A DNA stretch of 64,000 nt from Gonocerus acuteangulatus (Eukaryota; Arthropoda; Insecta; Hemiptera; Coreidae). The notes under the pieces are model-generated. The model worked only from the letters and a program-made list of their open reading frames with translations. It was not told where the DNA came from and did not search any database. Positions 1 to 64,000 of the stretch are shown piece by piece. The stretch lies in assembly GCA_946811695.1 (NCBI GenBank), contig OX328125.1, forward strand, positions 38,728,079 through 38,792,078. The letters are read 5' to 3'. Within the stretch, counting starts at the first letter, position 1, and the number at the start of each line of letters is the position of its first letter. Made by a program: the position numbers and the translations under genes.

Positions 1-872
1 AAAACCTCATATTATCGTATTTTGATCTAACGCAGGAACAGGATACAGTCACTCTAGTGGTAGAAAGCGCTCCTTGCGGCGGCTTTGTGAACCTACGTCT
101 GACGGGCTTTTCTATTGAAATATATTACAAATTAAACCCCCGCTTTCCGATTGACCGATTCAGCTCATTTCTACAACACTTCTTTCTCGTGAGTTACCCA
201 CGACGTATACCGCGTTTCGTTACAATACAGCAGAAATTACGACCGGTATGAGTATATTAAGAATTTGGGTCAGTAGTAAACCCCCCCTTCTAATGAACCG
301 ATTTAGTTTATTTTTACAACACATATTTACCTGTAGATTACCACTACGAATACCGAGTTTCGTCGAAATATACCAAAAATCACGGCTGGTAGTGGCGAAT
401 TGGTATTGTGGGTCCGGAGTAAACCCCCCCCCCCCATCTAATGAACCGATTTAGTTTATTTTTACAACAGTTATGTACCTGTGGATTACCACTACGAATA
501 CCGAGTTTCGTTGAAATATAACTAATATTACGGCTGACATAGTCAAATTAGTGTTTTTGGTTCGGGGTAAACCCCCCCCCCCCTTCCGGTGGACCGACTT
601 TGGTGGTTAACGAACTCGTTCAATCGTTTGCTAATTGAATGCTATATACCAAGTTTCGTGACGAAAAAACAAAAACTCTGGCCGCTATCGTGATAACAGA
701 CACATATATATATATGCATATATATATATATATAAATTTTAACGGGGGTCATTTTCGGTGTCTACTAGGTAGGATCGATAAAGATTTGAAGAAATTATTC
801 AAAAATTCCGTCATGAGTCCAACCTCAATAGCTACTTTCCTTCGGAGGAAAGTGCTAAAAGGAATCTACTAG
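1..872 (+). mobile_element. Helitron-like (HINE/DINE-1-type) element, family 2, 5' part cut by window edge
   Basis: The right end has the hairpin GCTACTTTCC...GGAAAGTGC followed by CTAAAA, the 3' terminus of family 2. Inside are about 145-150-bp tandem modules (each with a run of C followed by TAATGAACCGATTTAG) and a short (TA)n tract, the layout of non-autonomous Helitron-like elements. The same sequence recurs in inverse orientation at 59771-60989, so the window begins and ends with oppositely oriented copies. No protein is encoded; short open frames here are spurious. Class assignment is inferred from structure. Confidence 0.6.
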
Positions 873-1484
873 GGTAAATGAAACGGAAACAAACCAGGTG
901 GTGGGAGGACGGTAGGGATCAAAGGCCTGTTTATGACATTTTGTGACAGGAAAAAATATTCATTTTTCAATGGTTTTCTTTAATAACAAAAAATTAAATT
1001 TAATAAAAAGAAATGTATTTATTCTACTTAGACTACGTCTACTTACTAAAATGATATTATTTTTTTTGAGTCCGACTATATTTTTGTGTTTCTTTCATTT
1101 TATTCTCCACCTGTCCTTCTGTCAATTCAAGAGTTTGATTTCCGGCTTGTTCTGAAGATGATCTATAATACACTTCCACCTGTTCAGAATACTAACTACA
1201 TGAGAGCGTAGACAAACAAAAAAAAACTAGCTTTTCATAGCATGGCAGCTAATCAAAATATTCATTTGATCACTGAATCCGAAATGTAGAGATGGATACT
1301 TTTGAATAACCATACCGTTAAGTAAGTTCTCCTTGTTTCGCTTGAAAAGGTGCTTCTTCAGGAACTAAAATCTATAAATATCGGATGTCCAAATAAACCC
1401 GTCCAACGGAACCGGTATTTGATATTTACGGCAAATCTTTAGAGAATACATTTATCTACGGAGACAACATTAGGTTTTGAAAAA
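873..1484. other. AT-rich stretch, nothing recognised
   Basis: No coding signal, RNA gene or repeat terminus was recognised here. Confidence 0.5.
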
Positions 1485-1485
1485 G

Positions 1486-1488
<3 letters not shown>

Positions 1489-1562
<74 letters not shown>
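1489..1562. repeat. Compound (CT)n-(TA)n microsatellite
   Basis: A (CT)n run of about 28 bp passes directly into a (TA)n run of about 44 bp. A second (TA)n tract lies at about 1800-1842; the 230 bp between them has no recognised feature. Confidence 0.95.
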
Positions 1563-1566
<4 letters not shown>

Positions 1567-1795
1567 TATTCTTATAGATGACCCAAAATATCAAAATTAT
1601 TTTTATCCTAGGAGGCATGGGTTCATTAAAGCAGTCTTCCTTTATTACACCACTTTATTTATTGGGCCTGACATGTTCGTGCATCTTTTCTTCGCACCTC
1701 TTCAGGGGCACTTCTTGCAAGGAAGTCCTCCCGTTACCAAGTACTCCCTCTGGAGTCCGGCTTAATACTGAGGGAGTACTTAAAATAATATAATA

Positions 1796-1845
<50 letters not shown>

Positions 1846-2099
1846 AATCTGATGGTTGCATTTTAATCTAGCCTACCCAAAACCAAAAGGAGCCTATTTG
1901 CGCTAGTAAGCGTGAAGGCGGATTTGAGTCTCCCGGGTTAATCTTTGAAATATAAAAATGTGCCATCTTACTTTGAATCACTGAGTTGATATCAAAAACT
2001 GATTGTGAGACTGGAGGAGTTAGTTCCAAAATAAAATTTACAGCCGCCCCAAAATTTAAAAAAAAAAATAATTTAAAATTTAATCTCTACATTTCATCC

Positions 2100-2102
<3 letters not shown>

Positions 2103-2133
<31 letters not shown>

Positions 2134-2602
2134 TATTTATTTATTTGAAATCTGTACAGGTTAACAGTACAATGATCAAGTATGTTGATCCAGATATTAT
2201 GTACAAGTTGACAAAACTGGCAAAAGTAAAATAAAATAAAAATAAAAAAAATACAAAATTTGGAAGAAGCCAACCATTGTTGGCACTTCCAGAGGTGTCT
2301 TAATAAATATTTTATTGATCATGAAAAGATCAGGCAAGTAAATTGTCTCGGGGCCACTGTCTCTTAAGCCGCCTGGGAGGATTGTCTGGATGGTATTGGG
2401 AAGATAAGGATTGACCTACGGGATTAGGATGGTAAGACAATTTGGAGTGGAACGTTTGGAAACGGGTTTTAGCGAGGTCAAGGACAAATGGGATGTTGAG
2501 GTCATTGTGTAGGGTTTTGTTGGATACATAGAAAGGGGCATTTACAATTTTACGGAGGACTTTTGACTGGAATGCCTGTATTCTGTTGATGTTGGATGTC
2601 AT
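2103..2602 (-). pseudogene. 5'-truncated jockey-like non-LTR retrotransposon, C-terminal end of the reverse transcriptase protein
   Basis: The minus strand encodes about 90 residues (2602-2330) that read as the C-terminal tail of jockey-type ORF2 proteins: a start like SNINRIQAFQSKVLRKI, then NAPFYVSN, LHNDLNIP and a closing PRRLKRQWP before the stop. A 3' UTR follows, then a poly(A) tail seen as about 30 T on the plus strand at 2102-2131. The copy is flanked by an exact 12-bp target duplication ATTTCATCCTAT (2091-2102 and 2603-2614), as expected for target-primed reverse transcription. The endonuclease and RT core are missing, so it is dead on arrival. Intact frame and perfect duplication suggest a fairly young insertion. 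Family call from remembered C-terminal motifs. Confidence 0.85.
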
Positions 2603-3196
2603 ATTTCATCCTATAACATTAGGAAAGCATAGAAGAGAAACAAACAATTTTTTTTCTTTCATTAATATCTCGAACACGGCTGGGATATCGTGGTAAGTGG
2701 ATAGAAACTATTTGAAAGCTTACTAAATTTTCTACAAAAAAGATTCTAAAACTATTTTTGATTAGGTTATTTCAATCGGAGAAATAAGTGCTTAAAACTT
2801 CAAATACGTCTGTTTTGTTCTTATGAACGGGGTTTTGTCGTTCTTTTTGTAATTTTTGTCTCCTTCCCTTCGTTTTTTATTGCTTTTTATTTTTGTAATT
2901 TCTTATGTTGGGAAAATTTCGTGTGTAAAACAGGATATGAAAAATGAGACCAATTTTCTGTTGCTAGAAATAATGTAAATTTTGGGAACTTTCATTAATA
3001 TCTCGAAAACGGTTGAAAATCTTGGTAAACGGAAGAATACCATTAGAAAGCTTATAAAATGCTCTACATAAAAGGCTCTAATGAAAGTTTTGATTAGGCG
3101 ATGACAATCGGAGAAATAAGAGCTTAAAGCTTTAAAGTAATTGATTTCGCTTATTCGAACTGTTCTTTTTGTCTGTTTTTAATTCCTTGTTTTATT

Positions 3197-3298
3197 GTGC
3201 CGACGTTTCGGCTTGAACTTCAAGCCTTCATCAGGGCTGTAAATACAAGTAGGACATATTTAACACTAATATATGCACATATCTATGTAAATATACCT

Positions 3299-3347
<49 letters not shown>

Positions 3348-3358
3348 TATATATATAT

Positions 3359-3391
<33 letters not shown>

Positions 3392-3590
3392 ATATATATA
3401 TTTATATATAAGCATATACACATACACATATACACGCACACATATGTACATATATATGCCCACATACATACACATATGGGGTATGTATTATTAAGTAGCA
3501 GTGACCGAACCCGGACAATCCCTACCTTGCATCATCAACGGTCAACGATCTCCTCTCAACAAAATAAGAACTGCTTCTATTTTAATCTTT
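3197..3590 (-). mobile_element. Penelope-like element 3' fragment, inserted in a family 1 element
   Basis: Contains an HHR core at its left edge and, after a long (TA)n tract (3301-3410), a segment starting AGTAGCAGTGACCGAACCC and CAATCCCTACCTTGCATCAT that matches the PLE flank at 37640-37705. No reverse transcriptase sequence remains. Confidence 0.6.
3199..3237 (-). ncRNA. Hammerhead ribozyme motif, family A
   Basis: On the minus strand the core CTGATGA is followed by a 7-bp stem II with a 3-nt loop (GGCTTGA/TCAAGCC type) and then GAAAC and GTC. This is the minimal type I HHR known from Penelope-like elements, with a stem III of only AC/GU. Flanking GCC and GGC can form the start of stem I. 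All core bases are present, so it may be active, probably as a dimer. Confidence 0.75.
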
Positions 3591-3660
3591 CGAAATTAGA
3601 CTAGGGATAAGAACGGAACCGCGCTAAGATGAGGCAGTTCCTGCGAGTCGGACTTTTTTT

Positions 3661-4900
3661 TGATAATGGCTAAAAAAAGATAGACCTGGAAACGCGCAAG
3701 AAGAGTTCCATCGAGTCGAGCTATTAATACTTTGTGTGTTCTTAAGAACCTAATATGTGAATAATACATAGAATACATATATAGAGATGTATACATATAT
3801 AATTATTATTATTCACTTTTCAAAAAGATAAAATAAAATCTGCTCTATTAAATGAATTAACCTCCCCGAAGCCTATTTGGCAAGGCAAACGAGCATAAAA
3901 ATTATATTTTTAAAATCCATTTAAACTTCGTCTAAAGCACGTATATTTACTCAGTAACAGAAATGTATCAATTCCATGATTCTTCTTGATCTGCCGCATA
4001 TACAGTGTGTGCTTTAAAGATTCTCCATCATCCAACTTACGTACTTCGGTCGATTAGTCACCACTCAATTAAACCGTTTAGAATTATCTAATTAACGCCA
4101 TTGAATACCGAGTAGAATATTCGGATCCCAATATCTGTCGAACTCTCATGAGAAGAGCCATGCTTGAGCCCGTCCAATTGGACAAGAGGTATAAGCATCC
4201 TTGTACGCCACTTCAACAAGAACCCGTCCATAAATGTAGCAGGATTTGAACAAAACTCCAAAGAGGCAGTTGATCTTTAAATGTTGGAGGGAGAAGCCAA
4301 CAAACTTATAAGGAAATTATCTTATTCCTACTTCTATTGGTACGCAATATATTATATAACAAATAAAATGTTATTTAAAATTATTCAAGAGACGAATGTT
4401 CATATCGTTCTAGCGCAAATAAAGTTATTAAATATCCTTTTACGCGGATTGGCCTTTAGAATTTGTTCAAATACTTTCCTTATTTGCTCGCCACCGTTGG
4501 CTATTGACAGGTAAACAATCCTAGCCGGAAAACAATTTCATGTCCAGTTATTGGTGCTTATTTTTAACCCATAAATGAAGAGTTTGTTTACATTGGGCAA
4601 GCAACTGACCAAAGTGGAAAGCTTTCATCAGAGACCAGGTACATATAGAAATAGGACGATATTATATATAAAAATAAAATTATTACTAGTTGTTCTATTT
4701 ACTTAATTACATTAGTGGATTCATACTTAACGTTTGTCGGACAACTACTTAAATTCATATCTACATCTAAAATTACAACCTCACTACATAAAAAACGAAT
4801 AAATAGCAATTAACAGAACATACTTATTCTCTCAATCTATTACTCATAATTTTTATTGCAATGAAGCTCAATTGATCTGAATAAAGTTTTATAAAATATT
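3661..4900. other. AT-rich stretch, nothing recognised
   Basis: About 1.2 kb without a recognisable gene, RNA or repeat boundary. Confidence 0.45.
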
Positions 4901-4901
4901 T

Positions 4902-5219
4902 TTGGAAATGTCGCTCCGATGTTTATCAAATAATGGTTATAACAGAAAATTCTTCTTTATGACGTACTACTCTTTAAAAAATAAAATGCGAAATGTAGCC
5001 TTTCTCTTCATAGAAACATTTTCTAAAAATAGAAGTCTTTTGAGATTAATTTATACTAACAAGACTGTGCATCAAACAGAAAAAGGACACTCACTCAAAC
5101 GTTTTCACGAAACAAGGAAACAAGTATGTGAGGCTTGCAACGTGCCTCTGACTGCAGAAAAGTCACTAAAAGATAAAAGAAATAACATCCTGGTACCTGG
5201 AAACATAAATGAACCGTAA
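4902..5219 (+). pseudogene. Open frame with a possible piggyBac-like C-terminal cysteine knuckle
   Basis: A 105-codon frame from an ATG. Most of it is unrecognised, but the C-terminal part contains ETRKQVCEACNVPL, which resembles the cysteine-rich end (ETR..C..C..PLC) of piggyBac-derived transposases. The remaining zinc-binding residues are not in this frame. A MITE starts 22 bp downstream with CCCTACC; piggyBac ends often begin with CCCT, but no TTAA duplication is visible. It could equally be a chance frame. Low confidence. Confidence 0.25.
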
Positions 5220-5241
5220 TCAGATGTGTGCACACTTATCG

Positions 5242-5489
5242 TCCCTACCATGTCACACTATCGAATATGAAAGTCGGATCAAACTACTGAAAGAACATTT
5301 TCTATCCATTGACGAAGTAATATATTGAAAAATGGTCTTTTCGATACTTTATTTAAGGCATAAAATGCTACATTAAAGGGGCTAGAGTTGCTACAATTTG
5401 CGACAAGCCGTATCGTCCACAATCCAAGAGCAAAAAAGTCTCGAATCTGAAAGACAAGGTTATATTCGATAGCTTGACATGGTAGGGAT
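5242..5489. mobile_element. MITE of about 250 bp with 25-bp terminal inverted repeats
   Basis: The left end TCCCTACCATGTCACACTAT and the inverted right end (TCCCTACCATGTCAAGCTAT) match at all but two positions and continue into CGAATAT. There is no coding capacity and no convincing target duplication. Superfamily unknown. Confidence 0.8.
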
Positions 5490-5544
5490 GACATGGCTAA
5501 CAGACGTACCTACAGGCTACAATTGAATATAATATAATAATATC

Positions 5545-5730
5545 TGGTCTTCCCGTGGTCCAGCGCCTTAAAGTTTCAAGCGGGTTCGAGACTTACCTGC
5601 AGCAGGTTGGGTTCTCTCAACTATGGACCCGTCGAAAGAATACCCTGTTCCATCAGAAATGTTTAGCAAGGGTGGCGACCTATAGATAACCCAGCACTAA
5701 TGAAGATGCCGCGTAAGAAAAAAAATATTA
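5545..5730 (+). repeat. Old tRNA-derived SINE, degenerate
   Basis: Begins TCTTCCCGTGGTCCAGCGCC, has a weak B-box-like GGTTCGAGAC, and ends with a decayed GCACTAATGAAGATGCCGCG tail and an A-rich run. It matches the layout of the younger SINE 20 bp downstream. Confidence 0.55.
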
Positions 5731-5749
5731 ATACCACAATATTAGCCAA

Positions 5750-5938
5750 GCCGGTGGTCTCACGTGGTCTAATGGCTAGCGCCTTGGATTCATAAGCGGG
5801 AGATGGTGGGTTCGATTCCCAACCTCCGGCAGGAATTTTATCAACCCACGGCTCGCTGTTAAAATTCCTCGCTGCACCCTGGATGTCGGCGCTAATGACC
5901 TAGATGTAGATGCGCCGTAAAAAAAAGAAGAAAAAAAA
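5750..5938 (+). repeat. tRNA-derived SINE (family A) with target duplication
   Basis: The head contains a pol III A box (TGGTCTAATGG) and B box (GGTTCGATTCC). The tail reads GGCGCTAATGACCTAGATG then GATGCGCCGTAAAA. A 9-bp duplication ATTAGCCAA brackets it (5741-5749 and 5939-5947). It is not a working tRNA gene: the body does not fold as one and continues into the SINE tail. Confidence 0.88.
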
Positions 5939-5947
5939 ATTAGCCAA

Positions 5948-6475
5948 TCCAAAAAGACTGAGCTCACGACACTTGCAGGATTATTATTATGGTATCATTA
6001 GACATAGATATTACAGATAGTATTTATTTTTTTTAAGTAAGCTTTATTACTATATAAATATGTATTTCGTAATACATAGAGTTAATTTTATTTTTTACTT
6101 TGTTTACTGATAATTAGGAATTTATTTATAAATTTTACTTTATTCTTCTGAGATACCTTTTTTTTTTTTTTTTAAGTAGAACCCATTGTTGCGGAGCTTT
6201 TCATTTGAATTAATTTTAAAATATAAACATAAATAGAGAAACTAACTAAAGAAAGTTCGAACAAAAAAAAAAATGTGAGCCGTGAGCAAGTACAAAGGAA
6301 GACGTAATCATTGCCACGCAACAACACAGGAAGTCTTGGTAAGTTTTAGGAGCCCAAGGTCGGATTGGTAACAATTACGCACACGCATTGTGGTCTGATT
6401 AAAATAAGCGTCGGCCCTGATGTAGGGAAAAAAGAGAAATCGGCGGATAGATGATAGCCTTGCTCCTAATTATCC
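5948..6475. other. AT-rich stretch, nothing recognised
   Basis: No gene or repeat boundary recognised; one T-homopolymer at about 6159-6174. Confidence 0.45.
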
Positions 6476-7520
6476 GTGGAGAGTGATTGCTTCGAGTGTG
6501 TGCCGATAGACAATTCACTCTACAAGTGTGTCACGCACTATCTCTTTCTTACACCTCAGACGGTAGGCTTAAATAGACTTACACCTCAGACGGTAGGCTT
6601 ATTTAGGCTTACAGCTCTAGGCGATGCTTATAACGAAATGCATCCAGTGTTCAATAGCATTTACTAATAGGCTGGACACTCATAAGTCCTAGTCAGTGCT
6701 TCGAGTGTGTGCCGATAGACAATTCACTCTACAAGTGTGTCACGCACTATCTCTTTCTTACACCTCAGACGGTAGGCTTAAATAGGCTTACAGCTCTAGG
6801 CGATGCTTATAACGAAGTGCATCCATGCTGTCACGCACTATATCTTTCTTACACCTCAGACGGTAGGCTTAAATAGGCTTACAGCTCTAGGCGATGCTTA
6901 TAACGAAGTGCATCCAGTGTGTCACGCACTATCTCTTTCTTACACCTCAGACGGTAGGCTTAAATAGGCTTACAGCTCTAGGCGATGCTTATAACGAAGT
7001 GCATCCAGTGTGTCACGCACTATCTCTTTCTTACACCTCAGACGGTAGGCTTAAATAGGCTTACAGCTCTAGGCGATGCTTATAACGAAGTGCATCCAGT
7101 GTGTCACGGACTATCTCTTTCTTACACCTCAGACGGTAGGCTTAAATAGGCTTACAGCTCTAGGCGATGCTTATAACGAAGTGCATCCAGTGTGTCACGC
7201 ACTATCTCTTTCTTACACCTCAGACGGTAGGCTTAAATAGGCTTTCAGCTCTAGGCGATGCTTATAACGAAGTGCATCCAGTGTGTCACGCACTATCTCT
7301 TTCTTACACCTCAGACGGTAGGCTTAAATAGGCTTACAGCTCTAGGCGATGCTTATAACGAAGTGCATCCAGTGTGTCACGCACTATCTCTTTCTTACAC
7401 CTCAGACGGTAGGCTTAAATAGGCTTACAGCTCTAGGCGATGCTTATAACGAAATGCATCCAGTGTTCAATAGCATTTACTAATAGGCTGGACACCCATA
7501 AGTCCTAGTCAGTGCTACTT
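6476..7520. repeat. Minisatellite, 91-bp unit, nine copies, with higher-order flanks
   Basis: The unit includes CTTACACCTCAGACGGTAGG, ACAGCTCTAGGCGATGC and TATAACGAAGTGCATCCAG. The landmark AGGCGATGC recurs nine times (about 6618, 6797, 6889, 6980, 7071, 7162, 7254, 7345, 7436), mostly 91 bp apart. The first unit has an internal duplication of the CTCAGACGG segment. A flank GTTCAATAGCATTTACTAAT follows both the first and the last unit, so the array probably grew inside a larger duplicated segment. Copies are almost identical, implying recent homogenisation. Confidence 0.95.
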
Positions 7521-8480
7521 ACGCACGGTGCTCTGCGCATAAAGTGTCTTGGATTAAAATGGATTCAAATTTTTTGGTATAAGGTCTGTGAACGATTTTT
7601 AGGTGGAATGATCGCAGGGGCAGGTGTTTGATCCCGTCAGTTTAAATCTATGTAAGTAGTATTTAGTGTTTCCCTGGCCAGTCAGAAGTTTGCGTGGTAA
7701 TATTAAATCTGTTTTGTTTTTTTTTATTGTCATTTTTGACGTGTGGAATGAATAGTTTTAGGTGTTATCCTTTGTCTCTGTGATTCCATCTCTGCTGCCA
7801 TTTTTTGATGCTCCATACCTCAAAAAAAGCTCCACATTATTTTTCGATATTTTGTTATAGTACAGCGCGATATTTTGAAGATTTCCTACAGATCAGCTAT
7901 TTCATTGCCTATTACACCCGCGCGTGCTTTGACCCAATTAAATTAATCCTTTGTCTTTCAACAGTCCTTATGCGTTTATAACATTTTTTATAAAGGAGTC
8001 GTGATTAACAACAGGGTATACGCATATGAAGAACAGGGTATTTTAAAATTTATTAAGAATTTATTTTTCTGAAGAAGCAGGATGTGATTCCTGCGAATTA
8101 TTACTTTAGAACCCCAGTTTCTGGAAAATGCTGTATCAAAAGCAATGGATGGGTTGTGAATGTTTAGCATGACCCAAATATTCTCTGTGCTTATAAATGT
8201 ATATTCGACATCTCTAAGTCACCTTTCCTACAAGTTGATCCTGAAGTAATTTCGTAAAGGATAATTATATTCAAAGTAAATAGTGCTTACAATTTTTAAT
8301 GTACTCTTTTCGTTCCTGTGTTATTAAGATTTTTATTGATTACATTAGTACCTACGTCAAGAAAATTAGACAGTTGAATTCTAGCGGAATAAAGGCAAAA
8401 ATAAATTTAGAAATGTTTACACATAAAATAAAGACTCTTTACTGGAACTATTATATCAGGTTATAAACTTTGACTTGACT
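7521..8480. other. Nothing recognised
   Basis: Roughly 1 kb of AT-rich sequence without a supported feature. Confidence 0.4.
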
Positions 8481-8496
8481 TAAATACATAAATCCC

Positions 8497-8781
8497 TTAG
8501 AACAAAGGGCCACGAAACGTTTGGCCAGCCTCCCACCCCTCAGATTCAAGTGTTCTAAGCATCTCTTGGCGGTTATAAACTTTAAGGTATTTAAATGTTC
8601 TACTACTTATTTTATTGGTGCTTTTTTCTGTAAAACACATTCTTAATGGGAATCTGAAGCTTGGGTCACGCCCTTCCATCTTCGCAGCTGTGCAGTCCAC
8701 TAGGATATCAAGAATACTGCCACAGTTGGCACACCTGGTCAGATAATCCCTAAGCGTACGACGGTTATTACTGATCCACAA
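8497..8781 (-). CDS. Unrecognised 94-codon open frame
   Basis: The frame is open from an ATG at 8781 to a stop at 8497. It includes a CxxC (RCANCGS) followed by basic and aromatic residues and ends ESEGWEAGQTFRGPLF. No signal peptide, membrane segment or known domain is seen. It is longer than most chance frames nearby and its local GC is somewhat higher, but there is no sign of an upstream exon, promoter or conserved partner. A fragment of an old element or a lone exon are both possible. Confidence 0.2.
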   Translation of the reverse strand: MWISNNRRTLRDYLTRCANCGSILDILVDCTAAKMEGRDPSFRFPLRMCFTEKSTNKISSRTFKYLKVYNRQEMLRTLESEGWEAGQTFRGPLF

Positions 8782-8789
8782 TCGTGATA

Positions 8790-10370
8790 TTACCAGGAGT
8801 TAAACATTCACCGGTGATTGTAAAATATAAAATAATACTCCCCAACAATAACAATATAAAGTAAATAGTTAGGAAGCTTTTTAAAAATAATCGATAAGTT
8901 TTATAAATAAATCAAATAAAATACATGTGGAAAATGGAAGATTTCTGGACTGGAAGCAGTGCTTAAGTGCTAAGTGAAAAACTTGTTGGAAAACTTTTGT
9001 GTGAGGAAAGCTCTTTTTCCCTTCTTTATTCACACTGCTCGGAGATTTCATTGTGCGCCAATAAAAGTTTTCCCTGCTGAGGGAGTATACCGAGTCCCCT
9101 ATAGGCCTTTCTCGGCCTCTGGAAGTATACAGACTACCCTTCAAGACTTTCTCCAATGGTCAACTAAACTTTAGTATATATTTGAATAATTTCCAATCTG
9201 ACCGAGGGACGGATCTTGAGTATATTTCAGGCAACAGAAAAGTAGGATTTCTAACTTCAAATTTATTAACACTAAATTGAACCTGGCTCTCAACATCAGG
9301 TAGCAAGAATCAAGTTCTGTAAATATAGTTCCCCGTACACACTAATAACTATAACCAGATTTCTAGGAATTCATTGCGGACACAGAGTCATTTAAAAAAC
9401 AAAACAAAAAAAAAAACCCCGAAGCTATGTGTGCCCTCTGAAACACAGACCTTATTACACTTTTTCAGCAAAATTTAAAGTTTTCTATGTTAAAAGGATA
9501 ACACTGGGTGATTCTAAGCGATTTTTTTATGTTGATTTCAAATCTTTTTACTGAACTTTTCCTGTACTTAGCCTGTAAGACCACCAACATATTGGGCCAC
9601 CATTTACCCTGGTAGCAACATACCATTTCCACAATATCTTAATGGAATCGCTCCCCGTGTTCGTCTCACAGCCCATAGGTATTCAAGAAGTAATCGAGAT
9701 AGGAGTGCAGAAAATGTATTTTTTAAAGACATATTACATCCTTTAGCTCTCAGATCTGAAGATTCCTATAAACTTTTTACAGTGGGGTATTGAATGAAGC
9801 TATTTTAAATGTCATATCTATAACCGTTTTCGAAAAACAATGTGGGTGTGTGAGTTAAATTTGAACTACAGTTATTTTCTTGATCTACGATTTCCGAAAA
9901 GTGAAATTTACTATTCGGCACTTCAGGAGTACTTCACGAGGTCTACCTCATAGGCGGGGTTTCTTCAAGGCTGCCAAAGAGCATGCCGAAATTTCCAGAT
10001 TTCAGATTTTTGACCGATAATCTGACTATTTTGCTTAGTCGACCACCTCGACGGCTAACGGTTTGCTTCCCACTCTCCCTCCTTAAAATTTGTTTTACTT
10101 TCGGCCTCTGTAAATTCATTTTACTTACCCTATACTAATATTTGTGTAAAACTACTCACTTCGTTCATATATAAATAAAAAAAACTTTTTCTGGCTAATA
10201 TGCAATTAAAAATTGTTTCTTAATCTATTGTCTCGTTTCTGAATATCCGACGTTTTCTATTATTTATTTATTTATACATTTGTGAGAAGACCGCGACTAT
10301 GGCAATTCATCACAAGAAACTAAGATACAATATATTGTATATAAATAGAATATTCTAAATTCTTGTCGAT
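8790..10370. other. Nothing recognised
   Basis: About 1.6 kb without a supported gene or repeat. A 91-codon minus-strand frame at 8881-9156 has no recognisable content. Confidence 0.4.
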
Positions 10371-10384
10371 AATGCTGTAAACTA

Positions 10385-10432
10385 CAAAGAATGCTAATGA
10401 CCGGTGCTAATGACCATAGCAGTAGATGCACC

Positions 10433-10468
<36 letters not shown>
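10385..10468 (+). repeat. SINE 3' tail fragment with poly(A)
   Basis: GGTGCTAATGACCATAGCAG then TAGATGCACCGTT followed by about 30 A matches the shared tail of the SINE families at 5750 and 13195. The head is missing. Confidence 0.65.
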
Positions 10469-10470
<2 letters not shown>

Positions 10471-10724
10471 ACAAAGAGGCATTTTACTAAACTCTATGAC
10501 AACGTTTTCTATTAGCCAAATGCGAACAGTTCAATGGCTTTTTACCAAATAACATTTCATATAAGCATTATATTCAAAACGCTGGGTTAATACAGCTACC
10601 GGGAGTAGGCAATTTTTTTAGTTCTTTGTACAACTTCCTCATAAATCGATTTAATTAAATTCTTACGGTTGTATTTTCCAAACTATTTTTAAAAGCTAAA
10701 TATTTTTAAATGTGTGTATAAGTA

Positions 10725-12165
10725 GAGGAGAAGGTGGTATTATGAGCCCCCAATTTGTTTTTCCCTTTTTTCCTAAATGCCTATTAAGCTTTTTTAGAAT
10801 ATTCGTTCATAGCGTTAACTACAATATTTTGTGAACATACTTATAAAATAAGAACTTTTTTCGGTACCTTTTTTGCATGTTCATGTTTTCCACGTTGGAG
10901 TAACCCTCCAGCGTGGGAGTTTATTTATCTACGTATGCCATCCTTTCTGGATACTACACGTATTTTGTGTAGGCATGTACATAAAATATTGAGTTCTTTT
11001 ACAATTAATATGAATACTGAAATTAAATGACAATAATAAAAATAAAAATAAAACGATTTCGGTAGCTTTAAGTATATGAAAAAAAAAGAAAGAAATTTGA
11101 CGAATGTCAATTTGTTAGTAAATCTTTTCGTGCTGGTAATATGGGCCCCCTAAGAAAGATAAATAAAATGCCTTATGTATGACATTTTCATTTATTACAA
11201 AATCTTGAAAATGCATTAAAAAGTAGAACATAATTTGTAAAGTAACTTGGAAAGCGTTATTAAGGAACCATTTAATTGCTTTATGACTTTTCCGTCTATT
11301 TGCAAAAATCACAAACGTAAACATCCTTGTTACATCCAGCGCAGTCATTTTGTGCCCACATTACGGAGTTAGGGCATTGTACCCACATTTCTCTGAAGTT
11401 ATCTGATAAAACTAGGCCCATGTTATTCGGGGTAAAAATCAAGAACGGAGGTACAACGGTTCTTTCCTCTCAATCCAATGATTCGCGGGATTTTACTTTG
11501 AACAACTGATATTCCAGTTTCATCCACATTAAACACCCTATCAGCTGGATAGTAGTGTTTGGCGTACTCGGCTTCTTCGATGTCAAAGAAATTGTCGGCT
11601 GCTTCTTTGTTAAATCCTTTAGCTCTTGGAAACGATGTTGCAGCTGGTTTCAAAACAGACAAAACATTCTTGTGGCGATTCATGAAGTGGTCGAACCAAG
11701 CTCTTCCAACCAACCCATTTCCTGTGAGTGGGGACTCGATTCAATTTCTTTCACACTTGGTAAGGTACTCAGTGAGCATTACAGAACCCTTAAGTTCGGG
11801 GGCTCATATTGCAACCCTCGCCATGTTGGGATTTGAACACGCATAACGATTCATTGTTGCATGAAAAATTACATTTTATCTACACAGAAATAATCTCTGA
11901 AAGGTCCTTTACACTATTCAATAAGGAACTAGATGGATTTTGAGTGGACATATACTTTAATTATAAACAATTTAATTAACTCTCAAAGTTTTTCAGATCA
12001 AGAATGCAAATAGAACATTTTTACGAACAAACTATCAGCTGCAACTGAGCGAGAAGGCTCCAGTGGCGAGAGCCATTAATGAACTATCATTTCAAATTAT
12101 CATCGCCAAAGTGAGCCCGCTGTATGAATAGATATTGAGGGGGCTCATAATACCACCTTTTCCTC
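10725..12165 (-). mobile_element. pogo/Tigger-type DNA transposon relic with 27-bp TIRs
   Basis: The left end GAGGAGAAGGTGGTATTATG followed by AGCCCCC (10725-10751) matches the inverted right end at 12139-12165 with one mismatch. TA flanks both ends (10723-10724 and 12166-12167), the target duplication of Tc1/mariner-pogo elements. The interior holds a broken minus-strand transposase gene. At 1.44 kb it is shorter than autonomous Tigger elements. Confidence 0.85.
11423..11725 (-). pseudogene. pogo/Tigger-like transposase fragment (end of the CENP-B-type HTH and start of the DDE domain)
   Basis: The open stretch begins GRAWFDHFMNRHKN, typical of the end of the CENP-B-type DNA-binding domain (W..F..RH). 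ATSFPRAKGFNKEAADNFFD and YPADRVFNVDETGI follow. NVDETG is the first-aspartate motif of the DDE_1 family, after which comes SKIPRIIGLRGK. The frame is then lost; VPPFLIF in another frame shortly downstream fits the next conserved block. The second and third catalytic acidic residues are not found in frame. It lies between the TIRs at 10725 and 12165, so this is that element's own broken transposase. Confidence 0.85.
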
Positions 12166-12359
12166 TATATACATTATACTATTAAAGTGTCTTTTTAATG
12201 ATCATACAACTGATAAGAATATAGTATGATAAGAGATATTCCCGGCTGGAGTACTGGATGTAGGTCGGGGAAGGGAGTTCGCCGAACTCTTCTGCAGCTT
12301 GGTCGATATGGCTAGACCACCCACAACCGCCTCCCTCTCTCTATCCCCACCTCCTCAAT

Positions 12360-12361
<2 letters not shown>

Positions 12362-12416
<55 letters not shown>
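12362..12416. repeat. (TA)n microsatellite
   Basis: About 55 bp of uninterrupted TA. The preceding 12170-12360 has higher GC but no recognised feature. Confidence 0.95.
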
Positions 12417-12422
<6 letters not shown>

Positions 12423-12635
12423 CTATTATTAATATGATTTTCGTCTCCAGTGTTATGAATCTGGAATCAAACAGAGACCTAAACAACGTACTGCAGCAGC
12501 ATGAAAATGTTTCGAAGAATGTCCTTGACAAATTCTTCTTCATAAATCAAGGTCATAATCAAAGATTATTTCTGAATAAAGGCACATTTCAAAAGAATCG
12601 TGAGTTGTGATAGGCATATATCTATTAATGTGTGA

Positions 12636-13084
12636 ATGTATATATATACACACGTGTGTGTGTGTGTGAGTGTGTGTGTGTGTATGTGTGTGTGTACCAG
12701 ACAGCTGGTAGACGTTTCTGACCTGGCTTATGACTATCCCCTGATCAAGAGCAACCTGTGTGCCCAGTTTGATCAAGATCTGTCGGACGGTGTAGATTTT
12801 TATAAGGAACAAACATACAGACAGACAGCTGGTAGAAGTTTTTGACCTAGCCCATGACACTCCCCGTATCAAGACCTACCTCTCTGCCAAGTTTGATGAA
12901 CATTGGCCAAACGGCGTGGATTATTATAAGGAGCAAACATACAGACAGACAGCTGGTAGGCGTTTTTGGCTTAGCTTACGACACTGCCCAGATTAGGATC
13001 TGTCTGTGTACCGAGTTTAGTCAAAATCGGACGAACGATGTGGATTTGTATAAGGAACAAACAGATAAACAGACAGACAGGTGA
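12636..13084. repeat. (TG)n tract followed by three about 127-bp tandem units
   Basis: After a TG/TA tract (12640-12695) come three degenerate units, each ending in a segment like AAGGAACAAACATACAGACA and containing GGTAGACGTTTCTGACCT-like and TTTGATCAAGATCTGTCGG-like blocks. This resembles the tandem core of Helitron-like or unclassified interspersed elements. Translations are non-coding artefacts. Confidence 0.7.
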
Positions 13085-13194
13085 TTTATATATAAAGATA
13101 AATGATGAGTTTTGATATTCCTCGTGTCTTGATAATTGTAAGTCATATTAGTGTGTCTGTTAACACGATAGTGGTCTCATCTTTTGTGAGTCAT

Positions 13195-13387
13195 TTTTTT
13201 TTTTTTTTTTTTTTTTTACGGCGCATCAACTGTTTGGCTATTAGCGCCGGGCTTTCTACAGGTTGCCACCCTTTTCTAATGCCAACACATGGTCGGTCAC
13301 CCATTCAGGTACTGACCACGCCCGACGTTGCTTAACTTCGGTGATCTACGAGAACCGGTGTATTCAACGTGGCTATGGGCCGTTGGC
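13195..13387 (-). repeat. 5S-rRNA-derived SINE with exact 14-bp target duplication
   Basis: On the minus strand the head reads as 5S rRNA: CCACGTTGAATACACCGGTT, then ATCACCGAAGTTAAGCAACG, GTCGGGC and GAATGGGTGACCG. The tail carries GCGCTAATAGCCAAACAGTT and GATGCGCCGT before a poly(A) (T run at 13195-13216). The duplication CTTTTGTGAGTCAT is exact at 13181-13194 and 13388-13401. This is a retrotransposed SINE with an internal 5S pol III promoter, not a 5S gene. Confidence 0.92.
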
Positions 13388-13545
13388 CTTTTGTGAGTCA
13401 TGTTTTCAACTACTTGATTTGTTATTTACCCCCGACACGTTTTGTGCCTTTTTCACACCTAGTATGTACTATGTAGACTGGCGAAAAATTAACTATATAA
13501 ATATATATATACACACACAAATATATATATATACATATATAAAAA

Positions 13546-13895
13546 AAAAAAAAATCAGTCCCGTAACAGGCCACAAGGGCCCAGAGGGGCAGATACTGTA
13601 GAGGTATCTGATTCTTGACCATACGGCACATTAGGGAGATAGTGTGGTCAATACTATGCTCCGGCCGCCTGATTTTTCCCTTGGCCGCTTCGACTGCTAG
13701 AGTCATTAGCACCCAAGGTACCCATTATTAATTAAATTAATAAAAGGCTGGGTGAGCCTAGGGACGAGCTGGGACCCCAAATTCAACCCTCGAACGACAG
13801 CACTAGAAGAAAAAATCTTTAGTGCGCGCTCGGGTTTTGAACCTGGTCCTCCAGTTCATTAGTCGAGTGCTCTACCACTGAGCTAACCTCGCCCC
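13546..13895 (-). repeat. tRNA-derived SINE (family B)
   Basis: The minus-strand head at about 13894-13830 has an A box in GGTTAGCTCAGTGGTAGAGC and a B box GGTTCAAAACC. The body includes CTAAAGATTTTTTCTTCTAG and ends near 13553 with CCTGTTACGGGACTGAT before an A-rich tail. A near-identical copy is at 20490-20826 and an older one at 34520-34690. The copy has landed beside (TA)n tracts, so no duplication can be read. Confidence 0.85.
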
Positions 13896-13896
13896 C

Positions 13897-14030
<134 letters not shown>

Positions 14031-14171
14031 CCGACCACGTGCTGTTGGCATTAGAAAAAAAAAGGTTGCAACCTCCAGATAACAAAATAAAAAAAAAGTT
14101 TTTGCTGTTGTTTACAAACACAAATGTGCAAAAACCAATACTTTATATTGTAGAAAAAAGGTGTAAAGTAA

Positions 14172-14216
14172 CCACTAGCTAAGGAATGTGCTAACTTATA
14201 CAGCTCCTGCGTGACG
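14172..14216 (-). repeat. Family 2 Helitron-like 5' terminus, solitary
   Basis: CTAAGGAATGTGCTAACTTA then TACAGCTCCTGCGTGACGGA is the reverse of the family 2 start. The body expected at lower coordinates has been replaced by SINE and microsatellite sequence. The rest of 14029-14700 holds nothing recognised. Confidence 0.55.
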
Positions 14217-14699
14217 GATATTCATTACACATGACTCCACTACTAAATGATGCACATCCAGAGGCGGGTTCTCATTGACAAACGTCACTCATACAACGGT
14301 TGTGTGTAAGGACAACATGCCGATATGAATTGGTGGGTTCTACGAAAGGCTGACAAGTTCCAGTTCATTAATATTCATCGACCCCCGAACAAACAGTAAT
14401 ACACTTTCTAAGAACCGGATCGAATAGCCAGATTTGTACGACACACGTTCTAGGAATAAAATACAGATACTACAAATCATTTTACGAATAAAAAGTTCAT
14501 TCACAAATATACTATAATCGTACTAGCTGTTACGCGGTGTTGCCACCTGCTTTATGTGTAATATCTGTTACTCTACGTACCATACTACACATACTTATCT
14601 ACACACATAATAAAATAGTAACGGATTGTTGTCTGTAGACGGAAGGTTTTTGAGAAAAAATATTATTGGGGGCCTTTATCAACGCTATTGAACCAAAAA

Positions 14700-15119
14700 C
14701 AATGATTGTTAGAATTTTATCTATGCACGCTAATCTTAGAAAGGGCTTATCCGATTTAGATGTGGTTTTCACTAATATACTGTGGTAAGCTTCACTTATG
14801 ATTTAGTGTTTTTTTTTTTCATTTCAATCGGTACATAAATAAAAACGTTATGGCAATGTAAATAATCACAAAAGTATTTCTAAAATGACCCAACTCAAAA
14901 TACAACTCAACTTAAAATGTGTCACTCTTGCCTATGTAGGGGGATTAGCATTAAGACAGGAAGGGTGACACAAGTGCCCTCTGGTGTACAAGCACTGAAG
15001 CTAGGTACATACAGTTTTGATGGTTGATAGAGATATATTTACCATGTCTTTCACAGTCATAACTATGACGGTGTGAATAAAACCGGTTTTTGAGTTGTGT
15101 CACTTTAGAAATACTAGTG
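14700..15119 (-). mobile_element. TIR transposon copy (CACTAGTATTTC family), short form
   Basis: The right terminus is GAGTTGTGTCACTTTAGAAA then TACTAGTG (15092-15119). A matching inverted sequence AAGTATTTCTAAAATGACCC is at 14872. The segment 14700-15060 is the inverse of 20835-21160 in the larger family member. Non-coding; superfamily unassigned. Confidence 0.6.
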
Positions 15120-15129
15120 CGATTTGATA

Positions 15130-15480
15130 AACTATACACAAGAGAGTTTTTGTTTTTTCATCGCGAAATTTGGTATATGGTATTCCTCTAGCCAATGATT
15201 GAACGTCTTCGTTAACTAGCAAAATCGGCCCATCTACAGGGGGGCTTACTCCGGACCCAAAGTAGTCATGTGCCAAACAATTTCCAATTATTGTTGTATT
15301 GCAACGTAACATGGTATTCGTTGTGGTGATCTTAGTAGAAAACTGTTTTGTAAAAATTAACTAAATCGGTTCATTAGGGGGGTACTACGGATCCATAGTA
15401 GTTATTTGCCCATACCAACCGCCATTCTTGGTGTATTACAACTATTATAGTATATAGTTAGATAGGTTGGTGTACCTGCA
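15130..15480 (-). repeat. Decayed family 2 Helitron-like tandem modules
   Basis: Two modules with GGGGGGCTTACTCCGGACCC and ACTAAATCGGTTCATTAGG match the about 144-bp modules at 59990-60560, with many substitutions. Confidence 0.6.
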
Positions 15481-15805
15481 AGCGTATTGACGCAAAAACG
15501 TAAGCGATAAATACATTTTTTGTCGGAAAACATGTTCCAGGAGTTGGATTATGTGTGTTAATAATCTTGAATATTTAATCATTTGAACGATCGTTATTTT
15601 CGTGATCTATGATTTTTGAAATGTAAAATCCTTTAATGGCGAGCCTAGGAGAGAGATCCCTTCCCTGACCCCACCTGTTAGTTATGAGATTTAGTAAGAA
15701 TACGAATTCTTAGAAGAAAATTGGATGTGCCCACCGGTATAGGTTTGCCCAAACGTGCTGCAGTAAGAAAGAAGGAAGAAAAAAGAAAGACAGAAGGAGT
15801 ATTGA

Positions 15806-15817
15806 AGAAAGAGAGAG

Positions 15818-15862
<45 letters not shown>
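15806..15862. repeat. (GA)n microsatellite
   Basis: About 57 bp of GA. It produces an open arginine/glutamate repeat that links by chance to the LINE fragment downstream. Confidence 0.95.
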
Positions 15863-15866
<4 letters not shown>

Positions 15867-16039
15867 AAAAAGAAGGCATATCAAATGCCGCCAAGGTAAT
15901 TGCACTTGGCGTAACCGGAGTCGAGAACAGCCCGCCATCAGCTTCACGAATACTATCTCTACTTCTTACTACCTATCTCATTCTTTTCTCTTTTCATCTT
16001 TTGAAAGAGAAGACAAGAAAAGAATGAGGGTCAAACGGG

Positions 16040-16430
16040 GAAATAATGAGGAAATAAACCAGAAAATGTTTGAAGAACCCAATCCAATAAAGTGCATTGT
16101 ATTTTCAAGTCGGATTTTAGCCCTGTTATGTCCAGTTTGTAATAGCCCAATAAAGAAACTTCCAGTGGAAAATAGGTCAGGAGAGGTGGTCCTAGCTAGG
16201 CTCAGGATCGGTCCCACAAGATTAACACATTCTGATCTTCTGTCAAGCAAAGAAACACCGGAGTGCCTAGCATGTACTGGCATAATTTGTATGATATTTA
16301 TCATCACTGAATGCCGTGCCTACAAGAAGGAGAGGTCTCTATTTGACATCACCTGATATATAATTGACTCCATGAGCGACAATCGTCTAAGATTAAAAAT
16401 TGATTTAATACTTTTTTTTTAAGCAGCTAC
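16040..16430 (+). pseudogene. LINE ORF2 C-terminal fragment with RNase H end (jockey/I-like)
   Basis: Reads SGEVVLARLRIGPTRLTHSD, then PECLACTG and ITECRAYKKERSLFDIT. This matches the region after the RNase H domain in many arthropod LINE proteins, where LARLRIGHTRLTH is followed by a C..C and TECxxY...R. A stop at about 16354 breaks it; downstream residues resemble the usual end (SDNRL.KIDLILFF). The same protein end occurs at 50790-51125 on the minus strand. The open frame upstream to 15721 is a microsatellite artefact and not part of the protein. Confidence 0.75.
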
Positions 16431-17230
16431 TGAATAAAGTGGGACTATTGTGGTACAAGGCCAGGGAATAAAGTAAACAAAAGCTGGTTATGTGAAACAT
16501 TGAAATTAAAGACAATAGTATACCACATTTAATTTCAATGACAGTTATTAACAAGTGTAGATTAATAAAATGAAATTGCTAACTACGTAATTCAGATCTG
16601 TGCCGATAATGACCATAAAAAGGTGCGTCCTGCAGGAGCTGCATTACATGGCTTAAAATAACTCCTAGAAATGCAAAATAAACATTGATAGCCTGTTTTA
16701 TTTTCATTTCTAATGAAAATCTGACTCAAATATTGATTTTATATTTTATTCTGTTCTGGAATAAACCCCAACTTCTAATGTACCAAGTTTGCGGTTTTAC
16801 TACACAAATTCCTCATTGATACCTTAAAAGTTAAGCGATCTGCCGATCCACGAAGTTAAGCATGTACGACACCGTTATTGGCCCTGTGGCGCATATTGTT
16901 TGGAGTTATCAGGAAGAAGCTTATTTTTTTTAAATAGTCCTTTATTTAGTTATGGTTCATCGAGGACGAGAGCCAATAAAGATTATAGAAACTATACAAC
17001 AGCTTTGATTAATCAAGATTCGACGCCTCCAAAGAGAAGGCTCAGATCAGATGCTACCGAATTTCAAAATAGTTATAAAAGGTAATTTTACAACCATATA
17101 CTGAAAACTAAGATTATCTCGCAATACAATAATAAAATTAGAAATTTAGAGAGAAAAAAAAACGTTTTCGAGTCCCGCCTGTAGCAGGGAAATATTTCAT
17201 TTCAGGGCCCTTAGTAAAAAGTCCCAGCTT
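16431..17230. other. Nothing firmly recognised
   Basis: A short segment at about 16830-16880 (CGATCCACGAAGTTAAGC) is weakly 5S-like and could be a decayed SINE. No other feature. Confidence 0.35.
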
Positions 17231-17232
17231 GA

Positions 17233-17773
17233 CTACGTAAGTTTAGGAAGACCCCGATTATGGTAGATAGAATGTGTGTCCACAGAAATTAGATGTATTT
17301 TGGGTGTCAACAACAAGACAGCAGAAACTGACAGGTAGGACTGTCGAATCAAACTGATATTTACTCTTCTTTTGTTGTAGCGCCACAAAAACATTACATT
17401 AAAGACGCGATGTGTGGGAGAGCAAATTTGAACACATTGCACGTTAATCATCGTTAATGTCATGTTAGATTTGGTTTTGTTGTTGTTTACCAGCAAATTA
17501 TTAAAACCATCAACGGTAAGTAAGATGAACAAAGCTCCTTTTAAAGACAGGATCCTTGAGCTCAGGCGTGCTTCTAGAAGGGTGCGGCTGGTGATAAGCC
17601 CAGGCCTTGGAAAGCCATCTTCGTCAGAAAGCGTGCAGAATCTGACGTGGATAAAAATAATGTTTGAATCATCAGCCGAAATCATCCTTCCTCCGCTCTC
17701 TAAATCGAACGAGAATATATTCATAGATTCGAAACCTTCCTTGATTAATATTTCCTTGGAACACCACGAATAA
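17233..17773. other. Overlapping open frames on both strands, unrecognised
   Basis: A 163-codon minus frame (17724-17233) and a 103-codon plus frame (17462-17773) overlap. Neither shows a known domain. The plus frame is basic in its middle (DRILELRRASRRVRLV). Local GC is higher than surroundings, which alone lengthens open frames. The plus-frame stop lies in the target duplication of the next SINE, so that SINE inserted at its very end. It could be an old exon or element fragment. Confidence 0.25.
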
Positions 17774-17776
17774 CTA

Positions 17777-17964
17777 ATTTTTTTCGTGTTTAAATGCGTA
17801 TAAACTATAAGGCCATTAACGCCAGGCTATCTACAGGTTGCTACCCTTCTATGACACCAACAGGCCGTTGTCGGTCACCCATTCAGGTACTGGCCACGCT
17901 CGACGTGGCGTAACTTCGGTTTTCCACGGGAACCGTTGCATTCAACGTGGCTATGGCCGTTGGT
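17777..17964 (-). repeat. 5S-rRNA-derived SINE with 11-bp target duplication
   Basis: The minus strand shows the 5S-like CCACGTTGAATGCAACGGTT, CGAAGTTACGCCACGTCG and GAATGGGTGACCGAC. The duplication ACGAATAACTA is exact at 17766-17776 and 17965-17975. The tail is more decayed than in the copy at 13195. Confidence 0.88.
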
Positions 17965-17975
17965 ACGAATAACTA

Positions 17976-19100
17976 CTTATAGATGTGAAATAATATAACA
18001 CAACCCGCAATAAATTAAAATCCCGTACTACCGAAATTGTTATCACACATTTTTTTATCATGTCTCCTGCCACCCAACAGAGAAGGAAATCCGCTAATGA
18101 CACTATCCAAAATTGTGTTTACCTGTTTTTTTTTCTTCCTACATACTCTCACTTATGGCGTAACGTTTACACCATCCTCCAAAGAGAGTTCTTGGCGTCG
18201 AGAGGACTTTATACCAAGAAGTGCACATGAAGGGGTGTGCCCAATATTTTTTCCACAAATGGAAAATCGAGGGAGGAGTCAAAACATTTAGCCTTTTCAG
18301 TGCTGCTCCCTGCGCGGATTTTCCACAGACTATTTTCCGTCTCCTTACTTATAAAAACTAACTTTTCAAAAGTCAACAAGCTGTATATTTCAAACTCGAG
18401 TTAACTCTCCATTAAAATATGTTTCACGCGCATTTTTGGAAAGGTTCAGATAGTGTAAATAAAACACACTTTAAAATTTTAAGCAATGATATATTTTTCT
18501 TCACTATCTACAATTTCTTACACGTAGCTTTTAAATTGCATTACTGAAGAAAGATTTTGATATGAACAAATTTGAAAGTTCATTAAATACATCGTGTTTA
18601 GTATTTAATTTTTCCCCTCGTAAAAACTTTTGTCCTGCTCGAAATATGTAAAAAAGGGTAATGTCCGGGGAGTAAGCAGCATGTGAGAAAAAGCTCTAAA
18701 ATAAATTCAATAGCTTTTTGCAGCGCTTTTCGAGCCGTAAATGGCTAGTACAATCATGGTATCACAAATATTTTTTTGAAATTCTCCATTCACTATCGGT
18801 TTTTAATCCATGAGATGAATCCATCTTGTTGCCATCAGATCCACTGTTAATAGTTGCTCTGAAGTTAACTGGATATCCTTAATGAGGGTCTTCATAGATG
18901 CTGCTTTTTCCAACTTAAAACCATTTCTGGGCAGTCTGATAGTATGTGAACATGGAGTAAATTTGGGCAATTTGTCCCAAGAAAATAAAAATTTCACAAC
19001 AAATTTGATTATCGATATTCATTTTCCATGGGTAAATGGGAAATTACTTGGACCAACACACAGAGCTATCCAGCAACCGAGTCAAATCAAATCAAATAAT
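17976..19100. other. Nothing recognised
   Basis: AT-rich; the short frames at 18037-18291 and 18882-19193 have no recognisable content. Confidence 0.4.
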
Positions 19101-19112
19101 TTATTTGTTTTA

Positions 19113-19246
19113 GCGCGGTTCCTCCCTCCCTTCATAGGGAGGAACCGCGCTTATAAGGTTGATCACATGAAACAATCCGGAAGTGCCGACTAGAAAATTT
19201 CGCGTTTCAGAACCCCTAGAGACCGAAAATAACGGTGGTTCAAATT

Positions 19247-19307
<61 letters not shown>

Positions 19308-19386
19308 CTGTTCGCGGATTTCTGGCGTCCCTAATGGTCCGATTTTGATGAAATTTGGTACAAAAATCCGTCGTCCAATTTGAAAG
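19113..19386 (-). mobile_element. Helitron-like element, family 1, 5'-truncated
   Basis: Begins (3' end on the minus strand) with TTTTAGCGCGGTTCCTCCCT and its hairpin partner GGGAGGAACCGCGC at 19113-19152. A (TA)n tract (19250-19303) and the conserved block GGTCCGATTTTGATGAAATT follow; the copy ends abruptly at about 19386. Non-coding. Confidence 0.75.
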
Positions 19387-19496
19387 GTTTTTTCTCGTAC
19401 CCGAATCCCAACCATCCCTTGACCTCGCATCTCTTTTTTTTTTTTATTTACTTTAACTTTTAAGTTTCATTTCGTTATTTACTTTACACATATAGG

Positions 19497-21214
19497 ACTA
19501 GTATTTATAAAGTGACTCAACTCAAAAATTGTTTTTTTTTTTTCACCCCGTCATGGTTACGACTAGGGAACGGATGTTCATGTAAAATAAAATTGAATAT
19601 ATGTACATATATATTTAACTATATATAATGAAATATTTAATAAAAATTTGAAAATATGTAGTAACAAAATGCCGTAAAATACTATAAAATATCGAAAAGA
19701 AAAGCATAAATAATTAGTACAAACTTTATTATAAATGGTTATTATAAATGGAAAGAACAAAATGACTAAAACTCTATAAAATATTGAAAAATAAAGCATA
19801 AATAAAAATTAGGGGAAAAATAAGTTGAAAATTTCTACAGATGAACATTTTCAACAACATACATTTTTTAATTATCAAACGTGAAATGACACCTTTATGA
19901 TCTCATAAGGGGAGAATACAGTGGTGGGGTCCGAACAGTCCCATTTTTGTTTCTGGTGATTCTGAATCGAAAAATAGTTGGCACGTGTCCGAGCGTTTCG
20001 TCAAATGCACCTTAGGAAATAAAATAAAATAGGTCGAACATTCATTATGTTACATCTCTTCTAGTTTAGAAAATTATATCAATATGATTCTTTCACTAAT
20101 TCATTTGTTTTAGATAGAAGTTTAAAGGAATAATATAATTGTTATACAATAATATATTATATCTTTTTTTTAACAACGCCAGCCAACTTTGCTTCTTGCA
20201 ATCACAAAAGACGAAGTGATCTAGACTCAATAAGTAAAGCATTATTTTATTTCTGGGTTTCCCCTTTATTTTTTCAATTAAAATATAAAAAGAATATCAA
20301 AATATGTAGCAAAAAAATGTATTCATGGCAGAAGATGTAAAAATATGGATTTTGAACAAAATAAGCAAAATAAAAACCCGTTAAATGCTTTAAAATCACT
20401 TAAAACGTGCAGAATTACAATTACGATTTAAGAATCAGAAAAAATTTTGTAAATACAGTAACATCCGTTCCCTAGTTATGACTATGAAAACAAAATCAGT
20501 CCCGTAACAGGCCACAAGGGGCCCAGAGGGGCAGATACTGTAGAGGTATCTGATTCTTGACCGTACGGCACACTAGGGAGATAGTGTGGTCAACACTATG
20601 CTCCGGCCGCCTGATTTTCCCCTTGGCCGCTTGAGTCATTAGCGCCCAAGGTGCCCATTATTAATTAAATTAATTAAAGGTTGGGTGAGCCTAGGGACGA
20701 TCTGGGACCTCAAATCCAACCCTCGAACGGGAGAACTAGAAGAAAAAATCTTTAGTGCGCGCTCGGGTTTTGAACCTGGTCCTCCAGTTCATTAGTCGAG
20801 TGCTCTACCACTGAGCTAACCTAAACATGACTGTGAAAGACATGGTAAATATATCTCTATCAACCATCAAAACTGTATGTACCTAGCTTCAGTGCTTGTA
20901 CACCAGAGGGCACTTGTGTCACCCTTCCAGTCTTAATCCTAAGGCCCCTACATAAGCAAGAGTGACACATTTTAAGTTGAGTTGTATTTTGAGTTGTGTC
21001 ATTTTAGAAATACTTTTGTGATTATTTACATTACCATAACGTTTTTATTTATGTACCGATTGAAATGAAGAAAAAACACTAAATCTTAAGTGAAGCTTAC
21101 CACAGTATATTAGTGAAAACCGCATCTAAATCGGATAAGCCCCCTACATAGGCAGGTGTCACACATTTTCAGTTGAGTTGTATTTTGAGTTGTGTCACTT
21201 TAGAAATACTAGTG
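19497..21214. mobile_element. TIR transposon (CACTAGTATTTC family), long copy carrying a SINE
   Basis: Left end ACTAGTATTTATAAAGTGAC then TCAACTCAAAA (19498 on) is inverted at 21187-21214 (GTGTCACTTTAGAAATACTA then GTG). Size 1.7 kb including a 337-bp SINE B. No transposase is recognised. Other members: 14700-15119 and a terminus at 24265. Ends begin CACTA, but no 3-bp duplication supports a CACTA/EnSpm assignment. Confidence 0.65.
20490..20826 (-). repeat. tRNA-derived SINE (family B) with 12-bp target duplication
   Basis: Nearly identical to 13546-13895 in sequence and order. It is bracketed by ATGACTATGAAA (20478-20489) and ATGACTGTGAAA (20827-20838), one mismatch. This proves insertion into the TIR element around it. 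Confidence 0.9.
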
Positions 21215-21551
21215 CGATATGTGAGTATGATAAGTTTATATTCACTTTTAATTTATGTATATATAAATTCTACCCAACATTGAGAAGAGCAAATCGCACA
21301 TTAGAGGCTCTAAAATCACAAATAAAGAAAATATAAATTTCCATGAGTACTAATTTGCGAAGATTGCTCTCGAAAGGTTCTAAACCTTATTGGTATACTA
21401 GTGGTTCATAGCGAACCCCATGAAGCTTTTATTGAATAACATAATTTTTTTTTTTTTTTTTTTACGGCGCTTCGACGTCTGGGCCATTAGCGCCGACATC
21501 CACGGCGCAGCGAGGATTTTTCCCAACGGGATGATAAAATTCCTGCCGCTG

Positions 21552-22636
21552 CACAGTGTAACGAAGTAGTGGAGATTATGGACAAAAATCATTAACCGCT
21601 AGTTATTTTCAAATAAACATTTTTATTAATTGAAATCAACTCAAAACAAGGTAACAATAGTATAATAATGCATACTATACGGCTATAATAATATTAATTG
21701 TAATATTTGTAATATTAATAGAAATAATATAGCAGGAAATAATATTATTAATAATCATATTATAAAATATAATATAGCTGTAACATATAATGTAGTAATT
21801 AACTTTGGTTTATGTCTGCCTCTAAGGTAGCGAGAAGGGCCATCAGAACGAGAATATCTTTTTTCTTGATAAAAATTAATAACCATTTCTTTTAAGTTGA
21901 TATATTGTTTCAACCAGTATTTATATAAGAGTTTTTTCTCTGCGGTGAACACGTTCCCACATTTTTTACATTTAATATAAGACTAAACTGGCAGCCTTTC
22001 TAATATTGCTTAAAATTTCTTTAGAAGCATCCAGCAGATCAAATTGAATCATTTGCCCGAGGATTGATACCGTTTTCTTAGATTTATCCACATTTTTTTA
22101 AATTTGAAAAATAAATTGATGGGTCTAAAAAAAAAAAAAAAATGGAATCGGCAAATTTCGGCAAACTAAATTGCTCAGTACATTATACTTGAGGTAAACT
22201 TTAAGCTCTAAAAAACTTGGGATGTTTTCAGATGAAGTTTCTTTGCTATGGGCTATCAAAATTTTGTGCATAAGAAAAATGTCAAAAATTAATTAAGAAT
22301 AATTCAGGATAAATAATAAGGGAATAATTACCCGTAATCAATTATATCACATAAAAAAGGAATAGTTTTGACGTAATTTCCTTCGGATGAATTAATAAAA
22401 ACACGGTCCTATCTTCAACGAGAGAGGCTCGAACTAATTGTTGGTATAAAGCAGATTTTGAAGACTTTGCCTTGTTTATAATGCTGCTAATGTGTTTGTT
22501 GATCAAAATAAGCTAATATTTATTAGTTTTTTACGATTTTAATTCCTTGAATGGTTTCTAAACTTAGCTAGAGGATTAAAAATTAAATATAAGAAAACAA
22601 AAATTTAGGTTTTTGTCCATTGGACGTTACACTGTG
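21552..22636 (-). mobile_element. Transib/RAG-like DNA transposon with RSS-like 23/13 ends, copy 1
   Basis: Left end: heptamer CACAGTG (21552-21558), 23-nt spacer, nonamer ACAAAAATC (21582-21590). Right end, inverted: CACAGTG (22630-22636), 13-nt spacer, nonamer ACAAAAACC (22608-22616). The V(D)J signal is CACAGTG and ACAAAAACC with 12 or 23 nt between; Transib transposases are the known relatives of RAG1 and make 5-bp GC-rich duplications. Flanking 5-mers are CGCTG (left) and CTCTG (right). The interior is AT-rich with a broken minus-strand frame shared with copy 2. Lengths and matches are read directly; the superfamily is inferred because no DDE domain is seen. Confidence 0.78.
21795..22130 (-). 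pseudogene. Remnant of the transposon's own protein, copy 1
   Basis: The minus strand encodes about 65 open residues containing AEKKLLYKYWLKQYINLKE and DGPSRYLRGRHKP, interrupted upstream by stops. The same protein is longer in copy 2 (43099-43898). The segment after RGRHK is deleted here by about 300 bp. No catalytic residues are identified. Confidence 0.55.
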
Positions 22637-22641
22637 CTCTG

Positions 22642-23352
22642 CACAGTGGTCAAGAACCGCCCAAATGCACTCAAAACTCAATAACATGTGATATTGTTGA
22701 TTTAGAAATTTCAAGTAGGACACGATTTTTCACTCGGATCACTTCAGACATTTTTTGCAGTCAACACTTGCTTGAGTACTGCAAAAAAAAATCCATCTTC
22801 GATTTGATTCGAACGTTTACATAGAGATAACGCGCGTCCGTCTTACCAAGTTCGTTCACGCCTAGCACCGAAATAGGCAAATTTATGCAGCCAATTTCGG
22901 TCTGGGCTCTTTCTACACATGTCCACGGAAAATGTAAGCCCGAAATTAGAGAGACGCAGAGAGACGCAAAATGTATAAGACAAAACGAAATTTGATACGT
23001 GTAATTTTTCTACTTTTTAAGTATCCCCGTCCACGTCGACGATTCTAAAAATAAAAAAATATTTTTTTTGGGCTTCGAACATCCCATTAAAACAAAAAAA
23101 AATGCGTCAACCTTATTGGTCTGAACAAGTAGAGTTGCAGGAACGATTTTGGTACATGAGGATTTGGGAATTTTCTTCGTTTCTTGTACTTCAATGATTA
23201 ACCACCGTCCTGCAACAACGGTGGTGGCCTAAAACTTAAGAAATGACACTCTCAGGAGGTCATTAACATATATATTTAAGGCCAAAATGTTCGGAGAAAA
23301 TACTTCAAAAAATCAAGTTTTGAGCGCTTTTTGACAATTTTTGACCACTGTG
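22642..23352. mobile_element. Second Transib-like element (CACAGTGGTCAA ends), non-autonomous
   Basis: The termini CACAGTGGTCAAGAACCGCC (22642) and inverted CACAGTGGTCAAAAATTGTC (23352) form imperfect TIRs of about 37 bp that also share CTCAAAACT further in. The length is 711 bp with no coding frame. The right flank is CGCTG (23353-23357), the left CTCTG (22637-22641). It abuts the 21552-22636 element with only that 5-mer between them. The long CAC-starting TIR and 5-bp duplication fit Transib. Confidence 0.72.
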
Positions 23353-23440
23353 CGCTGATGGAAATCGAGCCCACCATCTCCCGCTTTAGAATCTATGGCT
23401 TTAGTCACTAGACCACGGGAGACCCCGACTGACATAATAT

Positions 23441-24260
23441 TTATATTTTCCTCGCCTAAATAAATAATAAACGGGACGATCCATCCAGGTGAACACTTTC
23501 CCGGTAACGTTCCGAACCCCGAGGAGTATAATTAAGGAATTATCTCGCCAAGAGTTGATTACACCATTCGAGAGAGGTTTGAAAAGCGATGAAGAGACAA
23601 GATAGACACTGCGCGAGCGGTAGAGTGTAAGGTAGCTGGATGGTTTGGCTTGCTGGTTGGGGGTTTGCTATCTGCCATACTGGTAACAGGGGTACTCTAC
23701 TGATAGGGATGACAGGACGAGCTGATAACGATGACAGCTACGGAGTCCTGTTCATTGAGCTGCTCTTCTGATACCCAACCCTCTCCGCTCCTTCTCTATA
23801 CAGCTCCCTGCTCCTCTTCAGACCGTCTCGACAACCAACAAAATATATCACTAAACACCATTTAGTACCACTTAAAACTACCTACAAACCAAAAACTAAC
23901 CATATTACTAAAAACGACATTTATTCGATGCTATCCATTATTTTACATATATTTCTACTGTGGCCATTCATTATGCTCGAAAAATCGACTAACATAACTC
24001 AAAGGCAACCAAAATGTACATATATTAGTTTTGATGAATTTTAAAGATGTATAAAATATTTTAACTGTATCCAAGTACCCAAAACGAAAATTAGTTAGAA
24101 AAATTAGTTTTATCTAGGAATCTCAAAAACGGTTACAGAAGTGTACCTAGAAGCATACAAACGAAAAACCGTAAGCGCAATTATTTTATTTTTTGCGCGA
24201 GTTTTGCCCATCAATAGTGTTCCATTTCATATATAATATAATAATAAGATATTTGCCTAT
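23441..24260. other. Nothing recognised; locally GC-richer segment
   Basis: The segment 23560-23830 is less AT-rich than its surroundings and contains no long frame, repeat end or RNA fold that I recognise. Confidence 0.4.
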
Positions 24261-24264
24261 ATAT

Positions 24265-24366
24265 CGCACTAGTATTTCTAAAGTGACACAACTCAAAAAT
24301 CAATAATTTTTCACTTATGACTATGAAAGACATCTCTTTATCAACCATCAAAACTATATGTACCTA

Positions 24367-24413
<47 letters not shown>
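24265..24413 (+). mobile_element. CACTAGTATTTC-family terminus ending in (TA)n
   Basis: CACTAGTATTTCTAAAGTGA then CACAACTCAAAAATC starts the copy. It runs about 100 bp, including TATGACTATGAAAGACAT, before a (TA)n tract at 24365-24413. Truncated. Confidence 0.6.
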
Positions 24414-24418
<5 letters not shown>

Positions 24419-24702
24419 CATAATGGACCTTAAATGAATAGATCCATGGAATAGGGGCTTCAGTCCGAAATCAGTAGTTTTGAGAAAACTACACTGAACC
24501 CCATTCTGCATGGAAAAATAAAATTAGGACTATGTTTTTATGGCAACTATATATTGGACTGAAGTCCTTTTAACAATTCCTTTTAGCATAGAAATGTGTA
24601 GTTACCTTTAGAGACAATGAATCCATCGCTAAATCATATTGGCAAAAAATGGGCTGAAGCACTTTTTGCTTGCATCTAATGAAATATGCAATATCTGTAA
24701 AT

Positions 24703-24738
24703 GTTATAGACTTACAAATATGAAATATTTGTAAGTCT
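24703..24738. repeat. Perfect short hairpin
   Basis: ATAGACTTACAAATAT and its reverse complement are separated by two or three bases. Function unknown. The surrounding 24414-25180 holds only a possible LINE-tail-like ATAAATAAATAAT at about 24930. Confidence 0.6.
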
Positions 24739-25189
24739 ATAATTGTATTTACTGACTGCCATACCTGCCTCTGTGTAGTTTGTACCTTTTTATCGTAAAT
24801 GCATATTGTGTGTCGAAAATTATGGTTTATTGTTTAATTTGTTAATTTCTTTACAATTGTTCACTATTGTTTATTGTTATTTAAGTGTTTAGTGATGAAT
24901 TGCCTTTGCCTTGCGGTCTCACTGATGTATAAATAAATAATGAAATATGCTATTGTGCCGGGCTCATTTGAGCCTAATAAATAAAGAAGCTGCTAATAGT
25001 CTTGAAATAGACTATTTTAAGATATTCTCCCATCTTCTCCCGAGCCATTATAAAACCCTAGACTAAATGGGATGTTATTTGAATAAATTAGTAAGTGCCT
25101 AGGCAGGTTATACTGAAGGTTATTGTTCTCTGCAGATTGTTTTAAATTCTTAAGATATCTACAGATGTCTCTAGATGTTTATTCATTTT

Positions 25190-25241
25190 CTATTAATATT
25201 AATATTAATATTAATATTAATATTAATATTAATATTAATAA
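25190..25241. repeat. (ATTAAT)n microsatellite
   Basis: About eight copies of the hexamer. The following 25242-26130 shows nothing recognised. Confidence 0.95.
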
Positions 25242-26204
25242 GAAAATAAATAATAATACATTTTTGGGGGGTTTAATGCATGGAGACAAATTCAGTTGCT
25301 TTCATAGACAAATATTTTTCATTTTTTGCATTAGGTAAAATTGTAATAAATTATTTTGACAGCTGATGGTATTATTATAAATAAACTCTGAACCGAAAAA
25401 AATAGATGTTCGTCAAAAAACTTATATAGTAGAAATAATCAAAATTATAAATCTAAAATAATCAAAAAGATATATCAAAAAAATGCTGAGGAAAGTCACT
25501 ATTCCAGGCGGGGAAAGTCACGGGCACAACTTGTTAAAAATATGAATTTGAAATAGGGTTATAAGAGGATATAAATTATTTACATTTTATTGTATAGGTC
25601 TGCGCGTTTCAACACGATAGCTCCGATAACAATCTGTTTCTAGTTACTCAACCGCGAAAACACGTTTATAACGTTGATCATGTAATGCTATGTGGAGATG
25701 CCAATGAGAAAGAGGAGATCGCCGGTCAACGATGAAAGAAATAATGCGGGTCTTACACTAAAATTCGTTTAAAAAGAAAAAATAACAGGCTAAAATGACA
25801 CAGTTCCTTTGAGTTGGACTGTTTCCCGTCGATTGGGTCACGAATGACTTTTTATGAAATGACTCAGAGCTAAGAAAGTTGGTTTTGTCCTGTCGTGTTC
25901 ACGTCATGCCGTGTGCAGTGCTACCAATCACAGACACGGGGATTTGATCGTCTGAATATAGCATTCATAGGATCGATAATATCTAGAAATTGCCTTCGTA
26001 CAATTAGAAAGGGCTATTTATTGACTAAACATATCCTAGAATAGGTGGTTCTTGCTGGTTGGACCTAATCTATAAACATAAAATGTTTGTCGAAACTATG
26101 TTATTAATTTTTTATAGTATGTTTGGCGGTTGAAGACTAAGGGTCTTCACCTCAGGTGTCTGATATAATAATTATCAAATTATTATATCCGACGCCTGCG
26201 AGAA

Positions 26205-26850
26205 GTGTCAGGTGTAAACGCACCCCTATTGCTCGTGATAGAAATATATATATCTCAGACATACATTTTTTGCAGTTTACATAAGTTACAATTTCCGTCT
26301 GACATAAATATCCTGCAATAACTATCATACGTAAACGCCCCCTAAGGGTTTACATAAGTTACAATTTCCGTCTGACATAAATATTCTGCAATAACTATCA
26401 GATGTAAACACACCCTAAGGGTGCGTTTACATCTGACAATTTTCGCAGGAGATATATCTCAGGCGTCGGATAGATATTCTCTTGAATGTTTACATACTGA
26501 CAGAAATAGCTAGACATTTATGGCATGGATATGTACATGACAGTTCTGGATTTCTTGAAATTTGCGATAAATGTACGGCCCGTTTATCATACATTTCTCT
26601 CCTCTGTCGTACATAATCAGTATTTACATCTTTTGGTACAGAAGTGTCGGCAATATATATATATATAATATATTTATCTCTGAATTCTTCTCTGTCTAAA
26701 CAGCGTTTACACCTGATGGCATAGAAGTGTCGACAATTATAGCTTGTGATAGAAATATATATCTCACACAGAAATTGTTCTCAGTTTATATTAGTCACAA
26801 TTTCTGTCTGACATAAATATCCAGCGATAAATATCGCGCCCTAAGAGTTC
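26205..26850. mobile_element. MITE cluster with GGGTGCGTTTACA-type ends
   Basis: Ends GTCAGGTGTAAACGCACCCC (26208), CAGATGTAAACACACCCTAA (26399) and AAGGGTGCGTTTACATCTGA (26417) are inverted or repeated versions of one terminus, common among hAT-like MITEs. A 70-bp segment starting TTTACATAAGTTACAATTTC occurs in tandem (26276 and 26349) and again in decayed form near 26790. Non-coding. No target duplication could be fixed because copies are nested. Confidence 0.65.
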
Positions 26851-26860
26851 TATAAACTTA

Positions 26861-27164
26861 ATCCAGCTTATGGGTCTTCAAATCTTATTTCATTTTTCCT
26901 TGAGACGTTTCGGCTTACGCCATTGTCAATCTATATTATAAACAAGAAAACAAATTATTTATAATTAAATTACTTCATGATAATTCTGCTTCCAATTTTT
27001 CCGTACACAATAATCATCTTACTGACCTCTGCATTATCATAGCTGTATTTAATGTATCCCAACATTTTATTTTTATTTATGACATCATTTCATCTAGCCA
27101 TCTGCAAAATAAAATTTCTGTATACTTCAAATAAAGCTATGACAAAGCAGAGGTGAGTAAGATG

Positions 27165-27201
<37 letters not shown>

Positions 27202-27355
27202 AATTAGAAGCAGATTAATCTTGAAGCAATGTAATTATAACTCAATTATTTTCATGTTTTGTATATCGATTGACAATGGCGTAAGCCAAAACGTCTAAAC
27301 GAAAAATAAAAATGTGATTTAAAGACCCATAAGTTGGCATAAGTTTACAGACTAT
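26861..27355. mobile_element. Foldback element with an HHR-like motif in each arm
   Basis: The left arm includes CTTATGGGTCTTCAAATC, GAGACGTTTCGGCTTACGCC and ATTGTCAATC. The right arm is its inverse (GATTGACAATGGCGTAAGCC, AAAACGTCTAAACG, TTTAAAGACCCATAAG). Homology continues inward (AATTCTGCTTCCAATT / AATTAGAAGCAG). A T-homopolymer (27169-27197) is in the middle. In the HHR-like core, CTGANGA is changed to TTGACAA, so it should be inactive. Confidence 0.65.
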
Positions 27356-27675
27356 TTTTTTAAGTTACATAAGTATTATTATAATACATAATTATTCATT
27401 TATAGCAGTGTCTGAATGAATTATGTTTTGCTCCTCGTGTATCACAATATTCATAACATGGTCACGAAGTATTCTTTTTTATTTTTATAGATATTTAGCT
27501 GGGGAAACCTTTGGACACATAAGAAAACTGAAGAAAATATTGTACAGAAGTAGCTACAAAATGTCCAATCAAAATTATGTCAAATTTTTTGTTCAATAAA
27601 AATGAAATGATAAAGTTTGCTTACTATACCTAGGGAGGTTGAAATTTATTTTATTCTAATCCAAAAGAATGATAG

Positions 27676-27677
<2 letters not shown>

Positions 27678-27713
<36 letters not shown>

Positions 27714-27720
27714 TTTTTTT
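27678..27720. repeat. T homopolymer
   Basis: About 32 T interrupted once by G. The surrounding 27356-28200 contains no recognised gene; GGTTATCTA and GAGACCATAATAT motifs recur at short range between 27800 and 27970, the latter as an inverted pair. Confidence 0.8.
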
Positions 27721-28211
27721 GCGAAGAGCGCATCCAGTAACTTTAAAGTATCTGTCGTGATTTTAAACAGTGATTTTGGTTCTTAAGGATTAGCTTACAG
27801 GTTCTTTGCAGGTTATCTATTACTTCTTTACAGGTTATCTAAGGATAGAAACAATATTATATTAATATAGTAATGAAAAGTATTTAAAATCACTGCAATC
27901 ACTACTAAAAGTAACTTTTAGAGACCATAATATTTACATAATATGGTCTCTAACTAACCCTGAGATAACCTGTATTTGTAAATAATAATTTTAGGCTTGT
28001 AACGCATAAATGAAAATAAGCAGAATATATTTCAGCAAGCAATATTTATTAATATTATAAAAATCAATGGTAATTGTGAAGTTTAGGAGCCTCCTCACCG
28101 ATTTCTTTGTCAGGTGGTTCTATAACATTTATTTATTATATATTTATTTCGCATTATGGACATACGTGCTATGCGTTTCCGCTCGCTTCGCTCGCTCAAG
28201 AAGATATCAAA

Positions 28212-28280
28212 ACTCTAGTCAATCCAACTCGCCAAAATTAATAGAATTCTATTAATTTTTGTGAATTGGATTGACTAGAG
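28212..28280. repeat. 70-bp interrupted palindrome centred on GAATTC
   Basis: CTCTAGTCAATCCAA pairs with TTGGATTGACTAGAG, and AAAATTAATAGAATTC pairs with GAATTCTATTAATTTT; only a short central-arm bulge differs. It ends 48 bp before the ATG of the open frame at 28328. Could be a small foldback element or a replication or transcription hairpin. Confidence 0.8.
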
Positions 28281-28327
28281 TGTTAAAGGTTACTTTACTA
28301 CCAGCAACAAACAAGAGATTTTCCCAT

Positions 28328-28795
28328 ATGAATAGTCAAATAGAAATGCTATCGAGTTATGCACATACGCTGAATCACTGCTATAATTACTATAGATACT
28401 TCAGAAATAACTGGATGTGGTCTTCGCAAAAAGACCCGACGATAGAAAACTTATTGTTTGCTCACGGAATTTTAGCCGATACTACCTTAAAAGATCTACG
28501 CGAGCGACGAATGAATAATGCATTGGTGCAGATTACAAGCAGAAATATCATTAGTACAACCTTATCTCTGCTATCAGGAAACAAAAATGTAATTAGTCAG
28601 CTGTTTCGGTACAATTTGAATAAACGTGCAACACGTAAAATATTTATCTCATCGAGTGAAAGACAAGAGTACTCGGGTCAGATAGCTTCTATCTACCCTT
28701 TGAATCTAGGACTGCAATCAATGCGTTCTATCTTGACGGACATGCCTCAGCGAGCTCTCGCTGTAATTATACGACAATTACTCGCCGCGAATTAG
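28328..28795 (+). CDS. Unrecognised 155-residue open frame
   Basis: The first ATG is at 28328; the frame is open from a TGA at 28262 to a TAG at 28793. The product is soluble-looking, mixed in composition and predicted to be largely helical, with an N-terminal tyrosine/asparagine-rich stretch (HTLNHCYNYYRYFRNNWMW) and a C-terminal leucine-rich end (QRALAVIIRQLLAAN). There are no simple repeats, and codons look balanced compared with the AT-rich flanks, which favours a real present or past gene. No domain, catalytic motif, signal peptide or transmembrane segment is recognised. Short frames follow on the same strand (28798, 29019, 29376). An orphan exon, a captured viral gene and a chance frame are all open. 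Confidence 0.4.
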   Translation: MNSQIEMLSSYAHTLNHCYNYYRYFRNNWMWSSQKDPTIENLLFAHGILADTTLKDLRERRMNNALVQITSRNIISTTLSLLSGNKNVISQLFRYNLNKRATRKIFISSSERQEYSGQIASIYPLNLGLQSMRSILTDMPQRALAVIIRQLLAAN

Positions 28796-29990
28796 CAATG
28801 AGAATGAATTCCAAATGGCAAACTAAGCTCTCTTTTTTCTTATCTCTCAGAACATATATGGATCAAGGGTGCAACCATGCAGCCCACCTGGAAGGTTGTT
28901 ATGGAAATAATAATAATAACGCATTAGAGGATGTAACGGAACTCCTGGTAATAGCTTTAATACTGAAGGAATCCATAATTGATTAATTAACGAACTAAAT
29001 AATCAATCAATAAGATAAATGCAGAATAAAAATAGCCAAAACTCTAAAATCAAACTAGAATTTATTCAGAAGTCATATAATTACGATTTGGGTAAGAAAA
29101 ACAGTCAGCTTTTTGGAGTCTATGTTTTGGACCTGAAACATTCCTGTACTTCAACAGTTGCTATCTGCTTTGATTCCATTGCTACTCCAATGATCGTCTA
29201 AGGTAAAATGATAAGACTTCATCCACTATTATACTTCTGGAATGAACAACGAGAACAATATTTCTAAAAATTTCGGAAGGCCTTAATAAAACAATTCTGA
29301 ACGACAAGAAGAGCGAGGATAAACAGTAAGATCCTGAAGAAGCTGTTGTCGGCGAAGGGCTGACACTCATTAGATTTGCGGGGATGCCTCAAGGGAGTCA
29401 ACCCAATCCCAAGGAGAAATATCAGGGAACCTTACACCTTGTTCTTCGCTCGGCCACGTTTAGACAATGCTTGTTCCATGTCACTAGACAACCTGATCAT
29501 AAAAATGGCAGAAAATGACAATTTATATTTATTCGCAATAAACCGTAACTATTTACTGACTTCCTGATCATGACAATGTTTAAAATGTAGTAACGTTGAC
29601 AGGTAAGCAAACGACGTTGTTGAAATGACTTGCTAAGATGCTTTCATTGAAATTCAGAATCTAACAATCAACTAAAAGAAATAAAATCTACAATGCCTAA
29701 TTGGCCCTCGACTATCAGAAGAACAAGACGAGGAGGAGAGTAGTTCTGAAACAGCTACGGACCCGACACACCTAACTTACCTACTTATACTATTATTAGT
29801 AATATTATGGTGGATTTCTAGATTTTAACCACTTCATTGACCGAATGGTTAAAGTAGTTTTAAATAGACGTGTACCTAAAACTATAAGAGTTTACCGTAA
29901 AATAGTAAATGATATCAAAGAAAATGTAATACGTTTTTAGACAACAATGCTTAGTGTCGACAAATAAGATTATATGATCTGTTTTATTTC
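28796..29990. other. Repeat-poor stretch with several short same-strand frames, unrecognised
   Basis: Frames of about 60 codons at 28798, 29019 and 29376 follow the 155-residue frame. None has a recognisable motif. This is one of the few stretches over 1 kb with no detected mobile element. Confidence 0.35.
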
Positions 29991-30011
29991 GAGGTAGGTC
30001 AGTAACGTGTT

Positions 30012-30215
30012 TATCTACTGGCTATCGAAGGTTAACACCCAGGATTCTCAAGTGGGAGATGAGGGTTCGATTCCCACCTGAAGTAGGCTAGAATTCTTTC
30101 ATCTATAACTCCTTTATGAGGCGTGACAAACTATAGATAATTTGGCGCTTATAGCCTAGATGCTTAAATGATCTTGCATATCGTTCGGGAGGTTAAAACT
30201 GCATCGTCTCTAGCA
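30012..30215 (+). repeat. Old tRNA-derived SINE
   Basis: CAAGTGGGAGATGAGGGTTC with GATTCCCACC is the B-box region, and TGGCGCTTATAGCCTAGATG is the decayed shared tail. The 3' A-rich end has become a GTAA repeat. Confidence 0.6.
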
Positions 30216-31130
30216 ATCTGTAAGTAAGTAAGTAAATGTTCGACAGTTGTTTCCTATATAACATGTAGGTCAATGCTATATGCAAGACTATGTACATCTT
30301 ATTTATGTGGGATAGGATATTTAGTTATAGTCCTGTAAAAATGTGTTCAAATGCGTGATCTAGGTAAAAATAATAATTTTTGTGGTTAATGTATGTTCGG
30401 GGCTCATTAACTGCTGCCTCCTGGACCCAGTATTAGTTACTGTAATTAACAAATTCAAAATATATGTGTATTTTATTTATTTACCGTTTTAGGATTTTTT
30501 TTTATGTTTGTGGAAGTAATTTTTTTTATTGTTTTAAGTAAATATTTACTTAATATTTATGTAATCATTTATAAAAATAAATATTTCTCTTCAGCTTTTT
30601 GAATAAACTGAAGAAAAAAATATAATTTTCTTTTCACAGATCCATGTTTTTTTATTAACTTTTGTTCTTAAATCGTTCAAATACTTCAATAACACAGGGT
30701 TGTGATACATGAATGGAAAGCTGGTTAAATGAGAAAGTTTTTCTGAAACCCGGAAATCTCAGATCCTACCCATTGAGGAGTAAAGCTGGCAAGAAATATC
30801 AAGACAATGTCAGAAAATTTAGAGACGAATTTAGAGAGATTTTTTTGTAAGATAGACATACTTACAATCATTCCTTTTTACGTTTACTCCCAACAAGTCT
30901 TATAGTAAATTTACTCAGCTTTCGCTGGTTTCTCTTCCTTGCTATTAGAACCACCTGGGACGGAGCTACAACGATTATTCTTTTAAAAACCACGATTGTC
31001 TCCATAAAACAATAAAACGACGTTATCTCCCTTATGGGCGAGAATTCGGAAAATCGTCATAGAATATTTTTTGTTCCCCTAAGGGTCCTCCATCACCCCC
31101 CACAATATGACTAGACATTTACGGGACACC
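30216..31130. other. Nothing recognised
   Basis: AT-rich, no supported feature. Confidence 0.4.
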
Positions 31131-31134
31131 CTTT

Positions 31135-31145
31135 ATATATATATA

Positions 31146-31195
<50 letters not shown>

Positions 31196-31848
31196 CTGTT
31201 CGCTCTCTAGGTCGAAGACGAATGGTCCGATTTTGATGAAATTTCGTACAAAAATCCGTCGTCCAATTTGAAAGGTCAAGTTAGTTAACCAGCAAAATCC
31301 GTCCACTGGAAGATGGGTTTGGGGCGAAATTCGCGCAAAAAAATCGTAACGCTTACGTTTTTGAGTTCATAAGCTTGTAAGTACTCGGTTTATAGGCTTC
31401 TTGGGCTAGGAAACGAATGAAACCATTTTCAAGGCGATAGCTTTAACCGTTTAAGCGTTAACATTTTTCGAGAAAATCGGAAAAATAGATTTGAATGCCG
31501 TTTTTGGTTTGGGTACTTAGAATCATGGGATTCAGTTGAAACATTTTCTGCATGTTCAACTTTCATAAAAACTAATATATTGAAATTTTTGTTACGTTTG
31601 GAGTTAAGGAAGTGTTAGAATAAAATATTTTATTAACAGATATAAAACGTTTTGGTAACTTTGTATACTTTCCTTAATATCTTGAAAACGGTTGAGAATC
31701 TTGGTAAACGTAAGATTACCTTTAGAAAACTTACTAAATGCTCTACAAAAATGGTTCTGATGAAAGTTTTGATTAGGGGATGTCAATCGGAGAAATAAGT
31801 GCTTAAAACCTTAAAATAATTGATTTCGCTTATTCGACCTATTCTTTT
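31135..31848 (-). mobile_element. Helitron-like element, family 1, partial
   Basis: Runs from a (TA)n tract through GGTCCGATTTTGATGAAATT, TCGTAACGCTTACGTTTTTG and TTGAAAACGGTTGAGAATCT to TCGACCTATTC, where the next copy begins. The 3' hairpin is missing on the low-coordinate side. Confidence 0.65.
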
Positions 31849-33237
31849 AGCGCGGTTACTCCCTATCTACATAGGGAGAACCCGCTTATGAGGTTGACCT
31901 CATGACGCAATCCGGACGTGCCGACCAGAAACTTTCTCGTTTCAGACCCCATAGAGCACGAAAATATAGGTGGTTCAAATTTGTACATATATATATGTAT
32001 ATGTATATATTTTTATACATGCTTGTCTGTTCGCGCTCCTGACGGCTCAAAAATGGTCCGATTTTGTTGACATTTGGCACAAAATTCCGTCTTCTGATTT
32101 GAAAGGTCAAGTTCGTTAACCAGAAGAATCTGCCTACTGGAAGATAGTGTTTGTGGCGAAATTCGTGCAAAAAAAATCGTAACGCTTACGTTATTGAGTT
32201 CATATGCTTGCAGGTTTTATAGATTTCTTAACATAAGAAAACGAATGAAACCCTTTTTAAGGCGATATCTTTAACTGTTTCTGAGAAAAGTGGAATCAAT
32301 GTTTTTGTAAGTCATTATTTTTTTGTGGGTACTTAGAATCGCGGGATTCAATTAAATTTTTTTCTAGATCTTGAAAATTATTCCTAACTAAGATGTTTAA
32401 ATTTTGGTTATATTTCGAGTTAAGGAAGTATGCGAAAAAAAAATATTTTATTAATAAACATGAAAAGTTTTCGGATCTTCATACACTATTCGTAAATATC
32501 TCGATAACGGTTGGGAAATCGTGCTAAATGGAAGGTAGCCATTCGAATGCTTACTAAATTCTCTACAAAAAAGGTTCTGAAGCAATATTCGATGAGGCTA
32601 CGTCAATCAGAGATGTAAGCGCTTAAAACTTAAGAAGTGTTTGTATTGATGTTTTGAAAGGGGTTTTCTCTTTGTTTATCTCACTTTTTAATTGGTTGTT
32701 TCTTGTTTTAAATTGAATTTATCAGTAAAATTAGTATTGTAGTAAAATAAGCTAAGAAACGGTGAAAGGTTTGGTAATAATAAGTTTGGAGTGGCTGTGG
32801 TAATCATGATGGCAGTGGCTAATCATGATGACGTAGTTTGTTTTGAATTCTCCTCTCTATATAACCTTCCTCGTAGCCTCCAACTGAAGTTATCGTTATT
32901 TCATATTTTATATAAAGATTTAACCCACGACAGAATGGAATTTTATTCGTCATGAAGCACATATTTACAGTTAATTATAACAGTAAAACGAATTTGCTAG
33001 TAAAACAAGATACTTTAAATGACAACGAATTTTTAATTGTTTAGAATAAAGCCTTCTCAGCAGTAGTCGAAGATTAAGTACATAAATGTATTGACTTATA
33101 CAGATTAAGAATTATCCGCTTCTGTGTAAGTTGGCTACTGTCAGTTTCCTGTGATTTGTGATGCTAATCTATTCCATTTCTTCGAGGTGTACGTAATCGC
33201 GCTAAGATGGCGCAGTTCCCGCGAGTCGGACTTTTGT
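31849..33237 (-). mobile_element. Helitron-like element, family 1, long and apparently end-to-end
   Basis: The 3' terminus is TTTTAGCGCGGTTACTCCCT with its hairpin partner at 31878-31892. The 5' terminus, in reverse, is GCGCTAAGATGGCGCAGTTC then GCGAGTCGGACTTTT (33198-33237). The two outer regions share the GCGC-GGTT block, the subterminal inverted repeat of such elements. 1.39 kb, non-coding. Confidence 0.65.
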
Positions 33238-33289
33238 TATTTTACTTAACCAGTTTTATTGTCAAATACATTATCCAACTATAAGCAAT

Positions 33290-33528
33290 TAAAAATAACA
33301 AGGAATAAAACAGACAAAAAGAACCGTTCGAATAAGAGAAATCGATTACTTTAAAGTTTTAAGCACTTATTTCTCCGATTGACCCCAAACACTATCTTCT
33401 AGTGGGCGGATTCTGCTGGTTAACGAACTTGACCTTTCAAATTAGACGCCAGATTTTTGTACCAAATTTCGTTAAAATCGGACCATTTTTGAGCTTGCTA
33501 GAGCGCGAACAGACAAGCATATATATAA

Positions 33529-33572
<44 letters not shown>
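33290..33572 (+). mobile_element. Helitron-like family 1 internal fragment with (TA)n end
   Basis: Starts in the GACAAAAAGAACCGTTCGAA block and jumps to GATTCTGCTGGTTAACGAAC and AAATTTCGTTAAAATCGGAC before a (TA)n tract. An internal deletion joins two parts of the element. Confidence 0.6.
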
Positions 33573-33575
<3 letters not shown>

Positions 33576-34146
33576 ATTGCGGTTATAATTGATAATTTTC
33601 TTTATGATGAATCGCCATCGACGCATGCTCAAAAATACATCAATAAAGCAATGTATAATAAGAAATGCACATTGGAACATGCAGGAACTTTAAGACGCAC
33701 AGAAAAAAAAAATATTGAAATTAAGGTAATTTACATCAAGGGAAATATCTGATAAATAATGAATTATTGTTTTCATCTTTATCTTGATCCTTTTGAAAAC
33801 TCTGGTGTTTATGGAGTTTTTCCCTGGACGTGGGATATAAATAGTATTGAAATAAGATAAAAACTAGAAACATTTTATAAATGAAAGCATTTACAAATCC
33901 ATTTGAAGGTTGGCCACTGACCAGAACTAAATGCACTGACTTGCAATACCGAGAATGGTTTTACTCTTTTATATTTATCGTTTACTCTTCTATTTATCTT
34001 TAAAAGGCTATTCCATAGTTCCCGTATAGACAGTTTATTGTTATTTCATGCAATAAGCAGGTACACACTGTGTAATGGAAATATATTGAATACTCGGTGT
34101 AAATCAATGCATTTTATTTCCTAATCCAGTGTGCTTTTACCACAAT

Positions 34147-34400
34147 TTTAGCGCGTTTCCTCCTATCTCTTCATAGGGAGGAATCTCGCTTATGATGCAA
34201 TCCGGAAGTGCCGACGAGAAACGTAACAGAACTCATGTATCATGAATATAACGGTGGTTCAAATTTGTTTGTGTGTATATATATTTCCAGCTGGTTCAAA
34301 AATTGACAGATTTTAATGAAATTTCGCACACAAATACTTTGTGTGAATTGGAACGTGGTGGAAGTTAACCAACAGAATCCGTCTAACGGAACAACTACAT
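34147..34400 (-). mobile_element. Helitron-like family 1, 3' half
   Basis: TTTTAGCGCGTTTCCTCCTA and GGGAGGAATCTCGC form the decayed terminal hairpin; the block ATTTTAATGAAATTTCGCAC lies internally. Flanking 33580-34140 shows nothing recognised. Confidence 0.6.
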
Positions 34401-34519
34401 GAATTGAAAATACATGTCATTAATAAAAATGGAAATAATAAAAATGTCTCAACATTCAGGAAGCGATGGATATTATAAATTAATCATATTATGACCATTT
34501 TAATAAAAAAAAAAAAAAA

Positions 34520-34690
34520 GGCACAATAGAAGTATCTGATTCTAAATCATACGGCATACTGGGGAGATAGCGTGGTCAGTACTTTTATCCGGCCCCCTCT
34601 CGGTTGGCCAAGATACGGTCTGGGACACCGAATCGAACGACTAATAAGATGAAATCTTCATTGCGAGCCCAAGTTCTAAAGTCAGAACCT
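34520..34690 (-). repeat. tRNA-derived SINE (family B), old and 5'-truncated
   Basis: TATCTGATTCTAAATCATAC, GGGGAGATAGCGTGGTCAGT and a decayed head segment match the copies at 13546 and 20490. Confidence 0.6.
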
Positions 34691-35324
34691 TCAGAATTTG
34701 TGTTTGTTTGTGGGTGTAAGTAAAAACGTAAATAATAAATATTTTTGTTTGTTACATCAGTTAACCATATAAATAGATATTGTGTTTTTTTTTGTTGTTT
34801 TTTTTTCATTTATAAACCCGACCCGGTTCAATGGCGATTAGCAGGTATCTAAGTATGAGTGGCATCCATTGTTGGTCATAACTAGGTGAATTTTAACTGT
34901 AAGTATGGTAAGTTCTCCTTCATACATAATTAAAATAAAAAATAAATAAAATAGTTTTAAATACTAAATTTTCAATACCATAGAAGAAGCATTGAAAAGC
35001 AACCATTTAGCGCTAATGGAAAACAATTATTGAGAAAGCTGCATCCATTGTACAAGAATGGGGTTTTCCCAAGGCCTCTTAGTTCTGAGAGCTAGACCAT
35101 CGAACTCCACCGGTCACATGGCTACTGGGAGAGGATGTGGGGAATTGTAATACGTCAACACTTGCCGGATGTTAAGCATTACTAAATTGTTATATTTTTT
35201 ACATGGGCCGCGTACAGTTTCCGGCAAAAGGCTCTAAAAGTACGAGTGCTCAATTAAGATGTATTATTTTATTATTCATTTCTGGAGTATTGTTATTTAT
35301 TTATTGCGATTTTGAATAAAAGTC

Positions 35325-36129
35325 TGACTCGCAGGAACTTAGGCGTTATTTTAGTGCGTTTCCGTTTTTATCCCTATAGGCATTTGGAAAGGTAGGCATA
35401 GAAACAGTTAAAACTTTGTTTTGATATTTCGCTAAATACTTGAAGAGATTCTGAGCAGTGCACAGGAAGCTAACAGTAGCCAACGCAAAACGGATATTAC
35501 CCGTTCTAAAGGTTACCTCTAGTACAAACAACGAGTAATACATACACACTTTTCATTTAATTGTTGTGTTTTGCAGAAAAAAAATAATAAAACAACAAAC
35601 AATTAAAAACAGAACAAAACCGTTCAAAAGAACAAAACCGACAATTTAAATTTAAGGGGCCGATTTCTTGGAGAACAATGGGATTGCTCTATAACAAATT
35701 TCTGAAGCATCGTTTTGTAAAACATTTATTAAGCTTTCGAAAAGATGAATTACACATACCACGATTTTCCAACCGTTTTCAAGACAAACAAAAAAATATT
35801 AGAAAATTCAAGAAATCCTCATATATGCTAACATAATTTTTTTTTCTAGTACTTTCCTAACTCCAAACTTAACCATTTCAATCAATTTCAAGCGTATGGA
35901 ACAATATTAGACTGAATCAATGGTTTTTGAATACCCAAACCAAAAATTAGTTCGGAAAACAAGCTGTATCCACATTTTTCAAAAACGGGTACCGATAATT
36001 CCTTAAAAATGGTATCATTAATTTCTCTAAGCCAGAAAAACCTATAAAACGTATACCTGTAAGCGTATTAACGGAAAAAGGTAAGCAACGATTTCTTGCG
36101 CGCTAAGTTATTTTGAACCGCCGTATTAT

Positions 36130-36202
<73 letters not shown>

Positions 36203-36290
36203 CTGTGTGTGTATACAGATATATATATATATATATATATACACAGATATCTGTATACATTTACATATATATGCATGTAGACATAAAATA
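35325..36290 (+). mobile_element. Helitron-like family 1, ending in compound microsatellite
   Basis: 5' terminus AAAAGTCTGACTCGCAGGAA at 35326. The body includes CAACCGTTTTCAAGACA and CCTATAAAACGTATACCTGT and ends at a (GT)n/(TA)n tract from 36130. No 3' hairpin is found. Confidence 0.6.
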
Positions 36291-36359
36291 TAAAAGAAAA
36301 TTGTTTACAAAATGATAGCCATAAAAGTTACTTAAGGAAGAAAATAAGTCAGTGATTCG

Positions 36360-36520
36360 GTGTAAATTGCAATTTCAAGAAATGGTTGCGATTCGACAAA
36401 GAGAAAACTTTTGATTTTCAGAAAAATCTATATTTTGTTGTTTGGCAGCCTCTTTTGCAGCCTTCTTCAGCAACAAATGCTTTGTAGACGGCGTAAAACC
36501 ACCAAAAACGTTTAGGTGAC
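36360..36520 (-). repeat. Decayed HHR family B fragment
   Basis: AGAAAAATCTATATTTTG and GGCAGCCTCTTTTGCAGCCT followed by TCTTCAGC correspond to the family B ribozyme region. CTGAAGA is kept, but GAAAC is lost. Confidence 0.5.
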
Positions 36521-36666
36521 CATGGATAAGAGTCACTTTTACTTATGTTCAGCAATCCTAGACTTCTTATCACCTTAAAGGCTTCATCTCATTACAATTA
36601 TAATTTCAAGGTAGGGATTGTCGGGGTTCGGATAAAAACATTTTATCATAAAAATGGTTTTATTGT

Positions 36667-36705
36667 GCCGACGTTTCGGCTTGAACTTCAAGCCTTCATC
36701 AGGGC
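36667..36705 (-). ncRNA. Hammerhead ribozyme motif, family A
   Basis: Minus strand: CTGATGA, a 7-bp stem II (GGCTTGA...TCAAGCC), GAAAC, GTC cleavage triplet and GCC/GGC stem I start. All conserved positions are present. In the element's sense direction it lies downstream of the RT fragment. Confidence 0.85.
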
Positions 36706-36724
36706 GATGGGAAGATAGAGAACT

Positions 36725-37555
36725 ATTCCTCACAAATGCGGGTTCATTTCTCTTCTGTAGATTACATTGGTCCTGTCTTTTTGTGGGATCGGGTCTTTTA
36801 GAGTCGTATGTAAGTTTTTCAGTTTGTTCTGTGTCGATAGTCCTAGTTTTAGAGTGGGGAATGTATCGCGTAGGGATTTTTGGATTTTTTCTGTGAGGTT
36901 TGGGATATATGGGAGGCCTCTGAATTGAGGGACAATATTGTCTTGGGTAGTGGGGATGGGTTTAGGGTTATTAAAAGAATTTATGAGACGGGTGATAATG
37001 TTGGTAGGAAATCCATTGGTAGTAAGAATATCGACGATTCGGGATTTGTTGACAGGGTGAAATTTGGTGTCGGATAGGGAGAGGGCTCGATTTATTAGCT
37101 TGCTGGCAGTATTGAGGATTTGGTGTTAGGGGTGTGAGGAAAGGTAATGGAGAAGCCGTCCCGAGTAAGTGGGTTTGGTATACCAATCAGTGGATATAGA
37201 GCCGTCTGTATTTCTTATGAGGAGTATGTCAAGGAAAGGAAGGGAGTTGTTAGTTCCGGTCTCGATGGTGAATATTAACGGGGGGTGGTAGGAGTTAAAG
37301 GCTGTTAGAATTTCTGGAATCTTATCAGGATTAATTATGAGGAAGAGGTCGTCAACATATTTTTTAAGAAAAATAATATCGTCGGGGAACATGGGGAGGA
37401 TTTGGTCAAGGAGGTCATTAAGGGTAATACTGGAAAGGCCAGGAGCGAGGCAGTTACCCATGGCGAGGCCAGAGATCTGGTTGGAGAATTTATCTTGGAA
37501 TAGGAGGTATCCGGATTTGCAGCAGAGGGATAGGGAAATGATCCCGCATTTTTGA
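36725..37555 (-). pseudogene. Penelope-like reverse transcriptase, C-terminal RT part, frameshifted
   Basis: Reading the minus strand from 37555: GIISLSLCCKSGYLLFQDKF, then SGLAMGNCLAP, the catalytic box KYVDDLFLI, FTIETGTNNSLPFLDILL and STDWYTKPTYSGRLLHYLSS. One frameshift near 37128 is followed by LINRALSLSDTKFHPVN and a linker ending TNVIYRREMNPHL and a stop. These are the late RT motifs and thumb region of PLEs. The N-terminal RT motifs and the GIY-YIG endonuclease are absent; the sequence stops just where the endonuclease would begin. The frame is otherwise well kept, so decay is recent. Confidence 0.9.
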
Positions 37556-37579
37556 GGAATAGTTCTCTATCTTCCCATC

Positions 37580-37618
37580 GCCCTGATGAAGGCTTGAAGA
37601 TCAAGCCGAAACGTCGGC
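37580..37618 (+). ncRNA. Hammerhead ribozyme motif, family A
   Basis: Plus strand: GCC, CTGATGA, stem II GGCTTGA-AGA-TCAAGCC (7 perfect pairs), GAAAC, GTC, GGC. It mirrors the motif at 36667, so transcripts of either strand would carry a ribozyme. Confidence 0.85.
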
Positions 37619-37705
37619 ACAATAAAACCATTTTTATGATATTAAGTAGCAGTGACCGAACCCCGACAATCCCTACCTTGCATCATCTACGGTCAACGAT
37701 CTCCT

Positions 37706-38400
37706 CTCAATCAATTATAATTTCGTTCACTTTTGAGATGACAGTGCGAGAAGGATTCCATACTTAATTATTAGAAAGGCATTCAATAATCCAGCTTGTA
37801 ATGAATGAGTTTTACCGTTAATGGATTTACGTCTAATCATGCCGGCCATAAGAGTTTTCCTGTGAGGGTGAAAGGACCAGGTATATAGAAGGTAGGTGAA
37901 GTACTGTGTACATTAAAATTACTCCTTAATGAGCTATTAATAAAAGAAACTTTTAGTTTTCTCAGAGTGTCTATTGTCTACTTCCCAAAAAGCTCTTAGG
38001 TAAATTATAGTCAGCGTTTGACTTTTATGGCCATATTGTTCAGCGTTTTCTCCTTTCTATGCAGCATTTAAAATATGGCCATTGGTCGATTATACGTTAT
38101 GTGAAGATGTAAGTTTCTATTGGATGATTAATTTAATATACTGTGATAGAAAGACTTCAAAAGTCCAAACTGTCTTCTAGGTTCTGGCTTGCCACAGAGG
38201 AACAGTTTAGAAGGTCAGGCATTGTGGCAACCTGCCAGTTGTCAGTTTCTAATCAAAAGCAACAATACATGTATTGTGAGATAAGTAAATTAAGCTAATA
38301 TGTAGCTGATAAAGAGGAAAATGAATGTAGTTGCGAAGGAAAATTGTAAAATTATTGTCATTGTGAAGAGATTGTCAAACGCCGAGATAGGGAAGGTGTA
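37706..38400. other. Nothing recognised
   Basis: No supported feature. Confidence 0.4.
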
Positions 38401-38404
38401 GACG

Positions 38405-38443
38405 ATGTGAGTTCGTCCATGTGGTAAATAAAACAACATTTTA

Positions 38444-38495
<52 letters not shown>

Positions 38496-38670
38496 CTAAC
38501 GTTTCGTCTTGTATTACAAGCCATCTTCAGGGTTATGGAAGAGAGAGAGAACAGCTCCGTATCTTAGAAGCTGCATTTCTGAGTGTGTTACAGTAAACAA
38601 ATACAGCTCATTTTAGTTATAAAATGTAGTTTTATTTAACACGTGACCGAACCTTGATCATCTACAACTT
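38405..38670 (-). mobile_element. Decayed PLE end with HHR-like motif
   Basis: At 38495-38533 the minus strand reads CTGAAGA, a stem II with one mismatch (GGCTTGT/ACAAGAC), GAAAC and GTT. A (TA)n tract (38447-38490) precedes it, and TTTTATTTAACACGTGACCG (38628 on) matches the PLE flank at 37640. Stem I does not pair well, so activity is doubtful. Confidence 0.6.
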
Positions 38671-39670
38671 TTCATAAAATAGCAATTATTTAGGAAATAG
38701 GACGAAACCAAGGACCGAAATAAAAATTAAATGTTTCCTAAAAATTATGACAAAAAGTTACTTCATAATTTATATTTTTAAAATTATTGAATAACTGTTA
38801 TGAAATTAGAATTTTTTTAAAAAAAAATAATGAAATAAAGCAATTACGATGGAATTTTTATTTTTAATTCCCAATAATAAAAATTAAAGATAAAATGAAA
38901 CTCATTTATTAAATATCTCTTATCCTCGGAATAAATAAATAAATACTTGATTTGGAACCTTTTGTTTATTAGAAGTTATTTGTTTATGTGAGTGAATCAA
39001 AGTTCCTCTAAATCCAAATGATTCGTATGAGTATATATTGTATATTCTAGAATTTGTTTTTGCGTATTACTTTCTATTCATTAAGGCACTAATATTGTTT
39101 TTTTATTTAAAATAATGTTTAAAGTTAAAGTAATAAAAAATCGTTATTAAAAAGTTTTATAAAAACAAATTTTGAAATAACATTATTCAAATAATTTTTA
39201 GTTTTAAGTTTTTGAAATAAAAATTATTAGAAAAATATGTCAATTTTGACGGCTTCAGAATTTCAACCTTTTTGTTTTTTTACTTATAAAGCAATTAAAT
39301 ATCACCGCTATTTTTCAACAAAATTGAAATCAATAAATGGCGTTAGAATGTCCTTAAAACACTTTATTTGACGCTTTAGGTATTCAATTCCGAACAGTAG
39401 CAATTCCAGTGAGTCTTCTTAAGAATTTTCCTTTACTCATGTCAATTTGGGTAAAAATTTTCACAGATATCCAATGTGTTAATATATTTATTTAATTTAA
39501 GACCCACGCAACTATGGCGATTATCTCCAATTTCATGAACAAAACAATGAATTAAATTTAAATATTTATACTTAATACAGAATATACAAAACCATAAAAT
39601 TAAGTAAACAAAAAATTGAACGAAAAATAAAGAAAATGAATTTTTCAGTGTGGTTTAAATCCCTGAAGTA
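38671..39670. other. Very AT-rich, nothing recognised
   Basis: About 1 kb of A/T-dominated sequence with no frame or repeat end recognised. Confidence 0.5.
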
Positions 39671-39671
39671 T

Positions 39672-40176
39672 TTATAATTTACAGTTGTGCTCTTTAGTGC
39701 TCGTTTGCATTAAAAACTTTATATGTAAAAAAAAAAGACAAAAAAAAAACTTTGTGTTAAAAACAAAAAAATGAGTATCATGACGTCTTCTAGGTTCGGT
39801 AATGTTTCTTAGAGGTTTTGTGATTTCCAGCTTTTGTTGATTTGGTACTTTTCCGTTCCTTGAAAGAATCACCCCTCCGACAGTCGGTACTATCTTATCC
39901 TCAATTCTCTCTTTTTCGGCTGTCGCCATCGTTCCTTTAAGACTAGCAGCAATTTTATCTTGATGACGGTGAGGTTCAGCAGCAATGGGAATGTTGGAAT
40001 TGGGATGTGATAATGCCAGTTTTTCACATTTTTCCATTTTCTTAAACATGTTTTCCGCAGAGCTCAGTAATTTGTCGATGTTTCCGCGTTCTTTCTGTAC
40101 ATCGGCAGCTGCAGTTTCATATTCCTTCGACTTTTCCTTTACTGTACAAGAATTGTTTTGGACGGATACGATGTTT
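39672..40176 (-). CDS. Unrecognised exon-like open frame, charged and helical
   Basis: The minus-strand frame is open from a TGA near 40178 to a stop at 39672. The first ATG of the well-formed part is at 40049. The upstream open part reads KEKSKEYETAAADVQKERG and IDKLLSSAENMFKKMEKCE, a likely coiled coil. Then come HPNSNIPIAAEPHRHQDKIA, EKERIEDKIVPTVGGVIL and a basic ITEPRRRHD; after that it becomes low-complexity and probably intronic. GC and amino-acid use differ from the AT-rich flanks, which supports a true exon (current or dead) of about 390 bp. I do not recognise the family. A PLE foldback lies 50 bp upstream. Confidence 0.45.
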
Positions 40177-40341
40177 GGTCAATTGAAACAGAATATGGAG
40201 TAAAACATGTGGGGTTCTCTTCTGTAATACAAATATTTTTGTGGATGGAGATAGTTAGCCGCTGTAGAGATACGAAGACAGGTATAGTTGGGATTCGGCT
40301 AGGAGAAAAACGTCAGACTTTCAAAAAGAAATCTGTATTTT

Positions 40342-40377
40342 GGACGTTTCGACTGCAACAAGGCAGCCTTCTTCAGC
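40342..40377 (-). ncRNA. Hammerhead ribozyme motif, family B
   Basis: Minus strand: CTGAAGA, stem II GGCTGC...GCAGTC (6 pairs, one G-U), GAAAC, GTC. Core complete. Confidence 0.8.
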
Positions 40378-40477
40378 ACTAGAGAATGCCTAGGGGGGGG
40401 GGGGGGAGAGAGGAAGACCTCTCTCCTGTCCTCGAGGTCTTCCTCTCTCCCCCCCCCCCCCCTAGGCATTCTCTAGT

Positions 40478-40513
40478 GCTGAAGAAGGCTGCCATTGTTG
40501 CAGTCGAAACGTC
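40478..40513 (+). ncRNA. Hammerhead ribozyme motif, family B
   Basis: Plus-strand mirror of the motif at 40342 with the same complete core. TG before CTGAAGA and CA after GTC can start stem I. Confidence 0.8.
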
Positions 40514-40599
40514 CAAAATACAGATTTCTTTTTGAAAGTCTGACGTTTTTCTCCTAGCCGAATCCCAACTATACCTGTCTTCGTACAAATATTTTTGAT

Positions 40600-41340
40600 A
40601 GCTTGAATGCCTACGTTTTTTTTTCTTTTTCTTTTTTTTTAAATATGTAAGGCATTCCTTTTGGATTTTGCAACAACTTGAAAAATGGCAATTTGTTCGT
40701 TAATACCTCAATTGCAAAATTATTACGTAAAAAATATCAAACTGATTTAAAATAAGTTTGGTAGATTTGAATTACTAAATAATCATAATTTCAGTAAATG
40801 CATGTCCTAAATCATTTTAAGCTTCCAACAAAAATGTCTATTTTCCTAATAAAAATATAATTTTCGTTACACGCATACAACAAATGTTGTTTTTTGAGTT
40901 ATTCCGAAGGTATTTCTGCAAAAATTAGCGTGTTCCCTCTCAACATCTATGTATGACTGCGATTTCATATATGCGCCCTGGACTATTATCCCAATAGAGA
41001 ATGATATAAATACTGATGTATTGCCATTTTTTAATTATTAAAGATATTCTTCACTCTTCATTTCTGCCCATTCTCATCCTCTCTCTTCCTCCCTCTCCAC
41101 GAGAGAGAGCGAGAGGAGGACAGAGCGTCAGAGAAAGAGGTGAGACTACCTACCTGCTCCGCCTGGAGCTGACAGGAGAACCTGTTATTTCGCAGATCCG
41201 GCTTTGAAAGACAATAGCTCAGCCAGGTACTCGCTCTACTTTCCTTCACAAAGAACCCTTTGTCCGAGAAATGCCTCTGTTGTGTATTTTTAGATGCCCA
41301 CAAGATTTTCGGCCACTGTCACATAGTTACACTTTTGATA
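40600..41340. other. Nothing recognised
   Basis: Only a CT/GA-rich patch at about 41075-41130. Confidence 0.4.
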
Positions 41341-41348
41341 CACGTTAA

Positions 41349-41352
<4 letters not shown>

Positions 41353-41403
<51 letters not shown>
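41353..41403. repeat. A homopolymer
   Basis: About 51 consecutive A. It may be the tail of a lost retrotransposon, but no body is recognised upstream. Confidence 0.9.
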
Positions 41404-41405
<2 letters not shown>

Positions 41406-41484
41406 AAGAGATCCGTGGAAATTAACGAGTGTGGATTTTGGTCATGAAATAACATTAATTAAAATTACATTTTGAAATAGATAT

Positions 41485-42010
41485 GAATTCTTATTGCCAA
41501 CGTTTTGGCATGAATTTCAACTTATACAGCTCCTTTTTTTTTTTAGTCTACAAACAAAATGAATATTATGTGAAATACAAATATTTAAGATTGAATGTGG
41601 TAGGGTACTTTATTCTTATTTACATGGTTGCAGATGGCCAAACAGATTGGAGAGGGACAGGGAAATTTCTCATATAAGTGCGCGCCAGCACATTTGACCT
41701 TTTCCGTCAATCTGAACGGGCTATAAATTCAGTTAATATGTTTGGCTTTCTAATTACCCCAAGGTTTGGAAGAACGTTTAATTTCTATTACCCCATTTGC
41801 TCAATGGGACTACAGTATCATTAGTATTTTTTTTTTTTTTTTTTTTGTATAAGTATGACTACATATTATGTAGTTGTACAGTCGCAGTATGTTTAGGAAT
41901 ATATCTGGATATGCAAATAGATGGATCAATATAATACGCGTATATTTATAAAAGTTTAAGTAGTCGAGGTTCGGTCTTAAAAATCAATAAGTATACGTTT
42001 CAAACTAAAT
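41485..42010 (-). repeat. Very decayed PLE-type end sequences
   Basis: TATTGCCAACGTTTTGGCAT (41492) resembles the inverse of an HHR GAAACGTTGGC end, and GTCGAGGTTCGGTCTTAAAA (41964) resembles the PLE flank. Core positions are lost. Confidence 0.35.
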
Positions 42011-42059
42011 ATGTGAATTTTTTACTTTTTCGCCTTACATTTCAGGCATTTAGCAGAAC

Positions 42060-42890
42060 TACGAGGAGAGAACTGATACGTTTAGAACTCTCTACATCTC
42101 TATCAAAACCGAAGGAGCATACAATGAAATTTCCAAAAAAATTATTTGCTGTATAAACAGCCTAGTACTTGAAATGTATAATACCGGAACTACTTTTTAT
42201 AAAACTGTTAAACAGGGTATCTCACTATTTATTCCTTCAATATGATAAAATGTTTAAGCATTTATTATTTACGATTCATAAAAATGAAAAAAAAAACTTA
42301 TCAGAGAAATGACTACTTAAAAATTAATTAAATTAACAGATGTAATAAAAAATATATGTAAGAAAAGTGACTCTAACAACTAACATTAACAATAAGTAAA
42401 ACTGCGAGGTAACAAAATGGTCACCGCAATGAATATTTTTCTAAGCATTAATTAAATTAATACAAAAAATAAAATTATGCATATTAAAAATAAATAAATA
42501 AATGTTATAGCACTGAAACTAAATTTACTTGATTTTGCTATACTTAATTTATTATCCAAATAAATAATAATAATACAATTATATTAGAACCTTTGAAAAT
42601 TAATAAATACGTCTTCGTACCCCGAAATTGGTAAGGGATCAATAAAAATACATTAAATAACGAAACAACGCAATATAATAGAAAACAAACTTACAAAATA
42701 TAACATGAAGAGATGAGGTTAAGCGACCGACTTTCCCCTGAACATGAAGTAGCATGACAGTCTTAAGGCGACAAGTAGCACCCTATAAGGTTTCACAACA
42801 TGCTTTCCACCTTAAAAACTCCATTATATTTTTTCTTAGCACTTTTTTTTTGCATTTTACTCCTTATTTTATAAGAGGCTACTTAGTTTT
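42060..42890. other. Nothing recognised
   Basis: AT-rich, no supported feature. Confidence 0.4.
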
Positions 42891-42895
42891 CATTT

Positions 42896-42967
42896 TAGCA
42901 TGTTTTCTCCTTCCCTCTATAGGGAGGAAACCCGATTATGACGTCAATCCCTTGATTCAATCCGGCG
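42896..42967 (-). repeat. Family 1 Helitron-like 3' end, split by the CACAGTG transposon
   Basis: TTTTAGCATGTTTTCTCCTT and AGGGAGGAAACCCGATTATG are the decayed hairpin. The sequence reaches CAATCCGGCG at 42967 and resumes after the transposon at 44937 with CGGCGGTGCCGATGAC, as expected for continuous family 1 sequence. Confidence 0.65.
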
Positions 42968-43098
42968 CACAGTGTAACGAAGTAGTGAGGATTGTGGACA
43001 AAAATCATTAACCACTAGTTATTTTCAAATAAACATTTTTATCAATTGAAATCAACTCAAAACAAGGTAACAATGGTATAATAATGCATACTATACGG

Positions 43099-43898
43099 CT
43101 ATAATAATATTAATTGTAATATTAATAGAAATAATATAGCAGGTAATAATATTATTAATAACAATATTATAAAATATATTATAACGGTAACATATAATGT
43201 AGTAATAGTATAGTAGTAAATTATACTTGTAGTAATATTGCCATAGAATAATGATATTTTACCATTTCCTATGAAATTATTAAATATTTTTTTGAATGCC
43301 GAGACTGAATCGTTTTTGGATTCTTGAGAATGTAAACTTATATCCAAACCAATATCTATTTGATCATTAATGTCATCCTCTATTATACATTCATTAATGT
43401 CTGGACTGATTTTCCTTTGCCTTTTTATATTTTTTCTCCGTAAAAAAAGCTCTAGGCAAGATATCAGAAGAACCCGGCGCTTTTTCGATCTCTCACACAA
43501 CGCTGTAAACTCTTTTTTATGTCTGCCTCTGAGGAAGCCGGAAGGGCCATCAGGGCGAATATTTTTTTTCTTGATAAAAATTAATAACAATTTGTTCTAA
43601 GTTGATATATTGTTTCAACCAGTATTTATATAAGAGTTTTTTTTTCTCTGCGTTGAACACGTTCCCACATTTTTTACATATAATATAGGACTAAACTGGC
43701 AGTTTTTTTAATATTGCTTAATATTTCTTTAGGAGCATCCTGCAGATTAAATTGAATCATTTGCCCAAGGATTAATACCGTCTTCTTGGATTTATCAACA
43801 TTTTTTTTCACATTTGGAATAAAAAAATGATGATGGATCGAAAAATAAAAATCTTTGGAATAGGCAAATTTCGGCAAACTAAATTGACCTCTGTACAT
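43099..43898 (-). pseudogene. Transposon-encoded protein remnant, copy 2
   Basis: Minus-strand pieces in two or more frames: KSKKTVLILGQMIQFNLQDA and PKEILSNIKKTASLVLYYM (43898-43674), then CGNVFNAEKK, and a 163-codon stretch from 43590 with RPDGPSGFLRGRHKKEFTAL, CERSKKRRVLL and DINECIIEDDINDQIDIG. The basic KEFTALCERSKKRR block looks like the N-terminal region of large transposases; I associate it with RAG1/Transib-type proteins only from weak memory. No DDE residues are visible and the end is AT-rich non-coding. Frameshifts and stops make it non-functional. Confidence 0.5.
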
Positions 43899-44070
43899 TA
43901 TACTTGAGGTAAACTTTAAGCTCTAAAAAACTTGGGATGTGTTCTCATGAAGTTTTTTTGCTATGGCCTATCAAAATTTTGTACCTAAAAAAATTCAAAG
44001 ATCAATGAAAAATAATTCAGGATAAATAATAAGGGCTTAATTACCCATAATCAATATATCACATAAAAAA

Positions 44071-44461
44071 GTCCGACTCGCAGGAACTGCATCATCTTAG
44101 CGCGGTTCCGTTCTTACCGTTATGAAAATGTTTCAACTGAATCCCATGATTCTAAGTACCCAAACAAAAAACGGTATTCAAAAACTATGTTTCCAATTTT
44201 CTCAAAAACGGTTAAAGCTATCGCCTTGAAAATGATTTCATTCGTTTTCCTAGCCCAAGAAGCCTATAAAACGAGTACTTACAAGCTTATGAACTCAAAA
44301 ACGTAAGCGTTACGATTTTTTTTGCGCGAATTTCGCCCCAAACGCCATCTTCCAGTGGACGGATTTTGCTGGTTAACGAACTTGACCTTTCAAATTGGAC
44401 GACGGATTTTTGTACCAAATTTCATCAAAATCGGACCATTCGTCTTCTACCTAGAGAGTGA

Positions 44462-44518
<57 letters not shown>

Positions 44519-44657
44519 AATTTGAACCACCATCATTTTCGGTCTCTAGGGGTTCTGAAACGCAAAATTTTCTAGTCGGCACTTCTGGATTGCGTCATGA
44601 GATCAACCTTATAAGCGGGGTTCCTCCCTATGGGGGAGGGAGGGACCGCGCTAAAAA
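44071..44657 (+). mobile_element. Helitron-like element, family 1, complete copy with known empty site
   Basis: 5' GTCCGACTCGCAGGAACTGC and TCTTAGCGCGGTTCCG. Internal CGGATTTTGCTGGTTAACGA and a (TA)n tract (44465-44515). 3' hairpin AGCGGGGTTCCTCCCT / GGGAGGGACCGCGCT then AAAAA. Copy 1 of the host transposon (22348-22372) lacks it and reads through as TCACATAAAAAAGGAATAG, which fixes the insertion limits to within an AAAAAG overlap. 587 bp, non-coding. Confidence 0.85.
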
Positions 44658-44999
44658 GGAATAGTTTTGACGTAATTTCCTTCGGATGACTTAATAAAAA
44701 CACTGTCCTATCTTCAACGAGAGAGGCTCTAACTGATTGCTGCTATAAAGCAGGTTTTAAAGACTTTGCCTTGTTTATAATACTGCTAATGTGTTTGTTA
44801 ATCAAAATAAACCTAATATTTATTAGTTTTATACGATTTTAATTCCTTGAATAGTTTCTAAACATAGCTAGAGGCTTGAAAATTAAATATAAGAAAACAA
44901 AAAATTAGGTTTTTGTCCATTGGACGTTACACTGTGCGGCGGTGCCGATGACATCGTGTTTTCTTCATTTCTACCTTTCTGAGGAATATGCTTACGTTT

Positions 45000-45600
45000 C
45001 CAATTCCTGCGACATGCCTTGACGAAAGCTTAAAATGCAAGGCAAAATTCGGCAAAAACTAAATTTTATAAAAAAAATTTGATGTTAATTCTCTATTTTG
45101 ACCGAACTGACGTCAGTTCGCCTATTTTTTAAGAGGCGAACTGATAGCAAAATCCACTATCGGTTTTTTCTTCCATAGAGGACCTCGGATGAATATATCA
45201 TTATTTATTTTTGGTTCATTAGAGAATATCCGATGAAGATTTTTTTTGTTCTTTAGAATCATTTAGAAGAGGCCATCTAATGAACAAATTACAAATAATG
45301 GATTTTCTCCCTAATGTTTACACTTTTTATTAATATTTAAAATCAATAAAAATTATAAACAAATCATCCAATTAAAATTAACCCAATTGAAAAAAAAGAG
45401 CGGAAAAATTTGAAGAACGACTAATATAAAACATTGAAAAAAAGGAACTAATTTCAAGGTAAGAAATATAAAAATAAATGGCCTATTTTGTTACATATTT
45501 TAATAAACAATTAAATATATATAATTATACTCAAGATTTGTGAAAGGACTCTTAATATATATGTGTGAATGTATTTATAAATGTCTTGTCATTAAATTTA
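45000..45600. other. Nothing recognised
   Basis: AT-rich; no supported feature. Confidence 0.4.
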
Positions 45601-45603
45601 AAC

Positions 45604-45970
45604 AAGTCTGACTCGAAGGAACTGCGTAATCTTAGCGTGTTTCCTATCTTATCCCTAGTGTCATTTGAAAAGTTTAGAAAGGAATATTTTGTCCTAATCA
45701 ATCGTTAAAAGTGTAAACAGTAAAAAAACTGAGTTAAATAGGACAAAACCCCGTTTAAAAGAACAAAATTAACACTATTTTTAAGCACTTATTTCTGCTT
45801 TTTTCATAGCCCCATCGAAAAAGCTTATTATTATTGTTGTTATTGGTAGAGAATTTAATAAACTTCCAAATGATTATCTTCCATTTCGCACGGTTTTCCA
45901 GATATTTAAGAAAATATACGAAGATCCCTAAACTTTTCATGCCTATTTATAAAATTTGTTTTTCGAATAT
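45604..45970 (+). mobile_element. Helitron-like family 1, 5' half
   Basis: AAGTCTGACTCGAAGGAACT and ATCTTAGCGTGTTTCC open the copy. TTTTCCAGATATTTAAGAAA and a shared AGCACTTATTTCT block follow before homology fades. Confidence 0.6.
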
Positions 45971-46534
45971 TTCCATACCGTCTAGTACCTAGACTTTCTC
46001 GAAGTTTTGTTTAATTACGAGAATATCTTGAGTTAATAATATCGTTTTGTTTTTTCTAAATTTATCTTTTAATTAAATTTTAAAAAAAACATCGTGGTCT
46101 TGCAATTTTATTTAAAAGTATTCATGGGAATCTACATTTTGAATGTTCATTATAACATTCTTCTCTGATCATGGCAACCCTCATCAACCTAAACTAAAAT
46201 ACCTGGACTACGACTTACCTAAGAATGTTTGAGGAAACAGGAAAGGAGATACACCAACAGGTAAAAAGGTCCAATGAATAGACGAGGACTACATGGAGGT
46301 TGATGTGCCAAACCTGGTTTTGCGGAACTTTACGTTAGTCCAAACTGATGGATTTATTACCGGTTTCAGGGAAACGCCCACCGGGATGTTGAATTCACAA
46401 AACCAAGGGATCCGAGCTAGGTCAGAATCTATACTTCCACCTGGTTCCCTTACGGTTCAATTGTTTGTATACAAATTTAGTTGACTTATACAGAGGATAA
46501 ATTCTCAAGAGAGATCATTAACCGTAGAGATTAA

Positions 46535-46660
46535 AAAGTCGGGGTCGGTAATAACAGTGAATAAAACTACATTTGATAATTTAGAATGACTTGGCATTTA
46601 TCGCCAACGTTTCTGCTTATTTTAAAGCCCCCCCCCCCCAGATAAAAGAGAAATAAAAGT
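46535..46660 (-). repeat. Decayed PLE end
   Basis: GTCGGGGTCGGTAATAACAG, AATAAAACTACATTTGATAA and CGCCAACGTTTCTGCTTATT follow the order flank, AATAAAAC, HHR 3' side seen in intact PLE ends. The stem and CTGANGA are lost in a C run. Confidence 0.45.
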
Positions 46661-46837
46661 ACTTTTCAAATTGGACGTTAATAAACCAATAAATAAGTAT
46701 CGCACACAGAATGTTGGGAACATTTATTCTACAAAATTAATTTTAAAAAAATTCACGCTATATATAGTTTAGGGTGTTTTTTTTTCTTTTTTTTTTGGTG
46801 AATCCTATATAAAAAGTTTCTACAAAAATACTCAAGG

Positions 46838-47085
46838 AATACTTGGGATTCGGCTAAAAGGAAACGTCAGATTTTTCAGAAAAACCTATATTTTCTTGCT
46901 CGTTGAACGGTCGAACACCACTATAATGATTAGGTGACCATAAATGAGGCGCTTATCCCATGGTCAGCTAAACGTTATCGTGGTCCTCCTCCGTCCTATA
47001 GGTGTTAGTTGCTGAAGAAGGCTACCAATTAGCATGCCAAAACGTTCCAAAAATAGATTCTCCCCAAAAATCTGCATTTAATGCA
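46838..47085. repeat. Decayed family B HHR foldback
   Basis: The left part TTGGGATTCGGCTAAAAGGA with AACGTCAGATTTTTCAGAAA and the right part GCTGAAGAAGGCTACCAATT with GCATGCCAAAACGTTCC (47011-47048) correspond to family B in two orientations. GAAAC has become AAAAC, so the ribozyme is probably dead. Confidence 0.5.
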
Positions 47086-47985
47086 TATTTCTTTTTTCAA
47101 GTAATAGGCGGAAGTAATTAACAATATAGATTTGTGATTGTTACATGTTTGTTTAATTTGTTCAATACAATCGTTTTTAGTAGCGGACAATAAAAATGTG
47201 TAATATTCGAATTAGCTAACACAATTTTTTGAATCAATGTTTTAAATATAGCATGAGAAAATCAAATCCATATATGATATGTTTCGTCTTCAGCTGTGTA
47301 ATATGGGTCCCCACATGAATGGTCACTATACACCGATGTAAAAGATTTTCGTTACATATTTTTGTGACCCCATTAATTAATCTGTTCCACGCTATAAGAT
47401 AATCTAAAACCAACACCGCTTGTGACATAAAAGGATGACATTCCAATCTTTTCAGCGAGCACTCCGCTGAAATGTCAACCAATGTCGATTTGAACTAACA
47501 TCTCATCAGAGGTGACACGCAAACCGCACTGTCATAGGAGAATCCTAAATGGGTTGGGATTTATTGTTCGTTTCATTTTAATATTTCTTGTTTGTATTTA
47601 GAAATTTCCTAAGGGATTGATTATCTCCTCAATATCGTTTATTAACTCTATTTATAACAACCTCCTCATAAATATGGAGGAACATATTTTATTCCAAATA
47701 ACCGGCTATTAGCTGCTTTAGTCTCAGCGAGACTCCAATCTGGAAACTCTATATCTGGGTGTTTCTATGTAGAATATAATATAAAAAAAACTACACTTAT
47801 TTTTAGAGCTTTCCTAATGAATTCAGGACAAAATGTTTGACCTTTTTTTCAATCTACATCGAACCTACAATTAATTTAAATAAATAAAAAAATAAGAGTT
47901 GATTAAGCATAACTTAAAAATAAAAAATAGCAAAACTATATTTTTGCATTTATATAGCTTATTTTAGGTACATTCTTTAGGAATG
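47086..47985. other. Nothing recognised
   Basis: An 82-codon minus frame at 47234-47482 shows no known motif. Confidence 0.4.
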
Positions 47986-47997
47986 CGGCATACACTA

Positions 47998-48045
47998 CAG
48001 AACTAGCTAAGGAAATTGCTAAGTTAGGCAGTTCCTGCGAGAAAG
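47998..48045 (-). repeat. Helitron-like 5' terminus, solitary
   Basis: GAACTAGCTAAGGAAATTGC then TAAGTTAGGCAGTTCCTGCG and AGAAAGACTT is an inverse terminus intermediate between families 1 and 2. Confidence 0.5.
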
Positions 48046-48839
48046 ACTTCTTGTGAATATTTTATCCAAGAAAACTCAATACCTATAAATTGCAGGCTAA
48101 TAAACTTATGTTATTCGTGTGTAGATTCCTTACAAAGCAAATGCCCTAAATTCAGTAAATAATTATTTGTAAGCTGCGGAATTTTTGTTCTGTATATAAA
48201 TCCTCATAAAAAACACTAGGGTGGTCTGGAATTCTAATAATAATGTTAGATGCGGATATTCAGGTCATATGGAGTCTGGACAAAATAAGGAAAACGACCT
48301 TAATAACTGAAATAAACTTCATTATTATCTTACCTTGAGGAAAGTTTATCAAGCTTTCCTATGAGGAAGTTAATATATTAGGAAGTCAAAAATATATAAA
48401 TATTTGTTATTAATATTGTTAAAATATAGTCAAAATTCATAGTAGTTCTAACCGAACAAAGGAGTATTACTTTTCTCCTTTGTATAAAGATGTAAAATCT
48501 TATTTTTCTATTTTGTATCACTTTATTTCATATCTTGCTCTACATATTTCGTGGCCTCCTTGTCACCTCTTCAGGGGCTATCCCATTTATTTATTTATTA
48601 TTATACTATTTCTGGATATTCCAACGCGGAAATATTTTCTTTGACTTCTTAGGAAAAACTATCTTAGTCTTATTCTCATATTGCATATATTATGTTTTCA
48701 TGTGCGGTCATTACATACATATCGTTTGAGACTTTCCAAGAATTATCATTAGCTCTAAAACAAATCTACTTCTAGGCCCCGATGTCTATAATGTTGTCAA
48801 CCCATTATAAACATCCATGGTGGATTTTTTTGGCGAGCA

Positions 48840-49345
48840 CGAATGGGCTCAAGCGCCAACTGAAAATTGCCCATACCGCCTCCTCACTCATTTTTCAGGA
48901 AAAATCTATTTCAAACATGTTTTTCATTTACTAAACTTGTTTTAATGAATTATAATTTTAGTTTTAAATGCAATATATGGCTTTGAAAATAGTTTCATTC
49001 GGCTTACCACATCAAAAGTGTATCGGGAAAGCCTAGAACTACAAAACCTTAACTGAAAAGATTATTTTCGCGTGAATTTTGCCGAAAAATCAGCTTTCCT
49101 GCAGACTCATTCTGCAGGTTAACGAACAGGACCTAATATTTGAGACAACGTATTTTTGTAAAATAATTTCGGTAAAATCGAACTATATTTGTTGCTGCTT
49201 AAGGGCAAACCACACAAAGTTAAACAAACGGCATTTTCTACATCTTATGGAGTCTAAAACGTAGGTATTTCTCATTAGCGCTACAGGATTGCCTCATAAT
49301 GTCGAAGTCATAAACGGATTTCTATGGAGGGAGGAAGGAACTGCG
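48840..49345 (+). mobile_element. Helitron-like family 1 relative, diverged
   Basis: TCATTCTGCAGGTTAACGAA and TAATTTCGGTAAAATCGAAC are the conserved internal block; TCATAAACGGATTTCTATGG and GGAAGGAACTGCGATCAAAT are a decayed 3' hairpin. The stretch 48046-48830 before it has nothing recognised. Confidence 0.5.
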
Positions 49346-49603
49346 ATCAAATAAAAGAATCAAATAATAAATTGAGCATGCGGTGAAATAATATATTAGG
49401 TCATTAATGAACAACATTTCGTTAGGTTAAATCATAGTGTTTACTTGTGTTTTAATTGTCTCTGTATTTTATAATAATTTATTGCTAGTTACACTCAGCA
49501 CCCTTTGCAATAATTCCTAATAATTAATATAGTTGCGTACTTTTCCCTAAGTCTTCACGACAGCTCAGGTTTCTAAAGTCTTTTTAAACGGGTATATAGT
49601 CAT

Positions 49604-50510
49604 TTATTAGAGAACTAGCTCACTACCCCTGCTTCGTCACGGCAGATAAGTAGTTATGTTATTGCGTTAAATAATGTATCATCAAAATTAACGCTACTAC
49701 ATAATTGTGTGCACTTTATTATAGCACGGTTCCCGTCATAGTGAATTATTTATCAATTGATGAATAATCAAAGTATAATTGTCCAGTGTCAACAAAGTAA
49801 GGACCAGTGTCAACAAACAGATAACCAAGAGATAACCCGTTATCTATAGGTTACCAGTAACATGAGTTTAACCAGTACAGGTTAAAATTCGTTGTCAATA
49901 ATAAATGGACGTTAAAATTTATAAATTTATGTTTCCGAGTTGTAATTTGAAAACACCCATTATATTTGCGAGCATTACCAAGAAGTGTTCTGACTGGGGA
50001 TGCTGATGGGTGAGGAAGCTGTGCAAGGGTTCGGGATATTATTACCTTGGATGGAACATCACCAGGTATAGCGTAAAAACTGTAAGAGACAAAATCACAG
50101 TTTATTTCTAGTAATTCAAGGTCTGCCATCATAGTTGAAATGAACCAAAAATAAAAATAATATTATGAAATGGATACAGTACGGTAACAGCTGACCTGTT
50201 ATTGTCCTAGCAACGCATGCTGCCTTGACTTGCCTGCTCTCTAACCAAATAAAAATTCAAATCCCTCTAAAAGTACTTAAAAATTCAAATATCAGAAAAG
50301 TCTTTCTTAGCGAGTGTTTACGTTCAAAAGGGAGTGTCCATGCAAAATTTCAAATTTTTCTGTCAAGTGGTTTGGGCTGGGCGATGATAGGTCAGTGAGT
50401 GGTATTTGACAAATATTTAGTAAATGTGAGGTGTATCTGAAGTAAATGTGAGGTGTATCTGAAGTAAATGTGAGGTGTATCTGAAGTAAATTCATTGTAG
50501 TTCTAATAAA
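49604..50510 (+). repeat. Interspersed repeat of unknown class, copy 1
   Basis: Starts ACTAGCTCACTACCCCTGCT then TCGTCACGGC and contains ATCAAAATTAACGCTACTAC, TCCTAGCAACGCATGC, and TTGGGCTGGGCGATGATAGG with TCAGTGAGTGGTATTTGAC. The same blocks recur in order at 52275-53515. A 22-bp unit (ATGTGAGGTGTATCTGAAGT core) is present three times at 50420-50488. Non-coding. Confidence 0.65.
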
Positions 50511-50789
50511 ATTAAATTAAGTTGAGCTTTACAACAAGTTCTTTTTTTTTTCTTTTTTTTCTTTCCTTTTTAAGGCGTTTCAACCTTTTAGGATATTAAC
50601 GCCACAGATGTTAAACAAAGTTTAGAATTTTATTTTATAAATGTATGCTTGTAATAGTTGTTATTAAGCCATTAAGTGTTCAATTATTGTCTTCAAATAA
50701 TATATTATTGAATATTAGAATTTTTATACTAAATTTAAATATTAGTTGATAGTTAACCTTAAGTAATGAGTTCTGTTTGTTGCACATAG

Positions 50790-51125
50790 CCACCACATGC
50801 CACAACAATCATAGTTTTTTTACAAGTTGTTTGTATTCTAAAAAATTAAATACATTTTTGATCTTATTCGGGGCATCACCCATATCTTCACTCAAATTAC
50901 CCGTGAGGCCAAATAGAGACCTTTCATTCTCGTAGGCACGGCATTCAGTGAACAACAGTTACAACAAGTTCGTTTTAGTGAACTTCTTCCAAATCCTTCT
51001 CCCTTCATCTCGATATTCTGAATAAGGAAGAGCGTTCCTGAGTGCCAATCCAGCGGTACATTACCCCTTCGGCGGCACTGATAAAGGGGCGCCATGAACA
51101 CGCGCGAATATGCCCTTCTGATCAT
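50790..51125 (-). pseudogene. LINE ORF2 C-terminal fragment (jockey/I-like)
   Basis: The minus strand encodes FTECRAYENERSLFGLTGNL then SEDMGDAPNKIKNVFNFL, the protein end that follows RNase H in this LINE family. It corresponds to ITECRAYKKERSLFDIT at 16040-16430. Upstream sequence to 51125 is in shifted frames and lacks the LARLRIG block, so there is an internal deletion. Confidence 0.65.
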
Positions 51126-51539
51126 CAGTCATCCCCCAGGAGTCTGTGAATCAGCTCAATTCCAATATAGATTCCAGCTTTTCTAAGTCCTCCATATTTC
51201 ACTTCATATGCACTATGTGCATTCAAAATACTTCCTATTTTTGCTGCAGTTATTCGGTTCTAAAGCCTATCTATAAGAACCCAGCTTTCTTCGCAATTAC
51301 AAAATTAGAGTATCTTCATATCTAGCACCATGGGTGTATGTAGGAAATAATTTCAGGGGGGTTGGGAAAATTTCGGGGGGGAGGGGGGGGAGTGGCGTTA
51401 GGCCATTTTCGGGGTATGGAATACTAACAATCTAGAACTTGGAATAGTTTTAGCCAACTAAAAAGCTATTACACCTAAAATAAAATATTTTTTATGTACT
51501 AAGTGATCTTATTTAATTTATTTTTCAGGGGTTTAAAGT

Positions 51540-51650
51540 CAAAATTTCAGGCTACACCTCCCTCACTCACCCCCCCCCCGTTACGTTTCAGAACCCCTAA
51601 GAACGGAACCGCGCTAAGATGACGCAGTTCCTGCTAGTCAGACTTTTTTA
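51540..51650 (-). repeat. Family 1 Helitron-like terminal fragments fused by deletion
   Basis: GTTACGTTTCAGAACCCCTA (subterminal 3' block) is joined directly to AGAACGGAACCGCGCTAAGA and CGCAGTTCCTG (5' terminus, inverse). The (TA)n core is lost. Confidence 0.55.
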
Positions 51651-52270
51651 TTATTTCTTCCGGACTGGGATTCCTAAGTCACGAAACTGTTAAAAGAGAC
51701 CATCGCCAAAGTTTTCAGACTCTAAAACACAAATAAATAAATAAATATTTCTTTATTTTAATACAAAAAAAACAAAAAACAAATACAAAGAATTTTATTT
51801 GGGCCAGTACAAACATGACTTTTTCAGGTGGAATTTATATATTTGTAATATTATGGTAAGGCGTGTGTTTTTCTCGCGACATTTTTTTATTGCCCGAGTT
51901 GTTAAACAAGAGACTAGAAGAGTTCGATGATATTTTTGCACTAGCTTTTCCATGTGAATGAAAACTGGTTCAACCTCCTTTCTCTATGGATCAGGCTGTT
52001 CCTTACGAACTAGGGAGCTTTGGACACTATTCGGAGAATCTTGTGTTGAAAAGATTGTATGCTTACGTTAATAGTATTGTAGATTTGTATAGAACTATTC
52101 CACGGGTTTATTTTAGGGCTTATTTCTATTTAATAATGGATAAGTCGCGTGTAAGCTACTTGTAGGTTTTGGGAATGCGCTTTCACCAAGTTAGTTTTGT
52201 GTCTAGGTATACTCTAGTCCTTTGGGGTCTAGAGAATTGAGTGATGTCCACTTTGGTAAATCTTAATTTA
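51651..52270. other. Nothing recognised
   Basis: No supported feature. Confidence 0.4.
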
Positions 52271-52274
52271 TGCA

Positions 52275-53515
52275 TTTACTATCTGACTACCCGTGCTTCA
52301 CCACGGCCGATAAGAATTTTTTACATTGAGTTAAATAAGATATGATCAAAATTAACGCTACTACATAATTTTGTACAGCTTATTATTGCACTGACTTTAA
52401 AGTTACCCAGGAAACACCATGTGGAGGTAACCGAGCTTGTTTCCGTAGGAGAGTAAAAAAAAAAAAAAAGAAAAAAAAATGCAAGAACCGCTTAAACTTA
52501 CAAATTTTAAGTTTTAAGCACTTATCTCTTCGATTGACATCGCCCCACCGAACATAACAGCAGAATCTTATTGTAGAGAATTTAGTAACCTTTCGAATAG
52601 CCGCCTTCCACTTGCTACGATTTCCCAACCGTTTTTGAGATATTTTAGAAAATATACAGAGATCTGAAAACTTTGTATCACCATTCATACAATTTTTTTC
52701 CATATACATACTTCGTTTCTGAATACCCGAACAGAAAATTAGTTTTGAAAAGTATTTCTATCAATTTTTCTGGTAAATGGCTACCGAACTCGCTTTAAAA
52801 ATGGTTTGATTCGTTTTCCTACGTTAAGGAATCTTTCGCACAAATTTTGCTCCAAAAACCATGTTCCAGTAAACGGATTCAACTGGTTAATGAACGTGAC
52901 CTTTTAAATGAGAATAAGGATTTTTGTACCAAATGTTATCAAAATCGAACCATTTTTGAGCCGATGAGGAACTTCTTAATAATTCAAACCCCCCCCCCCC
53001 CCCCTAAAAGTACTTAAACATTTGAATATCAAATAAAAACCTTTCTTGCGAGTGTTTACACTGTAAACCTATTGTCCGTGCAAAATGTCAAATTTTTGTG
53101 TCAAGTGGTTCGGGATAATATTACCTCGGATGGGCCATCACCAGGGCGTAAACTCTATGAGGGGCAAAATCTATTTTATTTCTAGTAATTCAAGGACTGC
53201 CATCATAGTGGAAATTAACCTCAATTAAAAATAATACAATGAAATAGATAATGTACGGTAACAGCTGTTCTTTATCGTCCTAGCAACGCATGGTGCCTAG
53301 GCTTGCCTGCTCTAACCAACTCAAACTCCCCTAAAAATACTTAAAAATTCGAATATTAAAAAATACTTTCTTAGCGAGCACCTACGTTCTATAGGGAGTG
53401 TCTATGCAAAATTTTCTGTCGAGCGGTTTGGGCTAGGGGATGATAGGTCAGTGAGTTAGTGAGTCAGTGAGTGAGTGAGTGGTATTTGACCAATATATAG
53501 TAGATTTTCTATTGT
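52275..53515 (+). repeat. Interspersed repeat of unknown class, copy 2, with Helitron-like insertion
   Basis: ACTACCCGTGCTTCACCACG and ATCAAAATTAACGCTACTAC match copy 1 at 49604. From about 52390 to 52985 a family 1 Helitron-like segment interrupts (ACGATTTCCCAACCGTTTTT, GGTTAATGAACGTGACCTTT). The repeat then resumes after a C run, with GCGAGTGTTTACACTG and GGCTAGGGGATGATAGGTCA. GTGAGTCA-type short repeats close it. Confidence 0.6.
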
Positions 53516-54595
53516 AATACATATATATAGAAAAAAAGTAGGAATGCCTGGACGCTAGATATAAAATTGCATAATTTTAAAATTAGTCAACATATTCATT
53601 TAATGAAAACACTCGAGAACGATTTCATGACGCCAACCCCCATTCTGTTTATTGATTTGTATGTGAGTTTTTGAGGTGTGATGCGGCGACACCAAAACAT
53701 AAACCCCAAATCCTGATATTGGGAAGGCAAACACTAATAAAGCCCTCTTCAAAGAATCACATTCTCTTCATATTCAACAGGTGGCCGATAATTCAAATAT
53801 TTCTCTTCGACATTTAGTGGCTCAGTGGCACTTGCTAGTTGTCATTAGCCATTTTTATATATTAGACTATAGGTATTCATTTCCTATTTATATTAAAATT
53901 AAAATTATTCACGAAAAGGAAGGAAGGAAAGGAGCAAAAAAAAAAATAAAAATAAAAATCGCAGTAATAATGAAACTCATTGAATTCCAGTTTTTGCCAG
54001 TAAAATCTCTTTATATTTTCATGGTATATTTGTTTCTATGGCTGTTGGTGTCAGGCTATCCTATTTTAAACAAGCCCTACGCAACAAATAATAAGTTTTG
54101 ACCTTCCAGATCACATATTCAAGATGTATGGCAATCATCAATCCAATAATTATTTAATTGAAAATCATCCGGATCGCCTGGAAGATGGCTGTTTAGGCAC
54201 ATTTCTCCATAAAGGAGAAGGCACCTGCCTCTGACGCAAGTGAGCCAAGAGAATAGAATATAGGAATAATATATATCCTTGATATCATAAATAGTTATTC
54301 TGTGTATATAATATATTTTTGTATCGTTTAAATGAAATAATAAAGAATATCTTTAATCTAGGCTCAAAAATCATCTGTATGATTGTTTTCGCCAACTCCT
54401 TGGGCCATTCCAACGACTCCATTGATAAATCCATATCTAGGATACAGGATCACGTAATGTAATGAATGAACTAAATATGATTTACTATTTGTTTCTTCTA
54501 GGCCAGTAAAATGGGCCTGATTTATCTTATAACAGCAAGATACCATAGGCAGGTAATCGCCTTGTAAAGAAGGTATGGATTTACACAAGTTATTA
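53516..54595. other. Nothing recognised
   Basis: A 106-codon plus frame at 53781-54101 is AT-rich with hydrophobic low-complexity content and no known domain. Confidence 0.35.
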
Positions 54596-54599
54596 CACA

Positions 54600-54800
54600 G
54601 TGAAGGCAGTGAACTACCCGAGCATCAAAGAACTTCCGTGGATCTTGGTCTTCTGCATCTCATCCTGCATCGATGCCCGAACCACCTCAGCTATCTCTTA
54701 TCCACTGTTTCCTTCAAGGAAGCTACTCCAATATCCTCTGTTTCCTTTCATTCCTCCTTGTCAGGCCTGCCACTTTTCGGTGATACTTCATTTCTGTGTC
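54600..54800 (-). pseudogene. RTE/BovB-like LINE ORF2 C-terminal remnant
   Basis: On the minus strand, pieces TEMKYHRKVAGLTRRNERK, then KETV-type and LRWFGH-type segments in neighbouring frames follow the well-known order EMKxLRRxAGxTRRDxxRN...LRWxGHVxRM near the end of RTE-clade ORF2 proteins. Several stops and frameshifts are present. It lies 150 bp from a family 2 element, as does the RT remnant at 59375. Confidence 0.65.
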
Positions 54801-54953
54801 TGTAGCCCTACTTGAGCGTTTTATCAGTAGATGGCTTAATAAATGTGCAGTTTGCCACTGTTTCACATCTCTCTTTTCCCCACCAAAGTGTTACACAGCT
54901 CGTAATACACATTATTTGCCTTTTTTATCCCGTTGGAAAGCAGTAGGCTATTT

Positions 54954-55083
54954 GAGCACTTTCCTCCGGAGGAAAGTAGCTATTGAGATTATACTCATGA
55001 AGGAATTTTAAAAATTCTCTTCAAATATTTATCGATCCTACCTAGCTGACACCGGAAATGACCCCTGTTCGAATGTATATATT

Positions 55084-55131
<48 letters not shown>

Positions 55132-55587
55132 GTAGTGTATATATGTATATGTATGAGTGTGTGTCTGTTTACGCTCATAGCGGTCGTAATTCCTGCTGTA
55201 TTGTAATGAAACGCGATATATGTCGTGGTTATCTAATGAGAAAGAAGTGTTGTAAAAATGAAATAAATCGGAAGGGGGGGGGCTTATTTTGTACTATGTT
55301 TGAATAGAATTCTCTCTCCAAAACGTAGTTTGGCAAAGCTGCCGCTAGGAGCGCTTTCTACCACTAGGGGGACCGTATCCCTCTCCTGCGTCATCACAAA
55401 AGACGAAAATATGAAGTTTTTGTTTATTTATTAAGTAGTGTAGTACATAACCCTGGAGAAAGAAGAACTATTTATGTTTATATTTTATTTATAGGTTATT
55501 TAAAGCAAATTATTCAGGAATGCAGTCTACAATACCCAAATTCTGAGGAAACTGCTTACTTATGCAACTCCTGCGTTATGGGCTTTT
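54954..55587 (-). mobile_element. Helitron-like element, family 2, end-to-end short copy
   Basis: 3' hairpin GCACTTTCCTCCGGAGGAAA with GTAGC at 54956; (TA)n tract 55089-55128; a single tandem module with GGGGGGGCTTATTTTGTACT; GCGCTTTCTACCACTAGGGG block; 5' terminus in reverse GCAACTCCTGCGTTATGGGC (55563-55582). 634 bp. Confidence 0.75.
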
Positions 55588-55989
55588 CCTATTTCTGCTC
55601 ATCGCAATTCCAAGGTACGTATGTTTTCAATATCTCTCCCTTGCAGCGAACGACAACAGGGACAGAAAAAGTAATTTTTTTTTTATCAGACCTTTTTAAT
55701 TGCGTCACCGACGTCATAAGCGGATCAACCTCCCAATATAGTGGCAGGAAAAATCTATAAATGAATTCTTGCATTAGTCAATTTTTTATCTTAGGCTTTT
55801 TCCCATTTGGATTTGGTTAGCTTGAGGTCTTTCTAAGTCTTGCCTTTAAGTAAAGAGAATTATAAATAAGATGTCTTTGGTCAGGAAAGCAGTCACTCAG
55901 AGCCAGTCCAAATCTCTTCAAGTAGTGCTGAGTACTTCCGTCACTTTCATATTCCGTTTGAATTTAGTGTCTCTCGATATCTTTTAGTT

Positions 55990-56265
55990 TGTCCTCAGCA
56001 TCATTCAAGTTCTATTTAATACGCTCAGCATTACACCTTAAGTTGTCCTCAGCACCATTCAAGTTCTATTTAATACGCTCAGCATCACACCTTAAGTTGC
56101 CCTCAGCACCATTCAAGTTCTATTTAATACACACAGGATTACACCTTAAGTTGTCCTCAGCACCATTCAAGTTCTATTTAATACATACAGGATTACACCT
56201 TAAGTTGTCCTCAGCACCATTCAAGTTCTATTTAATACACACAGGATTACACCTTAAGTTACTTC
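55990..56265. repeat. 54-bp tandem repeat, five copies
   Basis: Unit core CCTCAGCACCATTCAAGTTC then TATTTAATAC and ACACCTTAAGTT starts at 55993, 56047, 56101, 56155 and 56209. Because 54 is a multiple of 3 it stays open in one frame, giving an FKFYLIHTGLHLKL-like repeat; there is no other sign of coding. Confidence 0.92.
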
Positions 56266-56543
56266 CTTAAGCATTAAGAATCATAAGATAATACAATAAG
56301 CGTTTCATCTTCCTCTGCCTTCTTATAATTTTGACATTAATCAAAACCGGGAAGATTACTCCGAAATGTGCTCATTGCTGAAGGAACGCCGGCGGAGCAG
56401 ACTTTTCATTCATAGAAAGTTTTAAATGTTTTCATTTATAATGAAGATGGAGATAGTTAGCCGTTGCAGAGATACGAAGACAAGGTATAGTTGGGATTCG
56501 GCTAGGAGAAAAACGTCAGACTTTCAGGAAAAAATCTGTATTT

Positions 56544-56579
56544 GGACGTTTCGGCTGCACTTTGGCAGCCTTCTTCAGC
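56544..56579 (-). ncRNA. Hammerhead ribozyme motif, family B
   Basis: Minus strand: CTGAAGA, stem II GGCTGC-CAAAGT-GCAGCC (6 perfect pairs), GAAAC, GTC. Core complete. Confidence 0.82.
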
Positions 56580-56888
56580 TAAAAAATATATACAACTTAT
56601 AAGTAAAAAAATAAATATACAACTTTTAAGTAAAAAAACAGGCAGAAATGAGCGTAGTATATACATCAAGACAATAAATTTTATCATATCTTATTTTTAA
56701 ACAACGAAAATACGGTAGTTGTGAAACGTCCAAATACAGATTTTTTCCTCAACTACCGTATTTCATTGTTTAAAAATAAGATATGTTAAAATTTATTGTC
56801 TTGATGTATATACTACGCTCATTTCTGCCTGTTTTTTACTTACAAGTTGTATATTTATTTTTTTACTTATAAGTTGTATATATTTTTA

Positions 56889-56924
56889 GCTGAAGAAGGC
56901 TGCCATTGTGCAGCCGAAACGTCC
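56889..56924 (+). ncRNA. Hammerhead ribozyme motif, family B
   Basis: Plus strand: CTGAAGA, stem II GGCTGC...GCAGCC, GAAAC, GTC. It mirrors the motif at 56544. Confidence 0.82.
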
Positions 56925-57006
56925 AAATACAGATTTTTTCCTGAAAGTCTGACGTTTTTCTCCTAGCCGAATCCCAACTATACCTTGTCTTCTTGTTTTC
57001 ATTTAT

Positions 57007-58320
57007 TTATAAGTGTTTGTTTCATTGACGATTGTAGCAGCAAGAGACTGACAGAAAGCATGGTTGCTAGGGACTTGCCTAAGTGAGCAGTATCTAGCAA
57101 CCAGCTGTTCTAATTAAACTATTTCACACAGAGTACTATAACCTCAGTCTTGTTTCTTCTTCTCTTGTGAGTGCATCTATAAAAACAGACACAATTTAAA
57201 CTGCTCTGGACTGTTCGCGGTAGCTACCCTCAGCAAACACAGCAGCCCCCAGGAACCCATAACCAGCTCATAAAACTACAAGTAATCTACTCAATTTTTG
57301 GACTATTTAATATTTCTATTTTCATTTCCGCTCAAGGCAGTTTATGTAAATATGTTATTTTTATTTTACATTTAATTATATACTGTTGACGTTCTACATG
57401 TTTATTTCCAGTTTCTTTTGTTTATTGTGTTATTAGTTAATTTAATTTCTGAACATGCAATAATATTCTTGTTGGGACCTTCTGATGTAAATAATCATGC
57501 ACAAGTTTACATAACCCAACACGATAAACATATCTGTACCCCGGAGTTAAAGGACACTGTCCATTTTTTTTATCAAATTGACTTAACAACATCATCTTAA
57601 TGTGGATTTTTCGATCCATATACGGTTAAAGGGGACTATATCCTGGCCCCATAAATAACGAAGATAAGACAGTAAATAATAAATTCATTAGAGGTAAAAG
57701 ACGCCATAAGGAGGGCTAGGTATTGTTTGACTATGATCGATACATCCAATTACCTATCAATGTAAAACATTTTCTTTAAACTATTTATATAAGTAACGAA
57801 GAAAAAAATTTTAATAGTTCAAAGTTATGGAAAATTGGCTCTCGTGGACAATTACAAATATGTGACATGGTGTCCTTTACCTCAGGGGTACAGATATATA
57901 GATACGTTTTCTCAGAAACCAACAAATTTTAATTCACAATATTTACAAATTTTGCAATTTGCTTTTTTAGTAATGAACCGTTCAGTTTGTGATGACGCAA
58001 GGCAATCTTATAAAATTATTTTGTAACAAATTTAATTAAAATTAATAATGTTTGATGTGAAATAATTAAGAAATATACTTTATAATTAACAAATGTGGCA
58101 TTTATTTTACTTAAATAAGTCTTCAAATTATTTTCTAATAATTTCGGTTTTTATACTTGTGAGTTCTATACATTTTTCAGAAGTTGCAGAATTGTGCTGA
58201 TGTTTAGGTTGCATTCAGTCAGTAAGTCATGAGGAACTGGTAAGTTTTTTCATAGTCTATGTACAAGTATGTGTTTAACTGTGAACATGACATTTTAGAA
58301 TGTGTATATAGATATTTATC
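57007..58320. other. Nothing recognised
   Basis: AT-rich; short frames at 57418 and 57835 have no known motif. Confidence 0.4.
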
Positions 58321-58359
58321 GTCATTCCAGAGGATAAAAGTAAGTAATTATATATATGA

Positions 58360-58725
58360 AGTGATTATCGATGGGACGTTGTCAATCCGAGGAAAAAAGT
58401 GCCAAAACTGTCGGTTTCGTTCTTTTGAACGTGTCTGTTGGCTTTAGTTTTTAATTGGCTGTTATTTTAATTGCATATAAGAGTAAAATGAGTATTTTAG
58501 TATAACAAGGTAAGAAAATGAGACACGTATTTGTAACAGTGTTTCCCTTGAGTTAGACGGAAGGAGTAATTTCCGCTTATAATATTGTAAGTTTCTTGTT
58601 GTGGAGCCCAAAATCTTGTCATTGAGATTTCATTTTACATTTTTCATGAAAAATGAAACCTCTTTCTTTTCTAAGTTTTCCAAATGACCCTATGGATAAG
58701 AAGGGAAACGCGCTAAGATGGCGGA
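58360..58725 (-). mobile_element. Helitron-like family 1, 5' part, diverged
   Basis: ATGGGACGTTGTCAATCCGA, GTTCTTTTGAACGTGTCTGT and the inverse terminus AAACGCGCTAAGATGGCGGA (58708) mark it. The outermost GTCCGACT is lost. The variant is closely related to the copy at 63242 (shared AACAGACA and ACTCATTTTA blocks, inverted). Confidence 0.6.
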
Positions 58726-58730
58726 GTGTA

Positions 58731-59370
58731 TATATTAAGTTTTTAGAAGAAAAATTCTTAACCTTCTGAATGGGTTTGCATCATCTGGCCTTAGTTATTG
58801 CTTCGGCTGAACAGCTGATGTAGAGACTAGTGACCTAGAAGCTGGAATCGGGACCCCTCGGCCATCTACAGGAGCGAAAGTCCTGCCAGGGACATGGCCT
58901 TCCACCGTCCCCTACCATATCTACTCCTTAGACACTCCGTCTATCATTGCAAGCCGCCTAGGATCATCTGTTGCAAGCCGCCTATGATCTGTTTTTGTAG
59001 GTATGATGTACCTTACGGCGGACGTACACGTTCAGTTCAAATCTCAAGGCCTAGACTACACAGTTTGGACTGAACGGAACTAGCACACATACGATAAGTT
59101 AATAAACCTCAAGGCGGGGACTGCACAGTCCAGTTATAGTAGACCCACAGTATTTGAAGGACAGATCCTCTTGTCCACACAGGTCAGGCCTGGCCTGCAC
59201 AGCCTCGGCCTCATTGGACTGTACAGTTAATCTATTGGTTCATCCATTCTACTTCGATGGACTGTACAGTTCAACTCTGGTCCCAAGGCTGTTTCGTACA
59301 CGGTGAGGAATATCTCAAGATTTGGACTGCGCAGTCCAAAGATATGTTGTTTCCTGATATGGACTCTCCA
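58731..59370. other. GC-richer stretch, nothing recognised
   Basis: Contains a short direct repeat (TTGCAAGCCGCCTA, 58948 and 58973) and repeated GGACTGNACAG-like words, but no frame or known element. Confidence 0.4.
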
Positions 59371-59374
59371 TATT

Positions 59375-59770
59375 TATTTTTCTCTGAGGTTTTAGTAATA
59401 CTCGAGTGGAATCAAATGCCTTTTGGAACCGCAGGAAACACAGGTACACCGAAAAATCGTACTCCCAAACTTTTTTAATACGCTGGTCTACAGTTTGAAT
59501 GTGACCGACAATAGGGAAACCCTTTCTAAATTCCGCCTGTTCTTCTGAAATACATTATATTGTTCCTTTTTTTCTTTCCTTCAAAAGAGTTTTGTTACTA
59601 AGTACTGAGCATAGGGATAACGGTCGATAATTATCCATACCATTCCACTTGCACATTTTTCGCAATCTTCCAGTGCTTGGGGATAATTCCTTCTCTGTGA
59701 TCAGCAAAACACGTCCTTTAATTTTGAGACCAACATCTATCTTCCCGTCAGGCCCCAGAGCTTTACCCTT
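59375..59770 (-). pseudogene. RTE-like LINE reverse transcriptase remnant, cut by a family 2 element
   Basis: Minus-strand pieces read KALGPDGK (immediately beside the Helitron-like 3' end), then GIIPKHWKIAKN, NYRPLSLCSVLS, EQAEFRKGFPIVGHIQTVDQ and FQKAFDST. These are RT motifs 0 to 2 and the FVDFEKAFDS motif of LINE RTs in the expected order, spread over at least two frames with stops. The first aspartate of the catalytic site is present in KAFDS; YADD is not seen. Confidence 0.8.
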
Positions 59771-59892
59771 TTTAGCACTTTCCTCCGAAGGAAAGTAGCT
59801 ATTGAGGTTGGACTCATGACGGAATTTTTGAAAAATTTCTTCAAATCTTTATCGATCCTACCTAGTAGACACCGAAAATGACCCCCGTTAAA

Positions 59893-59941
<49 letters not shown>

Positions 59942-60989
59942 TGTCTGTTAACACGATAGAGGCCAGAGTTTTTGTGTTTTCATTACGAAACTTGGTATAT
60001 AGCATTCAATTAGCAAACGATTGAACGAGTTCGTTAACCACCAAAGTCGGTCCACCGGAAGGGGGGGGTTTACCCCGAACCCAAAACACTAATTTGACTA
60101 TGTCAGCCGTAATATTTGTTATATTTCAACGAAACTTGGTATTCGTAGTGGTACTATAGAGAGAAAAATGAGATATAAAAATGAACTAAATCGGTTCATT
60201 AGAAGGGGGGGGTTTACTCCGGACCCACAATACCAATTCGCCACTACCAGCCGTGATTTTTGGTATATTTCGACGAAACTCGGTATTCGCAGTGGTAATC
60301 CACAGGTAAATAAGTGTTGTAAAAATAAACTAAATCGGTTCATTGGGAGGGGGGTTTACTCCGGACCCACAATACCAATTCGCCACTACCAGCCGTGATG
60401 TTTGGTATATTTCGACGAAACTCGGTATTCGTAGTGGTAATCTACAGGTAAATATGTGTTGTAAAAATAAACTAAATCGGTTCATTAGAAGGGGGGGTTT
60501 ACTCCGGACCCAAATTCCTAATATACTCATACCGGTCGTAATTTCTGCTGTATTGTAACGAAACGCGGTATACGTCGTGGGTAGCTCATGAGAAAGAAGT
60601 GTTGTAAAATGAGCTGAATCGGTCAATCGGAAATCGGGAATTTAATTTGTAATATATTTCAATAGAAAAGCCCGCTTTGTAGGTTCACAAAGCCGCCGCA
60701 AGGAGCGCTTTCTACCACTAGAGTGACTGCATCCTGTTCCTGCGTTAGATCAAAATACGATAATATGAGTTTTTTTGTATTTATTACGTAGTGTAGTAGG
60801 TACCATGTGTAAACATAGGAAGCAAATTAATAATTGATCAGTTACTCATTACAAATTTAAAAGAGAACTATTCATGTTTTTATTTTATTTATGTTGGATA
60901 TTTTAAGCAAATTGTTCTGGAAAGCAGGCTACACTACCCAAATTCTGAGGAAAGTGCTTAGTTATGCAGCTCCCGCGTGACGGACTTTT
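59771..60989 (-). mobile_element. Helitron-like element, family 2, complete copy
   Basis: 3' end TTTTAGCACTTTCCTCCGAA with partner GGAAAGTAGC (inverse strand) at 59770-59799; (TA)n tract 59897-59938; four about 144-bp modules (each with a G run, TTTACTCCGGACCCACAATA and ACTAAATCGGTTCATT) from 59990 to 60610; GGAGCGCTTTCTACCACTAG at 60703; 5' end in reverse AAGTGCTTAGTTATGCAGCT and GCGTGACGGACTTTT (60955-60989). 1.22 kb, no protein. Inserted next to the KALGPDG motif of an RTE remnant. Confidence 0.8.
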
Positions 60990-62155
60990 ATTACCCGTTA
61001 TAGCTAGCACCTAGAAAAGCTCTAGTATATCTCTTACGGCGACTTTGTGTTTCTTTTGACATTCATACAAGTTTCGTCTGATACATTTTGAAGCGTTCGA
61101 CAAGAGCAGCATCCACAGTTTTCTTATTTCCCTGAATTATTATGCCTGAATGTTCATTATAATTTATTTTCTTATTTTTCCATTTAATAAAGAGGGTTTC
61201 ACCCTGGGATTATTCTCGTCGTTACTCTAAGTCTTATTTTGTTTCAATAAATTTAATGTTTCCCAAGAATTTTTTCTTTTAAGGAGTCCCTTTGAGCTGC
61301 CATAAGACCATGCTTCTTCTAAAAACAATCGACCAAATATGGGTATATAATTATATATAAAGAGTGCCAAATAGAGGGACCCCTGATGACTTGACGAAGT
61401 TGTTCAAACATACATTAAACAGTGGAACTTCAACAGCACTATTCATGCATAGAGATCTCATATGGAAACAATGGAAACATTTTTGTTTATTCTGAGTTGA
61501 GAAGAAACCAAAAAACTGATGTGATTATGATTGAACACGGATGTTCGAGGAGAGATGAAGTTGAAGATAGGCTGTAAGGGTTCAGGTAGGTAATGTACTA
61601 TCTTGTGGTTTTTGTGAGGTAAGGATGTCCGGTCTTGGTTGGTGGTGGGAAATATTAATGGAAGTATAGACTTCGGCCACCATCCATCTTTTTACATGAC
61701 GGATACAACGCCTTTTCAGTGCCCTTTCTTCAGGAGAGAAGAATGAAAAATACTCTACATGTCAATGTCACGAATACTCGCAAGCTTATTCAACAAATAG
61801 CCGATAGATATCTGTGTAATTATGCTCAGCGTTGCTGGCGACAAGCATTTTAATACACAATTACTGTGTTCACTGTACAAACATTGACAAGCAATGCCAA
61901 ATTCAGAAAATTAAACAAGCTTCAGAAATTATGCAGACTGTTAGAAGAAGAAATCATCTGAGGGTTAGGGGGAATTCGCCACTAAAATACCATTACTCCA
62001 AAAATAACATTACATTAATTAATATTTCTGATAATAATAATATTTAAAAACTCTTTCATAAATATTAAACATTTTTATGCGAATTATTTAATAGATTTTC
62101 AGTTAATAACTCACTTAAGTAATGATAATGATAAAGTAATTTATTACATATTATA
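60990..62155. other. Nothing recognised
   Basis: No supported gene or repeat end; a 71-codon plus frame at 61832-62047 is unrecognised. Confidence 0.4.
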
Positions 62156-62159
62156 TTAA

Positions 62160-62960
62160 AAGTCCGATTTGCAGGAACTGCGTCATCTTAGTGTGTTTCC
62201 ATATTTATTTTTGCCTAATATAAATAGTTAATATTTTGTAAAGAATAAAAAACACCTACTCCACTAAAATCCTGAAGAAAAGTTAGATTTTAAGCGCCAG
62301 TAACTCACAGTAGCGGAAATTACTCCCACACCCTCTTAGGCTTCCGCTCGGAAATATAAATGGCAAACAACAAAATTTTTTTATAATTTTACGTACGATT
62401 ACAAACAACAAACAATAAATAACTGACAAAAACCGTTCAAAACAATGAATCTAACATTTTTGAAGACATAAGCACTAATTTCTCCAATTGACATCGTCCC
62501 ATTAAAAATTACTTTAGAACCTTTTTGGTAGAAAATTTAGTAAGCTTTCGTATGGTGTCCTTCCATTTAGCACGATTTCCTAAACGTTTTCGAGATATTT
62601 TAGAAAGCATGATAATCATTTTTTTTTTTTTTTTTTTTTTTCAAATATTTTCTTAACTCCAAACGCCATCAAAATTTAAATATCTTAGTTTAGATGAATG
62701 TAAAACGTCTGGAACTTTTTCCAACTCAATCAATCGTTTCTGAAAATTCAAACCGAGAATTAGTTGGGAAAACTGTTTATACCAACTTTTCTCGTAAATA
62801 GATATATACATCGCATTCCTGGTGGTTTCATTCGTTTCCTACATTAGAAAAGCTATGCAAGCATATTAATGTGAAAAAGTAAGCGTTTTTTTTGGTAGAT
62901 GGATTCCAATGGTTAAGTTATTTAACTTTTCAAAGTTTAGTTGAGTTAAATTGCATATTT
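62160..62960 (+). mobile_element. Helitron-like family 1, long variant, lacking 3' hairpin
   Basis: 5' AAAAGTCCGATTTGCAGGAA and CGTCATCTTAGTGTGTTTCC. The body has ACGTTTTCGAGATATTTTAG, a T run (62617-62641) and GGTAGATGGATTCCAATGG. The order is that of other long family 1 copies. Confidence 0.65.
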
Positions 62961-63241
62961 GAGGTTTAATAAATTAATTGACCTTTTAACTCTATTTTCA
63001 ATTATATTGCCATTCTGCCCGGCATATAGTTGATATGATGAAATTGTTGTCTACCTGTAAAGAAGAAGGGTAGTAGAGAAACAGTGTTCTGAAAGGGTTT
63101 GAAAGCTGTCTTCCTATTCAGAACACACAATGCATTTCGTCCAGACAGACTCTCTCCAGGTCCAGACTACTTTATACCGCTCGCGAAATTCTCAGCCATA
63201 TAAATGGAACAGCTTCATCAATAGTATCCAGTCCGATAATA

Positions 63242-63815
63242 AAACTTCCGACTCGCAGAAGCTGCGTCATTTTAGCGGATTCGCTTCTTACTCCAAGTGC
63301 CATTTCAAAAGCTTAGAATAGAAACAGTTTCAATTTTTCATAAAAAATGTAAAATTACATCTTGAAGAGAAGATTTTAGGCGCCACAACAGGAAACTGAC
63401 ATTATCCTAAGCGGAAATTACTCCCTCCACCTTACTCATGGAAAACAGTGTTACATGTATGTTTTTCTTATTCTTACCTTGTTTTAATAAAATACTCATT
63501 TTAATGTTATGTGCAATAATCATAACAGCCAATTAAAAACCAAGGCCAACAGACACCGACAGTTTTATGCACTAATTACTCGGAATTACATCGTCCCATC
63601 GAAAAATACTTCAGAACCTTTGTTAAGAATTTAATAAGCTTTCGAATGGTCACATTCCACTTACCAAGATATCCCAACCGTTTTCGAGATATTTGTGAAA
63701 ATATTCGATGCGCGATTTATATTAATAATAAATTTCGGCACTTCCGGATTGTATCATGAGGTCAACCTAAAAATCGTGTATCTCCCCTTTGGAGGGAGGT
63801 AGGAACGCCTCTAAA
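63242..63815 (+). mobile_element. Helitron-like family 1, end-to-end with internal deletion
   Basis: 5' ACTTCCGACTCGCAGAAGCT and GCGTCATTTTAGCGGATTC; ATCCCAACCGTTTTCGAGAT; then TTTCGGCACTTCCGGATTGT and ATCATGAGGTCAACCTAAAA; 3' GGGAGGTAGGAACGCCTCTA with AAA. The (TA)n core is missing. What follows (AAAAGTCCTTCTCGCCGG) resembles a second 5' terminus. Confidence 0.65.
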
Positions 63816-64000
63816 AGTCCTTCTCGCCGGTCCTCTGGAAACTGAACACATTTTTCAGCAAATTGTGGGGTATTTCTTAATTAATTCTTTTGAATTAATT
63901 GTAGCGGGTGTTCTTTTTTAACTTTAGCTTTTACTTGTGATCACAGTTTCGGTGAGCCGGTTTTGCTGGTTAACAAACACCAGTCAGTTCTTTTGAATCA

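Follow-up and report, generated by a model that had tools for sequence, protein, structure and literature searches.

A Transib-type element with 23/13 RSS-like ends in Gonocerus acuteangulatus probably belongs to a high-copy non-autonomous family

Can a transposon in an insect genome end in a signal pair of the kind that RAG recognises in vertebrates and, if so, what sort of element carries it? The question arose in a 64,000-nucleotide stretch of Gonocerus acuteangulatus DNA (the window), in which a preliminary description had placed a transposon with an exact CACAGTG heptamer at both ends, followed by nonamers matching the vertebrate signal at 8 of 9 bases after a 23-nt spacer and at 9 of 9 after a 13-nt spacer. 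Each of these elements was borne out, and the RSS-like signal pair of this transposon, copy A, is real (Table 1). The right-end spacer is 13 nt and not 12, the two termini share their outermost 12 bases in inverted orientation, and the flanking 5-mers match at 4/5 positions, an imperfection that reflects the presence of a second element, C, directly abutting copy A. Nonamers matching at 8/9 or better occur in the window at a frequency of 3.2e-4 (41 places, including the four signals of copies A and B), from which the probability that a single element combines a 22-24 with an 11-13 arrangement is about 1.8e-6. Heptamer-ended pairs with 5-bp repeats (at least 4/5) were found three times in the window (A, B and C); 40 Markov sequences gave 0.475 on average.

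Table 1. Positions in the window of copies A and B, element C and copies of the SINE that holds A and C.
Feature	Position	Strand	Remarks
Copy A, non-autonomous Transib-type element, 1085 bp	21552..22636	- (gene remnant)	3.8% from subfamily consensus
Copy A, outer left target repeat CGCTG	21547..21551	.	
Copy A, left heptamer CACAGTG (23-type end)	21552..21558	+	
Copy A, left nonamer ACAAAAATC	21582..21590	+	after 23-nt spacer, 8/9
Copy A, remnant reading frame with ...YLRGRHK	21758..21982	-	truncated there by internal deletion
Copy A, right nonamer ACAAAAACC	22608..22616	-	after 13-nt spacer, 9/9
Copy A, right heptamer CACAGTG (13-type end)	22630..22636	-	
CTCTG, 5-mer common to A and C	22637..22641	.	
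Element C, 711 bp, RSS-ended, differs from A, abuts A	22642..23352	.	near-symmetric TIRs ~41 bp, CACAGTGGTCAA...CTCAAAACT
Outer right target repeat of A-C pair, CGCTG	23353..23357	.	
Left part of SINE split by A-C	21442..21548	.	
Right part of SINE split by A-C	23359..23441	.	
Unoccupied SINE copy (empty-site control), tRNA-like	5738..5942	-	Rfam tRNA-Sec model 28.1 bits, below gathering
Copy B, same family as A, 1969 bp including nested insertion	42968..44936	-	
Copy B, left target duplication CGGCG	42963..42967	.	
Copy B, 23-type RSS-like end CACAGTG-N23-ACAAAAATC	42968..43006	+	
Copy B, nonamer-binding-region-like motif RGRHKKEFTALCERSKKRR	43474..43530	-	
Unrelated repeat nested in B	44072..44652	.	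further copies near 31144-31548, 31839-32356, 19108-19388
Copy B, 13-type RSS-like end CACAGTG-N13-ACAAAAACC	44908..44936	-	
Copy B, right target duplication CGGCG	44937..44941	.	

Copy B was located via the 12-base end. Its alignment to A falls into three blocks that are 88-94% identical; it carries about 310 bp absent from A and is flanked by a perfect CGGCG/CGGCG duplication; the unrelated repeat nested within it contains an (AT)n tract. Elsewhere the window holds a 5S rRNA-like stretch (13280-13387; Rfam, 45.1 bits), perhaps a 5S-derived SINE, a tandem array of 8.1 copies of a 91-bp unit (6734-7466; 98% matches), and minus-strand reverse-transcriptase-like fragments (36733-37566; Pfam RVT_1 E 0.009, below cut-off) that we take to be Penelope-like.

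Searching the host assembly (1,106,117,616 bases in 135 contigs) with the element ends revealed a high-copy family: the exact 29-bp right signal occurred 331 times (157 + 174) and left ends directly following CGNCG occurred 361 times (192 + 169), with no occurrence of either reversed-pattern control. The exact end patterns had no match in viral_contigs or in genome_contigs. We compared 36 elements, comprising A, B, 18 of 20 places fetched by the left end and 16 of 29 fetched by the interior. The left-end places were taken from 40 scored ones, and the two lacking both ends (L026, L028) were dropped; the interior sample held 30 loci, one of them (L030) being B itself, and 13 of the others were dropped as their two ends were not both unique. 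This sample was picked by similarity to A and B (18 elements by the left end of A) and is not random.

The 36 elements span 910 to 2320 bp and fall into two subfamilies with consensus lengths of 1083 and 1383 bp, from which the 29 aligned copies diverge by 2.4-4.5%, with one exception at 8.2%. The heptamer, the 23- and 13-nt spacers and both nonamers are all kept in the family consensus. The heptamer is exact at 32/34 left and 30/34 right ends (L015 and L032 were excluded from this end profile, and are included in the count of 36). The asymmetric long/short arrangement ascribed to copy A also holds across the family: a nonamer with at least 8/9 matches is present at N23 in 34/36 left ends and at N13 in 31/36 right ends, 21 of the latter being 9/9. 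The 5-bp target duplication is exact in 19/36 elements and 4/5 in 16/36; it is absent only from L015, the right end of which is rearranged.

At the left end, nonamer columns are conserved at 97-100%, as compared with 53-85% in some spacer columns, a variation that is mostly a subfamily difference; at the right end, conservation is 79-100% in the nonamer and 94-100% in the spacer. Given the low divergence, the choice of copies by similarity and a right-end nonamer that conservation does not set apart from its spacer, the conserved nonamers speak only weakly for a function in this family.

Which superfamily the elements belong to can be judged in part from their target duplications, which are 8 bp long in hAT and 4 bp in Chapaev elements. 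Parsed as CA plus CAGTG, the heptamer has a hAT-like start, but the duplications here are 5 bp and mostly CGNCG among the 36 elements, and the 361 left ends counted in the assembly follow this same 5-mer. We therefore rejected hAT membership, and consider it extremely unlikely that the family stems from hAT, CMC/Chapaev or any other superfamily with CAC-like ends. CGNCG, seen in at least one repeat copy of 30/36 elements, is described as the Transib insertion site in the available part of PMC4735498 and in a table of PMC5704228 (likewise seen in part), so that the 5-bp duplications expected of Transib were found together with the Transib target consensus. Neither outcome that had been named as arguing against the initial proposal was seen: the consensus keeps its nonamers, and no other superfamily is implicated.

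A second line of evidence comes from transposase genes in the same genome. A Transib probe matched the solved structure 6pqn (E 7.3e-100) and, weakly, RAG1L (6b40, E 0.039) and RAG1 (3jbw, E 0.071). In the genome, where 148 of 1041 candidates were scored, it gave at least 154 matches, several of which are pieces of one copy, with E 2.8e-94 as the best among the matches listed. At one locus, L063, a 498-aa stop-free stretch aligns to 6pqn over 462 residues (E 1.5e-100) and retains the presumed catalytic residues, namely the aspartates in KWG-DG and TM-D and the glutamate in LSEE-SEA. The Transib gene at this locus (L063:274-2265), the core of which is covered by the stop-free stretch, also has a GRPTKSF N-terminal region, in the same frame and upstream of a stop. 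Together, the consensus ends, the 5-bp CGNCG duplications and these genes support the assignment of copy A as a Transib-type element with RSS-like ends.

The closeness of these transposases to the solved Transib-type enzyme also speaks against descent of the family from a RAGL transposon (RAG1L plus RAG2L), which we consider highly unlikely. In favour of such a descent, both ends are closer to vertebrate signals than to the invertebrate RAGL consensus given in the available part of PMC7204232. The RAG1 profile PF12940 gave one sub-threshold match (L009), which by eye consists of unrelated repeats, and the RAG2 profile PF03089 gave none; the first of these results carries little weight against RAGL and the second none, because 14 control genomes were equally silent for both profiles.

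If the family is of Transib origin, what remains of its gene? Copies A and B encode no catalytic core, and their interiors keep a decayed coding piece on the minus strand, which in the B type contains RGRHKKEFTALCERSKKRR; the B-type consensus has a 145-aa open frame. Searches with a 202-aa query returned nothing convincing from proteins, Pfam or solved structures. Against 20 Transib loci (tblastn), the best match of the B-type piece was in L078 at KRGRPKKAFEDAKERTKKK (40% over 40 aa, E 0.42), with L077 (E 1.0) and L062 (E 2.7) matched at the same motif. All three matches coincide with a GRP-type motif that lies upstream of where the locus matches Transib; 12 other matches (E 0.8 to 8) lie elsewhere. 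A profile of five N-terminal regions placed the A/B interiors at the top of 4665 segments (best single copy E 0.0028, consensus 0.077, first match outside the element 0.17), a ranking that is partly circular, since these tblastn matches themselves supplied three of its five regions. A nonamer-binding domain with a conserved GRP is described for both Transib subgroups (PMC9435367, in part). Judged by these weak similarities, the remnant probably resembles the nonamer-binding region of Transib, and with this identity the lost gene would have had its 5’ side at the 13-type end and its 3’ side at the 23-type end.

The preliminary description had also called for a full-length copy encoding the transposase. 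Transib genes are indeed present in the genome, but among the 20 Transib loci examined no autonomous copy with A/B ends was found. L078 was rejected as the autonomous parent, its examined flanks having no A/B-type ends. According to the available part of PMC4411706, autonomous Transibs usually occur in one or few copies; this genome holds many transposase relics.

Two near-complete Transib copies with broken frames, L062 (~3.56 kb by coordinates) and L068 (~3.67 kb), could be read to their ends. On its 5’ side L062 has CCTCG-CACAGTG-N22-CCAAAAATA and on its 3’ side CACAGTG-N22-CCAAAAATC plus CCTCG; the corresponding ends of L068 are CGGCG-CACAGTG-N22-CCAAAAATC and CACAGTG-N25-CCAAAAATC plus CGGCG. 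Both 5’ ends thus read CACAGTG-N22-CCAAAAATM. These elements share with A and B the heptamer, a TGGCCAAAAAT at N22 or N25 and the 5-bp duplications, and their transposase matches the same probe that matches 6pqn. They differ from A and B in having near-symmetric long spacers at both ends, which in L062 resemble those of the symmetric Transibs with 20-22 spacers described in PMC8355894 (in part). At the DNA level, we detected no similarity between L062 or L068 and the A/B interiors, except for a stretch of the repeat nested in B that occurs in L062.

Such symmetric ends bear on whether the enzyme reads the nonamer at all. It may be that the family is Transib, but that the nonamer match and the 23/13 spacing are relics which the enzyme ignores, recognition being confined to the heptamer region, a substantial possibility to which we give somewhat less than an even chance. 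The N22/N22 and N22/N25 ends of L062 and L068 fit with it, as does the right-end nonamer being no better conserved than the spacer, and invertebrate RAGL enzymes are predicted to rely mainly on the outer 15-17 bp (PMC7204232, in part). L066, which has Transib coding sequence and CAC ends (CACACTG/CACACAC, TSD CGGCG) without a clear nonamer, points the same way, though this element (L066:446-2683, inside a SINE and flanked by perfect CGGCG repeats) is rearranged or nested, because a second right-type end lies within it, at 1507. On the other hand, TGG[AC]CAAAAA recurs at the ends of A and B (N23, N13) and of L062 and L068 (N22 to N25), which suggests a shared bound element, and the left-end nonamer columns are better conserved than some of the spacer columns beside them.

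We conclude, with a probability of roughly 0.9, that A and B belong to a non-autonomous Transib family of high copy number, which would have arisen by internal deletion and be mobilised in trans. The deletion of an autonomous Transib would have removed the catalytic core, leaving a decayed N-terminal piece and both ends, on which a transposase from elsewhere in the genome would then act. The core of this enzyme would bind the heptamer and its N-terminal region the A-rich nonamer; one 23-type end would pair with one 13-type end before excision, and the element would insert with a 5-bp stagger at CGNCG. Mobilisation in trans, nonamer binding and asymmetric pairing are steps that we infer. The spacers differ by 10 bases, which is close to a single turn of the helix and similar to the difference in the vertebrate 12/23 pair.

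The neighbourhood of copy A holds a further peculiarity. The inverted ends of element C, roughly 32/41 identical by eye, adjoin those of A in the order CGCTG-A-CTCTG-C-CGCTG, and the joined flanks of the pair align to the unoccupied SINE copy (5942-5738) over 206 columns at 81%. Since the flanks align across an empty SINE and the outer repeat is perfect, A plus C occupy one SINE together. Either one element inserted into the 5-mer of the other, with one base changed later, or the two moved jointly. The abutment of copy A and an RSS-ended element within one SINE site is new here. Another near-tandem pair was observed at L067:557-950, in which 13 bases separate a C-type right end from the 3’-side end of another Transib (CACTGTG-CAGCGGGCCGGCG-CACAGTG). 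C and Transib loci repeatedly match over ~27 bp (E 0.007-0.008), which we did not take as a sign of homology.

The same SINE is a frequent target of the family. Apart from A, which lies inside it, and B, which lies outside, 28 of the 34 fetched elements matched the 15-base SINE site CCTGC[CGCCG]GTGGG at 11/15 or more positions, inserted 16 times one way and 12 times the other, and their outer flanks vary by eye. The site comes shortly after the T-arm-like GGTTCGATTCCCACC in the tRNA-like head of the SINE; the unoccupied copy matches the Rfam tRNA-Sec model with E 8.8e-4, and ARAGORN found no tRNA in the SINE site consensus. SINE-flanked CGNCG-CAC junctions also occur beside transposase matches, on both sides of L066 and on one side each of L070, L075 and L077, where they are presumably the ends of those elements; they are absent from L062 and L068. 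SINE-like sites make up 2/118 of the CGNCG sites in the window plus the 20 Transib loci. By eye, the inserted sites are mostly of the form c[CGNCG]g, and outside SINEs the window has a single CCGNCGG (two both-strand counts), so that a preference for this rare 7-base target may account for the hotspot with no need for tethering. The hotspot at one SINE position, shared with junctions of other Transib families, is new here, among copies chosen by similarity. The consulted parts of the literature on Transib with tRNA-derived SINEs did not yield a SINE target, and we make no wider claim on its unpublished status.

How unusual is the end pair itself? Asymmetric Transibs with spacers of 12/23 +/-1 and some canonical heptamers and nonamers are listed in the available part of PMC8355894 (Drosophila Transib5; Anopheles Transib2, N1, N2 and N3), in which other Transibs are symmetric with spacers of 20-22, and asymmetric ends are ascribed to every Transib of subgroup I and to some of subgroup II (PMC9435367, in part). 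The Drosophila and Anopheles elements share with A and B the superfamily, the CAC heptamer, the A-rich nonamer and spacers of about 12 and 23. A and B differ in their 23/13 spacing, in heptamers that are exactly the vertebrate consensus and in one nonamer of 9/9, the known elements being compared by description only; their own family numbers hundreds of copies and has a SINE hotspot. With the vertebrate RSS (CACAGTG-N12/23-ACAAAAACC, PMC9723617) they share the heptamer, exact twice, the nonamers at 8/9 and 9/9, and the long/short pairing; they depart from it in having 13 rather than 12, and in being a transposon that duplicates CGNCG. The notability claimed at the outset thus holds in that the pair is real and unusually exact, and falls back in that asymmetric Transib ends are already in print, which makes the pair less surprising than first thought. 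It is a very good example of such ends, in hundreds of copies.

Target choice and the tandem partner proved more interesting than expected. A bolder reading, which we regard as unlikely, is that of a Transib system obeying true 23/12-like pairing without RAG2, the families of which are guided to a tRNA-derived SINE at its acceptor-side edge, perhaps via the Pol III promoter machinery rather than DNA sequence alone. According to the available part of PMC8355894, some Transibs are the only known case of 12/23-type asymmetry outside V(D)J recombination, and RAG1 of jawed vertebrates recognises such asymmetry only as a complex with RAG2. The A/B family bears on the origin of the 12/23 rule: its close match to the vertebrate signals, its abundance and the many transposase relics around it make it a good substrate for asking whether an enzyme without RAG2 already favours asymmetric pairs. 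The SINE hotspot, in turn, is a natural target-choice experiment for RAG-type transposition.
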